A stretch of DNA of 64,000 bases from Sphaerosporella brunnea (lineage: Eukaryota > Ascomycota > Pezizomycetes > Pezizales > Pyronemataceae): NCBI GenBank assembly GCA_008704415.1, contig VXIS01000079.1, forward strand, positions 62,001-126,000, written 5' to 3'. Positions 1-64,000 of this stretch are shown piece by piece. The stretch's first letter is position 1. The number at the start of each line of letters is the position of its first letter. Below the pieces are notes generated by a model, which had not been told where the DNA came from, did no database searches, and saw only the letters and a list, made by a program, of their open reading frames with translations. The translations under genes and the position numbers were made by a program.

Positions 1-534
1 AGTCCCATGTCTACATACTTCTCTCGTGGAGGCGGCGGGATTATGAATTGGTCTTTTGTGATGTCTGCGAGAATGTTGGGTTTGAGCGGCATGTCCATGT
101 AGATCGTTCCTGTAATCCAACACAGGTCGCCTGGGAGCACATCTAGAGCTCGGTCGACTTTGTGGGCTTTTTCACCGGAGACCTATGGCTTGCCAGTTAT
201 GTTACCACTGCTTAGGTGGGGCTGAAGATGTGCAGTATTGGAAAATGGTGTACCTCGAAATCTTCCCACGCTTCCTGAGCAATCGCTTCAACCACCGGCC
301 TCAGCGTCATCAACCGTAGGAAGTACATATCTGAGAATTGCTGCTGATAGCTCTTTTCGTTGATTCTGAAGCGGTCGGAGGCATTGTGGGTGGTAAGGAC
401 TCGTTCTGCGGGTGTTTCCCGGGGTATATTTCCACTGTGATTGCAAAATTAGGCTGTAGTGATACAAAGAAGCGGACGGAATACCTGGGCTCGTGGAGAA
501 AGTCGTGGACTTCCAGCGCTGATGTTGAGGACAT
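1..534 (-). CDS. DNA polymerase delta small subunit (POLD2/Cdc1/Pol31), 5' part only
   Basis: This is the N-terminal 137 codons of the second subunit of replicative DNA polymerase delta, which bridges the catalytic subunit and the other accessory subunits at the nuclear replication fork. Three exons are read on the minus strand: 534-485, 434-254 and 182-1, with GT-AG introns 484-435 and 253-183. The start is the ATG at 534. After the first intron the frame runs through RINEKSYQQQFSDMYFLRL, then PVVEAIAQEAWEDFE. The third exon carries the family hallmark LCWITGTIYMDMPLKPNIL followed by PPPREKYVDMG, the OB-fold region of B-subunits. The rest of the gene, including the inactivated phosphoesterase domain, lies beyond the left edge. 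It shares a 313-bp intergenic region with the divergent CstF-64 gene. Confidence 0.9.
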
Positions 535-847
535 TTTTGCTGTGGCGAACTGGGGGAAGACGCGAAGGGACGCGTTGGACGTGACGAATGGCGGCTGAGA
601 GTGACTAAGCACGTGCGACTAATACCCAGTGGCAACGCTTTCTTTTATCCAACAACCTAAAACAACCTTTCATCGCCAAATTTAAAAGAAGTCAAAGGGA
701 GAAGAATAGGAGGGAAAAACATACGTCGAGTACCTATTGTCTGTGTATAGAGCCAAGAACTTACGCATCCACATCCTTTTCACCTCCCAAAAGTGCTCGT
801 GTGTTCCCACCACCTTCCTTCTTCCCGTCGCGACAAACCTGTCCACC
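535..847. promoter_or_regulatory. Divergent intergenic region, POLD2 and CstF-64
   Basis: These 313 bases separate two divergent start codons, so they must hold both promoters. No clear TATA box was recognised. A/T-rich sequence lies around 655-720. Confidence 0.5.
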
Positions 848-1723
848 ATGCCACCACCAAACCCGACCGACGCCCGCGCCGCTGGCAAAATCGTCTTCGT
901 CGGCAATATCCCCTACGGTATCTCTTCCACCGCTCCCCCAAAAAAGCACCTTCTCTAACATTCTACAGGCCTAACAGAAGAACAAATCACTGAGATCTTC
1001 GGCAGCGCCGGTCGAGTCCTCAGCTTTCGCCTCGTTTACGACCGAGAAACCGGGCGCCCCAAAGGCTTCGGATTCGCCGAATACAGCGACGCGGAGACCG
1101 CTGCTTCTGCCGTGCGAAACCTCGACAACTACGAGATCATGGGCCGTAAGCTACGCGTCGACTTCTCGCACGAGGGCGCCGCGCCCGAAGACTACGTTCC
1201 TACTCCGCCAGCTCCGGTAGTATCCTCGACGCCCGCGCTGCCCGCAGGCGTCGACATCCCGGGCGGCATCACCGCTCCGGACGCGATCAGCACTACGCTG
1301 AAGCAACTGCCCGCGCCACAGCTGCTAGAGATCTTGGGACAGATGAAGACGCTCGTTTCGCAGGACCCCGTGAAGGCCACCGAGTTGCTACGTCAGGCCC
1401 CCCAGCTAAGCTACGCCATCTTCCAGGCGCTGCTCCTCATGAACCTCGTCGATACTTCCGTTTTGACGCAGGTGATTGAGGGCTCTGCTGCTACTGCGCC
1501 CCCGCCTGTGCCTACTCCCCAGCAGCAGCCGCAGCAGCAGTACTACGCTACTCCGACTCCGGCTCCGCCTGTCGCCCCCGTTCCCATGGCCCAGGATAGG
1601 CACCAGCTACTGCAGAGTGTGATGCACCTGACACCGGAGCAGATCGCCGCCTTCCCGCCTGAGCAGCAGCAGCAGATCATGTATCTGAAGCAGAGCTTGT
1701 TGGCGCAGGGTGGTGCGTTGTAA
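848..1723 (+). CDS. Cleavage stimulation factor CstF-64/Rna15-like RNA-binding protein
   Basis: This protein binds U/GU-rich elements downstream of poly(A) sites as part of the nuclear mRNA 3'-end cleavage machinery. The exons are 848-917 and 969-1723 (intron 918-968), giving 274 residues, close to yeast Rna15 (296). An N-terminal RRM is visible, with RNP2-like KIVFVGNIPYG and RNP1-like PKGFGFAEY. A hinge follows (PAPQLLEILGQMKTLVSQDP), then a Pro/Gln-rich linker and the C-terminal three-helix domain (LTPEQIAAFPPEQQQQIMYL). The intron splits the RNP2 region, and splicing restores IPYGLTEEQ. The start ATG at 848 lies just before the RRM, as in the family. Confidence 0.93.
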
Positions 1724-2474
1724 TCAGTGTCTAGAACAATTTCAATTGATGTACAGACCTTAAATCTCTTTGCTTCGCCGATTGCAGGTGGCCCGCCACC
1801 ATTCGTCGCTTAAATTTCGCTCCGTAGAGGTAGATACCTTTTGTGAGCGACCTTTTTTTTGACCCGTCAGTGACCGTTCCAGCAGAAGCCAATTTTTGTC
1901 AACAGTGGCGAAGCGAGTGATCTCTAGTGAAGCACACACCATCAGCTTACACTCACCACCAGAAGGCTTGCTCGTTTCCCAGCTCTGTAATAGTGCTCTA
2001 CCTATCAGCCAGCCGGAATTTTATAAAAGCCCAACAGTCCGCGGGCCGACTGGCACCGGCAGCAGCAGACAAAGCAGGGTTCCGGAACCTGATGCTGAAC
2101 AGCTTGCGCCGGAGGGTCGATAATCGCATTCAAGTCGAGCGGCTAGCAAGGTTTGTCCATTGTGACGAGCGGTGTTTGATGTTCGAAATCACCCACCACT
2201 GTTCTTACAAGATCGCGGTTTCTGGAGTGCCAAATTCGCGGTATATGTATCACTCGCAGCCCAGACGTTCTCTTTATGTAGCCCGCCCACCATGCCCAAC
2301 TTTTTGATTGATGGGTACTGGAAAGTCTACGGTTTTCGGAGTACAACATGATGAAAGGCCATTGGTACTCGTTCCATTGTCTTACGATCCAAGCTGTCCA
2401 ATAATAATAATGTACTCGACCATAAGCCATCACTCGTCTGTTTCCTAAGCATGCAATCCCAAAGGCCAACCAGC
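1724..2474. other. Intergenic region without a supported gene
   Basis: This lies between the stop of the CstF-64 gene and the stop of the convergent hypothetical gene. Open stretches exist on both strands, but none shows recognisable motifs. It probably contains both 3' untranslated regions. Confidence 0.4.
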
Positions 2475-3838
2475 CTATCCATAGTCAGCCAAATTCTCGA
2501 AAAGCATTACTATATGGCGGATGTGGCATACTCTCACACTGTGCCAGCCATGATTCCATTCCGCGGGCTCTCTCGACGGGGCCTCTATTCGTCGAAAGCT
2601 TGCCAACTCCTTTGTACTCTCATGAGCCCCAAGCACATCGCCATGTATGACAGGCACTTACAATCCGACCATCCACAGAAGCAGAGTATCCAATCCTCAC
2701 TCCATTTGCATCTTGAAAAGCCGCCCTGTTCCCAAAGGTAGAAGTCGAAGTCCTCGGGAAAGTACCTGGCATCGGCATGGACACCTCAATATCAACTTCC
2801 AGGTCGACATCCAGACTACTCTCCTCATCAACCGTCTCCACCCCCATATCCAACTCCTCTTGTTCCTCATCCACCACCTTCCCGGCGGCACAGGCGTGTT
2901 CTTTGTAATACTCCTCTAGTGCCTCATAGCCTACCATAGCCTCGATTTCCCTCTTCATCTCCTCCTCACTAACCGCAATCGCCGCCTCCACCCGGTAGCT
3001 CCCAAAGGATCCGTCATGATCATTCCGGAAAAACCGCATCGGCGTTTGTCCACCGGGACAAATCCGCGCGGGAAAGGCGATGCCCACCTCTTGACAGCGA
3101 TTCCAGATCTCTCTGACCGCCTTCCACTGTCTCCTTCGTCGCTCCCTCCATTCCATCACCGCCTGCTTCCCTGTCCCACAAAACCTTCTCAGGCTCAGTA
3201 TGCTCCCGTTTTCTCTTCTGATGCGTGCCGCAGCTCTTTGGAACATCCAGCAAGTCTCACACCAGTCCCAGCGATACATGACGCCCCGCAACCCCATAGC
3301 ATGCAAGTAGCGCGCTTGTTGCCACTTATAAAAGTCTTCAACAGCCCAGGCAATACTCCGGTCCGGGAAGCTGGCAAAGTACGCAACGACAGCCGGAAAG
3401 CGACTTTCTACAGGCTGCGCCTTGAGGCGAGTGATATACCGGTGCATACGTTCGGGATCGAGTGATAGGACGCACTCTGTGCAACTGTCGTCAACATCTC
3501 TGCTTCGCCAGGGGTCGGGACAAACCATCTCCCCCCCATTTCAGCAGCTCCAAAAACTCCTTGTGGAACTCCACACTTTCTTTGGCCTTCTCCACTTGTA
3601 AACGGTTTTTCTCGGCCCGTGTCTCTTCCCGCTGCCGGATGCGCAGCCGCTCTTTTTCTCTCATCAACCCGGACAGTAGCTTTTCGTAACCCTGTTGGTG
3701 GGTTTTGCTATTGAACTGGCCTCTGTGCTCGGAGGGGGCAAGAATCTCAAGGTCTGTTGCCGCTGTAAACGCTTCTAGGTCTCGACCGCACCATTGCAGT
3801 GGTTGGGTGTCTGAATGTGTGATGGCAGCAGAAGCCAT
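2475..3838 (-). CDS. Hypothetical protein, apparent frameshift at a G7 run
   Basis: This gene is not recognised. An upstream frame opens at the ATG at 3838 and is rich in Lys/Arg/Glu (a coiled-coil-like stretch around RIRQREETRAEKNRLQVEKA). It reaches a run of seven C on the plus strand (3531-3537, G7 in the gene). The frame then jumps by one base into a long second frame that begins EMVCPDPWRSRD and continues for nearly 290 codons. That part includes a Trp/Cys-rich segment (MYRWDWCETCWMF) and an acidic tail. A strong donor at 2661 (GTAAGT) and an acceptor at 2619 add a possible last exon, 2618-2475, in phase. Removing one G from the run would give about 439 residues. A sequencing error, a real null allele or an unrecognised intron are all possible. 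Confidence 0.5.
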
Positions 3839-4360
3839 GGGGGCCCGATTTGCGCAGTTTGAAGGGGTGTTTTCAGCTGGGGCGGAAATAGCAGCGTTCC
3901 GTGGAAGGTTGATTAGAGATAGGTGAGGGACCGGGCAGAGTAGGTCTGCCGAAGAGAAGCAGAGATTTGGGTGGCTCTACTGCTGCGGCTTTATTCCTCT
4001 AGAAGGGGGGAGAGGTGGTGTATTTTGGGGGGTTGGGCTCCGGTGGGTTGGTGTTGAGATATGCGGAGGGTTTGGAACGTGGTGGGAGCGGATGCGCTGC
4101 CGACGGGGTCGCTCACTGTTGGACTCAAGGACAAGGCGAGAAGCCTATCAAAAGGAAGACTGCGGAAAGAGATTCATGGTATATGGGTTGAGGCGGGCCA
4201 ATATATAAAGCCAAAATTCTCGGTCTAGTATTAATGATACTTCGTATTGAATCGTTCCAGCGTAAATACAGACAGTCGCTCAGTTATATCACCCGAATCT
4301 GCAACCACAAACTCCAGTTTTTTTCGGTTTATCTCTCTGTCGCCCCCTTTCCACAGCATA
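3839..4360. other. Intergenic, upstream region of the hypothetical gene
   Basis: About 520 bases lie between the start of the hypothetical gene and the stop of ISY1, both on the minus strand. It is G-rich near 3990-4130. No gene was recognised; it likely holds a promoter and the ISY1 3' end. Confidence 0.4.
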
Positions 4361-5182
4361 TTATCCCAGCTTCGCCAATAACCTGCTCTTCATCCTCTCT
4401 AGCAAGAACTCGTTAACCTCCTTTAGATCCGGCACCCTCCAGCCCGCCGGTATCTCGCTCCAGTCCATAGGTGGCTCCCCGGTGCCATTACGCCCCACAC
4501 TCTCCATCGCCTCCCTCTCCTTCCTCCTCTCATACGCCAGCAGCACCCCATCCTCCTCATCCCTATTATACCCATAATAATCCGCATCCACGTTCCGTTT
4601 CATATCAGCTTTCCTCTTCCCCTCCTCCTTATCTGTTTTCTCCTTCGGCTTCAACTCCTCAAATAGCTCCTTAACACCTGGCAGCTCCTTTGCCCTTCCG
4701 AAGTACTTATAACCCCTCGAACCGGGGACCTCGCGGCCATCCTCGTCATACATCCTAGGGCCGAACCGCATATAGTTTGGCCCGCCGAGATTCCGCAGCT
4801 GGACCTCCCACATATGCTTCTCTCGCATCAACTTGTTGATTTCATCGTTAAGATCGCGGATCTGGTAGTCTGAGAGCGATGGGTCTTGGATTTTGGTGAC
4901 TTTGCGGGAGATCTCCTTCACTACTTGGCCGCGCCATTTCTCGCAGGAGGGGATCGAGGTTTGCTCAGTGATAACTTTGGGACGTCTATATGCGTCAGTA
5001 AGTCGAAGAAGAGAGTGGAGAATAATAGTCACCGTGTTCGCCCCGCGTCGATGATTCCTAGATCCGCCGCCTGCTGCTCGCGGAAGCGGAATAGCATTGA
5101 CTGTGCTTTCTCGCTGTTTCGTGCCTGGCATCGCAACGTGTTAGCAACATCCGCCGCACCTAGCCAGGGAGTAACATACCAT
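4361..5182 (-). CDS. ISY1: Pre-mRNA splicing factor Isy1
   Basis: Isy1 belongs to the NineTeen complex and helps hold the spliceosome in the first-step conformation in the nucleus. There are three exons: 5182-5180 (only the ATG), 5124-5033 and 4985-4361, with introns 5179-5125 and 5032-4986, giving 239 residues. The spliced N-terminus reads MARNSEKAQSMLFRFREQQA, the canonical Isy1 start. The third exon continues with RPKVITEQTSIPSCEKWRGQ and then SDYQIRDLNDEINKLMREKH, the most conserved block of the family. The C-terminus has PAGWRVPDLKEVNEFLLERM. An initiator codon alone in exon 1 is unusual but is supported by a perfect GTATGT donor and by protein similarity. The gene diverges from PRP38 across 169 bases. 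Confidence 0.95.
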
Positions 5183-5351
5183 TTTTGTTGCTTGTCAAGG
5201 TGTGAACTGTAGAGCTGTTCGCAGAGCTGAGGAAGACGTGAAGTGGGTAGGTAGGTGGTTTGTGCCAGTCTTGGCGCGAACTTGTGGCGTGAAACTCACA
5301 CTTGCATTGAATCTCCAATCACACGCGACACCACCTGCTCACTACCCTACG
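5183..5351. promoter_or_regulatory. Compact bidirectional promoter, ISY1 and PRP38
   Basis: Only 169 bases separate the two divergent ATGs. Both products act in the spliceosome, so co-regulation is plausible but inferred. No TATA box is evident. Confidence 0.6.
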
Positions 5352-6075
5352 ATGGCCAGCAACGAAACAAAACCGAAAGATTCCAAGCCGAAAGTGCATC
5401 TGGCGGATGCGAAAGCACTACTCGATTCCCGCGGGTTATACGAAGGCCAGACCTTTCATGGCGTGAACCCGCTATTACTTGTTGAGAAGATCATACGGTA
5501 CCATCCCTCTCTACTCTAACAAAGCCGAGAAGCAAGAAGTATTGACGCCTCCAAGCGACCGAATCCTCGAGTCTCTCTACTGGAAAGAACAATGTTTCGG
5601 ACTCAATGCAGCGACACTACTTGACCGCGCAACAGAACTCACCTACATTGGCGGCGAATACGGCAACCAAAAGCCTACGCCGTTCATCTGTCTCGTTTTC
5701 AAGCTTTTACAACTACAGCCCGAGAAGGAGATAATCCTCGCATACCTTCACGATCCCGAGTTCAAATACCTCCGCGCGCTGGCCGCAATGTACATCCGCT
5801 TAACGTGGAATGCGGTGGAGGTATTCAAGACGCTGGAGCCGCTGTTGGGGGACTACCGGAAGCTGCGGGTGCGAGGAATGGGTGGCTGGCGACAAAGCTA
5901 CATGGACGAATTCATCGATGATTTACTAACGAAGGAACGGGTGTGTGATATCGCATTACCACGGATGATGACGCGGGCGATGCTGGAGGATGCGGAGGAA
6001 TTAGAGCCACGAGAAAGTCTTCTTGGTAGTGAACTAGAAAGCGAAGGCGAGGATGAAGAGGAGGGCGAAATCTGA
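5352..6075 (+). CDS. PRP38: Pre-mRNA splicing factor Prp38
   Basis: Prp38 is a tri-snRNP/B-complex protein needed for spliceosome activation. The exons are 5352-5497 and 5556-6075 (intron 5498-5555), giving 221 residues, similar to the yeast protein (242). The splice joins VEKIIR to DRILESLYWKEQCFGLNAAT, the family signature. The core continues with TPFICLVFKLLQLQPEKEII and FKYLRALAAMYIRL, the Prp38 domain helices. The tail is strongly acidic (SELESEGEDEEEGEI). The upstream frame is open before the chosen ATG, but 5352 gives the expected N-terminus. It ends 139 bases before the convergent MRPS16 stop. Confidence 0.95.
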
Positions 6076-6214
6076 TTTCTGATTTTCCTTTTTGCGCACA
6101 TGGAGTTTTGGAGTTCCGGAAAGCGTTTGCTGCTGCTTCTGCTGTTGTTGTTGTCTATTGTAGCATAATATACACCAAGAAGAAAGAATCGCAATGCCAA
6201 AGAAGTGGGCCGGC

Positions 6215-6735
6215 TTATTGCTCTCCCTCTCCCTCTCCCTCTCCCTCTCCCTCCACCTTCTTCTTCTTTGGCTTCGGCTCTTTACTCTTGACCGCCTCCT
6301 CGCCGGCAGCAGCCTTGATGCGCGCCACCGTCCACTGGGGCTCAATCAGGCCGTACTATCCCACAAGTCAGCCCACAAATCCCCCAATCCGAGCGCAGCT
6401 CATACCATCGACAACAACCGCCAAACGGGATCACTTGGCTGCGCGCCCACACCCAGCCAATACTTTGCCCTCGCGGTGTCGAGTTGTATATCTTTTATCG
6501 GTTTCCCGCCGACATCCTCGGGGGGAGGTTTCGCGATCGGGTCGTAGGTGCCAATGACTTCGAGAGGCTTTGAGCCGCGAGCAGTTCTGTTTTTTTCCCC
6601 ATCAATTAGCCCTCTCTTCTTCTTCTTCTTCGTGGAGTGTGAGCGGGAGAAAATATACCGCGCGTGTGTAACAACAATATTGTAAACAGGAGCGCGACGC
6701 TTTCCGAAGCGGGCGAGGCGGAGTCGGATCACCAT
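6215..6735 (-). CDS. MRPS16: Mitochondrial small ribosomal subunit protein bS16m
   Basis: This is a ribosomal protein S16 homologue of the mitochondrial small subunit. The exons are 6735-6659, 6586-6406 and 6355-6215, with introns 6658-6587 and 6405-6356, giving 132 residues. It opens with MVIRLRLARFGKRRAPVYNI, the S16 signature. After the first splice it reads ARTARGSKPLEVIGTYDPIA, and after the second YGLIEPQWTVARIKAAAGEE. The C-terminus is a Lys-rich stretch (KPKKKK) followed by five Glu-Gly pairs encoded by a hexanucleotide repeat, then the stop. Family members usually lack this Glu-Gly tail, so its length may vary between strains. Confidence 0.93.
6221..6254. repeat. (CCCTCT)n microsatellite inside the MRPS16 3' coding end
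   Basis: Five to six tandem copies of a hexamer lie within the last exon of MRPS16 and encode alternating Glu and Gly. The unit is a multiple of three, so copy changes keep the frame. Confidence 0.9.
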
Positions 6736-7068
6736 TGTTGCTGTGTTGGCTGCTCGTGTGCGTGGTTGGTGGGGTGGCAACGCGGTGGTGAACTTTTGGG
6801 TGCTGGTGTGGCTGGTGTGGCTAGTGCTGTACTCTAGTACAGCCCGCAGTTGGCTGTGTTCAAAATCTGGTACGAAGCTTTAGGATGGGGTTCTTGGGGT
6901 TTTAGAAACGATTACAGTGGAGATAAAGGGGTTCTGTATATTTGGTCAGTGATGGCGGTGGGCCCTGATGAGACGGCGGTGACATCACCGATAGCCGGCG
7001 GGAACCTGGAGAGCTCAATCGATGTCTCCCTCCGCCTCCAAAACAAAACCACAACTACAACCACAACA
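6736..7068. promoter_or_regulatory. Divergent intergenic region, MRPS16 and NAD(P)HX epimerase
   Basis: These 333 bases lie between divergent ATGs and contain both promoters. The half next to MRPS16 is GT-rich (tggtgtggctggtgtggct). No TATA box was recognised. Confidence 0.5.
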
Positions 7069-8003
7069 ATGGCGCTCAAAGTACGCCTCCCTCTCGTACC
7101 TTCCTCCCATAGCCGCTAACCATAATCAACGCAGACTCTCTCCGCCAAAGCCGCCGCCGAGCTCGACAAAGAGCTCATGTCGACCGGCGGCTTCTCCATC
7201 GACCAACTAATGGAGCTAGCGGGGTAGGTGGCGTCCTCCTCCCCAAAACACTCTCTACTAACCCGCCCAGCCTCTCCGTCTCACAAGCCGGTTCGCGTCT
7301 ACTCTACCATATCATAGCCTGCAAATCTTAACACAACCACAACAGTCTACCGACTCCACCCCCCAAGCGCAGGTAAAACCATTCTCATAGCCTGCGGCCC
7401 GTAAAGCACCCGCCCCCCCTTCCCCCTGCATACGTTAACCCACCTAGCGGCAACAACGGCGGCGACGGGCTCGTGTGCGCACGGCACCTCTTCCATTACT
7501 CCTACAAGCCAGTAGTGTACTACCCGAAGCGGTCCTCGTCCGACCTGTACAGCCGGCTGTGCACACAAATCAGCGACCTAGGAGTCCCCTTCGTAACCGA
7601 CTTTCCCAAGGCGTTATCACAAGCGGACCACGTGGTGGACGCGATCTTCGGCTTTTCGTTCCGGCCGCCAATCCGGGAGCCGTTCCCAGCCGTAATCGCG
7701 GCGTTGGTCGCGAGCAAAGTGCCCGTTACAAGCGTAGATGCGCCGAGCGGATGGGATGTAGATGCAGGCCCGCCCGCTGAGGGGCCAGCGAAAGATTTCC
7801 ACCCAGCCGCGTTGGTGAGTTTAACGGCGCCGAAGCCACTGGTGAAGTTTTTCAAGGGGAGGCATTTCCTGGGCGGGCGTTTCGTGGCGCCGAAGATCGC
7901 CGAGAAATATGGATTTGAAGTGCCGGAGTATCCGGGTATTGATCAAGTGGTGGAGATAAAGGTCGAAGATCAAGGGGATACGGAGGCGGGTGACAAGTTG
8001 TGA
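7069..8003 (+). CDS. NNR1: NAD(P)H-hydrate epimerase (YjeF_N/AIBP family)
   Basis: This enzyme epimerises R- and S-NAD(P)HX, damaged hydrated forms of NAD(P)H, so that the dehydratase can repair them. The five exons are 7069-7080, 7135-7223, 7271-7290, 7346-7400 and 7448-8003, giving 243 residues. Frame continuity across four short introns restores the family sequence: STGGFSIDQLMELAGLSVSQ, then VYRLHPPSAGKTILIACGPG, then NNGGDGLVCARHL, the substrate-binding glycine-rich loop. Further on, VDAPSGWDVDAG matches the catalytic Asp region, and LVSLTAPKPLVKFF matches the C-terminal core. The 20-base third exon would be missed by simple ORF calling. The length is normal for the fungal single-domain enzyme. 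Confidence 0.93.
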
Positions 8004-8325
8004 GTATTGGCTGGCTAGTAAACCGATGAGCGAGGTTTGGAGTGCAAATGAACATGACGCTAGCTAGCTGTGAAAGTTTCCAGATTCATGGGACATCGTT
8101 CGTATATCTGTATCCAACGAACCCCACCAGCAAGGGGAGAGAACACCCAGGGACAATAAAGACTCGCGCCGCGCAATGAAGAAGACAGCAATCTAGACAA
8201 AAATCCAGACTAAAACAGAAGGTGGAACACAGCAAATATCATCGCCCCAACAGACGTATGCAAAGGGAAAAAAAGAAAAAAGAATGCCTTCCACACACCA
8301 TGCCGATTTGTTCAGTAATGGAAAA

Positions 8326-10178
8326 TCATCCGCGGTAAACCTTGATCTAAAAATATGTCCATTAGTTTCTATCCATCCGCTAAATAGGGCTGAGTAACAA
8401 ACCCGATCCACCACCACAGTTCTGCACATAGGGCACATCACTGGCGGCGAGTGTAAATGCCTGGGCATCTGATCCTTCGTCTTTGCCCCGATCTGGTCTG
8501 CACACCACTGACAAACTACTAAATGGGCGCACGGTAACAACAAGGTATCCGCAATCTGGCCGAAGCAGATCTTACATTCGCACTCGAGCTTCATGTCCTC
8601 ACTCTCCAGGGGCGGGGGCCGTCCCTTCTGGGTGTCCAGGCTGTTAGTAGGCACCTGCTGCTCCCGCTGCAGATCTCTGCGACGCTGACGGAGGCGTTCT
8701 GTCGCCTGTCTTGGGGAAACGAATGCCGCCTCGCGGAAGAGATCAAGCTGGAGCTGCTGTAGTTGGACTCTGGCGGTAGCGTCAGGCTGAATCAATTCAG
8801 CAGGGGTGCGCTCGAGGGAAGGTATGGGGCCGTCCGGCTGGGTGGATGCTGAGGCCTCTTGGTTGCGGCGAGCCCGTTCGGCATTCGCCCAGGAGCGCTG
8901 GAAACTACATTACAGTGTTAACTGTGCTAGCAAGTAAGACAAGCGGGATGAGTGACTGTACAGTGAGGTTATAGGTGAGACATAGTCCTCTGCCTCAAAA
9001 TCTCCCCACACAGCCCTAAGGCGCTCTCGGGCCAGCTCTGCCTCGGTTGGGCGGAGGGGGCGGAGGTTTGGGCGGAGTGTTGGGCGAGGGGTCGGGGCGT
9101 CCTCTGTTGCCCGACTGGGTGGAGTGCGGCCGGGGCTTGATCTGCCGTTGTCTCGCCCAGGAGTCAAAGAGCTCCGCTGAATTTCAAACGTCCTCATTGC
9201 AGACCCAGGGAAATGCTCCAGCTCGGGCTCGAGGTCATGCAAACTGTTCTCTAATCTCCACAGTCTATCTCTAGTAGTGCGGGCTGGTGATTCAGACCAG
9301 TCCAAGTCAGCGGCGGCAGCAACATCCGGGATGGTCCTGTGGCGCCATGCCTCATTGCGGGCATTGTCGATGAGGGTACCGCGGTTTGGACGGCTCGGGC
9401 TGACAGGTTCTCTGGTCAGGGTAGGAGAGATAGCAAACAGCGGAACTGGGTTGGTGGTCTGTCCAGGGGGAACGTCCCGGACCAACTCACCCAATCTCTG
9501 CCTAATGGATCGCCGCCTCTCTTCATCCTCGCTGTGGGCGCTTCCGTTGGCTCCTTCGGCAAAGTTGCTGGACAACCTCACGCCTGCGGGAGGCCGTGAG
9601 GTTGCCGTATTTGGAGCAGTTGTGCGTTCTCCAAACAACAGCGGAGAAGGTCGCAGTGTCTCCAGCTCTGCCCTAATACGGCTTCTTCGGGTTTCTTCTG
9701 TGTCCAGCTCAGCCCTCAACCTGTTTTCGCGGGCCTCCTCTTCCGACGCTAATTCACCTCTTCTCAAGGACTCCGCCTCTATCAACTCCGCTCGGAGCCG
9801 GTTTCTACTGGGCTCTTCCGCCTCTAGCTCGGCTCGAACCCTCTCCCGGCGGGCATCATGGCGATTCTCAAGTAGTCTATCTTCCAACAATCGCATCTGC
9901 AATCTCTCGATCTGGCCCTCCAAGGTGATGATCTGCGCTCTTGCCTCCTCAGGTTGTATTCTCCAAGAAGGCTCTCCGGGAAGGTTCAAGCTGCGACTTC
10001 TATCCGCGCTTGCACGGACAGTAACGATCGGTGAGCTAATACTGCCAACTCTGCGTGATAACGGCCGGCGCTCGCGAACGTCGTCGTCGCAATCGCTCGG
10101 TCGACGTTGGCGTCTACCTGGGACAGTACTCTCACTGCGTCTCCTAGATCGATCGGGTCTCGAGGTTGGGGACTCCAT
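8326..10178 (-). CDS. Coiled-coil RING finger protein, probable E3 ubiquitin ligase
   Basis: This is a predicted 579-residue protein from exons 10178-8962, 8904-8403 and 8346-8326. The N-terminal third is Arg/Ser-rich. Residues about 75-180 form a long charged coiled coil with repeated R-x-RAELE-x-EE motifs. The C-terminus carries a C3HC4 RING (CKIC, then CAHLVVCQWC, then CPMC) that resembles the RINGs of inhibitor-of-apoptosis-type ligases. Without the last intron (8402-8347, acceptor tatttttag) the reading frame runs on into unlikely sequence. With it the protein ends VVVDRIKVYRG, the usual end of such RING proteins, from an exon of only seven codons including the stop. The substrate is unknown. 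Confidence 0.8.
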
Positions 10179-11508
10179 CGCCGCGGAGGGTGGCGTAGTT
10201 GCAGTTCCGGGAGTGGGGGCAGAGATGAATGGTGCAGGATAGGCTGGTATGCGAGTAGTGTTGGCGGGAATTCTCCACAGCGACAGCTGACAGTTCCAGA
10301 AGTCTGCAAAAAGGGAAGTAGAAATTAAACGTCAGCGATTTCTTTTGTGAATGTGTATTGTACAGTAAGGGTTCTTTCGTCGGCGGTGGGGAAGCTGGGA
10401 CGTCTGTCGCAAACCAGACCAGCCTCGCTTGCGTCGTGGTGGTAGTGGATGAAGTCTTCTCACCTTGACAACAGGTGCAGTACTGACTAGATTGCGCAGC
10501 AAAGCGGCCGTCGAATTAGCTTCTCGGATTCCATCCAAAGCTCTCAAACGCCCCGCACATATTGCGTGCGTGCTGCTTTGAGGCGGCGGGTATCTCAAGC
10601 TAGCAATCCGTCAGGATTCTAGGGACACATACCTCCACCTCTTTCCTCGGTTCGTAACCCCGAAGCCGTCGACGTATTGCGGATAGGTGTTCAAGTGAGG
10701 TCTCTGATCGCAGCAAGCGCAGCATTCGACATTTGCGGAGAGAAGACATTCGGTGGCTGCTTTATGAGGGCATGGAGGGCTCGGCATGATTGATTAACTG
10801 AATGCTGGCGCAAGAGTGGACTGTGCTTATTGTTTTTTTTTGCTAGCTGTCTGATCCGCCGTTGGTGAGAAACAAAAGGGTATCTCATGACGTTCCATTG
10901 CTCACCTGTATTGTGATTGGACGTTCGGACTCCTCGTGATGCTCCACTTCCAATGCACACGCTTATCGGCTTCGGGTCCGTTACCGGACTTTACGTTTAC
11001 GGCTCTGACTGGGAGTAAGTCCTGCGGGGAATGAGAAAGTTGCTTTCTCTTGATAGTCGGTTGTTGCAGAGGGTATGAACTGCTGTTTATGAACTGTTTA
11101 TGAACTGTTGTTTGAACTGTTGTTTCACAGGAGTATCCGTTGTCATGCATTCATTCAAAAGGTGCCGCTGCATTGTGGACTCCGAACAAAGCGGGATCCA
11201 GAACGCACGACAAATGTGGAGTTCTCCGCTTTCGCGAATTTACGATTCTTCATGAAGAAAGCTCAGAAACGCCTTCCGAGCTCTCGTGCAAGCCGCAAAT
11301 AGCTCCCGATCCCCGCCCGCTTATCTTAAGGCTGCCCGCAGGCAGGGATGGCACGGGCCCAGAGCGATTCCAAATTAGGCACAAATGAGTGATCGCTCAT
11401 GCAAGGTCCTGTTTTCTATTCCAGCACATGGATATAAAAAGCCCTCAGATCTCCCACCCAAACCCCGCCCCAACTCCAAAAAAGCAAATACCCAAGCCAT
11501 TCCCCGCC
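10179..11508. other. Intergenic region between the RING gene and VPS34
   Basis: About 1.3 kb lies upstream of the RING gene and downstream of VPS34. No coding exon could be supported. A short imperfect direct repeat of tatgaactg/tttgaactgttgttt lies at about 11074-11128. Confidence 0.4.
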
Positions 11509-14477
11509 CTACTTTCTCCACCTCTGTGCCAGCCCGTGCACCCTATCCATCAGCACCGGCAGCATGGAGTTCATGCTATCATCGATCAAATTGCTGATAT
11601 GCTGGATCGCCTGTTCCTCGCTGAGCTCCAAGCAAAACCGTTCCTTGACCTTGAGGACCGCCTTATCCGGCTCTAGCCTTATATCAGGAATATTCGCATC
11701 CGTCATAAGCGCGAATAGGTTCAGTATGAGGTTTGCACTCTTGCGCAGAGTGATGTATGCGGTGTAGCAGTATGATCTGAAATGCCGGTAGTTCTCGGAC
11801 TGTGTCCCACCCATACCGTCAATCATTTCTTTGCATACTTTCATCGCCGGCGAGAAAGGTTTAGGATCACGGCCGAGGATGAAGCCGAAATCGGCATGGA
11901 AGAAATGGCCTAAATAACAGTTAATTAGAGGCATCAAGCCCTCAAAGAGGGAATGAACGTACCATCCGGCGTCAGCAACAGGTTATCCAAATGCCGATCA
12001 CCAACTCCCAGCAGATAAGTCACCACACTGTACCCGGCACAGCTCTTGACATAGTTGTCCATCACCTCCGCCTTAACTCCCGTTTCTGTTGTATCATCCG
12101 GAAACGTGCTTCTCAGATACGGCAGAACGCCAGCCGGAGTCTTCTTTCCCTCTTCAATCGCTGCCAGACTCATACTTGGAACAAACTGCACAATTCCCGT
12201 GAATGCGCTCGTGGCTAGGATGCGATATGGTGTCAGTTTGAGATCTAGATTTTCTTTACGCAGCAACCGGTCCATGAGGATTATAATCTGAATCACCAGC
12301 TGGTCCTGCCGCAGATCATCGCCAGACTTGAAGATAATCGGATAGTGCTCATCCTTTACCGTTTTCAAGTGCACCAGAATAGGGAAGAGAGAGGATTTGA
12401 AAACCATAGAGTTCTCTGCTCACTATTAGGACGTATCTTTGAAAGAGAGAAGGCTAAGAAAAGCTCACCAGGAAAACATCCAGTGATATGAACGCTAGGA
12501 TCCAATGGGAATGGTAGCGGATCGAACGACAGAAGTCCATTTGAGGGTTCCTTCAGTTGTTCCTTCAGTTTATCCTCCTTTTTGGTGCGGTCTCTAACGG
12601 CCTGGATCTCCTTCGCCGCCTCTCCAATCATAAACACAAAGTCGCCCTGACGCTTCATGGTCTCTCGTCTCTTGTCACCATCCGGGAGTTTGCCCAGCGC
12701 AACCTGGAACTCCCAAGCAATCTTCGAGTACAGTTTTTTGCGGCTTGCATCCGGATCTTCTGTCTCAACGACCAAATACCAGTGCAGAAAGCTGCCCAAT
12801 ACCTCGTTGTCGCAAGCCCTGCTGATCAAGAACTTTGCTAAGCTGGACTCTTTCATGGCGTCCACTTGAGCATCGGGCCGTATAGCTTCGAATTTAAGGG
12901 CCTGGACAAGCTGCAGGAGGTAAAGCTGTAGCTCTTCATCGTCTGCAGACCGTAGCCGATCGACTGCATACGCCCTCACTTCTGAGTTGTGAACACTAGG
13001 ACCTAAAAGCTCCAACGCATCATCCACATCGATTTCCGTCCATTTCGGTATCAGCTGAACCGCAGCTTTACTCTCCGTTGGGTCATTCCAGGCCACACTT
13101 TTGACGAATTTAGTAAGTGCCCGTTTATCTCTGGTGAGATAGAATCGGAACTTCCATATCAGATCCTTCTCGTCCGAGGTGAGTTCCTGTGTAGGTCCGT
13201 AATTCAAGATCTCATTAAGTTCGTCTCTGATCTTTGCGTTTGGCTTGAGATCCCTATCCACAATGCCATTACGTTGGGACCGGACTAACCGGCGATGTTT
13301 CGACTCCGCGGGGTTATCACCGGTAACCTCTGGATCAAACACCTTGAAGTTCATCCTCTGCGGTCCCGCATATCCGCCTATTGCTCCATCGATTGCGCCT
13401 TGTGGTTGCCACGCTGTACCAATGGTCTGTGAATTCGCAGGCGACATATTGTTCGAGGACATCCCAGAGGCGCCGGGAGTGCGATATTCATGTTCCGAGT
13501 ATACCAGCGGGAAATCAAAGCGTGGGAGGTCGATAAACAGATAATGCTCATCCTTCGCTTTCGCTTGCGCCTGCTTATTGATTCGCTCGATCTCTCGGAA
13601 TACCAGGTTATCTAGCCATTCCACTCGCGGCATCTCACCGAGCTCGTGTTTTTTGACCAGCTACGGCTTTTAGTCAGCCGCAAGGCCACACATCCCAGGG
13701 AAGCCGATTCCGACATACTTTCTCCAACCGATCCATCTCATCACCCGTCTCGACCGGACTTGGTGTAGTTGTATCCACCAACCCGTCCGCCTCAATGCCC
13801 ATCCAGACCTTACACTTCTGTCTCCCCTTCTTGAGCGTACTACGCGCGAACCGCCATCAGCACTTTCCCCTAACCACTGACGCCTCTTAGAGGACCCACT
13901 TATCCCGATCAAACAACCTCACCGTCGTCCCTCCAAACGGCACGGTATTCAGAGGCCCAGCCAAATCCCAAATCGTAATCGCCAGCTGTGCGCTCAGCGG
14001 CAAATCACAATACTGCACCGGCAACGTAAGCCACTCCATCCACCTATTCTGCATCAGCGCCAACGCACCGCCAACGTAGCCTCGCAATGGATGGGGGGCG
14101 AACCGACGTTCGTTGGTTCTTGAAAGCCTTATACGACGTCTGTACCGGTACTGTGAGAGGTTTGCTATCGGCCCACACCTGCACAGTAACATAAAGATCG
14201 GAGCAAGAGCTGCGCGACCGCACATCGTCAGCTCCACCAGCACCGACTCCGCGAAAGAAAAAAAGCACACCTAGTATTCGCGCCAACATGCTTGAGTTCG
14301 GGGTGTTTAAGCAGCGTAGTATTCGGCAGCGGAGTTCTCGATCCCTCAAGAGAATCTCTGTTCAAACATCAGCCAGCTCTCCACTCACGCCCCACACGTT
14401 AAACAAGCGCACATTCTAACCGCCAATGGCAACTGCCCCAGCTCCCTCGTGGTCGCAAAAATAAATGGCTCCATCAT
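11509..14477 (-). CDS. VPS34: Phosphatidylinositol 3-kinase Vps34
   Basis: This is the class III PI3-kinase that makes PI3P on endosomes and autophagosomes, normally with Vps15 and Vps30. Eight exons are read: 14477-14413, 14357-14271, 14209-14108, 14043-13900, 13839-13719, 13660-12469, 12415-11963 and 11909-11509, giving 854 residues, close to yeast (875). The C2 domain is seen as [20 protein letters not shown] and NQRTWMEWL, and the helical domain around [20 protein letters not shown]. The kinase has the catalytic loop GDRHLDN (D710) and the activation loop HADFG (D728). The C-terminus is [15 protein letters not shown]. In-frame ATGs at 14507, 14477 and 14474 are possible starts. The family usually starts MEPF, so 14477 or 14474 is preferred. 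Confidence 0.96.
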
Positions 14478-14696
14478 CTTCTGCGGGTTGCCGTTCGCGT
14501 CGAGCATCGTTGCAGCAGCGGCGGTGTGAAGTGATGGATCGAACTTGCGCGTGTGAAGATGAAAGCTTCCGTTGGAGCTCAACAGAATGCTAACTATATC
14601 ACGTGCGTGTGACGCTAATTAATTTACGCTTACATAGAACTAAATTCCAGAGCTCAGCTCTCAGTGCCTCTCACACCTCGAGAAACCACACACACA
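14478..14696. promoter_or_regulatory. Divergent promoter region, VPS34 and CWC24
   Basis: The 219 bases between divergent starts contain tatcacgtgcgtgtgacg near 14597, including a CACGTG E-box. The E-box is a possible bHLH or Cbf1-type site; its function is inferred. Confidence 0.5.
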
Positions 14697-15704
14697 ATGA
14701 GCGAAAACACCATCGAGCTCCCCGCCGCAGACCCATCTCCACCCGTGGTCTTCTTCAGGCGCAGTGCAAAAGGCAAATCCAACTTACGCAAGCGAGCCGC
14801 GACGCCGCCACCAGCCTCCGACGGCGACTCGGACTACAGTTCCAGCGACGAAGGCGCTGGGGGCGGTGGCGACGTGCCCAAGATCAAAAAGCGCAAGCGG
14901 AACACAGGGACGATAACCGCGTCGTCCAAAGACAGCGCCAGCAACGCCGCGCCCGCCGACGTGGGTGCGGCCGTCTACGAAGCGGGATCAAAAGGGATTG
15001 TATCCTCCACCTCCTCCGAGGCGACAAAGCAAAGCAACTGGTACGACGAAGACAGTCTTCTTGGCCGGAAGACCAAGTCCCCGGGAGAGAGGGAGACGGT
15101 CGATCCCGCCGCAAGCGACGGCACCTACAAGGGTGCGTCCAGCTACGGCAGCTTCATCAAAAAGTCCGAGAGCTCCTCACGGAAACCCGTGGGACCCGTA
15201 AAAGCGCCTACCAACATCCGCACCATCACCATCACCGACTACGCCCCGGACGTGTGCAAAGACTACAAGCTCACCGGCTTCTGTGGTTTCGGCGATACCT
15301 GCAAATTCCTGCACGCGCGCGAGGACTACGCGGCGGGCTGGAAGCTAGATCGTGAATGGGAGATCAAGTCCAAAGGCGGCAAGCTGCCGGATCTACCTGG
15401 AAAGAAGATGGGAACTGGTGGCTGGAAGCCAGAGGAGGAAAAGAAGGAGGAAATCCCCTTCAAATGCGTCATCTGCAAAGATGATTACAAAAGCCCGATC
15501 GTGACTAAGTGCGGCCACTATTTCTGTGAGAAATGCGCCATCGATCGGTACAGGGAGAAGAACCCAAGCTGTGCCATTTGCGGAAAGCGGACGGATGGCG
15601 TTTTCAACGGCGCGAAGGGGTTGCAGAAGAAATTAGATCTGGCGAAGCAAAGGGAGGAGGAGAGAAAGAAGGAGGAAGAGGAGAATGAAGTGAATGGAAA
15701 ATGA
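14697..15704 (+). CDS. CWC24: Pre-mRNA splicing factor Cwc24 (RNF113-like)
   Basis: Cwc24 binds the 5' splice site region in the activated spliceosome before step one. This is an intronless gene of 335 residues. The N-terminal half is low complexity, with basic patches (KIKKRKR). A CCCH zinc finger lies at residues 187-206 (C-x8-C-x5-C-x3-H, around CKDYKLTGFCGFGDTCKFLH). A C3HC4 RING lies at residues 257-295 (CVIC, CGHYFCEKC, CAIC). The order of CCCH then RING is diagnostic for Cwc24/RNF113. The C-terminus is a charged helix (REEERKKEEEE). It is divergent from VPS34. Confidence 0.95.
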   Translation: MSENTIELPAADPSPPVVFFRRSAKGKSNLRKRAATPPPASDGDSDYSSSDEGAGGGGDVPKIKKRKRNTGTITASSKDSASNAAPADVGAAVYEAGSKGIVSSTSSEATKQSNWYDEDSLLGRKTKSPGERETVDPAASDGTYKGASSYGSFIKKSESSSRKPVGPVKAPTNIRTITITDYAPDVCKDYKLTGFCGFGDTCKFLHAREDYAAGWKLDREWEIKSKGGKLPDLPGKKMGTGGWKPEEEKKEEIPFKCVICKDDYKSPIVTKCGHYFCEKCAIDRYREKNPSCAICGKRTDGVFNGAKGLQKKLDLAKQREEERKKEEEENEVNGK

Positions 15705-16024
15705 GCTTGGGGAATGTTTTGTACGATATTTTACGCGTTGGTGGATATCCAACTCATGAGTGACGATGCTCTGCTTTCACTCGAGTTTGAATCTAGGGGT
15801 TGCCAAGTATTACATACCATGGTTACTAACCATACTATACGTACATGTACGTTTATTATGCTTTTTCAAAACTACACTGAAAAAAATAAACTCGCACCAA
15901 GACCGAGTGATGAGTTGTGATACTATTATTTTTTTTATTTTATTTTTTTGACTTTCTTCGACACCGAAGCAAATGCGCGCTCGCTGGACAACCAAATGCG
16001 AGCTCGACGAGGTCATCCTCCATC
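15705..16024. other. Intergenic region, T-rich
   Basis: This is downstream of CWC24 and includes a T-rich tract at 15921-15952, probably 3' untranslated or terminator-like sequence. One minus-strand stretch (about 15942-16020) reads as a short acidic peptide that could be an exon of the neighbouring uncertain ORF, but no consistent splice could be found. Confidence 0.3.
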
Positions 16025-16461
16025 TCAATCTCTACCAAACGAGCTTCTTCTACCACATTTCACCTGCGGGGGATGCGAAAGGAGTGCTCCGGCATGCGCA
16101 AGTTGACATGGATATAGGATAGCTCTCTGCTGTAAGGCAGTTCCTCTTTTTATCATGAATGATGTTTCGGGTATAAACAGAGCGCTCCGATGGCACGGAA
16201 TTAGAGAGTTTGTGTGAAGGAGCTTGCCTGCAAGTGTGGCAAGGTCTCTTGCGAAGGGTATCGTTTCTTCCCAAAAGTTCAGTGCGTTATTTGCAAGCTC
16301 CCAGATACGGCTTTGTCGACGAAATGGCTCTTGATGGCTGCGGTGTTACGTCCTCACGTTGCTAGTAAACAGAGGCACAGTTACCTTTGAGCTTTGCGGC
16401 GGGTCACGAAATTCAAAACTTCCGAGAAACTCGGCGCCAGGATAGCGAGGCATTTCAGGTT
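16025..16461 (-). CDS. Uncertain hypothetical coding segment, possibly two exons
   Basis: This was not recognised. On the minus strand, a frame reading NLKCLAILAPSFSEVLNFVT is joined, if the intron 16384-16338 is removed (GTAACT donor, cgcag acceptor), to a frame reading HQEPFRRQSRIWELANNALN and FWEETIPFARDLATLAGKLL. It ends with a stop at 16025. The joined frame is open for about 130 codons and has an even, protein-like composition. No upstream ATG was found in frame, so the 5' end is undefined. It may be a decayed gene, and chance cannot be excluded. Confidence 0.3.
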
Positions 16462-17361
16462 GCCTGGTAGTTGATGGTGTATGGAATGCCGGTGCCAGTG
16501 TGGGCACGGGACTCGGGCTTTATATCAATATCTTCTCGCCTGCTAGACGCGGCGCTTCAGATTCAGGCCAGCCGGCGGCATAGGTCTTTCCTTCCAGACG
16601 CGGCGCTTCATTTCCAGGACCGGCCTCCCAAAACCGTCTCACTCAAACCAAGTTTTATACCTCTCCCAAGCGCTGTATTTTCAGTGTAACCTTACCTTAA
16701 GTTAAGAATTTTACCCTAAACGAATGCAATCGAACCGTAATTATCGACCCCTAATCATTCAGTGCACTTCCCGTCTGGTCAGATAACTCGAGCCACTCGA
16801 GCAGACGTGTTGTTGTATGGGTGCTTCAAACAACGCTTTAACCCATCCTCAATGAAGTGGTCAATCATTCAACGTGGTCAGTATCTATTCCATCAGTTCT
16901 CTAAGCATATAGATAGTATATGTAACCTCTGAAGGCTGCCCCCGACTACGTTCCCCAACTCACAAGCCATGATCATGAAGCAAAGGAAAATCCAACCTTC
17001 AGAATTAAACAGCCGCCGAAGAGAAAAGGCCCAAACGACTAATTACAACCAAGAAGAAAAGAGCGTGCGCGAAATCTTGCAGCTTCCAAAGTACCAATAT
17101 TAGGGCTCGTATAAGTACAAGAAAAGAAGTATCTGCTGCAAGGAAAGTAGGAGGCAGGTAGTAGACAAGATAGACTATGATACAGAGAAGGAAACAAAAT
17201 CGCCACAATTTAATCCCTCCATCTATTTTTTCGTCATCTGCTGTCATAGCATCAAAAAAATTGCCTGCATCGTCAGCTTCCCACTCGATGTTTTGCCGTA
17301 TTCTCTTCGCCCTTTCATCCCAGCCGGCTCCACATGTACCGTTCACCCAAACAATGAACCG
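16462..17361. other. Intergenic region without a supported gene
   Basis: This 0.9 kb stretch includes two copies of agacgcggcgcttca (about 16545 and 16597, 53 bases apart). No conserved coding sequence was seen. Confidence 0.35.
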
Positions 17362-18894
17362 TTAAGACAACCTGGAGGGCATTCTAGACCAGTTCCTCTT
17401 GTGACCTTGGGTGTAAGGCTCGGGTTTGTGCGTAGTATCCGTCTTCACCTCTTCATCGTCGGAAGTATCGGGATAGATGCGTGGAGTTCCATTCTCGGAG
17501 TAGTAGGAATCGTAAAATTCACCTAAAGAAAGAGAAGATCCTCTAATCAGGCTCGTGTAAGCAGCGGGTCCCAGCCTCGCACCGGTCACACCGATATCCC
17601 CGTCCTCCGAATCAATGCTGCAACTGTAGCTCGAGGTCGAAGCTGAGCTGCTTCCAGGGTCCTCGGGGGAGCGAATGACAATTCTGATAGTCCCAGGCTC
17701 GGGCACATGCACCGGAGCAGGCTGCGAAAGGTCGCTGATATTTTCCTCAGCATTCCGCGCTAATGGGTCAATCACCGTGAGGACTTCTTCCTGAGGGTTC
17801 AAGGATTCCGTTTGCCAGCTGTACGGTCGTCGTTGGGTGTTTTCGGACCCCAGTCCCCAGCTATAGGGTCGGACGTACGTGTTTCCTGGAGGCGGTGAAG
17901 GGGATACCATGGTTTGTTCGGAGTGGGGGACCATGTTCTCATTTCCTGACTCCTGGAGCGCAGCATTAGACTCACGTAGATCCAGGTTCTGGATGTTGGC
18001 TTGGGACTCGGGAGGTGGTGGTTGGGCCTGGAAAGCTACCGTATGATTCCTCGCCATTTTTCTAAGCTTATAGCCACTAACAAAGCCGGAATTTGGAATG
18101 ACAGGGACTCTGAGGTGCTGTTCCTCTCCTGTATACTGAGGAAGATTAAGTTGCGTGCCGGGCGGTGGTCTAGTTGGCACCAAGGTAGCAGCCTGCAACA
18201 ACGTCGTTCTTGAAGCAGATGAGGCTGGAAACAGGTGGCGAGGGGGCGGCAAACTGGACGGCGAGGTCGCTCTCTCCGTGCTTCCCGAAGCACTGCTGAT
18301 CTGTTCGTTCAAACTGATGGGACTAGTCTCTCGAGAAAAAAGAGGGTTGGAAGGGTCTCTGCCGTAGGGAATACGCTGCATCGACATGTACATGCCATCC
18401 TCTGGCAGAGGACTTGGAGTCGTTCGTCTTCCCAGGGTATCTGTAGACGGACGAGCTTGGGGCACTCCTCCGGTGAATCCACGCTCGAGCGCGCGGATGC
18501 CGAAGAGGTCCGCTTCTCCTTCCACTCGCTCCACCCGCGTGATTCCTTGTTGGACAAGTGCCTCCTCCTCTTCTGCGGCCTTTGCCAAAAGTTGCTATTC
18601 AAGGTCAGTCTCGGATGAAGTTCGGCCGTCGGGTAAAAGTATGCTCACTGCTGTGATCAGAGCCTCCCTGCGAATCATCAGCCATGAACCACTCAAAGGC
18701 ACAAAAGGGCAACTCACCTGCGCTTCCTCAACCACAACTTTGCCACTGCGAAGGTGAGGACTAAAACGAACAGGACACCCAAAGTGACACTGAACGGGGT
18801 TAGATATGCAAAGATAGCAACTTTACTCTAAAGTGGTACGTTACCCATATGTCAGGAAGACGTTCCGGCTTCCAAACCACTTTCCGGCCGCCAT
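17362..18894 (-). CDS. Single-pass membrane protein with long disordered tail, unknown function
   Basis: This predicted 457-residue protein comes from exons 18894-18845, 18789-18718, 18667-18649 and 18594-17362. The first three tiny exons encode MAAGKWFGSRNVFLTYG, a hydrophobic segment (VTLGVLFVLVLTFAVAKLWL, residues about 18-37) and a basic stop-transfer run (RKRRE). Splices are in phase and use GTAACG, GTGAGT and GTGAGC donors. The remaining 400 residues are Ser/Pro/Glu-rich and look disordered, with a repeated RPYSW motif (VRPYSWGLG and RRPYSWQTE) and an acidic Ser cluster (SSYSCSIDSEDGD). It is probably an N-terminally anchored membrane protein with a cytosolic tail. No family was recognised. 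Confidence 0.7.
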
Positions 18895-19858
18895 ATTGCC
18901 GGTATTCTGTTAGGAGAGGACCCGCTACGAGTAATCTCAACAGGCTCCCGCAAAGATTGTTTGCAAATTCAACAGGCTTTGGTGGTCGCTGATGATGCCT
19001 TCTCTTCAGAAAGGCTTGCCCCAAGCCTCGTCAACAACGGAGACAGCGCAGACAATGGTGGAACGAAAGGAATTGAAAGTAACCAGCTTGAAAAGTAATG
19101 TAGCGGGGAGGTCCTTGGGCTGCTATACAATGAGGAAAGGTTGCTCGAGCAAAATGGTGCAGTTGCAATCTTCCGATAAGATGCAGTGGCGGTGGTAATG
19201 ACAGACAGTGTGGTGAGAGGTGGGGGTGAGGGGCTGCCCTAAAGGAAGCAGAAAAACAGCAAGAAGTATAGAAAGATCGAAAGAACAGAAGCACAGGGAC
19301 GAAACTACCATGAAAGTTATCACTCAAGTGAAGGTAATCCCGGAAAACGTTTGTGCCTCTGCGAGTTAGCGCAAACGACATCGCCAGGCAAAAGGGTCGG
19401 GTGGTTGCCGGCGGCGCAGGTAACCACCATAGAAGCACTCGAGTTTAGAACAGAGTTAATTGCTGCCTTTTGTATTTCCACTCTGTCTGTATGCATGCAT
19501 ATATGTGGTGACTCTAAGGCTTCCACGTGTATACTCTACGTGATATATACATCACGGGCAACATACAAAGTACTTGCAGTCAACGGAGTCTTGCATTGCC
19601 TTGTGCGTCCTGACTGAAAGCTAGGGTACCTACAGATGTTCCTGAAGGCGTGCGTGCGTTTCAACCACAATGCAACAAGAATATGTAAAAACCCTCGATC
19701 CAACACTATCTGACTCCGTCTTTCTGCCTATGAGGACTGACTTCGGGCGTCTAGGGAACGAATCCGGCTCTGCCTGCCCAAGAAACAATGTCGACAAAAG
19801 TGATGCCTTGTGATCCACGACCCAGGCATCATGGGCAAAAAAGATCAAGAAAAACGTA
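18895..19858. other. Intergenic region
   Basis: This is upstream of the membrane-protein gene. No coding exon was supported. It contains GA-rich/CT-rich asymmetric sequence around 19195-19315, likely promoter or leader of the minus-strand gene. Confidence 0.35.
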
Positions 19859-19943
19859 TTCCGTTACGGGGAATCGAACCCCGGTCTAGCCGGTTGATGC
19901 TCTGCTTGAGAGCGGCTGATGCTAGCCACTACACCATAACGGA
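19859..19943 (-). tRNA. tRNA-Glu(CTC) with a 13-base intron
   Basis: The minus strand folds as a tRNA. The acceptor stem pairs TCCGTTA with TAACGGA plus discriminator A. The D arm contains TAGTGGCTAG. The anticodon stem AGCCG/CGGCT closes the loop CTCTCA, with anticodon CTC. The T arm is CGGGG-TTCGATT-CCCCG. Thirteen extra bases (agcagagcatcaa or one base shifted) follow the base 3' of the anticodon, the canonical nuclear tRNA intron position. Total 85 bases, 72 after splicing. Internal A and B boxes are intact. Confidence 0.95.
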
Positions 19944-20471
19944 TGTTGATGTCAGACTTTCCTTTGAAACACTATAAGGCCAGCCCAGCAATGCTTAGCC
20001 GTATGGAATGAGAACTTGAAGAATTGGGTGGTGTCCGGCTGGGCCAACCCTTGGTACGGTTTCAACTCTGCGGTTCCTGCTGACATCTGAATCACACCGA
20101 GACGAGATCTACATGCATGATCCCCAGGATCTGGCCATGAAACCAGCGACCACGTTTTTGAAGGCCTTCCATGAGCGAATCCCCGACTTCCATTGCGAAT
20201 TTACTAAAGGAAATAAGCAGAAAATCAGTAACTACAAGCTTGCAAGCGTAGAATATCACCAGCATCAAACTCCATAAATCCAGAACTGTCTCCAAAGAAA
20301 CAAAGTGCCACAATGAAGCGTCTACCAACAAGAAAAAAAGAATCCGCGGAAGAACAAAACGCCCCGGCAAGCACCGTACCGGCTACAAAAACAGAGGAAA
20401 GAAAAAACAAAAAACTCCCATGATAAATGAACCCTTTGTCATCCCTATAATACAATCCGCACATTACCCCC
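19944..20471. other. Intergenic region
   Basis: About 0.5 kb lies between the tRNA and the stop of the Ser/Thr-rich membrane protein. No gene was recognised; it probably includes a 3' untranslated region. Confidence 0.35.
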
Positions 20472-22127
20472 TCACCAATAATAACTCTGCGATAGTTGAT
20501 CTTGCGGTTCCAGTTTCTTCTTCGGTTCCACCTTCTCCTCTTCCTCGGGAGCCTTTTGCACCAACCATTCTTGCTGTGGCGTAGTTGACCGAGTAATAGG
20601 TGGGAGGGAAGGGGCGCTGTCTTTCAGGCTGGAGGTGGAAGGTACATTCCCCTTCTTGCTCGGGCTCTCCCCGATACTCTTTCTGATCACCGGGTCCCCA
20701 AACTTTCCCCATGTGGCGATGCGACTGGGAGGAGACATCGGGCTGATCAGGGGCCTCTCCTCCTCATCATAATCGCCCTGATGCCCCCTACCCTGGCGGC
20801 TAACAGAGCCCACGGTCGAAAAGTCACCATGGACCATTGTCGATGTCGAAGAAACATCCGAGACGGCTCGGTATTCTCGCAGAGGAGGCGGCATGATGTT
20901 GCCAGAGAGTGATCCACTCCGCTCGTGTGAAGATGGCTTAGAGGCTGGCCCTGGTGTCTGTGGGAACTCGGAAGTTGGTATTGGTGGTGACAGGTGGGTG
21001 TACATTCTGTTGCGTCCAGCGATGGCTGGCAGAGTACCCGAGTTTTCGAAGTAGGCAGAAGTGGTTGGCGAAGCCGACGTACGCAGAGAGGCCGTGGAGC
21101 TAGGCGGAATTATCTGAACTCCTGGAGCATTTAGATGCGGCGGTATAGGCGGTACTGAATCCGAATCTAATGGTACGGGGCTGAACTGCCCGAATCCAGG
21201 TGTTGCAGGCGTCTGCGGAAGCTGATGGAAGTTCCCAACTCCAGGTGGTGGCATTTTGACTCCTGTTCCCATCAAGCCCGGTGTTTCGGGAGTTCGTATC
21301 CCCAGCCCGCCTTCACCCAAATCGCCTGGTCCGCTTGCCACACGTGAATATGCGCTACCCTGAAAAGACGCACCCTTGGCTTTTTGCGCTCGTCGTGCAT
21401 CGCTCCGCCGTTGCATATAGAAGCATGCCCCCCACGTTGCAGCCACTACTACACTGAGGACACCCACGGTGCTTCCAGCGACTACTTTGATATCGAGTGA
21501 GCGGGACATCTCTGACTCTACTTCGACCTTGCTTATTGTTGGCTGCACCGTCGCTGTCATAGTCACCCATGTAATTTGCGTCCAAAGTCCCTTTGGTTCG
21601 GGAAAGGTGGCTGTCGGAGGAACAGTTGTAAACCTGGTTGTAGTGGTGATATAAATGGTGGCCGTGCTTGTGTATTTTGTCTCCGTTCTCGTTAATTTGA
21701 CTCCCGTGGAGACAACTGTCGTAATTGTCGAATCAGTCGCATTAGCGCCCGACGCTTCCTGTCTCTTTTCTTGCTCTTTGTGTGGGTTCAAAGTTGGCCC
21801 CGCAGTTGTCGTGATAGTCATCGTATGGGTTCTTATTGGGGTTGTAAGAGACCCGGTGCGGGATCGGACTGGTATCCCAGTGGTCGTAATCACTTGGGTC
21901 GACGTCCTCTCCAGAATCAAGGCGGTAGATACTGTAACAGTTGTATAGCTCGTCCAGTACACCAGCTGCAAAGTTTGCGTTTCCAGAGGTTCCGGGGCCC
22001 TCGGTTCGAGCCTGGCAAGTGCTGACGGTGATGTTGTTGCCATCGGAATTGCGATAGCTGAACTCGCGAATGGGTTGCACAAACCCACCAGGGCCAGGAG
22101 CAACGCTCTTCTCTTCGACCTCGTCAT
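20472..22127 (-). CDS. Secreted-type Ser/Thr-rich single-pass membrane protein (sensor-like)
   Basis: This intronless 551-residue protein has an N-terminal signal peptide (basic MTRSKRR, hydrophobic LLLALVGL, small residues to about 26). A Thr/Ser/Val-rich ectodomain of about 180 residues follows, with repeated TTxTxT strings likely to be O-mannosylated. A transmembrane segment lies at residues about 213-238 (IKVVAGSTVGVLSVVVAATW) and a basic stop-transfer (QRRSDARRAQK) comes next. The cytosolic tail of about 310 residues is Pro/Ser-rich, with repeated TPxTPG-like motifs (TPETPGLMG, PQTPATPGF, PQTPGPA). The layout is that of fungal cell-wall stress sensors and of mucin-like proteins, but no WSC Cys domain is present, so the sensor role is only inferred. 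Confidence 0.8.
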   Translation of the reverse strand: MTRSKRRALLLALVGLCNPFASSAIAIPMATTSPSALARLEPRAPEPLETQTLQLVYWTSYTTVTVSTALILERTSTQVITTTGIPVRSRTGSLTTPIRTHTMTITTTAGPTLNPHKEQEKRQEASGANATDSTITTVVSTGVKLTRTETKYTSTATIYITTTTRFTTVPPTATFPEPKGLWTQITWVTMTATVQPTISKVEVESEMSRSLDIKVVAGSTVGVLSVVVAATWGACFYMQRRSDARRAQKAKGASFQGSAYSRVASGPGDLGEGGLGIRTPETPGLMGTGVKMPPPGVGNFHQLPQTPATPGFGQFSPVPLDSDSVPPIPPHLNAPGVQIIPPSSTASLRTSASPTTSAYFENSGTLPAIAGRNRMYTHLSPPIPTSEFPQTPGPASKPSSHERSGSLSGNIMPPPLREYRAVSDVSSTSTMVHGDFSTVGSVSRQGRGHQGDYDEEERPLISPMSPPSRIATWGKFGDPVIRKSIGESPSKKGNVPSTSSLKDSAPSLPPITRSTTPQQEWLVQKAPEEEEKVEPKKKLEPQDQLSQSYYW

Positions 22128-23374
22128 GATACGCAGTTGTTTGAGTGGGTGCCAGTCGGTGTTCGAAGCTCCAAACGCTGTCCGCTCGCGGCGGGCGAAT
22201 CGAAAAACAAGACACGTAGGGCCACAAAGACGGTGATCATAAGGGTGTTGAGCGGCACAGGGAGAAAAAGGTGGAGTTGTATGCGTGTAGGCTGGTTGGC
22301 CGGGGGAAAAAAAGCAAGCTGGACCAGCCGCAGCAAGTTGACTCGCAAGCGATACTCCGGGTGCATGCTACCTACAGCGTCACACCCACCGATATGTGTT
22401 TGCGCCTACGTATGGTGTCGGGGTTGCTGGTGATTGGCCGTGGGGCTGGAAGCGGATCGTTTGATTGGTTTCTGACAGCTCACGACAGCCCACATCCCTG
22501 GCTGTGGGAGCACGATGGCGTTTATTCTGCGATTCCTGCCGACTGTGCAGCAGCCATTGCTAGGCATCAGGATGGCCAGAACATCATCGAGATGGATATG
22601 AGGAGTAGGGTTGCTGACTGTGGTTCTTTGGTACATTAGGTACTCCACTCAAGTGTGCACTCTCGTTACGTTCAGGTATGTATAAAAGACTCGGCTCGCT
22701 GTTCGCTTGGGCAGCCGAAGCTATCATAGTGTCAGCTCAAATTTAAAAGCCGAGAAGCAGTTACCTAATCTTCCGTCTGCTCGGCCGTCCGCTCAGCTTT
22801 CGCCATGCGCCTCACCGCTAAAAAAAAAGGGCTTTTGACGATGCAGCTGTTGCTGCCTCTTGCCACAAGTTACCGGGTTTGTGCTCCTATTCATTGAGAG
22901 GGCTGCCGTTACGCGAGCCTACGAGGAAACTCCGCCGTTGTGATTGCTCCCAGGTTGCAACATTCCAGGAGGATCTCTTTGGCAGGTCGAGAATGGCATT
23001 GAAAAGGAACTTCCCGCGTGGGCTGAACACGAAAAGCTGATCTTACTTCAAACCTCCGCGCTTTGAATTGCCACCCAAAGGGTGGTTGGTTCTGAACTTT
23101 GGGACCCGCGCCACGTCAAGTCCCAGAAGGGTTCTGACCCGGTTGTCATCAAAAGGAGGTTCTGCTGAGGGAACTGTGATGTCACACGAAGTTGAGAGCA
23201 GCAGGAGATATGCCGACAGTGACGCAACACTATGACCTGCAACAAGCCACAGCAACAGCGACACCCAGAAAAACAGCAGGAGGAAAGTGACAAGGGAGCG
23301 CAAACTGTAAAACCTATGTACGGTGTTCAAAAATATCAGGCGGATCGCAGTCAAGCCATAGAAGTCTGCGACCA
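22128..23374. other. Intergenic region next to the transposase relic
   Basis: This is 1.25 kb without a supported gene. The half near 22127 is the likely promoter of the membrane-protein gene. The half near 23050-23370 continues the frame region beyond the transposase C-terminus without identifiable motifs. Confidence 0.35.
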
Positions 23375-24265
23375 ATTACAACAGCTATGACAATTTGTGA
23401 GAAACACTGCTGCAAGAACCCAAGCCCCAATTGGTGGCAAGCTTAGCTTCATCTCAAGCTTCATATTTAATCGTCCAAAGAGCTGCGATACCTTTCCAAA
23501 ACCCCACTCCACACTCTGCCTGTGTTGGGTCATCTCTTCATTGAATACCACTGCTAGTCGCTCCAATGGCTATTGATGCCGTCCTCGCATCGTGTACGGT
23601 GCTAGAATACCTGACTCTACAAACATACAGCATCGCCATAGAGATAGACTAATTCCCCGGCAGTATTCTTTGCGTCCGGTAACAGATGCTTCTCTGCAAT
23701 CAGTGATAAACGATAGATCGACCAGTCATTACGACTACCTTCCCATGGCCCAGCAAAAGAACTCATCAACCCATCAGGTGTGACAATCCCTTGAAAAACA
23801 AGGCCGTGATGCTTCTTGTAGCCACTATATAATGGTCTCTGTGGGGCGGTACGCTTCAAGTTGTCGGGTCGACAGATAACTATAAACGTTCCGTCGATGA
23901 AGCCCCATCTCTTGCCGGAGGGTTCTCCTTTGCTCGCAACACGCTCGCAATACATTGTGAATGTCTGCGGTGTCAGACGTGCGGAATCCCAGGATAATCG
24001 TGCGCCGTATCGTTCGTAGAGATGGATCGTAACGTCATTAAAGGCAGTACTCAGCCATCCTCTCTCATGGCCAAAGACACCCATGCAATTTTTGAATGGT
24101 CGTGGCCAGGACAGGCGATAGAGAGCAAGACATAGAGCAGTTGTTGGAGACTCGGTAACGCCACCGAAAATGGCTCGGAATTTCGAAAATCTCAGCTATT
24201 TCTTTGATCTGACCCTTGGAAAATCGCAAAAATTCTCTACACCAACTATCTGTCTTTGCCTCTAG
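23375..24265 (-). pseudogene. Degenerate PIF/Harbinger-type (DDE_Tnp_4) transposase
   Basis: This is a broken copy of a plant/fungal Harbinger-like transposase. In order on the minus strand: RFSKGQIKEIAEIFEIP (helical N-terminus), then after a one-base frame change near 24160-24175 GGVTESPTTALCLALYRLSW and MGVFGHERGWLSTAFNDVTI, then the catalytic core RWGFIDGTFIVICRP (first Asp), and QRPLYSGYKKHHGLVFQGIV followed by LYGD (second Asp region). A stop at 23617 ends this frame. The C-terminal block SVEWGFGKVSQLFGRL (the catalytic Glu) is found further on at about 23490-23540 in another frame. At least one frameshift and one stop make it inactive. No terminal repeats were identified. Confidence 0.85.
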
Positions 24266-25756
24266 ACAAAATGACACATGTCTGTAAGGAATTTTTCGCT
24301 TTCGAGGCCATTCTTTTGCGATGCGTGTAGGTAGGTCCATGGCACAATAGTGTTGTTGACAGTGCAGCTTGACGTGCATGGTGGAGGAGGAGAAACTTGC
24401 GTGCAGTCTCATCCACTGCGAGAAATGCGAGATTTGTTGCTCCATGCGTACCGTGCCAGTGAGGCTGACACCGCCACTTTCAGCCACCTAATTTAAGTTT
24501 TTTCCTCCCCACCCACTCGCCATCGCCTTCCCTCACTCCCATGCCATGAGGTCACCACGCCAATGAGAGCTTCGTTGACCCCAGAGTTCCGTCGCAAGGT
24601 GACAGCACTTTTGAAGTGCTGTCACCCCGGGTCACAGCACCCATCCAGACTGCTTTGGACATAACGCAACACGTTCAGAACCCTCAAAGTGCGAGCTGTC
24701 TTTGATGCGTGTGCGGGATCGGATGCAACAAAAAGAACTGTGAGACATCAAGCGGGCCACACGACCAGCTGCAAGTATGTACTCGAAGTTTCGAATCGTC
24801 AGAATAAAATCCGCATAACGCAGACTGCATAAGCCATCCTTCGACAGCAGAAAACGACAGCGGCACTCGGCTGACGCAGATAGGAAGGGTAGATACCGTA
24901 CGTAACTCCTTTTCCTAGTTATCGTAAGACTTCGTAATCCGGACAGTGCATCGCTATGTACTCGAGTACAGGATCGTAATGTGCATTCCACCATCAGCAT
25001 CCTTCTCGGTAATTCCGCCTCACGTACTGAAATCACGACATCGGCTCCGTTGACGGTTCATTGATTTTCCACGAAAAGCGTGACGGCTCATGGAAATGCC
25101 TAGCCTACTAGGTATTCCGTTTAGCTAACAGCCTCAAAATATGTAGGAACTCGTATTCCACCGAGGGATCCGCGAATTCTCTGAATGCCTCATGAGGCCA
25201 TCTTTCTAGCTGGAGCTTTGAAAATGGGTCGTTTCTCATAATATCAGAAGCTCTCTCAACCGTTACATCTAACATAAAGAGCGGTTTTCTAAGTCCTCGA
25301 CTGTTGATCTCGGGAGTTAGTAACATCTGGCGAGTGACAATTCAATATTCCAATCTCCCGCAATTCTTAGGCGTCCTTGAACCGTTAGACGACAGTCCAT
25401 TTCACGGCAATCGGTGTTCCCGGCCCAAGTTGGCAAGTTACAACCACCAGAGACGGGATAAGTTTTCCCGACCCCGACGTGCCAAAACGGCAGATCCCCA
25501 GGCACCGACCCCGACGTTTTAACTTCCCGCGTATGGCCGCCCGACCGATTGATCGGTAAACGCTGTAAATCGCATCTCTACCTTCCTCGTCACAATCTCA
25601 AATGACGTTGTCATGATGGCCGCCTCCGCGGTACGGGCGGACACCAGCCCGGCTGCCGCCGCAGGGTGTTAAATACCACTCTCTTTCACGGCAGGGGAAC
25701 GGTAATTCACTCCCCAGTGCTCCTCGCTCCTCCAGTACATCCGGCGGAAAACGAAT
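24266..25756. other. Intergenic region around a transposon relic
   Basis: This is 1.5 kb without a supported gene. It holds a 27-base palindrome (listed separately). One minus-strand frame at 25108-25326 reads LRKPLFMLDVTVERASDIMR and could be a further decayed fragment. Confidence 0.3.
24599..24625. repeat. Perfect 12-bp inverted repeat, 3-base spacer
   Basis: The sequence gtgacagcactt-ttg-aagtgctgtcac is a perfect hairpin. It lies about 330 bases upstream of the transposase relic. It could be a transposon end, a protein-binding palindrome or a hairpin terminator; the sequence does not decide. Confidence 0.8.
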
Positions 25757-26322
25757 ATGCAGTTCACATCCTTCGGCACAATCTTTCTGACGGCACTTTT
25801 TGTGGCCGTTAAGGCAAATCCCGTGTTTGTTCTCTCCCGAGCCTTGGTTGATGATGGAACCAGTGCTGATTGATGTTCAGTACATACCCTGCCGCCGAAG
25901 CCTTTGGTCCCCAAGCGGCCTCGCCCGAGCATCGAGATGTTGATGCCTATAGAAATGACATGAGGCGTCGACAGTACGGCGGCTATGATAATGGCGGGTA
26001 TGGTGGACGTGGAGGATATGGCGGCGATGGTGGTGGACATGGAGGAAACGGTGGTTATGGTGGTGAAAATGGAGGCCACGGCGGTTATGGTGGTCATGGT
26101 GGATATGGCGACGGTGGTGGTGGATATGGAGGATATGGTGGCTATGGTGGCCATGGTGGCTATGGTGGCTATGGTGGCTATGGTGAACATGGAGGTTACG
26201 GCGGCGGCTGGCATGGAGGACACGGACGTGAAGCTGCTGAAGAAAAAGCTCCTGTATGGACCTCTACTAGGGCCAGTTCTTGGATCACTACTGTACCTAC
26301 GGATGCGGCGGAGGCTGAATAA
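25757..26322 (+). CDS. Secreted Gly/Tyr/His-rich repeat protein
   Basis: This is a predicted 169-residue secreted protein from exons 25757-25824 and 25881-26322 (intron 25825-25880, GTTTGT donor, gttcag acceptor). Exon 1 encodes a clear signal peptide (MQFTSFGTIFLTALFVAVKA). The mature part has a short charged segment ending in a possible Kex2-type site (MRRRQ). About 85 residues of GGYGG, GGHGG and GGYGGH repeats follow, and a short tail (VWTSTRASSWITTVPTDAAE). No Cys is present in the repeat. Such proteins occur as cell-wall or extracellular matrix components or as effector-like secreted proteins; which applies here is unknown. The repeat DNA (ggtggctatggt units) is prone to length change. 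Confidence 0.72.
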
Positions 26323-26793
26323 GTGGTCTGGCGTTTTTAGTTCGACTTCCTTCTTTCTTGTTTTGAGATGATTTGATATGCAGTTCTGATGCTTGTATAA
26401 TCAGTTATTTGGCAATTGTAGGTTGTTTTGGGGCTCGGAGCAGTGAAGGACAGAGCTGTGCACGCCTCACTATTTCTGAGTACAAATACACACTCTCACA
26501 CTGCCTGCTATCACCTGCAGCCAGCCGGAAATTACATCCACCCGCAGCCGCGCTCCTTTGGACCCATGAGTCTCTCAACCAATTGCCGTCTAATACGCAA
26601 TTTTTTTCAGATAACAACGTTCACCATCCAACAAAAAAGATACGTGTGAAGCCTGCATTAACCAATCTGCCCCTCCGCCCCTCCGCACCTCCGTCCACTA
26701 CAGCCCCTCCCCCTTCCCTCCAAGCAACATCAACATCAACATCTCCATCCCCACCCCCACCCCCCCCTCTCTCTTCCCAACCACAAAACGCAA
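26323..26793. other. Intergenic region, C-rich
   Basis: This is the 3' side of the glycine-rich gene and the downstream side of the small minus-strand ORF. It contains a strongly pyrimidine-rich tract at about 26665-26780. No gene was seen. Confidence 0.35.
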
Positions 26794-26970
26794 CTACATA
26801 TTTAACCGAAAATGTTCCAGACCCATAACTTTCGCCCCCGGTTTCTGTTTCGGCTGGATATCAGCCGGCGCCGGTTTCGAAGTGTTGGAGCTCGAACTCG
26901 AAACCAGCGGCGTCGAGGAGTCGGTAGATGTACGGCCCGTGCTCGTGGTTTTTGAGGATGAGGAGGGCAT
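26794..26970 (-). CDS. Small Ser/Thr-rich protein, 58 residues
   Basis: On the minus strand the ATG at 26970 opens MPSSSSKTTSTGRTSTDSST, followed by a Ser-rich stretch, KPAPADIQPKQKPGAKVMGL and EHFRLNM, then a stop at 26794. It is supported by a TATA-like box about 150 bases upstream (27127-27121). The more basic, conserved-looking C-terminal third (PKQKPGAKVMGLEHFRLNM) looks like an unnamed conserved motif, but this cannot be checked here. A longer frame exists in a second register (reading HGPYIYRLLDAAGFEFEL) without a good start. It may be coding instead. Confidence 0.4.
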   Translation of the reverse strand: MPSSSSKTTSTGRTSTDSSTPLVSSSSSNTSKPAPADIQPKQKPGAKVMGLEHFRLNM

Positions 26971-27120
26971 CGTGGGTAGGTTCTTGGGGTCTAAGTATAA
27001 GGGGGTTGGTTGGTCGTGGTTTCTTTGTAGAGTGCAATTGATTGAACCGAATCGTGGCTTGAGGTGATGGATTTTGCTTGTCGGATGCTGGCTGCTTCTT
27101 GCAGAGATGGATTGGGGGGA

Positions 27121-27127
27121 TTTTATA
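27121..27127 (-). promoter_or_regulatory. TATA-like box
   Basis: The minus strand reads tgtataaaatccc. Placement about 150 bases before the small Ser-rich ORF start fits a fungal core promoter with a long leader. Confidence 0.4.
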
Positions 27128-27381
27128 CACAGAGTGGCTCAGTGAGGGCTCGTACTCATAGATGATGGCTGTTTACGTATCGAATCAACTACCTAGCACG
27201 TACGCCTTACGCCTTGTCTTTTACCCCATCGACAACATCAATAATGCCAAAGGCAACTACTCCCAGCCATAGCCATGCGCAGCAAGGCACACCAATCACA
27301 ACCCCTCACTCACTCACTCGTACCGCCTAGCTAGCTCCTTGCCCAGCATTATCAGTGACTCAATCAAAATCCTGGTTAGAC

Positions 27382-27589
27382 TACTATCGTGTGGCCCCCA
27401 ATGTCGTTTTCTGCCCAGTGTCGCGCTGAAAAGTACGCTGGCTGGCTGAGAAATACGCGGGCAGCTCTGGCGAGGATCTGGCGCCGCAACCACCACCCCG
27501 CAACGTTGCCATGCGTATTTCTGAGCCAGCCAGCGTACTTTTCAGCGCGACACTGGGCAGAAAACGACATTGGGGGCCACGCGATAGTA
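27382..27589. mobile_element. MITE with 75-bp terminal inverted repeats, TA target duplication
   Basis: This is a 204-bp foldback element at 27384-27587 flanked by TA (27382-27383 and 27588-27589). The left arm 27384-27458 starts CTATCGTGTGGCCCCCAATG, and the right arm 27513-27587 is its reverse complement with only a few mismatches. A 54-bp loop lies between. There is no coding capacity. TA duplication and long repeats indicate a non-autonomous Tc1/mariner-pogo-type element. High arm identity suggests recent activity. Confidence 0.9.
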
Positions 27590-28106
27590 TACGAACAAAA
27601 CTCGCATTAGAGCTCGCGATCGAGTCATGATCCCGGAATCACAAGCCAGCGCGGGTAAATTAAAAGCGACAGCTCGCTTGCGGATTTATGCTTACCCAGA
27701 GTTATACTTGAGTTGGCTTACAAAGTCGACGCCGTTTGTGAGTCACTTTGTCGACGTTGACATCTGGTATCGATCGCACTCATTGGGGCCCTACCTAACA
27801 TCTATTCATCGTGATGGCAAGCGTGGGGGTAACTTCTTAAGTAAGTACCTAGTATTCCGACAAGTCGAGAAAGACACTATCTACACCCTTCTTGACAGGT
27901 TCATGGTTAATCATCTTGGCTACGCGTCCCGAAGGACAGAAACTGCATCGGCAATGCACTGTAGAGAATAGGTATGTACGTATGTAGCTGCGTACACCTG
28001 TCTTCTGGAACCTTCTAAGTATGATCACCATGGTGACATGAAGATTAACGTACGGCGAGAGCAGTGTGGCCTAGAGACTGATATATAGCCAATGAATCTT
28101 CCAGAG
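27590..28106. other. Interval between two MITEs, no gene seen
   Basis: About 0.5 kb. A plus-strand open frame (27627-27971) has no recognisable motif and was not accepted. Confidence 0.3.
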
Positions 28107-28440
28107 TACCGTATTTTCGCGGTACGATGGGAATTGCCGGCGCCGAAGTCAATCTTTTCTAAGTAGCAAACGTACTATGTATGGAAACATGACGCCGCCG
28201 GCGAATCTTGATTGATGGCCAAGAGAGGCGGGCACTGGAGACGTCGCGGTACGACGGAGACACAAGGCGGCCGTGAGAATTAGAGTTGAGTACATAGTCC
28301 TCAACCATACCGCGCCCAGCCATTGTCGCCGTCACATAAGATTCGCCGGCGGCGTCATGTTTCCATACATAGTACGTTTGCTACTTAGAAAAGATTGACT
28401 TCGGCGCCGGCAATTCCCATCGTACCGCGAAAATACGGTA
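28107..28440. mobile_element. MITE with 101-bp terminal inverted repeats, TA target duplication
   Basis: This is a 330-bp foldback element at 28109-28438 flanked by TA on both sides. The arms 28109-28209 and 28338-28438 appear to be perfect reverse complements by eye and start CCGTATTTTCGCGGTACGAT. The first 18 bases of each arm can themselves fold (accg...cggt). The arms share no sequence with the 27.4 kb element or with the 2.2 kb pogo-like element, so this is a separate family. It is non-coding. Such arm identity implies a young insertion. Confidence 0.92.
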
Positions 28441-28988
28441 ATAGTGCCAAAAGTGCTTCATAGGCGGAATTAACACGAAGGTTTCAAACTTTAGGGGCTT
28501 CTCTAAACTAGATCAACTCTTCAGACACCAGCGTTTGTACTGCCACTGTTCCCGTAACTTAGGCAAACGACCCGAATCGTGGGCGAAAAATAGCATCCCA
28601 TCCAACAGTATTCATTGGCACGGACTCGGAGAGAGCGTAATAATTGATCTGGTCCGAATCTAACTACCAGATAGTGTGGGTTTTCCGGTCGCCATCACTA
28701 CCTACCTATTCGCGACAGCCCTTGCCAGCAGGGCCTGCTTTAGAAACTCCGAGCTTGGTGATATTTATTTTGTGGAGGGGAAAAGATGAATCATCCCCCC
28801 CCCCCCCCCAACCAAATAATTGACATACGAGACGAGCCAGCTCTTTAGGGCTCGAATAAAAAGTCGAATTCCAATTACCATCAAGAACTCTCCAGCCTCT
28901 CCTCCTCCCCGCCACCCTCATCCTTCTCCTTCTCGTTCTCCTCCAACTGTACCTCCACGCGGCCCTCTTCCAAATCGATATCCCTTAG
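28441..28988. other. Intergenic region with a C15 run
   Basis: No gene is supported. A run of 15 C lies at 28795-28809. A Pro/Ser-rich open frame at about 28880-28990 precedes the possible Cys exon described next. Confidence 0.3.
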
Positions 28989-29201
28989 AAACAGCAAAAG
29001 AAAGAACCATTCTGCATCCCAAACATCTGCCATATCTGTCGCAAAGTTGATCAGTCACTGGTGGGTGGACGAGTTTTTATACCATCGATTCCCGTTTACA
29101 TAGATCCAGCGTTTGCGTTGGCGTCGGAAGGAATCAAGCACACACGAGTCATCATCCACACGAACACTTCGCAATCAAAGCGCATTCAGGTGATGAAGTA
29201 G
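28989..29201 (+). CDS. Possible exon of an unrecognised Cys-containing protein
   Basis: After a possible acceptor (ccttag, 28983-28988) the plus strand is open for 70 codons to a stop at 29201. It reads KQQKKEPFCIPNICHICRKV, then GGRVFIPSIPVYIDPAFALA and SEGIKHTRVIIHTN. The C-x4-C-x2-C cluster could bind metal. A GTGATG donor at 29190 would end the exon in phase. No initiator exon could be joined with confidence. It may be a fragment of a mobile-element protein or a real small gene. Confidence 0.25.
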   Translation, partial: KQQKKEPFCIPNICHICRKVDQSLVGGRVFIPSIPVYIDPAFALASEGIKHTRVIIHTNTSQSKRIQVMK

Positions 29202-29717
29202 TACTAATAGCGGTAGTGTTACAATCCATCCCAGAGCCTGTCCATCATCCCACATTTTCCGCCACAAGTCTTCCCTCCGTTCCCTTCCACCCTTTCGTGA
29301 TCGGTCGTATCTGTCCTCCCATACCACTCCTCCCACCTCTTTCTATCACGCCATATCCTCCCGCTTATACAACACAACAAATAAAAAAACAAACACCAGC
29401 ATCGCAAACTCCACAACACCGATCCAACCCGAAGATAAAGCCCGAGGATATGGAAAGTCGCAAGCCAATGGACACACAATAAAAAACATACAAAACACAC
29501 AATAAAAAACAAATATCAATCAGGGTAAAATGAAGTAAAAAACTAAAAGTGAACGAAAAGATCGTATGCACAAAAGTAGGGCACCGATAATGACCGATAT
29601 CGACGCTGCGCTGCTGCGGCGTTGCTGTGCTGTGTTCAAATGGCGAATAAGGAGATTGAAGATGGGCTCCATCCCAACAATGGAAACACCTGCGCAGTTA
29701 GTCGTCGCATATCCCCA
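29202..29717. other. Intergenic region, downstream of the Red1-like gene
   Basis: This is A-rich, with two copies of cacacaataaaaaaca near 29472-29515. No gene was recognised. Confidence 0.35.
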
Positions 29718-32700
29718 CTATCTCCTTCTAGGAGGCCCCATAGGAATGGCTGGTTCCGTCGGGTTGAACTTCACGATCCTTGTCTCGTCGCCAAAGAAGC
29801 GCCTGCGGTAAGCCGCAATGCCCTTGGCAACCTTGAGGAAGTCCTTTTCCCCCCTCTGCTTCAGCCCAAGGATGGTATCCCTCAGGCCATCGGTATATTG
29901 GGCCTTCTCTTCCTCGGTAACTCCCTCATTTTCAGCTAGCTCCACCAAAATCTCTTCGTCTTTTCCACCGCATCATTAAAATCAGCCAGCCCAAACCATG
30001 ATCTCCCGACGATATCTCTCGATGGGGATTTATTCGACATATCAACGAGGGAAGACTCACCTTCCATGGTCATCTGGCGGAAATGCTGCCATCTACAGCA
30101 GGGGTCGTTGCAGACTCCGCCACTGGCTTCATACTTGCACAGCTCTTTGAACGGGTCAATCTTGTTGGAGAACTGCAAGCTGCGAAGGCCGTTCGGGTTA
30201 AGCTCAAGAAACTGGGGGTGGTGCCGGTAGGAACGAAAGATAGAAAGGGGAGAGACATAGGGCACAAAAGCATTAGTGTAGGATTTAGTCTGTGGGTGAT
30301 GAGCAATCGACACCAGTATGCAGGAGTAGATTGACATTACCTTATCATCCCCCTTCTGGGTTTTGGCGGAAGCTGCAAAATGAGTGTTAGAATTTTCGAC
30401 ATCGACAGGCAACGAAGCCCTCGCAGGATCGGCGACTTTAGGCTTTCCAGCCATCGAAGGACCTTTGAGGCTCTTGTCTGGCTCGTCGTCATCAGATTTG
30501 TCAATGCTTGATTCGTCATCCTCTTCTTCCTCATCAGATGAGCTCTCTTCACTCGATGGATCGCTGTCATCCGACGAACTATCCTCATCTTCACCGTTCG
30601 ATGTCATTTCGACATCGCTAACCGCAGTTTCGACCGCATTGGGCTGCGCGAGAACGTCATCAATGTCCATGTTGTCAACAGGTTCAATCACAGCACTGGT
30701 TGGGGCCTTAGGAAGCGAAGCGGACGTTCTATCCCCTTCGGCGGTAACCCGGGGAGTGGGTATTTTTCCGTTGGCTGTAACGGGTCCTTGAACTTGGTCG
30801 CTTGCGATGTGGGGCAAAAATTTCGACGGCTGAGACTCGGACACAGCCATTGAGGCAGGGACAGAAGCTGTTGACCCACCTTCAACGGGCGTTTGCTTCG
30901 TACCAAGCAACGGGGTTCCGATCGATTCTGTCAACAAATAAGCAATCTTCCTGCGCGGCCCAACAGGTCATATTTAAAGACGGCATGGGCCGACTCCAGA
31001 CTTAGAAACTCCACCAACCTTCAATGACCAATTTCTTAGCCTCGACCTCCGTCTGCAGAGGCTCGTTAGAGGCCTGAGCTGGAAGGGATGAGGTTTTCTT
31101 TGAAGCTTGATCCTCCTCCAAATCTTTCGCGAGCGAGTCGTGGCGCCTAGCCATGTCTTGCTCTTCTCGGTGCATCTCCTCGATCTGGAGGCGCAGCCTC
31201 TCCTCTTCGGCAATCAACTTCTCTCGCGCGAGGCGCTTCCTCTCCCGTTCACAATGCAGCTCCGCCAGCTGTTTACGCTTTCGTTCACGCTCCTCCTCTT
31301 GCTTTTTAGCGATCTCCTCTTTTTCGCGTTTTTCTTCCGCCTCTTTAGCAGCCATCCGACGCTTTTCTTCAAGTATTTGCTGAGCTTTAGTTTTCTCGGC
31401 AGCCTTGCTCTGTTCCTCCTCACGAAGAGCCTGCTCGGCAGCCTTCTTTGCATTGTCCTCTTCAGATTTCCTGCGTTCAACAATCGCAGGCAAATCTTGA
31501 GTGCCATTCGCCAGTTTAGCCAGCGACAAAGGTTTCGCTGATTGACCCTTACCTGCTCCATTCAAAGATGGAGGAACAAATGGGCCAGCCCCAATTGAAG
31601 GTGTAGTAACCGGAGTCGGAGGTGCAGAAGTGTTGGCTTTTGAAAGTTTCTTCTTTTGTTGTGCTGCCATTATTTTTTCCTTCATGCGTTGAATCTCAGC
31701 TTCTGTCCGCCGAAGTGCCTCGGCCTGCTGAGCTGCTTGACTAGAGGGAGTGACTGTGTTGCGCCTTAGGCCGCCAGGAGTGATGCCGGGAGTTCCCAAG
31801 GGGGATTTTCGGTCCGGCTCCTGCGGCAGGCAATCTCCTGCTTCGGCTTCCTCGTCCTCATCCTCAGATACTTCTATTATTAAGGAATCCGAACGTTGAG
31901 CTCCAAACTTGCGCTTAACAGTAGACTCGGTATACAAGTCTGATGCCATAGGTCGCTTGCGCCGTACAGCTAAGATTGAGGGCAGGAACATCCTCATATG
32001 TCTGGCAGCAACAGCCGGTGGAGTGACAACAGGCGAAGTGACAACAGGTGGAGTGACAACAGGCGAAGTGACAACAGGTGGAGTGACAGCAGGCGAAGTG
32101 ACAACAGGCGGGGTGACAGGCTGAGACTGTACCACGGCAGGAGCATCCTTCATCACGACATCAGCTTGCCCAACAACAGGTTTCGGGGTCTGTTCAGCTT
32201 GTCCAAGTAGGAGTCCAGGTATCACTTGCGTCGAGGGAGTTGAAGTTGCAGGACGAATTGGATCGGGATGGGCCTCGACAACGGCTGCGTTGACCGGAGT
32301 ACTCGATATAGGAGTCGGCGGCATTCCTGGCGAAGCTGGCTTCTGTGGTAGCATGGTTGCAATCTTTTTCTTAAAAAGTTCCTGTTTGGCCAACACTTCC
32401 ACTTCACGCCTTCGACGCTCCTCCTCTTGCCGCGCAGCCTCACGTTGTCGTGCTAGTTCTGCGGCCTTGGCCTCCGCTTCCTTCCTCTCCTTGTCCAGGC
32501 GTTCCTTTTTCTCTTTTTCCTGTCGTTCCTTTTCGAGCTTTTGCCTCAATATCTGAGCCTCTTTGTCCGGATCAACCTTGTTAGAGGATTGTGGCTGAGA
32601 AACCGAATGGACGACTTCCTTGACAGGAAAACCGTTACGCTGCCCGTTAGATATAGCTGGCGAAGAGGTTTTACTCTTCGGAACAGGCAGATCCAAGCGA

Positions 32701-33726
32701 ACAAACATTTGCCTCAGAAAGTTGGGATCAAAACCCTCTCGTACCAAATCTTCGAACTGAACACCACACTGGCGCATATCCAAGATGGCCCCCTCAGCTT
32801 CTAGGCGTTGAGCTGAAATTTTGGCGACTCCGTGATCGTGTCCATTAGCAGGTCTGGAGAATCCGTTCGAGGAATGTGGAAATCCTAATATAGTAGCGTC
32901 AGTAAAATTCATTGATGCTTCAGTGCGCGGGATAAGCATAAGCGTTCATGAAATCTAATCATTTTGCCTCAGCTGATGCACAAAACTAACCTCTGCGCTT
33001 ATCTATACTCGTGGAAGCATCAAGGCGTCTGTCTGTAGCACCGTGTCTGTCATTTCTCATCGACTGCACACCGTTCTTGCCCTGATACGGTCCGGATTGG
33101 GCACGCGAGGACTTCGCTCGATAACGCGCGTTCCTGTTTTCCGACCGTATCTTCGCGTCAGCAGGAGGTTTCACGGTAATTTTTCCCTTTTTCTGACCGG
33201 CCGAATAACCAGCCGCCTCTTTTGGGTGCGAGGAATACCAATTGCCTGGTGGTTCAAAGACTGGCGGACGATCGACGGTGGCTCGCAGCTCTGATATTGG
33301 CAAGTGAGCATGCTGCCCATGAGTTTGGGCTTGAGAAGTATCGACGCGTTTTTTTCGCCGATGCTTTCGCGATGGGGCACACCTACCATCGTCGCCGGAC
33401 TCGTTCACGCTGTTACGCGAGACCATGCTATCGCGACTCTGCGGTTCCGAAAGCTCGCCTTCTTCCAAGCTGTCTGAAGTCGATGAAGATTCATCAGCAG
33501 TACCAGATGGGTTCATCTTTGCTCGTTGAACGCGAAAAGCAGCAGGGCCGGCAAAAGCACCTATCGTTGACGAGGCAGATGGTTGAGAGTGTTGAGTGGA
33601 CGGTCGGCGAGCAGTGTTACCCGAGAGCGATGCTGGAGGTGGCACGTCAGTCTGTTTGGGGAGAGCCGGTTTTTGCGGCACGAAGGTGAAGCCGCCAAAG
33701 GCGGGAGTCGGAGGATAGCTGCTCAT
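29718..33726 (-). CDS. Red1/ZFC3H1-like zinc-finger protein of nuclear RNA surveillance
   Basis: This is a predicted 1219-residue protein from exons 33726-32991, 32884-31019, 30927-30341, 30289-30061 and 29959-29718. All introns are GT-AG and restore the frame. The N-terminus has GGFTFVPQKP and an acidic SLEEGELSEP motif. The middle is a long Lys/Glu-rich coiled coil with a TSPVV/TPPVV repeat block (about 32012-32118). The C-terminal region reads YVSPLSIFRSYRHHPQF and then a C3H1 finger at about residues 1114-1132 (C-x8-C-x3-C-x4-H in LCKYEASGGVCNDPCCRWQH), followed by EDEEILVELAENEG. This C3H1 class is shared by fission-yeast Red1 and human ZFC3H1, which link the Mtr4-type helicase to the nuclear exosome. 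The length exceeds fission-yeast Red1 (712). Divergent from the myosin gene. Confidence 0.82.
32012..32118. repeat. 15-bp coding minisatellite (about seven units)
   Basis: Tandem gtgacaacaggtgga/gtgacaacaggcgaa units in the second exon of the Red1-like gene encode the TSPVV/TPPVV repeat. The unit keeps the frame, so copy number could vary between strains. Confidence 0.9.
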
Positions 33727-34758
33727 GACGATTTGCGCGGCGGCGGCAAAGGAAAAGAGAGAACGGACGACAGCAAGGACGGTAAGCAGCTGTTTCTCAG
33801 TTTTTCTCTCTCTGCACGGGCCACGGACGAAACACACGACTCTCTCTCCCTCTCCGTTTGTGTGTTTCTTTCTTTGGCGGGTGGAAAAAGGGATTGTTGG
33901 TGGGAAATGGGAAATGACCGGGGGGGTTGGCTAGTCGGTTGGGACTCGCAAGGGAGGGGTAGGTGGTTGGCTCCGTTTGTGTCTGTCTCTGCTGCTGGGT
34001 TGTTAGCCGTTCAAATCTCCCGCTCTTGCTTGCTGCTTTGCTCCTCCTCCTCTTTTGCTGTCTTCCTGTTTTGTAGTGTTCTGTGGTTCTCTTTCCTCCT
34101 CTTTTCTCGTTATGTTCAAGTCTCCTCTGCCTTCCTCGGTTTGTGATCCGATGAAAGTGGCGACCGCAGCAAGGCGGGTGTGTTGGTGGTTGGTGGGATG
34201 TTTGGAGGACAGACACTCGAGAAAAAGGCTTGTTATTGGTGGCGGAGACAAAGGTGACTAATTTGCACCGATCGGGAACAATTAGGTTTGAATGCCTTCC
34301 TCTGAGCCGCACGGCACGTGACATTGCCGAAAGCGACAAGCGCCGCCCTTCGCCAATCAAACCGATCGCATCGGCTGTGCCCCGCCACGCTATTTTGTTT
34401 GTTTACTTCCCATTACCTCGCACGCTCCTGAGGTCGGAATCCTTGTTAGCGCCGTGCATAGCACAGCGTTCCTGTACCTCACAACTCAGCACCCTCTTCC
34501 TCCCATTCACACACGACCTCCATCCCCCCTCAACCTTTCCATCTTTCTTCGCTGTTGCTGCTGTTACTACTTTATTCTCTTCTTTGGGAGACTTACCCCG
34601 TTTGCTATATTTCTTCTTGTGCTGTCTTTGCTTTGTTGCACCTTCATTCCCCCGTTCCTTATTATCGCAACTCAGCACACTCTATCAGCTTAGCTTCGAC
34701 AGGTCCCTGCGTACCCATTCGGAAGATAACTCCATAACAACTTCACTCCCGGACCATC
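33727..34758. promoter_or_regulatory. 1 kb divergent promoter region, Red1-like gene and myosin II
   Basis: This long intergenic region holds strong CT/T-rich tracts on the plus strand (about 33790-34150 and 34480-34660), typical of fungal promoters with long leaders. No coding exon was supported, although open frames exist on both strands. Confidence 0.5.
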
Positions 34759-37700
34759 ATGTCCGGGCTCAATTCACCGTCCGCTCCCCCGAGGAGGGTG
34801 CTGCCGTGGCAGCAACGACGGTCCGGCTCGTCCACTCACAGGAAGGCGGCCTCTCAGTCTACACCGGCGGTGACACCAGGTGCCAACCAGTCACCGCCTC
34901 CCCCGACACCTCCGGCGCTATATACTGAGCGATCGGCTTCTCCTGTTGCTCCCAAAAACAACAGGTTATCGGTGTCTTCGCTGTCACAGAACTTCTCGGC
35001 TCCTCTGGCGACCCCTCCGTCGATGTCGGTGATACGGCATGTCCGAAGCAATTCCGGCGTCAAGGGTGTGGCCGGCACATTTGCACCGCAGTTCATCAAG
35101 GACACGGAGGAACGCCGGAATAGTCTCTCAGCCTTGGGGAAGGGAATTGCAGGAGAGAACAGCGACTTTTCCGGAAGGCGATGGGTCTGGGTTAAAGACC
35201 CAGAGAAGGCGTTCGTGAAGGGAGAAGTCCTAGATGATCAAGACGGAATGCTGACGGTGCGCTGTGAAGACGGAACGGTATGCTATGTAATCCGGGAGAT
35301 TGGGAGATGCTGGTGCTGACGGTTTACTGCAGGAACGTGTCTTTCACCACCACAGCGTCGACAAGGTCAATCCTGCCAAATTCGACATGGCAGATGACAT
35401 GGCCGAGTTGACGCATCTCAACGAAGCATCCGTCGTCCACAACCTTCACCTCCGATACGAAGCCGATTTAATCTACACCTACTCCGGATTATTCTTGGTA
35501 GCCGTTAATCCGTACTGCCAATTGCCGATATACAGCAATGAGTACATTCAAATGTACAAGAACCGGTTACGAGAGGACACTAAACCTCATATTTTTGCCG
35601 TTACGGACCAAGCATTCCGCAACATGTTGGACGAGAAACAAAATCAGAGTATCCTCGTAACGTTCGTCCTGCCTCGTTTACTCTACATCTCGCAATTGTT
35701 ACTGACGCGGCCTCAGCGGAGAGTCTGGTGCCGGTAAGACTGAAAACACGAAAAAAGTGATTCAATATCTTGCCGCCGTAGCGATCGATAATAGCTCGTC
35801 AAAACAACTCGGAACACTGGAAAACCAGATCCTCCAGGCTAATCCCATTCTCGAAGCCTTTGGCAACGCCCAAACACTGCGTAACAACAACTCTTCGCGA
35901 TTCGGAAAATTCATCCGTATCGAGTTTACTAGGTCCGGTCAGATTGCCGGAGCGTTCATAGACTGGTATTTGCTCGAGAAGAGCCGAGTGGTAAAGCAAA
36001 ACCGGGATGAGAGGAACTACCATATCTTCTATCAGTTGCTACGGGGCGCAAGTCGCCAAATGCGTGAAATGTTCCTTCTTGGAGAGGGCGGTACCGATTC
36101 CTGGGATTACACCAAAGACAGTAACAATGTTATTACCGGTGTTAACGACCTAGACGAATTTCGGTCTTTGATGGACGCCTTCGAAGTTATGGGCTTTACC
36201 CAAGAGGAACAAATTGCTATTCTGAGAGTCGTCGCTGCAGTGCTTCACATTGGCAACCTGGACATCGTTCCGGAACGGCGTGGAAGTGAAGACGCACGTC
36301 TGGCAGACAGGTCGCAGGCCGAACGCGTATGTCATGTCCTCGGCATCCCCATGGATGCCTTCGAACGAGGCTTGCTCAAGCCCAGGGTGAAAGCCGGGAG
36401 GGAGTGGGTCAACCAGTCCAGGTCCGCGGAACAAGTAAAACACAGCTTGGATTCCCTAGCTAAGAGTTTATACGAGCGAGGCTTCGGAAGGCTTGTGGAG
36501 ATGGTCAACGGAAAGCTCGATACCAAGGGTGAAGGAGAGGGATTCATTGGTGTTTTGGATATCGCTGGTTTTGAGATTTTCGAGGTATACCTATCATTTC
36601 ACTGCAGTTCGTCCTTTGCTGATTTTCATCCCACTGCAGTCCAACAGTTTTGAGCAGCTGTGTATCAATTACACCAATGAGAGGTTGCAGCAATTTTTCA
36701 ACCACCATATGTTCGTACTTGAACAGGAAGAGTATGCTCGAGAGAGGATTGAGTGGAAGTTTATCGACTTCGGCCATGACTTGCAACCCACCATTGACTT
36801 GATTGAGCTGCCCAACCCCATCGGTATTTTCTCTTGTCTGGACGAAGACTGTGTCATGCCAAAGGCCACGGATAAATCATTCACCGAGAAGCTCCATTCG
36901 TTGTGGGATGGTAAAACCACTAAATACAAGCGCTCTCTCCTCAACCAGGGCTTTATGCTCACTCACTATGCTGCTGAGGTCGAATACAACACCGAGGGCT
37001 GGCTCGAGAAGAACAAGGACCCCCTTAATGACAACATTACGAAACTGTTTGCGGCGTCCACCGATAAATACATTGCCTCGCTGTTTGCCGATTACTCTGA
37101 AGATGCCGGCGAACACTTCGGTATACCGAAGAGCCGTGTGAAGAAGGGCCTCTTCCGAACCGTGGCGCAACGACACAAGGAACAGCTTTCCAGCTTGATG
37201 ACTCAGCTCAACTCGACACACCCTCATTTCGTACGTTGTATCATTCCCAATCACCAGAAGCGTCCCAAGAGACTCCATGCGCCATTGGTGTTGGATCAGC
37301 TTCGTTGCAATGGCGTGCTCGAGGGTATCCGTATTGCTAGAACCGGTTTCCCCAACAGATTGCCATTTGCCGAATTCCGGCAACGCTATGAGGTTCTGTC
37401 CAACAAGATGCCCAAGGGTTATCTCGATGGTCAAAAGGCATGCCAGCTGCTCCTTTCCCATATCGACCTAGATTCTTCGCTATATCGTGTCGGCCTCTCC
37501 AAAGTCTTCTTCCAGGCCGGTGTTCTAGCCGAACTCGAAGAGCAGCGAGATACTGTCGTGAGGGAGATTATCACTCGCTTCCAAAGCCACGTTCGCGGCT
37601 ATCTGCAACGGAGAATTATTAAGAAACTCCTGTATAGATCGGAGGCGACTCTGATTATTCAGCGCAATCTTCAGGTTTACCTGGACTTGTGTGAGAACCC

Positions 37701-40700
37701 CTCATGGAAGATCTTCATGCGCATGAAGCCCCTGTTAGGAACAACCCAGAGCTCTGGAGAGGTCAAAAAGAGGGATGAGGTGATCCAAAAGCTCGAAGCC
37801 CAGATGAAGGCCGAGGCGGAAAGCCGACAGAAGCTGGAAGATGAGCGTAGAAGAGCCGACTCGGAGTTGCAAAGGGTTCAAAAAACCCTTGAAAGTGAGC
37901 GAGCCTTGGCCCTTGATAAGGAGGAAATCTTTAGCCGTTTGCAACAACGCGAAGCAGACCTGACGGAGAAGTTGGCTGGGGCCCTGGACGACCAAGACGC
38001 CCTCGAGGACCAGATCGACGAGCTCATGCTGGCCAAGCGCAAGACTGAGGAGCAGGCCGAACTTTGGCGAAGAGAGCTGGAGCAAGCCGGAGAACTAATT
38101 GAGAAACTCGAAGAAGAAAAGCGTGATTTGGCATCGCGCCTTGATTCCATCGAGCAAGAATTGGCAGCTGCAGAAACCGCGCGGACACAGCGGACCGACG
38201 AGGAGGATAGGCTAGAGCAGGAAATCGAGCTACTGAAGAGCCATCTCTCGTTGAAGGACAATAAAGTCAATGAGTTGGAGAAGGCGCTGTTGGAGTCTGA
38301 CCAAAGACTGGATGAACACCTCGCCCAAGCCGACCGGGATCTTCGTGGAAGTCAGCAGCAGATTCGCGAGCTCATCGATGACAACAGACTGCTTCGCGAC
38401 CAGCTATCTGATTTGTCCGCAACTTCCACCAGCTACGAAGAACTTGTTCGCCGCAAGGAGTCTGACCTCTCCCTGTTGCATGCAGACCTCAAGAAGATGG
38501 AAGTTGAGCGTAAAGTCCTGGAAGATGAGCGCAACAAGTTGTCTTCAAAGCATGACGAGATTTTCAGTCGTCTTCGTGGCCTTCAGTCCGAAATTGAGGT
38601 TTTGAGAGCCGAAAAGGCTCGGCTCGAGAAGGAAGCAGCCGATGCCCACAGACTCTTGGAGAGCAAGATCTCGGAAGAGATGGAGTCCGGCAAGGGTCGA
38701 CGCCTCCTCGACGAGCAAATCAGAGAACTTAAGTCTGAGCTTGCTTCGGTTCAGGCGGAACTCGATCACGAGCGCAAAACCAGGGCTGACATTGCCATGG
38801 ACAACGAGAGCAAATTCAACAACCTCAGGCGAGAGAAGGAGTCTCTCAATATGGCCAAGGAAACGATGGAAAAGGAGTTATACAGTCAACAAGACACCCT
38901 TCGTAGAGCGTTGGAGGCCCGTTCCCTGTCCGAGAAGGACAAGCGGAACCTCCAGCTCGAGATTAAGACCCTTCGTGACCGGATATCCGAGGCAGAAATT
39001 GCCAGAGCCAAGGCCCAGGCGGAGATTGAGCGGAGCATGTCCAGACAGGTCAAAGAAAGGGAAGCCAGAATGGACAAGGACCTCCGCGCTAAGGAGGAGG
39101 CGCTTTCCCAGTCCGAGAGTGAACGTCAGAAGCTTGCCGCTGAGAACTCCCGATTGAACCGAGTTGTTACCGAGCAGGATGCTGCCCGACAGTTGTATGA
39201 GAGTTCTCGTCGTCGCGCCGAGCAGGAAGCTGGCCAGCTTAAAAATCGCCTCCTTGCATCTGAAAACGATAATCGCGCTCTCCAAAATAAGATCCAACAA
39301 AAGAGCCTTGAGATCAGTAAGGCCAACGCGAAAGCGAGCGAGCAATACCGCGACAAGATTGTGGCCTTGACTGCCGACAAGGCCAAGGCTGATGAGGAGA
39401 ACTCTAAGCTCCGCAATCAGCTTGAGGATTCTCAGATCCAGATCCGAGCCCTCGGAAAGCAGAAGGAGAAGCTGACGTTGAATCTAGAGGACCTTAATCA
39501 TGAGGTCTCACGTGAACACAAGACAACCCGCACTGCCGAGAAGACGACATCGCAACTGCAACTCCAGTTGCAAGAGGCTAACCGTAACCTCGAGATAGAG
39601 AGACAACTGAAGGTACAGGCTCAAGCGAACACTAAGCAGATCCAGCAGACACTGGCAACTACCCACGCCGAGCTCGAAGAATGCCACCATCAGCTTCTAG
39701 TCCTTCAAAAGGTGTTCGATCCCGAGGGCCAGCAGCCGCCGACTTGGGAATCGGGACGTCGCAGTGTGACGCAGTCTGTTGATTTGGCCTTGAAACTGGA
39801 GGAAACTAACCAGGCCCTCCGTGTTTCGAACGAGAAGCAACAGCGTGCTGAGAAGGAGCTTGCTTCTCTGAGGAAACGTCATCAAGACGATCTACAAGAG
39901 ATGGACAACATGCACACCTCCTCCAAGCGAGCTCTTTTGGAGGAGATGAACCAGAACGGCATACCCACTGATTCGCCAAAAGCATTCCGCAACTCCTTTT
40001 CCCAGAACTTTAATCACTCAACACCTAGTCGCCGGAACTTGGGATCACCAGGTGAAGAGTTTGATTCTGCCTTCTCCGACAAGACAGTGGACACCATGTC
40101 TCTTCAAAAACGTGTGGATCTTGCCAGCGAGCTGGAAGAAGTTCAGAACAAATTGCAACTCTCCGAGATGCGGAACAAGCACCTGCAAGCACAGCTGGAC
40201 AGAGCAACTGAGAAATCTGTGCGCTTCGAGGATGATTCTTCTGCTCGCCGCGCTTTGAAGCTCGAGAAGGAGAACAGCCGCCTGCATGACCTTCTGGACG
40301 ATTCTGCCCAACGCAACTCGGCTTTGGAGGCTTCGATGAACTCAATAGAATTGTCGTTGAAGGAAGTCCAGGCCAAGACTCACGAAGAGCTCTACGATTA
40401 TATCAGCCAGCAGGAGCAGGCACGTAAGAGTTTGGTTTCTGTTCACCACGAAGCATTGAATGATCTTGCCTGGGCGAAGGAACAGTTCGACAAACTGAAG
40501 AACGCAAAGATCAGTCTGGAGAATGATTTGCGCGAGACTCAAATCGAACTTGACGAGGCACTCGCGATCCAACAGCAGGACAAGGTCAGCCGTTCTCAGC
40601 TGTTGAACGAGTTCGCAGACCTGCAAATTCGATTGGACGCCGAGGCCTCTAAGGTTGCTGACCTTACTGCGAGCATGAACTTATACAAGGCGCGGAGCGA

Positions 40701-42250
40701 GGAGTACTTCAGCAAGCTCGAGCAGGCCGAAATCTCAGTGCTTAAAGCTTCAAGAGCCGAAGCATTCACTCGTGCACAGGCTCGTGAGGCGGAAGAGACA
40801 ATGGCATCAGTGTTGGCCGAGAGGAAGAAGATGGAGTCGCTTGTTGAAGATTTGCAGAGGCAGAACCAACATTATGAGGAGAAGGTGAGAATTTCCGCAC
40901 AAGGGTCGACTTTTTGGTGCTAACATCAAATAGATCGAAGACCTCTCAGTCGACCTTACTGCAGCCTTGCAGGCTAAGAAGAGACTTCACAACGAGCTAG
41001 AAGACTACCGCACTCGGCGAGCCGCGGATCTTGAAGACAAGGAGTCCTCAATGGAGCAAACGCGCAAGAAGTACCAGGCCGAACTTTCCACACTTACCGG
41101 CGAGCTTGAGATCGAGCGTGAGAACCTCGTACAATCCCGCGCCGAGAACCGTCGTCTCCGAGACGAAGTCGAGGACCTGCGCGCCAAATGGGATGACGAG
41201 GTTCTCAACAGCTCTACATGGGCCAAGGAGAAGTCACGTCTCGAAGTTCAATTCCAGGACCTTACTCAGTCCCATGACGAAGCGGTGGCCGCCCACAACG
41301 AGGCCCAGGGTCGCGTCGTGTCCCTGCTTGCTCAAGTTCGCAGCCTTCGCGCCAACGTGGACGAAGTCATCGCCGACCGAGATCTCCTGCAGAAGGAGAA
41401 GCGTAGCCTGGAGCAGCGGCTTGCCGAGGCGTCGCAGAGGCTGGAAGACCTTGCTAATGGTGAGAGTCCGGCCATGCGTAACGCTGCCGGCATGGATCGA
41501 GAGCTGTTGGATCTCAAGGGAGCACTCGCGCGGCAAGAAGACGTAGCCGCAGCTGCGATGGAGAAGATGCGCAGAGCGGAGGCATTGGCATCGGAAACTC
41601 AACGCGATATCACAGCCGAACGCGAAAGCAATGTCATGCTGCACAAGGAGAAGGCGCAGCTGGAAAAGCAGGTCAAGGATTTGCAGTTGAGATTGGTGGA
41701 TCTGGAAACCAAAAGCTACAGCAGCACGAGCCATGATATCCGGTTCCTGCACACCCGTGTCCAAGAAGTATGCAGTTTCCCCTGTCTCATTTTCCTGGAA
41801 AATGAGTGCTAACCGGTGCAACAGCTTGAAAACCAACTCGAAGAACACGAACGCGTCAAATCCCAATCTGAGCGCTCAGTACGCAACGTCGATCGGACTG
41901 TGCGCGACCTGCAAACACAAATCGAGCGCAGAGACAAAGTCAACGCGCAACTCGAAGAAGAGATCGCCAAAGGCAAAGAAAAACTGGAGCGTATGCTCAA
42001 GGCGGTCGAGGAACTTCAAATCTCGGACAGCGAGCACCAGCTAGTCGCACGGCGCGCTGAGCGTGAAGCGCGCGAGGAGCGGGAGAAGAGTCTACGGCTG
42101 GAGCGGGAGCTGGAAAGCTGGAAGGGCCGCAGCTGGATGAGTGGCGGAGTGAACAAGTCCGGAGCGTTGGCGGCGTTGAGTGAGATGGGGGATGACGATA
42201 GAGACGGGGGAAGAAGGGGAAGCAAGCGGCATTCGGTCAACTTTTTGTGA
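34759..42250 (+). CDS. Class II myosin heavy chain (cytokinetic ring)
   Basis: This is a 2406-residue conventional myosin, the motor of the contractile actomyosin ring at septation. The exons are 34759-35277, 35333-35661, 35717-36584, 36640-40884, 40934-41767 and 41825-42250. A Ser/Pro-rich extension of about 135 residues precedes an SH3-like fold (RRWVWVKDPEKAFVKGEV). The motor has the P-loop GESGAGKT (residues 284-291, split by intron 2), switch I NNSSRFGKFIRIEF, switch II DIAGFEIFE, and the converter region LRCNGVLEGIRIARTGFP. One clear IQ motif follows (ITRFQSHVRGYLQRR, about residue 882), then about 1450 residues of heptad coiled coil interrupted near NQNGIPTDSPKAF. The size matches filamentous-fungal MyoB-type proteins rather than yeast Myo1 (1928). 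Confidence 0.96.
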
Positions 42251-42549
42251 TGCGTGAGGATGAATGATTGCTATGCGTTTTGTCTTTTTAGCGGTTATGC
42301 CGGGTTTTGATGATTGACGGATGATGAGAAGCGGTTGGGATTGCTTTGTTGTCCTTTTTTGATGTTCATTCTGTACATATACTTTACACTTTTGGTCTGT
42401 GCATGCTTGCTTCTTAGTAGACAAAGAGAGTGGCGTCTCGCGGTGTTTGTGTTACTTCAGGAGCCCGGGCTGTAATGTCGAGTGGATGCGAGTGATGTTT
42501 AATGAAATCGACCTCGAATGATCTTGCTTTGCTGTGCGAAAATGGTATC
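42251..42549. other. Short convergent intergenic region, myosin II and Pol eta
   Basis: These 299 bases lie between two convergent stops and probably hold both 3' ends. No gene was seen. Confidence 0.4.
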
Positions 42550-43162
42550 TTAAAACTTCAATACACGTTGGCCTTTTTCTAACTTGGCCTTGCTACCGCC
42601 GCCGTTTTTTTTCTTCCCATTTCTGCCGCCATTACTCTTGTTTCCTGGAGGAGGAGCAGGCGGAGGTACTCTTTCTCGTGCTACCGCTCTTTCTTCGTCT
42701 GCTATAGCCTTCGCAAAATGCCAATCCTTATGTTCCGCCTCATCACCGACGATATCTGCGTCGCAATCGGGGCAGTGGAAGGTTGATTCTTGGTAGAATG
42801 TCGCCGGCACACCCGGCGGATCTCCGCTCTGCAGCCGCTCGTCCGTCGCGGGCGGCTTCGCCGCAAAAAAGCGGCCGATGCCATTATAGACTTTCCGCCG
42901 CTTCTCTTCCACCGGCGGTGGCGGCGTCTCACTCACACGTTTTTGATTTGCAGCCGCTTGCACGGCTTGCTCCCCTTTCAGCAGGAATGCGCTGATCCCT
43001 TGGTTCCCTTCCTCCCTATCCTCTATGCCGCCGACTTGCAGGCTCATACCGGCACATGGCCACGCACCTGAATCCGCGGTTACGGTTTTGAGTAATCCTT
43101 CAGCAAGTTTTAGTAGGGCTTCCTTGTCGAGTTTGCCGGCGGGGGAGATCGTCAGCTGTTTA

Positions 43163-43204
43163 ACGTAAATCACGGGGAAGCGAGACATCCACTAGAAGCG
43201 AGAC
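43163..43204 (+). repeat. Left terminal inverted repeat of the pogo-like element
   Basis: This is a 42-bp repeat with the internal duplication aagcgagac-atccactag-aagcgagac. Its reverse strand supplies an ATG in frame with the 3' part of Pol eta. Confidence 0.93.
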
Positions 43205-43329
43205 AAGGTCTGTGCGGCTCGGCGTCCGTGCGCCCCCCCCCCCAAAAATGCGTCAATTACCCATCTACAAACAATCTGAAGATACCAAAAGAAAGAGAAA
43301 GAGAAGGAGAATCAACCCTGGTGGTGGTA

Positions 43330-45258
43330 TTAGCTATTGGCTGTTAGAGGGGTTGGTAGGAGGGTTACCTTCCGCGACCTTAGTTGCCTAGCCAGGGTAC
43401 TTGGACCCGCCGGTGTCGGGGACTCCATTCGATAGCGAGGGTTGTGTTCATCCTCAGAAGAGGATACAAGGGACTCATACTCATCTGAGGAGCTACTGAT
43501 AACGGGTTTGGGGGTTGCTGGGTCGGGGGTTGTTGCGGGTAAACCTTCAAATCTAACCGTTACACGAGACCTCCGGCCCTTACCCATCTTTGCTGCCGCT
43601 GCGGCCTTGTCTGCTGTCTTTTGAGCTGCCGCCTGCTTTTTCTCAGCGGCGGCGGCTGTGCGAGCTTGCTTCCTAGCCTCCTTTGCTGCCACCTCATCCT
43701 CCCTTTCCTTAATCTCCTCCACAATCTCTGTAGCAGTCAAAACCCCACTACGCTTCTCCTTACTAAACTGTCGCATGTCCTTTTTGGAAACTCGAACATT
43801 GCGCATGGACTCTCGTAGCTGACGCATTTGGTGGTTGGCGATGTCCGTCTGAACCAAAGCATACTCAGCACTGTGGGAAAAGCGGAGAATCAGGTTGCAG
43901 ATCTCCCCTTCACTAGCCTTCTTAACAAAATAGAGGGCTTGATTTGTCTGCTGGCGTAGTTCAAACTTGGTGTAAGGGGTTCGGTCAAGAGGAAAGGAAT
44001 TGTCTGACATCATCCTGTCTCTGGCGGCGGCGCGACTGATAGCGGTAGGGTTGTCTAGCTTGGAAAGGACGACACGGGCGTTGAGGGGTACAATGCCTGT
44101 ACACTCAAATGCAGAGGTAATATTTTCCAAGGTATATGCCTTCGCACGGGCACGTTTGTATAGCGGGAAGAAGGTATCACGGTTGATACCGACGGAGGTA
44201 ATGCGGAAGTAGTCTTCAACGGCCTTCTGGTAGTGGGTTTGCAGCTGACTAAACAGACCAACATCGAGCGGTTGTAGCAGATGAGTCGAATGAGCTGGAA
44301 GACAAAAAACCGTGATACCGTTCTGTTCGCAATATCTGAGGAAGGTGTAGTTGACATGGGATACATGTCCGTCGAGGATCAACAGTCGCTGCTTGCCAGG
44401 ACAACGTGCCTTGCTTACGGGGTCGTACACCTTAGTCAGCCAGTGCATCGCCATCTTGTTGTCCGTCCACCCCTTCTGTGACACTGCAAAACGTGCATCC
44501 CCATCGTCCGCATGCACATTTTTATACCAGTCAAAGCATTGTACTGCCCCCTTAGCGATAAGAAATGAAGGGAAGACAAAGCCATCTGCCGACACTGTTT
44601 CTAACGCTGTGATGAATTCTCGCTTGCCGTCTTGCTTGGAACGTGGATTCTTTTTGCCTCGCTTGGTGATGACTTTGGTTCGCTTTGCAACACCCATAAC
44701 AAAACCCTTTTCATCGACATTGGAAATAGCGTTGGGTTCGAACTTCTCGTCTCTCATAAGCTTGGCGAGCCGGCGGAAGTGTGTCTGGATGGTGTGGGGA
44801 TCCGAAGCTAGTGCCCGTTGTTTATCTAGCCGACTAGCGAACTTCGCCGCAAGAGAATCGTGACGGTTAAGGAAACGTGTTATCCAGTTCTTCCCAATGA
44901 CGTTCTTTTGATCCTTCTGCATTTGTACCTGTCGATTTTTGGGGTCTTTGGCCATCTCCACCACCAACCCCATTAGATGATCAATGCGTGCTGGAAACCC
45001 TAGTTCATCTAGCCTTTCCAACCACCTCACAATCGCTTTCTCGGCAGCAGGGGAGAATATTTGCTCCCCCTGATGTGCCTCCTGCCTTGGCCGCCTTCCG
45101 TTCCTTCTGTGGCCTAATGATGACTTTCTAACATCACATGCCTCGGCTGCCTGGCGTAGGGTCTGATAGGTACCGTCATCGAGCCCTTTCAGGGCCATCG
45201 CGTAACGTTCCTCGAGGTTTTTCTTGGTAATGGCACTTCGTTCCTTGACTTTAGGCAT
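43330..45258 (-). CDS. Pogo/Fot1-like transposase, full length
   Basis: This 642-residue transposase is in one open frame. Residues about 10-60 form a psq-like helix-turn-helix (YQTLRQAAEACDVRKSSLGH). Residues about 65-145 form a CENP-B/Tc5-type DNA-binding domain (NVIGKNWITRFLNRHDSLAA). The DDE_1 catalytic core shows D182 (SNVDEKGF), D296 (LLILDGHVSH) and D332 (LLQPLDVGLF), a DDD triad with 35 residues between the last two, typical of fungal pogo elements. The C-terminal part is Lys/Ala-rich (AAAEKKQAAAQ) with an acidic Ser tract (SSSSDEYESLVSSSEDE). No frameshift or stop is present and all three catalytic acids are kept, so the protein may be active. About 100 bases between the right repeat and the ATG would hold its promoter. 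Confidence 0.95.
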   Translation of the reverse strand: MPKVKERSAITKKNLEERYAMALKGLDDGTYQTLRQAAEACDVRKSSLGHRRNGRRPRQEAHQGEQIFSPAAEKAIVRWLERLDELGFPARIDHLMGLVVEMAKDPKNRQVQMQKDQKNVIGKNWITRFLNRHDSLAAKFASRLDKQRALASDPHTIQTHFRRLAKLMRDEKFEPNAISNVDEKGFVMGVAKRTKVITKRGKKNPRSKQDGKREFITALETVSADGFVFPSFLIAKGAVQCFDWYKNVHADDGDARFAVSQKGWTDNKMAMHWLTKVYDPVSKARCPGKQRLLILDGHVSHVNYTFLRYCEQNGITVFCLPAHSTHLLQPLDVGLFSQLQTHYQKAVEDYFRITSVGINRDTFFPLYKRARAKAYTLENITSAFECTGIVPLNARVVLSKLDNPTAISRAAARDRMMSDNSFPLDRTPYTKFELRQQTNQALYFVKKASEGEICNLILRFSHSAEYALVQTDIANHQMRQLRESMRNVRVSKKDMRQFSKEKRSGVLTATEIVEEIKEREDEVAAKEARKQARTAAAAEKKQAAAQKTADKAAAAAKMGKGRRSRVTVRFEGLPATTPDPATPKPVISSSSDEYESLVSSSEDEHNPRYRMESPTPAGPSTLARQLRSRKVTLLPTPLTANS

Positions 45259-45362
45259 ATTCGCGGTGGGCTGGGTGGTTGCGAACGGGTTGCGAGCGGG
45301 TTGTGGTTGGAATGCGGGGCTTTCACAGTGTCATATAGTCACGCTTTTTTTGCTTTTTTTGC

Positions 45363-45404
45363 GTCTCGCTTCTAGTGGATGTCTCGCTTCCCAGTGATCT
45401 ACGT
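45363..45404 (-). repeat. Right terminal inverted repeat of the pogo-like element
   Basis: This 42-bp repeat pairs with 43163-43204 with two mismatches. It lies directly inside the TA at 45405-45406 and contributes foreign codons to the truncated Pol eta frame. Confidence 0.93.
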
Positions 45405-46811
45405 TACTCCGTCCGCCACTCGCGGCTGTGAAATGCAAGGTTAATGTCTTTGGTCGCCTCCCCGGACCTTCGTCATCGAGACGCGAGCCGATGTCCGCAA
45501 TCAGCACTTGCAGCCATTCTTTTGCTGCTGCGAAGGCGGGGAGCGCCTGCCGGAATGATTTTGCTGAGAGGATGGATTTGATGGAGGACTTGGGGAGCAC
45601 GGGCGAGCGGTCGTGCCCGCGGAGGGTGTTGTACACCCACACTGCTGTGTCGTCTGCAAGCAGGGCTTGGAACTGGGGGAGTGTTACAGATAGGAGTTGT
45701 TGCAGTGAGGTGGTGTGGAAGTGGCTGGCGATTTGGGAGCCGAGTTTTCCGCCGAGGTTACGGACTGCTATTTGTCAGCTAGGCATGGGATAAAGGCGGG
45801 GGCCGGACTTTTGGTGAATTCGAAGGCGGAGAGGAAGGAAGTCGTCGCGCAGGGACGCACTACACTTTGTTGATTGGGCTTTTTGTACCCCGCCCCTAGC
45901 TTCGCCAGCATTTTGTTGGAGGCAATCCCCGCGGAACAGGTATATCCGAGTTGCTCGTATACCGCAGAGCGCAGGTTTTTGATGATGTCTGCCCCGATCG
46001 ACATCGCTATGTCGTCCCAGTCTATCTCCCCCTCTTCCCCCTCCTTGGCGGGGACAAGATGGCTCCCGCTCCACTCCAGCTCCTTTACCTCCGGTAGCGG
46101 AAGGAGCTCATCCCCGTGCTCCGACGTATTACGTAAACACTCATACTCCGTCAACAAACGCTCATAGCAATCCCTCGATAAATCCAGAAACGACTCATCG
46201 ATACTCGCCTTCTCTGTGTGCGCGTTTGGGCATAAATCTTGCAAGATCTTGAGGATTTTTTTGGATTCGGCACGGTACGGGTCTAGGCACGCTTTGCTGG
46301 TGTTTATGTCAGGGGGCGAGCCGGCGGGGCTGTAGGACCATGAAGAGCTGCCGGCGGACCAGGTGGCTACGTGTGCGAGGTAAATATTCGGACAGAGCTT
46401 TTTGGCTTCTGAAGCGGTCATGTGCCGCGTTACGCCTGCCGCGCGGCTGGGATAGTTTACAGCTATAAGGCCTGCCATGTAGGTAGGTGAGCATGAGAGG
46501 AGGGCCTGAGGTGGGGGAGAGGTACTCTGCCATTGCTGCACCGCCAGTGGCTGCTCCGGTGAGAGGCCGAGACGTTTGGTTTCACATTGTGCCTGGCATT
46601 ATGTTAGTTTTATATCTTGGTTCGAGAGGACGGACTTACGTAGAACGCATCTAAATCTCTATTACCAACAGCCATCCATCAGCTTTGGCTTTAGGGGAAG
46701 AGATGGGGAGACAAACACCAATGCTATTACTCGCAACGGGGAGTCGATAGAGTACTTTGACGGCTGTTGGAGATGGCGGTAGGTGAATTTGGACTTTCTG
46801 GGGGACTCCAT

Positions 46812-47059
46812 CGTTGGTGAGTGGGGTTGAGGCGCTGGGGATACGCGACGGGATTAAGGTACGTGTATTTTCCGCGTGCACGCGAATGGAGATTGTATCA
46901 TACACAGAACTTGCTGGAAAGAAAGTTTTGGGCTAACTAAAACTACATAATAAGGATTTTGCCAGGGTTTGCAAAGTTTCGTTCCAATTTTGAAATATGC
47001 ACATACCTTTTCATAAGGTATCACTCAGTGTTGAGCAGTGTGCAAAGACTCCAAATGAG
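46812..47059. promoter_or_regulatory. Upstream region of Pol eta
   Basis: These 248 bases lie upstream of the Pol eta start. No coding exon or obvious TATA box was found. Confidence 0.35.
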
Positions 47060-47208
47060 GAAGCCGGCGCCTTAGTTTGGGGGGCCTCGATAGGTGGTTT
47101 ATTCCACGAGGACAGGATTCGGGTTTTCTTTGTCCTGCATAGGCCTTGTTAGGCCTCGATCAGTGTATGAATTAAATAAATAAATAAATAAATAGAAGCC
47201 GGCGCCTT
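47060..47208. mobile_element. SINE-like retroposed insert with (AAAT)n tail and 14-bp duplication
   Basis: A 121-bp insert (47074-47194) is flanked by direct copies of gaagccggcgcctt (47060-47073 and 47195-47208). It ends in attaaat followed by aaat repeats just before the right copy. A simple-repeat 3' tail and a long target duplication are the marks of target-primed reverse transcription. The body contains gcctcgataggtgg and ggattcgggttt, which only loosely resemble Pol III A and B boxes, so a SINE or a truncated LINE end are both possible. Confidence 0.7.
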
Positions 47209-47330
47209 GGTAAAACAAATCGAACAAACATATCCTAAGCATCACCTCCTACACTTTGTACAGACAGTTACTGAAAATTGCAAAATTCTCGACAGACACG
47301 TCTGAGAATAGCCAGAGCACGATAGCTTAT

Positions 47331-47547
47331 CATGAGACGAACAGAGGGAAGCCTGGCTGTCGAAGCACTGCCGTCCCAAGTCTTACTTCCGCCCCCGCAA
47401 GAAGCCCGATCCCACAGCCTACAAAAACAGAAAGGCCCTGGCAGCTCGTTTCTTTCAGCTGAGGCTTAACAAAGCCCTGACAGGTCCATACCTCCTAAAA
47501 ACAGGCCGTAAGATGGATGCTTAAACAAACAAACAAACATGAGACGA
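47331..47547 (+). mobile_element. 5'-truncated LINE 3' end with (AAAC)n tail
   Basis: The insert 47341-47537 lies between direct copies of catgagacga (47331-47340 and 47538-47547; the first base may belong to the tail). One open frame, 47342-47524, reads QREAWLSKHCRPKSYFRPRK, then NRKALAARFFQLRLNKALTG and PYLLKTGRKMDA, then a stop. This resembles the C-terminal end of fungal LINE (Tad1-type) reverse transcriptase proteins, just before the Cys-rich motif. The tail is aaacaaacaaacaaac. The frame is undamaged, so the insertion is recent. Confidence 0.8.
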
Positions 47548-50500
47548 GTCATTTCGGGACATCCAGAGTGGTAGAGTCGGTTTCCAGTCAACAACCAAGC
47601 TGCAAGAAAGGCTACGGTGAGACTTTCCGGTCTCCCGGCGACGAGGTTTTAGGGCTACTGACCCAACTCTGGTCTGGGTTTGAGTCGTCCCGAGTGATCA
47701 CGTGTGCAACACTACCAGCAGTGACCACTGACAGTTTTAAGCGGTGACCGGAGGATTTGGTGGCCTTTCTCTGTAGCCTTGAGACCACGAAGGACCTACT
47801 CTCGAAACTCTGATGGGAAAACTTTTTCCCACCCAGCAATATCGAGAACTACGGCACAATGCCATCCACATAGGCTACGGGTGAAACGAGCTGCATTCCT
47901 ACTCCTCCAATTAGTTACAGGCTGTTTGTCACCTTGTTTCACCAATCAGGCGAGTTTTGTACTCTGCCAGCTGGCAAATGAGCCTGCAACTGTTCACGGT
48001 GCTCAGTCACTTCTCTGTACCTCGTACACAAAGCAACTATCCGCACATTCAAGGGTACAGACGGGAAATAGGGAAGCCCTTACTTCCAGAATGCCTTGTT
48101 TGTGACCTGAAAGTTGGTTTAACCATCGTGAGAAGAAGAGAAGGCATCAGAGTCGGGTCTCCCGGCTCATGCTGATATTGTGGTGGTAGGACGTTTGATA
48201 TCAACCAGGATATTTCGAGGGAACCCTGCTCTATTTGCCACTCATTCTTCTCCTGATCTAGCCCATGGCTACATGCTACATATGTCCGAAACTATTGGTG
48301 TTCACCTACATCGCCGAGGAGGAGGACGTCCTGCTTAATGCAATGCGTTTCCGGAGCAAGGGCACCGTTCGTATGTCTTGGTTCGCCAGAAGGCTGCCAG
48401 TGCCTTGACATGTGTCACGCGCACGTCAATGCGGGTGAGGCTTCGATTCCAACACACATACTACAGTGCGGCAGGTAGCCATACATAGGACGCCGTATTC
48501 TTCAGCCAACTCGGCAGCCCCGGGATATCGAGCTGTCGAGATTACCAAGCCAGTATCACACAGAAACATTTTTTGCTTCGAAAAGATGGTCATGTGCATC
48601 TAAAGACAATCCTAGCCTCCGTGTAGAACCCACAAGCGCACAATGCAGCTGATAGAATATACTGCACATTCCCGTGCCTGTAGCCTAGGTGTTGTGGGGT
48701 ATTATGAATTTGCATTGTGGTCCTGGCTGGACTCATTCGGTTGCACTGGAATGCAAGAGCACACGATGCAGCATGTACTGTAGACCTGTCTGGGTTCGGT
48801 CAGTGGACTGCAACTGGCTACATCAACCGAGCTTATTTGCAACCGAAGTACTTGCTCGTGTGCTCGTGTGATGCTTGGTTTGACACGTTTCTTGTGGAAT
48901 CATCACAAATCACCACAAGCCTTGTGCTCATGCACTCGGCTTCCATTTGTCCGGATACAGCCGGCATTGCAGACGCTTGAAATCCACCATGCACAAACCA
49001 TGCTTGCGTAGAATACAGTACAGTCACATCTGCGGACTCACAGAGTCCTGTTCCTGGCATGAGTGAGTTCTCGGCGGCGTTGAGGCCTCCTAGCTAGCGC
49101 CGCCTCGACGCCCAACAACAATGCAAACCGACCTTCCATTAGTAGCTCTCAAAATCCGCAGGTGTGCAAGGTGGAAGTGCAGTTTTGCTTGTTGAGGCTC
49201 TAATTAGATAGTTAACCGCACTCGTTAGCTCGTAGTTATTCACGGAGAACATGCTCACGTGTTCCCGTCTGTGCAAACGTGCGATTTTGATTCGGGCGTT
49301 GGCAGCAGCCGGTCGTCTGCAAGGCAGGGTCTTGAGCGGCGTGCAGCTGGAAAAATTTTGATATCGACATCTCCACGTCGCCGCATTGCCCGTGCTGAAC
49401 CTTCGGTACCGACTTCCTTTGACGTCCATCATTCAACACTGGGGATCACTCGCCCCACCTGGAAAGTGCTATTAATATTGGCACTGCCAAAAGTCGGAAG
49501 CTGAACCGAGACGGATCGACCTGTCATGCAAAGCCAGCCCGTAGCTACTCTACATAGTCAAGCCACCCAACTCTGCTTCATGCACGGAGAACCCTTTTTC
49601 CGCACAAATTACGCCAGGGAAATAATGCGACCTTGGTTTTCGGTCTGCTACTGCAAAGCACAGATATCACTCAGCTGCGGGCGGGTGGAGACGGGTGCAC
49701 GTGGCCCAAAGACAAGACAATATCCAAAAGTCCTGGAGCAGGCCCTGGCGGTTATCGTGAAAAGCAATTCTCCCCCAACAAAGACAACTCATGAGCCAGC
49801 TCTTGGTTCAAGCTGACGGGAAGTTCCCTCACGAGAAATTGGTCAGGACGTCCCTGATACCCCAGCTACATAACTGGTTATCTCCGATACGTACGTCTGA
49901 CGGATGACTCTGCCGCTCCTTGCAGCCAACGATATCATTGGATGTCAAAGACAGCGCATACATAGCGCAAGCTTTAGCGGCTCGGCACGTTAACGTTGTA
50001 TTTCAACATAACAAGTGAAACAAGCGGGCGTTACACGAAAACGTCAACGGACGTCAACCTTATCTATCTCAGGGGAAAAGACAGGAACGTTTGAACTCTG
50101 CGATCCCAGAAAGCTAGCGGAAATCACAGCCAACATGGAATTTCCACAAAAACCGTATTTCCCTGGAATTGCTATCTATCTCATGGAGCAATCCCCAATG
50201 TGGGGTGGGGGTTTTTTAATTTTTCCCGACGCCACCCCCCGAGTCACCGGTCTTTGCTAGTGACCCGCATACGCTTTACATGGGGCGTACCACGAAGAAC
50301 GAGTGGCTTGAGGCTGCGGTTCTATGATGCTGTTTAGGGCGATGGATGATGCTCATGATGATGAAACACCAGCTTCGAAGCCTCCGCCCTGCAATGTTAT
50401 TCTGACCCGGTAAAAGCAATACAACCAACGTGCCAATCACTACGATGCATGCATGATGCTGCCGTTGAACGTTCATCCCCTTGGCGAGTCAACTTTGGGG

Positions 50501-51140
50501 GGATGCTTCAGGGCTTCCCTCTTTGAGGAGATCTACCGCCAACTATCCTACGATGCACACTCTCACCGACTTGCCGTGTAGATCAACTGCACGATGCACT
50601 GGCCATCTCGAAATATCCAGAGACATCTGCCAAGTGATGTTATTTTTCCCCCACCGACATCAACCCGCGCGGCCCGGGCAGTGGCGGGTATGTATCTAGA
50701 ACGTAACAGTGCAGTAGATGGCAGTTCCCATCGGGAATCCCTGAATAGCATCGAAAAAAAGAGACATCCAAGATTCCAAGGCACTTTGCCAGCTCGCTAG
50801 CCACCTAACCTTTCAAATCTGCCGTGACCGAGTTCCTCCCCTGGAGGGGGACGGAATCTCGATCAATACCGGGGAACATGGAGTTCCAAGTTCCAACACA
50901 GGTCAGGCTCGTGGGCTGAACCCCTGGCCGGAAACCGCCGATCCATTACCATCTTCGGGCAGCGATTCAAAATCAAGATTCATGGAAACCACCAAGCCCT
51001 GATACCCGAGAAAAAAGGAACAAAAATAATTTACTCTAGCGGCGTACGCTATGGAGCACCTCCCCTGGAGGGGTTCGGTTACGTTTTGCCGCCCTTAGCA
51101 GTTTGAAACCGGCGTGGGCGCTACACAGTAATCAGCTGCA
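47548..51140. other. Gene-poor region, part 1
   Basis: About 3.6 kb on both strands was inspected. Open frames are short, lack recognisable motifs and have no convincing splice partners. A 16-base sequence (gtagctactctacata) at 49541 recurs at 51662. Probably long intergenic DNA with decayed inserts. Confidence 0.4.
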
Positions 51141-51196
51141 TTTACAGTATTTACAGTATTTACAGTATTTACAGTATTTACAGTATTTACAGTATT
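51141..51196. repeat. Tandem repeat (TTTACAGTA)n
   Basis: About six perfect copies of a nine-base unit. Confidence 0.92.
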
Positions 51197-54100
51197 GACA
51201 TGTTTGCAACTTCCAGCTACTGTAGAGCTCGAGCTTACACAGACGCGTTGAGGTACCTACTTACTTAAGACTAAGCAGATACTCTAAGTACCCTAGGTAC
51301 GTGTGCATGGATAACATTATTTTTAGGGACCACCCTTCGTTTACGTTAATCGCGACAGCCGAAGCACATAAAGCGGTAAGACAAGCCAGGAAGGAAATCG
51401 GGGTCCGCGTTACTATTAATGGAGGATCCGGAGGGGTCTAAGTGGTTCAAGGGAAATGACCTACACGCAGACAAGATCAACTGCTAATCCAGAGCACAGT
51501 TAGTATACTCAGTGGAGAACCTCACTGCTGGCAGGGACATCAGCGGCTGATCACTGATCGGGGAGCCGTTCGAGAGCGGATTTGGTAACCATAATCAACC
51601 AAAATTCGATGTTTGCTAAAAAATCCTCTTTCTTTTCAAGGGTTGAAAGGGGTTGCAGCCTGTAGCTACTCTACATACATCGGTCCGTCGAGATCGATGC
51701 CAGAGCTAGATATCGAAAGAAACTGGCGGGCTTGTCTCAAACGCACAAACCCACTCTGCGGATGCTTCGACCGCACCAATCATATGGCCTTGCAACCCGC
51801 GGGTTTACTTACAAACCCTTGAATCGAGGCTTAGGCTTCCTCTGCAAAATCCTCCTTTCCAGATCGCGATGTGGGGGTTTGTGGTGGTAATTCGAAAGCA
51901 CACACACCTCCTCCGGTTGCGATATCCGGCTCTGCATCTCGGGCGCCACAACCCCAAAATCCGCCCCCCTCCCGCCCTGTCTCGTACAACCGCTTGTGGG
52001 AACTCGGAGTGCCGATCATTCACAATACGATCCATTCCCGAGACACAGACCATTTGTTTTTGAATCAAGAGCGCCCTGGAGCCAGGTCAGGACTCGTGTC
52101 GCGTACATACGAGACCTTTAGATAGGTAGATCAAAAGGCACAAAAAAAACCAAAGAAAAAAAGCCCCCGCTCCCCCCCCTCCCCCCAAGAGAAAAGGAAA
52201 AGAAAGCAAAAAAAAAGGGGGGGGGGGGGTGTGCTGCTGTTTTTGCGGGGAGAGTGGTCAAAGCGCTGCTTGCTGCGGGTGCGGCCATAAGCTGGTTGAT
52301 GCGACCCACTGCCTGGCGAACCGCACTGCATTCGTTGTTGCTGGGCGAAATTGCGGGGTCCAAACAATCTGGCATAGCTATCGCGAATTTGCGTTGGCAT
52401 GTTTCAGCCCCACAAGATACCGGGCGGGGGTTGTGCACAATTCAATTGCTTGTCCGTGACCGCCGTTTGGTGAACATCTCGGGTAGAGTAGAGTTTATGC
52501 ACCTCGGTCTACATGCGTGCAGATTATTGAAAGTGTATTTTGGCCCTTTTTTGCTGGCTGGCCGCTCAGCATTACTCGATAGAATAAACTATTTGTAATA
52601 AAAAAAAAAAAGAAAAGAAGACGTGCCAGTGCGAGACAACGAATCGAACGCGCTGCACTTGCCGTTCCATGTCGATTCGTTGTTCACCGAATTTTTTTTT
52701 CTTTTCTGCTTAATATCCCTCATAAATTCCTCTCCGCTCAAAGTAACTACTCCATCGGGGACTCCCAAACGAAACTCACCTCGGGGGGCGTTCCGTCGAA
52801 GAGGCAAAAGGCGGACATCAATGCTTGTCTTGTTGTTGAATGTTGTCCACGCAGGCATAGGATTGTGGATCCCCTTTCAGACACCTATTCCCGCAGCAGC
52901 CTTTGGAGCAAGTGAAGGAGATCGAGTCGAATCGATCCATTCTGACCCTCCCTGTACTGCACGGTAGACTTTCAGCTCGGTCGAAACCTGGACATTTCAC
53001 CTTATTCCGCATAACCGCATCCCCACAGTCTCCTCACTCACTGAGTCAATTGTACCTCCCCCCTTTCCCGGGCGGCCGGCGACCCGGCAATGCTCTATCC
53101 GCCGGACAAAACCCATCCGGGGGGCAGCCGCTTCTCCCTCCATACTCCCAAGCCTCAGAATCTGGTGTTTGTGTCAGCCATAAGCTTTTACGGGTCCATC
53201 CCCGCCGGGTAGTGCTGATCCCAGGCGCTGGGGTAGTGTACATATGGCGACTTAACTGCCTAAAGCACCACACAACGCATTGCATATGCAGCCTGTTTTC
53301 TGGGGTCTAACTACCTCACCCCGCAATGCGCTAGAGAAGGGAGCGGGGGGAGACCCTCAAGCCAGTCTAGATTGAAATCGCTCCACAAACGGCGAGAAAT
53401 GGGTTGTGCTCGTTGGCCCAACTCGCCGTCAGTTCCCTCGTTAACATAATAAGCATGGGAGCCATCAAATAAAGAAAAAAAAACTCTCGATAATCCTTCT
53501 GCTTCTTTAGCGCGCGGGTTTTGTACGAAGGAAAAAAAAAGTACCCCTACATTCGTCGCCTGCTCGTAGATCTAGAACGACGTCCAGAGTCTTCCATCAC
53601 CTGCCACTTGTCCACCTCAGTAAATTCCCGACGTCCTCATGCTATCTGTAAACACAAAAATCAGTGTTATCATCGGAAAAGTGAGGTGTATTTGCGGGCA
53701 TTGGATAGTTTGAGGATATCCAGCATTGAACCTAAACACCTGCCTAGGTAGACTGTCGGGTCAGATTTTCTCTCCAAGTAGTAAGATCGTCATATAAAAG
53801 CTCACCTCGGCTGAAAGGTCCTGTAACTTACGACCAATGGAACAATTGTAATCTTGTGAAGGCCGTCGGCGCTGACTTGAACCACTTATTTGGGCATCGA
53901 ATTCTGCCACCTTCGAAAGGTATGGGATTGCCCAGTAATAGTTCCTCGGCAAATGTAGTTTGCGTGAAACATCAGATTTACTCGAACCACGGGTACTCCA
54001 CGATATTCAGGGTCAATCATCATGAACGTTTAGAGGCCTGTGGGTCGTCGTCTTCAGAGAAAGGTCGAACGATCGATCGCAACTCGGCGGCCCGGTAGTG

Positions 54101-54486
54101 GCACGCTGGCGTGATGCGATGCCGCGTGTGGGACGAAAAAAACCTGGAGTAAGGTTTGCCGGGGCATGTTTGTTTGTACAACTGTTTTGTTTGTTTGCTC
54201 AGACTTGTCGATGCTGCACTCTCATTGCATCGAAGTCCATAGTGGTCCAAGCTTGTACCTGTCTGTAGAGGCAATCGGAAGCGCGCTAGGTAACAGGTGC
54301 TTAAGAGAACAGCGGGAGATGATCCACGCGGACTGCACCCACACCAGCCGCATCCATCGCCGGTTGAATATAAACTTCGAGATCGCTTTTTTTTTTCTTT
54401 TTTTTTTTGTGTATTTGCTTCTCCCTCGCCGGCGGGGGACGGGAAGGAAGGAATGGGAAGTTACGAAGGATCTCGTCCCACACATC
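51197..54486. other. Gene-poor region, part 2
   Basis: About 3.3 kb without a supported gene. It includes homopolymer-rich sequence at about 52139-52234 (A, C and G runs, the longest a G13-type run near 52217). One minus-strand frame near 52615-52800 reads EFRLGVPDGVVTLSGEEFMR but has no start or splice support. Confidence 0.35.

Positions 54487-54515
<29 letters not shown>
54487..54515 (+). repeat. Poly(A) tract, 29 bases
   Basis: An uninterrupted A run. It could be a retroposed poly(A) tail, but no flanking duplication was found. Confidence 0.9.
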
Positions 54516-54517
<2 letters not shown>

Positions 54518-57500
54518 GTTGCCGCCTGATCTGCTGTTTGCCCTTGGCGTGGTTCGTTCCAGAGAGGCTAAATGTTGCCTTCTCCGCAATCAATCGCGAA
54601 ATCTCCCTCCACCTCTTCCAAGGCATCGCAATATCAACGCCTGTGAACTCGGCAGGCTAGGCGTGACTGTGTCTGCGTTTAATGTGGGGCAAAACTCCGC
54701 ATAGAGTACATAGTAAAATGAGGTCAGCGCTCAGCCAGGCACTGCATCGCATGAACTAATTGGCCGCGCAGGCAGACATGGTGTATAGTTCATCCGGCCT
54801 GTCGCGTCGATGATGATCAACAACGCAATTTGGAGGGAGGGAGGATTGCCGAGGAAGAATATCAAGCCTAGACGACGAGTAAGTAATCAACTCACGACCC
54901 GAACGCCGCACGCGCGGGAGAAGCAACACAAAGAGAGATGATACCGTGGATGAGCAACAACGGGTAAGACCTAGTAATTTTCTAGCTCGGCTCGTTTATC
55001 CCGCGTGGCTAGCCGAAAGACCTATAGTAGTCCGCCTGGCCTATCTTTGCTGTGTGGGGGTACATAGCCGCGCCTTCCTCTCCGTCTCACGATGGACAGA
55101 GCTTGAGCAGCTAAAAGTGTCCTCTTGCACCGGGCTGCTGTCTGATCAATAGCTGGGACGCAGCCCCACTTGCGTGCGCCCGGTCACAACGTTCACCATC
55201 ATAGTCACATACCTTAACCCCCTTCCTGTCAATACCGCTCGTATGTGCGGCAATCCGTGCTTCTGTCGCAAATTCCAAAGCTGCACTTTCATGGGAGTAT
55301 GTAGGCACGCGGGCACGTGTGAGGTCAACGAACCAGCTGACCTCCAACGAGTATGAGCGGGAGTGAAAACAAACAGCTGAAATTCAGAGGGGGGTGGGAA
55401 CACGTCTGCAATGTAGGTAAATGCAGTAATAAGCGGTCTCATACAGATAAATAAGTGTATGCAAACCTTACGTATACCATCTGCGGGACACTGTGGTTTG
55501 ATGATACGCGAGGTTTCGCCGTGCTACGATGGCCCCGCCTGTCGTTACGAACTGGACCTGCGCCCCACAACGGAATCGGGAGCTGGCAGCTAGCAGTGCA
55601 TACCGGCGAAGAAAAGCCTCCAGAGAAGGGTATTGCCGCAGGCTGGTTGCCTTCGCGTTTGTACCTATAACGTAGTAGCCACAAGGACATGCCGACATCC
55701 AAGTCCAAGCGCAGCTTCCCAGCCAATCCTTTCATTTTGTTGGACATATACCAGTCATGTGAATGTGAAAGGTGATTCCTTCGGCCAGGCCATGCAACAC
55801 AATAAGGGCGCATTGTTTGTTATCTGCTGTCATCCGCCAAAGGCGCCGTCATGAATGTCTCAGTTGATATCGACATCGTGATAAAACGCTCTATTAAGGT
55901 AGAGGACCGAAATCCGAGCAGCCTGTCCACCCCGGTCGTCCATGAACAAAGCCTATCACCGTTCCAAATGCATATGACGTTAAAGCAGAGATTCAATTTG
56001 TGCTGTTGTGCGGGATATCAGCCGGAGTCGCTGACATGAGGGAAGAAGTCGAGGATTAGGCGTCGCGTCGACGCACGTTGCCAAATCGAAGCCTTTGGGT
56101 GGTGTGTGCACAGATGGGATGAACGATCGCCCACGCCGTTTTTATCAACGGCTTGTTCCTCACAGCAATCGGTGGAATACGCGTAGAGGTACGAGAGCGA
56201 ATTCGCCTCATCCTACACACCTTCTGATACACAATTAGCACGAAATTATGGGAGTGCGGCGCATGCGCAAGTCGGTATCAAAAGTCGGTATCAAGATGAC
56301 TTACCTTCTACTAGCGTCGATGGGCATCGCTTTACCGCGAAGTCCGACGCCGGCGGCTCAATAGACCGTCAAGATTGGGCCATTAGAGACTCAATCCACG
56401 TTCATCACAGGGGTGGAAAGTATGTCGTTTCGTATGCAGAACCACGCCTTGGTGAGCATAGCACGAAAACCCTGAACCCTAGGTTGAGTGGCACTTATGA
56501 CTGAGCATCGCCGGATCTGTGTCATCGACCGTTATACTCTAAACCTGCTTCCAAATGCCTATAATTGTCCTTGTGAGTTGGTCATGGGTTGTGCCAACAC
56601 CCAACGGCAGGAGCACGGCGCGGTGAAGCTCTGAAGCGAACCTTCTGTGTTCCTAAACCAGGGGGTTCATGAATCAACTCGGAGCCTTCAACTCTCGGCC
56701 GCATTGGCCAGCACACAGGGCGGTATGTACCTGTGGATACAAGCATTGCTCTGTGTAATCGTATATTCGTATCATGTCATGCGTGAGCCTACAGTACACT
56801 AATGATTGTACCTAGGGTACAACTCACTGCAATATGCAAGGCGCGATTCAACGGCCAGGCTGAGGAAGAACTTGCCAAGTTAAGGAACCGGTGCAGGTAT
56901 ACTTTGCTTCGGAATAGAATTTGCGCGTCTGGTATTTTTTCTGCAGCCGCGGTTCAGTCTTCGTAGGGCGCCCAACACAGCCCTCCAGCCTTGTCGTGAT
57001 ATTCACAGACACAACACATACGTGGTCATGGCATGGGCATAGGGTCGACGACAAACGAAAAGTCGCATGTAGAATACGATCCACCGATTGACCCGGCGTT
57101 CAAAGCGGCGGAGGGTTTGTCGGGGTGTTGTGCCCAAACAATTCCAGGCAGCCAAAGATGGGGGCCGAATAGAGTCGGGGGTAATCGTAGGCAAGGCACT
57201 TGGCGATCGCCGGTGGACCATCTCAACGGGTCGTCGTCTCCATGCTGTTCGTCGTGTCGACTCATAGCCACGATCCACCTCAGCAGCCATGCGTGTATGC
57301 CGAAAGCTGCGCCGGAATGAAGACATGGAGATTTTGAATCTTCATCCTTGAGGTATTCTTCAGTCCCATGGAGGCAGTGAGACCAGGAATTGATCTAGCC
57401 ATTGTGACCTCGAATTGAGCAAAACGGTTAGACTGTACACCAAATATATATCAATCAATATGCACCCCCGACACCTCAACAGCAGGACGCGCACCTGGCT

Positions 57501-60500
57501 AGAAAGTAATTGTGACACGCGGGGTATGCGAGCTGCATGTCTGCTCCTTCTCTTTCTCATGGATCAAAATCAGATGATAAATATGGAATGACACAAAGGC
57601 AGCTGCATACCTCATGAGCCATACATAGGACATAGGAGATCCAATTGCTGATTACTTAAGCTCCGAATTCTCGCCTGATTGTCGCGGAATTGGCGATGAG
57701 CATGAAGCACCCTGCATGAACTTCTCCAGAATAGCACCATCGCGCAAGTTGACGGAATTCATCGCTATGTAGGTAGGTCCGCGCGCAATGCATGCATATT
57801 CCGCTTGTGTGAGTTGCGCGGATACTGCGGCGTTGCTAGGATCAATAATAAATCCGTGGTGAGCAACGCCCACGCAACGGCCGGATATCTCACGAGAGAC
57901 AGGCAGAGTAGTAACCCAAACGGAACTGCGACCAGGTTTAGAGGCGGACGCGCATCGGCGGAAACACGGCCTTTGTCGAAGCTGAGCTGGATGCTGCTGA
58001 AGATAACGCGCGCACGGAAAAACATTTTGTGACAGACGGAGTTGAAGGGCAAGAGGGAACTGCAACACACAAGGTCAGGCAGCTGCACGACGTTGGACAT
58101 ATCGATCTCAAAAATCAACGTAGATCGATGGAAACTACCTTATAATAAGTAAATACACCACCATCCCAGGCTTTTATCATGTTCTTCTTCCTTTATGCTT
58201 CCCGCAGCGCATATGATGCCTATCATGGTCCATTAAAACTGCCACGTTGTTGCGATACTGGACAAGATACGTTATCAGAGTCCTTGCAATTTATACTGCT
58301 GTCCAGTTTCGCGATTACCATATCCGTTTGTTGAATGCCGCGCTGCGCTGCGCGAAATCGCTGTATGTCCGTCTGCGGCCATATCGTTTCATGTCGCTTA
58401 GAGCGGTGTCTGTTGATGCTTGCCCGGCTCGGAGCTCTCGGCTGATATGCAAGTTTCGGAATTCGGGATCCTATGTAGAGCTCTGCAACAACATAGCTGC
58501 GGAAGCACTGCCTCTTACGCTGCTTTTGGTGCTCGAGCTCTTCGTCGCAGCGCGGATGGTGCAGTCAGCACGATGAGAATGTCAGGTGAACCGAGCTGTC
58601 GGAAACGGCACCAAACGCGGACCGAACCAATCATATTTTGAGGATGCTACCCTCCTCGTCCTATTCCCTTCGTTCCCTGGGCGTCTGCTGCGGCATGACA
58701 AATGTATCGAATCTTCGTCGAATATTCCACTGCTTGACCCCTGTGGCCTCCGTCTCCAATTTTTGATTCCTGGTAAACAGCATACGGTTTAAGACGACAA
58801 AGGCTCGGTGTGGTCGTGCTGGCGGTGCTGGCGGACACGGAGGTGGACTGACCGCAAAAACATCTGTGACCCAGAGAAGTGTTTGTTTAAGTGTTTTGCT
58901 GTCTTCCGGGGATCGTCTTCGCCTTGATAGATGCATTCAGAAGGTCTAGACGGAGTTGCCGTTGTCTACTAGAGTCCAGACTCACGATGCAAAAAAAAAA
59001 GAGTTTACATGGCTGATTTCTGCTACGTACCGCAATATCCCGGCGGAGATTGATTGCATTAAGCTGAAGTAAAAACTCACGATGCAGAAAAGCGGAGACG
59101 GACGTCCAGCAGCACATGTGCAAGGCTTCTGGAGGAGTTGTGGAGTTTTGGCTTTTCACGCCCGGCCGCGCGTGATCCTGTGCATGAGATTTGTCAAACC
59201 CACTCAAAGAATTGCATCTGCTCTGTGGTGTATGACACGCCAGAATCCCATTCCCATCAGAATTCCCACACTCTAAAATTAAGACCCTCGTTTCGACGGA
59301 CGGACGGACGGACCACAAGCAGCCACTGTTCTTCGCCCGCCTCCAAGACCGTAACAGTTTCCGCCCGACCAGCCAGAAGGAGACGAAGCGAAGAACGTGG
59401 GCACCTCGGAACTCAGACAGATATGAGAGGCGGCGGCGCTTAGAAGAGACGAGTCGATATGGCCAGTCGGAGCTAGCAGTAGCGGCGGGCGATTTCTCTC
59501 CGAGACCGTTGAATGGATTTTTCTCTCCGTGAAAAGCCCGGTCCAGACTTCAGCACACCTCGGGCTGAGAAAGTGAAAGGGTGACGGTCGCACCGGCTCT
59601 TCAAGTAGGCCTGTCCTTGCCCTCCCGGATTCCTCTTTCACGATGTCACAGCCGAGTCTTCAACTACCGGCTACGAAGCGAAAGACCGATTGCGAAAGGC
59701 ACCAATTTTAAAAGACCGACTTTCCTATCGCAAACTCGATAGCGCAAAAACTACATATGATTGGCATATCGTAATTCGCTGTGGACTGATCTGCGACAAT
59801 TAATCGTGCTCTGCATTTCAGGCACGCACAGACACAGGGCTACCGCAATCGATTCGCGACAGCCGCCTCAAGGCGAGCGAACGGCGCGGACGAGATCGCT
59901 GCAAAAGGGTTGGGCAATTGGACGTGAAGGACGCGTGAGGGACGACGTGATGATGCTGCGGCAAGACACCAAATTGAGCAGCCGTGTATAGTAGATGTCC
60001 GCGCTCTGTATATTAATTAATCGTACATCAGCGAGGGCCCTGCGTGGTCGTGTCGTTGGAGCATGCTGTCTAGTGTTTGTTGAGCACCCACCATATGATG
60101 TTACCCAGCAGTAGTAACAGTTCACCAAGAAGTCCCTGGTGCAGTAGTGTGATGTTCCTCAGCAACGGTGCAGGAGAAGAAGTTGTTAAATGCACTTCTG
60201 CGTCATTGGCCATGTATGTACGTACCCTGGCTGTTGCTTGCCCTGCCTCCTCCCTTCAGAAAAAGAAACACCACATCGTGAAATAATAATAGCAGCACAG
60301 CAACAGCCTCAGCACGAGAGGAATGCACAAGTCGCAGTCGACATGCAGAGTCAACGGCAACGTTAGCAGTACCCGCGCGCATCCGGCGACATTCTGGGCA
60401 GCGCGCGGGCCGAGAGAGGATAGGGGCGTGGAAGCCTCGGCGTCAATCGCAGCTACTAGAGTGCCCAAGAGTCGATGGTGCTCTAGCCATCGTCCGTGCT

Positions 60501-61790
60501 GGAAGATGAAGCCGAAAACATAGGGCTGGTTTGGGTTGACGTCGGCAGACGAGTCCCTGGGTTGGTTGACGCTCATGAAGGGTTTGGAGATGGAGAGCAC
60601 CGCTTCCGGCCACACTCATCCGGACCATTTGACCATGGCGATAGGCAATCACATTTACATTTTCGCTTTCACTTTCACGGCTTCCAGGCTACTTGCTCGT
60701 GTTGTTAGCTGTGACCAAGGCTCCAGAGTCTGCCTCACTGCCGCTCAATCCGGCTATCGGTAGACGCTGAAGGGAGACCGACATCTGATGTGCTTACGAG
60801 CTATGCAGGACTGATGTCGGGCGTCGAGAGAGAGCTTTGAGGCTTACGTTCGCATCGACAACTAGCGCGTGAAGGATCGATGGAATCCGCGGAAGAATCC
60901 TTTGTTTCCAGACTTTTCTATCTTTGTAGAACGTAGCCGGACCCGAGCCAGCCATCGCGGTGCGCCAAACAAAATCCCAGGAAGAGGAAACGAAACGAAA
61001 CGAGCCCATCGACCCAAGGCACGGAGGGTTGGGAACCGGAAGTTACATGGTAGCCTGGGCAATGTGCGGCGACTAGCGAATGAACGAGGGGAGGCCTAGG
61101 GAGGGGGAGAAGATTGATTTTTTTTTTTCGAGATTTGAAGGGGCGGAGGATAGGGCGGCGGAGAGCCACAAAACAGTGGTGGATGCGGCGGCAGTGTGTG
61201 ACTCTGGAACCAGCGGCAAAGTCGGTCTCGCCCGCTGGTTCATCCTGTCCTGTTGTGCTCTTTGGATTCCCGAAACAAGAGACCTTTCCGCTGATCATAA
61301 AACGGTGACGATTGCTGGAAGCAAAGCAAAGCAGGGGCAGGTCTTTCCCGTTGTGTGCAGCTGTGAAGCAGTTCACCTGAGAAGTGTGGGTATTGTTGTT
61401 GTTGCGCGCAGTCTGTGTCCAGGTGCTCCTTACAGGTTCCTACTCTGCAGACTCCTGTATACGTAGAGTCGCGTACTATCCATTCTGCTGCGGATGGATA
61501 CTCACTCTACACTAAACGACCTGACAGTCAAGAAGAGTATGCATAGGATGGCATGGCATGGAGTAGTAATTGTTTGGGCAATGGGCAGGTTAGGCTGGCT
61601 GGCTGGCTGCTGCTGGCGAGCCTGGCTGGTTGGCTGTCGTGACCCACCGCCAGGTCACCGCCGGTCCTGGCGGTCGTGACGCAGCCTAAGGCCAGCCAGA
61701 CCCCTGTCTGAACCAAAAAAGTCCGCGATACCCCCCCGGCTCGAAAGGCTGTCCGAAGCTCCTGCCCACTGCCCCACTGACTGCCCGCCC
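54516..61790. other. Gene-poor region, part 3
   Basis: About 7.3 kb on both strands was inspected. The longest frames (57652-58068 minus, 58247-58576 plus, 60256-60615 minus) show no family motif and no conserved splice pattern. Short tandem motifs occur at 59297-59310 (gacg units), and a ggctg/cctgg-rich imperfect palindrome lies at about 61640-61680. A long non-coding or regulatory role is possible but unsupported. Confidence 0.4.
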
Positions 61791-62085
61791 ATCTGTATAT
61801 ATTACTCACGACTTCCTCCTCCGACTCCCGAACATAAATACTATCCATTGATCCCCATAGTCAAAGGCCCTTCTGAACAAACTCCTCCAGAATTCGCACT
61901 TCGATACCCTAACCTTCAACGCTGAACACGAACCTACATCAACTGTCCTCGACTGAAGAACACTTCTCTTGGCCAGGACTTCGACTGCAAATCAACTACT
62001 CTTCGATTCTGAAAAAAGAAAAACGAAGAACACCCCCCTCCCCTCCCCGAACGTTCTCAAATCAGAAAATCCACAACAAGCCGAA
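61791..62085 (+). promoter_or_regulatory. Core promoter and CT-rich leader of the small Cys-rich gene
   Basis: A TATA-like tgtatatatt lies at 61795-61804. A typical fungal leader rich in CT/CA follows (cttcaacgctgaacacgaacctacatcaac) up to the ATG at 62086. The transcription start is inferred. Confidence 0.45.
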
Positions 62086-62356
62086 ATGTACTCGTGCGTG
62101 AATCAGCCTCGAGGATGCCGCGGGCGTGTCAACATTCCCGGAGGACGCTGTGACAGTTGTCGGGTAGGTTTTTCCTTCTGGAGCCACTTTGGGCCTTTGG
62201 GACGCGGTTTCGAAGGAGTTCGCTTCTAACTTTCATGTTTGCTTGCAGCAACTCAACCTGCGAAAGCCGTCAGTTTTCTCGGCCGGCCCTACCGCCTACC
62301 GACGGCCATCAATAGACTTCTCCTCGTTCGACATACCCACACAGGATCCCCGATAA
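62086..62356 (+). CDS. Small Cys-rich, putative zinc-binding protein (61 residues)
   Basis: The exons are 62086-62163 and 62249-62356 with an 85-base GT-AG intron (gtaggt donor, ttgcag acceptor). The protein opens MYSCVNQPRGCRGRVNIPGG, then RCDSCRQLNLRKPSVFSAG. It ends YRRPSIDFSSFDIPTQDPR before a TAA stop. Four Cys in a C-x6-C-x10-C-x2-C arrangement fit a single zinc-binding module. A Ser/Pro/Arg tail with possible phosphosites follows. The intron falls right after the last Cys, so the module is one exon. The conserved-looking CVNQPRGCRGR start recalls small uncharacterised fungal proteins, but no name or role can be given. It stands alone in the gene-poor part, with a good leader and promoter. 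Confidence 0.65.
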
Positions 62357-64000
62357 GAAAGCCCTTATTCTTCAAAATGCGGCAGCTTCTGTCTGGCGGC
62401 TGTTAGCTGGCAGCGAAGCGCCCGCTCCAACACGTTCGCTCCTCCTCCCTCGGTCATCTCTACCCACATCTCTCGCTTATGACTGGCGATCGACGAAATC
62501 GGGTACCGCGTCGTTCGAAATGCGCCACCACTGCTCGCTGCATCGAACCGTCGACCTCCCAAAAAAACGTCTCGCAGTATCTCCTCGGGTCTCTTATTTT
62601 GTTTTTCCTAATCTATATTTCCTTTCCACTCCGGATATATGGGTTCGCTTTATGGGATCACGGGTTTTTGGGTATACTGTATTTCCTTATTTCTGGGGGT
62701 TTCTTTTTACGGTGTCTATCGGTATTTGCATGCATTTTAGGAAGGGAGGTTGCACTGGGCGGGCGCGCGTTGGCCCTGGTCTGTTGTCTTGCTTGTCACG
62801 GTGGTGTTAAGTCATTTTCGGCGTTACGTCATGCTTGCTTTTCGCTTTTCCCCTTTCCCCGCTCTCCTCCGACTGTTTTGAACCTCATCAATATTTTCCC
62901 GAGTTTTCGGTACAGCGACAAGGACTCCCTTCATCGGAAGCCCAGACTAGTTCGTCATACTAGCTCCTCTACGCATCGCTGGCGCCCTCGCTATCCTTAC
63001 CTGCGACTGACGAGGACGCCAGCTTTTGCCGGTCCGGTTGGTGGGCACGATGTTGCGATTGGTCGCGGAAGAGGGAGGGGTAACTTGAAGAACCACACAC
63101 GAATTCGCACACCAACGAAAGAGACCATCGAACGGCGACTGCAGCGAATTAGCAGCACCAAAATCTCACGATAACTCCCCCCCACTACGACATAAAAATC
63201 TAATACGGCAGTTCGATTACAACCTATCGCATGCAGAACGTACCTTCCTCCCCCACCGGCAATCGACACCACATGCTCCCGACGAGGAAGGAAATGAATC
63301 GCCCGTTCTCGCCCGTCGCTCCAGCCACTCGCTTGCCTGCGATTGCTCTTTAGCTTTCCGGGCCTGTCGGAAGCGCGAAAGACATCGTGACTTTACTCTA
63401 TTATATTTCACTTTATCATCGTTTGATGAATGAAGGAAGAGCTGAAGATATGAGCGACGTTGTGGGGTTTTCAAGGCACGATTCATGCATGTGGGGGAGA
63501 CGAGGAAGAAGAGGGGTCACGACTTCGCGACGACAACAACAATACGATGCTGCGGCGTTCGTGTCTCTCGTTGCGGATCTCTCTGCCTAGGGCTGGTCGG
63601 CTGGGGCTGTCTTGTGCATCGGATCGTCAGTCTTGTTCGCCGCCGCCGCTGCAACTGTGTGGTCTCATGATATTGTCTGTGTGCTGTGTTGTCTTCAATC
63701 ACTTTTTACTTTCCCGCCTTCATCGTTATCATCTTTTTCTTAATTGTATTTACTTTGGGACGATTACTATTTTGTCAACCCCGCCTTTCTGATTCTTGCA
63801 AGCATAAGCTAAGCATTTGTTTGGTTTTTCTTTGGGATATCATTATCTTGCATACTTTTTTTTTGCCTATACATTTACTCATGTATGGATCTCCTGATGA
63901 TGTTTTTTCTTTTTCATTTTATGCCTCATATCATGTGTATCATCTATTATAGAATCGGTCGCGGCGCAAATCTGGGGGGTCTCTGTTTTTCTTGCGGGTT
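62357..64000. other. Downstream region to the window end, no supported gene
   Basis: The plus strand is open for 231 codons (62479-63174), but its composition is unlike the coding genes here (very T-rich, then Arg/Thr-rich) and it has no motif. It is probably the 3' untranslated region of the small gene. From 63650 to the edge the plus strand is strongly T-rich, as in a promoter or untranslated region of a gene further right. Confidence 0.4.

Follow-up and report, generated by a model that had tools for sequence, protein, structure and literature searches.

Insertion into host genes is an ordinary effect of Fot/pogo elements, and Fot1 of Fusarium oxysporum, a fungal pogo-type element that splits host genes, was found in a nitrate reductase gene. 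As described in PMC7386202, members of the Fot family combine a DD35D motif with a DDE_1 domain and an HTH DNA-binding domain, have inverted repeats of 40–60 bp, measure 1.2–5.2 kb and are known from Pezizomycetes. Most of their target duplications are TAA, and TA is printed for 54 of 385, in FotC and FotD only (PMC7386202). Groups with a DD35D motif have also been described in PMC7325037.

We analysed a 64,000-nucleotide stretch (the window) of a 155609-bp contig (C618) from the genome of Sphaerosporella brunnea (Pezizomycetes), in which a Fot-type element of the pogo superfamily, 2242 bp long, interrupts the last exon of the gene for DNA polymerase eta (Pol eta; RAD30/POLH). The positions of all features are collected in Table 1. 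We consider it highly probable that a Fot-family transposon recently moved by cut-and-paste into the only Pol eta gene found in S. brunnea Sb_GMNB300, its target being a TA in the final RAD30 exon; this strain would then be a natural loss-of-function mutant.

Table 1. Features of the interrupted Pol eta locus, with positions counted from the first base of the window
Feature	Position	Strand	Basis or remark
Fot/pogo-type DNA transposon, complete	43163..45404	-	Transposase co-directional with Pol eta; repeats and flanking TA
Terminal inverted repeat adjoining the 3' part of Pol eta, 42 bp	43163..43204		40/42 match to other end
Terminal inverted repeat adjoining the 5' part of Pol eta, 42 bp	45363..45404		Match to other end
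TA target site duplication, copy 1	43161..43162		Sequence
TA target site duplication, copy 2	45405..45406		Sequence
Transposase ORF, 642 aa, DDE_1 and HTH_Tnp_Tc5, DD35D	43330..45258	-	ORF and profile matches
5' part of Pol eta, residues 1-401 with the TA	45407..46811	-	Gene model; identical to P0241 residues 1-401
Exons of the 5' part	46811-46717, 46658-46640, 46592-46526, 46471-45809 and start of last exon	-	Gene model
3' part of Pol eta: remaining little finger, UBZ (PF18439), PIP-like C-terminus	42550..43160	-	Frame continues that of the 5' part
24-codon tail of truncated Pol eta, from duplication and transposon end	45334..45405	-	Stop 45333-45331
212-aa ORF, ATG in transposon end, in frame into Pol eta C-terminus	42550..43188	-	ORF list and gene model

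The element is structurally complete. End-to-end comparison gave 40 matching positions in its 42-bp inverted repeats, while the best of 200,000 random 42-mer pairs drawn from the window reached 25/42. A search of the genome's contigs found TA at both ends of all three full-length copies. The transposase frame is free of stops, and its product matches PF03184 (DDE_1) with 89.8 bits (Pfam cut-off, 22) and, barely above the threshold, PF03221 (HTH_Tnp_Tc5) with 22.3 bits (cut-off, 22.2). Residues D182, D296 and D332, the last two separated by 35 residues, form a DD35D arrangement and, read from their motif context, are the putative catalytic residues. No solved structure related to the transposase by sequence was found at an E-value of 0.001, and an Rfam scan of the window at gathering scores returned no match. 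The first-pass annotation had described a pogo/Fot1-like transposon of 2242 bp with a TA duplication, 42-bp repeats and an undamaged 642-aa transposase, and this description is borne out to the base.

Judged by its DD35D motif, repeat length, domains and TA duplication, the element is a Fot-type pogo transposon, and the earlier label "Fot1-like" is correct at the family level. Its size and 42-bp repeats also lie within the published ranges, but its TA duplication is the rarer form, in contrast to the TAA of most Fot elements (PMC7386202). Among the 120 of 186 transposase matches shown, the one named for Fusarium oxysporum, the species of Fot1, is 34% identical over 65%. Of the matches with an organism name in the same 120, the best were that of Morchella sextelata, with 38% over 79%, and that of Choiromyces venosus, with 51% over 36%.

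The interrupted gene is a member of the Pol eta family, and the solved structures closest to its product are those of Pol eta. On the minus strand its ATG lies at 46811 and its stop codon at 42550, so that the two boundaries given by the first-pass annotation coincide with the gene ends, and its model contains four GT-AG introns of 44–58 nt. The coding flanks of the element join in frame across one TA to give 604 residues, with the frame open throughout, as had been claimed. The insertion lies in the region coding for the little finger (IMS_C), again in agreement with the earlier claim: the truncated S. brunnea protein covers positions 2–52 of the 109-position IMS_C profile, and intact Pol eta of Wilcoxina covers 2–104. 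The little finger is therefore incomplete in the truncated product. The IMS polymerase domain (PF00817) and PF21704 (Pol eta/Rev1 HhH) are above their cut-offs in that product, whereas the UBZ finger (PF18439) and the C-terminus conserved in the alignment, which we take to be a PIP-like motif, are encoded beyond the element and are absent from it. A myosin gene adjoins the locus; its closest named matches are from the Pezizomycetes, with Geopyxis at 87% and Morchella at 85%.

From the arrangement of the frames, translation would run 24 codons into the transposon end and then stop. The public S. brunnea model of Pol eta is this truncated product itself. The NCBI protein P0241 ("DNA polymerase eta-like protein", 425 aa), which was the best Pol eta match in our protein search, consists of Pol eta residues 1–401 followed by 24 residues from the transposon end, and equals the predicted truncation through the last residue. 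The search returned 1964 matches passing an E-value of 1e-40, and the following figures refer to the 120 listed. Among these, P0241 alone was short, with the other 119 measuring at least 599 aa, and it alone lacked PF18439 (domains read by eye).

Experiments on other fungi bear on the activity of such a product. A Candida albicans Pol eta fragment with the entire catalytic portion (residues 1–512) failed to restore UV resistance to a yeast rad30 deletion strain, and yeast cells in which only the PIP motif was mutated were as UV sensitive as the deletion (PMC8784325). The S. brunnea and Candida proteins are alike in their C-terminal loss, but the Candida truncation was made in the laboratory and is longer by domains, and the S. 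brunnea product also loses half of the little finger. Loss of function is expected because the S. brunnea product misses more than either the Candida 1–512 protein or the yeast PIP mutant, and it is the best reading of the locus. With the little finger cut in half and both the UBZ and the PIP-like motif missing, the product would not support bypass of UV lesions.

An IMS family profile search of the genome gave four matches at three loci; from their ORF motifs, we take the other two loci to be Rev1 (C523) and Pol kappa (C90). A second Pol eta was not found in the assembly, in which each Pol eta flank matched C618 only, and a search with both flanks found no contig with an empty site. Since a recently copied, complete transposon splits the only Pol eta copy found, the sequenced strain is probably without a functional Pol eta enzyme. 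The earlier suggestion that it may lack normal UV-lesion bypass appears well founded, given this genome search and the failure of the longer Candida truncation to complement rad30 (PMC8784325). Single matches to a photolyase and to a UvdE-type UV endonuclease, the latter with one internal stop that is possibly an intron, indicate that UV repair genes besides Pol eta are present in the genome. The strain would then rely on photolyase, the UV endonuclease and other bypass polymerases. In view of these genes, the further suggestion of the first-pass annotation that mutation rates could rise is conjectural.

The quality of the assembly bears on these searches. According to the S. brunnea genome paper, the DNA came from a single-spore culture and was sequenced from PacBio 10-kb libraries to a depth of about 908x. 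This makes it unlikely that the locus was misassembled or that a second nucleus with an empty site went unseen. Public RNA-seq data of Sb_GMNB300 carry the BioProject accession PRJNA554466 (PMC6908789). The assembly analysed here has 640 contigs and 50,565,648 bases and the paper reports 872 contigs and 51,598,955 bases, so part of the genome could be missing from our searches.

The search for further copies that the first-pass annotation had proposed located two other full-length elements, on C224 and C467. The C224 copy differs from the Pol eta copy at 0 of 2242 positions, which places a 95% upper bound of about 0.0007 changes per site and lineage (3 / (2 x 2242)) on their divergence, and the C467 copy (2241 bp) differs by one homopolymer indel and seven substitutions, every one of them a transition. 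A 642-aa frame is present in each of the three copies (C618, C224 and C467), and their flanks are unrelated. More diverged relatives are present on C381 (75% identical), C632 (78%), C624 (79%) and C630 (83%), and on C329 (92% identical over 548 aligned bases). Further short related pieces occur elsewhere in the genome. The end pattern of the element, with up to three mismatches, was found at nine places on six contigs (reversed control, 0), and DDE_1 matches at at least 83 places. In the transposase search, a metagenome protein (P0001, 588 aa, encoded on a 2433-bp contig) was 99% identical over 91%.

These comparisons suggest that transposition in the S. brunnea genome is recent. The insertion into Pol eta is likewise read as recent, because an identical second copy exists and the Pol eta frame is otherwise open. 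The earlier description of a recent hit holds on both points, with two cautions: the identity of the copies may partly reflect polishing or gene conversion, and the N-terminal part of Pol eta shows more lineage-specific changes than that of Wilcoxina, as described below. Repeat-induced point mutation was considered and rejected, as the C381 relative lacks a CpA-type signature and few differences separate the three full-length copies. With the window copy as the starting sequence, C-to-T changes in the C381 relative amount to 55 of 240 at CpG, 48 of 289 at CpA/TpG and 91 of 589 elsewhere.

Evolutionary rates were compared with the use of seven of the other 119 Pol eta matches listed. In the N-terminal part, unique changes are more numerous in S. 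brunnea than in Wilcoxina against all six outgroups, with a chi-square above 3.84 for two of them (Pyronema, 11.9; Tuber, 5.1) and a value just under this threshold for Choiromyces (3.81). None of the six outgroups passes 3.84 in the C-terminal part, and one does for the whole of Pol eta (Pyronema, 9.5). At sites invariant in the other seven proteins, changes number 8/153 in S. brunnea, 2/147 in Wilcoxina, 10/155 in Geopyxis, 16/161 in Pyronema, 1/146 in Choiromyces, 2/147 in Tuber, 16/161 in Ascodesmis and 24/169 in Neurospora. The excess of N-terminal change is mild and could reflect an older relaxation or simply faster evolution.

Three other explanations of the locus were weighed against loss of function. 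The first, which we regard as improbable, is that the element is spliced from the Pol eta mRNA as an intron, so that full-length or nearly full-length Pol eta is made. Read in the direction of Pol eta, the element carries a GT two bases inside its upstream end, at a codon boundary. Only two AG acceptors occur in its final 45 bases and the 14 bases beyond; both are in frame, a coincidence with a chance of about 1 in 9. The first acceptor, which lies in the far repeat and follows a pyrimidine-rich stretch, would leave 33 nt, or 11 codons, and the second, just past the element, nearly no extra codons. The donor is weak, but three of the four native Pol eta introns are also off-consensus at the donor in the gene model. 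Against this, the intron would measure 2.2 kb, compared with 44–58 nt for the four native introns, and the public model of the gene is not continued across the element. It is slightly more doubtful still that the transposon ends are usable as splice sites in such a way that in-frame removal, leaving 11 codons or a near-normal sequence, lets the element partly hide its own damage.

A general splice design of Fot ends was examined separately and rejected, as four of the five loci with ACGTA ends lack an AG acceptor over their final 45 bases, whichever direction is read. A script found inverted repeats at seven of eight other-family loci examined, with none at L059. Five of these seven have the ACGTA end, the fifth of them (L058) with one AG in one direction, whereas L056 and L057 end differently and do contain AGs.

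A second alternative is that two pieces, the N-terminal polymerase fragment and a C-terminal piece started at an ATG in the transposon end, jointly keep some function. The 212-aa ORF does begin in the repeat and continue without a change of frame into the Pol eta C-terminal part, but an in-frame ORF of this kind is explained by a one-in-three chance and the break falls inside one domain, the little finger, which leaves this arrangement very unlikely. Least credible of all, to the point of being nearly negligible, is an assembly artefact in which a repeat was misplaced into Pol eta: the same sequence does occur on C224 with zero differences, but the element is flanked by the TA duplication between coding segments of one continuous frame, the other two copies have unrelated flanks, the 10-kb PacBio libraries of the genome paper can span 2.2 kb, and the NCBI model carries the junction, though it derives from the same assembly.

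Loss of Pol eta by a recent insertion thus stands as our preferred reading. The kind of event is well known and ordinary; it is the host gene that is interesting, and its natural loss is of some interest. Repair genes have also been lost naturally in the fungus Hanseniaspora (PMC6528967), but there the loss is old and concerns many genes, whereas in S. brunnea it concerns one gene and one recent insertion. The terms "rad30" and "polymerase eta" are absent from the main text of that paper, and the accessible portion of PMC8595933 holds nothing on Pezizomycetes. A prior report of the insertion was not found in the open-licence literature on Sphaerosporella transposable elements, fungal RAD30 insertions and DNA repair loss, as far as the available portions of these papers extend (including PMC8595933, PMC6528967 and PMC9097270).

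The truncated model also carries a practical warning, in that the public Pol eta protein of S. brunnea ends in transposon-coded residues. The fungus is common on truffle seedlings, according to its genome paper. If transcripts and UV tests agree with the reading proposed here, the reference strain of this ectomycorrhizal cup fungus, a widespread species, would be a natural Pol eta null. Such a wild strain could be compared with relatives whose gene is intact, among them Wilcoxina, to learn how strongly a fungus living in soil depends on Pol eta and whether its absence lets UV-type mutations build up.

The SINE-like insertion closest to the Pol eta start is a (TAAA)n-tailed unit flanked by 14-bp direct repeats (window 47060-47073 and 47195-47208); a scan of the window at gathering scores gave no Rfam match for it. 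Copies of this unit are present elsewhere at five places with 97-99% identity, at one further place as a partial copy (97%), and at two places with 77%. By eye, flanking direct repeats were seen in two of the four other copies inspected, those on contigs C636 and C457, and the copies on C445 and C57 have the bases upstream of the unit in common. The second unit carries an (AAAC)n tail, lies between 10-bp direct repeats (47331-47340 and 47538-47547) and shares 70-91% identity with 22 other matches.

Location of features in the window and in the S. brunnea genome assembly (G000)
Feature	Location	Remark
SINE-like insertion	window 47060-47208	249 bp upstream of Pol eta ATG
Second SINE-like insertion	window 47331-47547	more diverged
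UvdE match L050	G000:C120:34336-35238	one internal TAA
Fot-like L052	C168	
Fot-like L053	C184	
Fot-like L054	C619	
Fot-like L055	C28	
Fot-like L058	C441	

The stop triplet within the match to UvdE-type UV endonucleases may represent either an intron or damage.

These five Fot-like loci, distinct from the element in Pol eta, have a TA-ACGTA end in common. The copies on C184 and C619 also agree in flanking bases, a sign that the locus may have been duplicated.

The last 24 residues of P0241, the publicly available Pol eta model for S. brunnea, are encoded by the transposon end (window 45334-45405), and this tail is an annotation trap.
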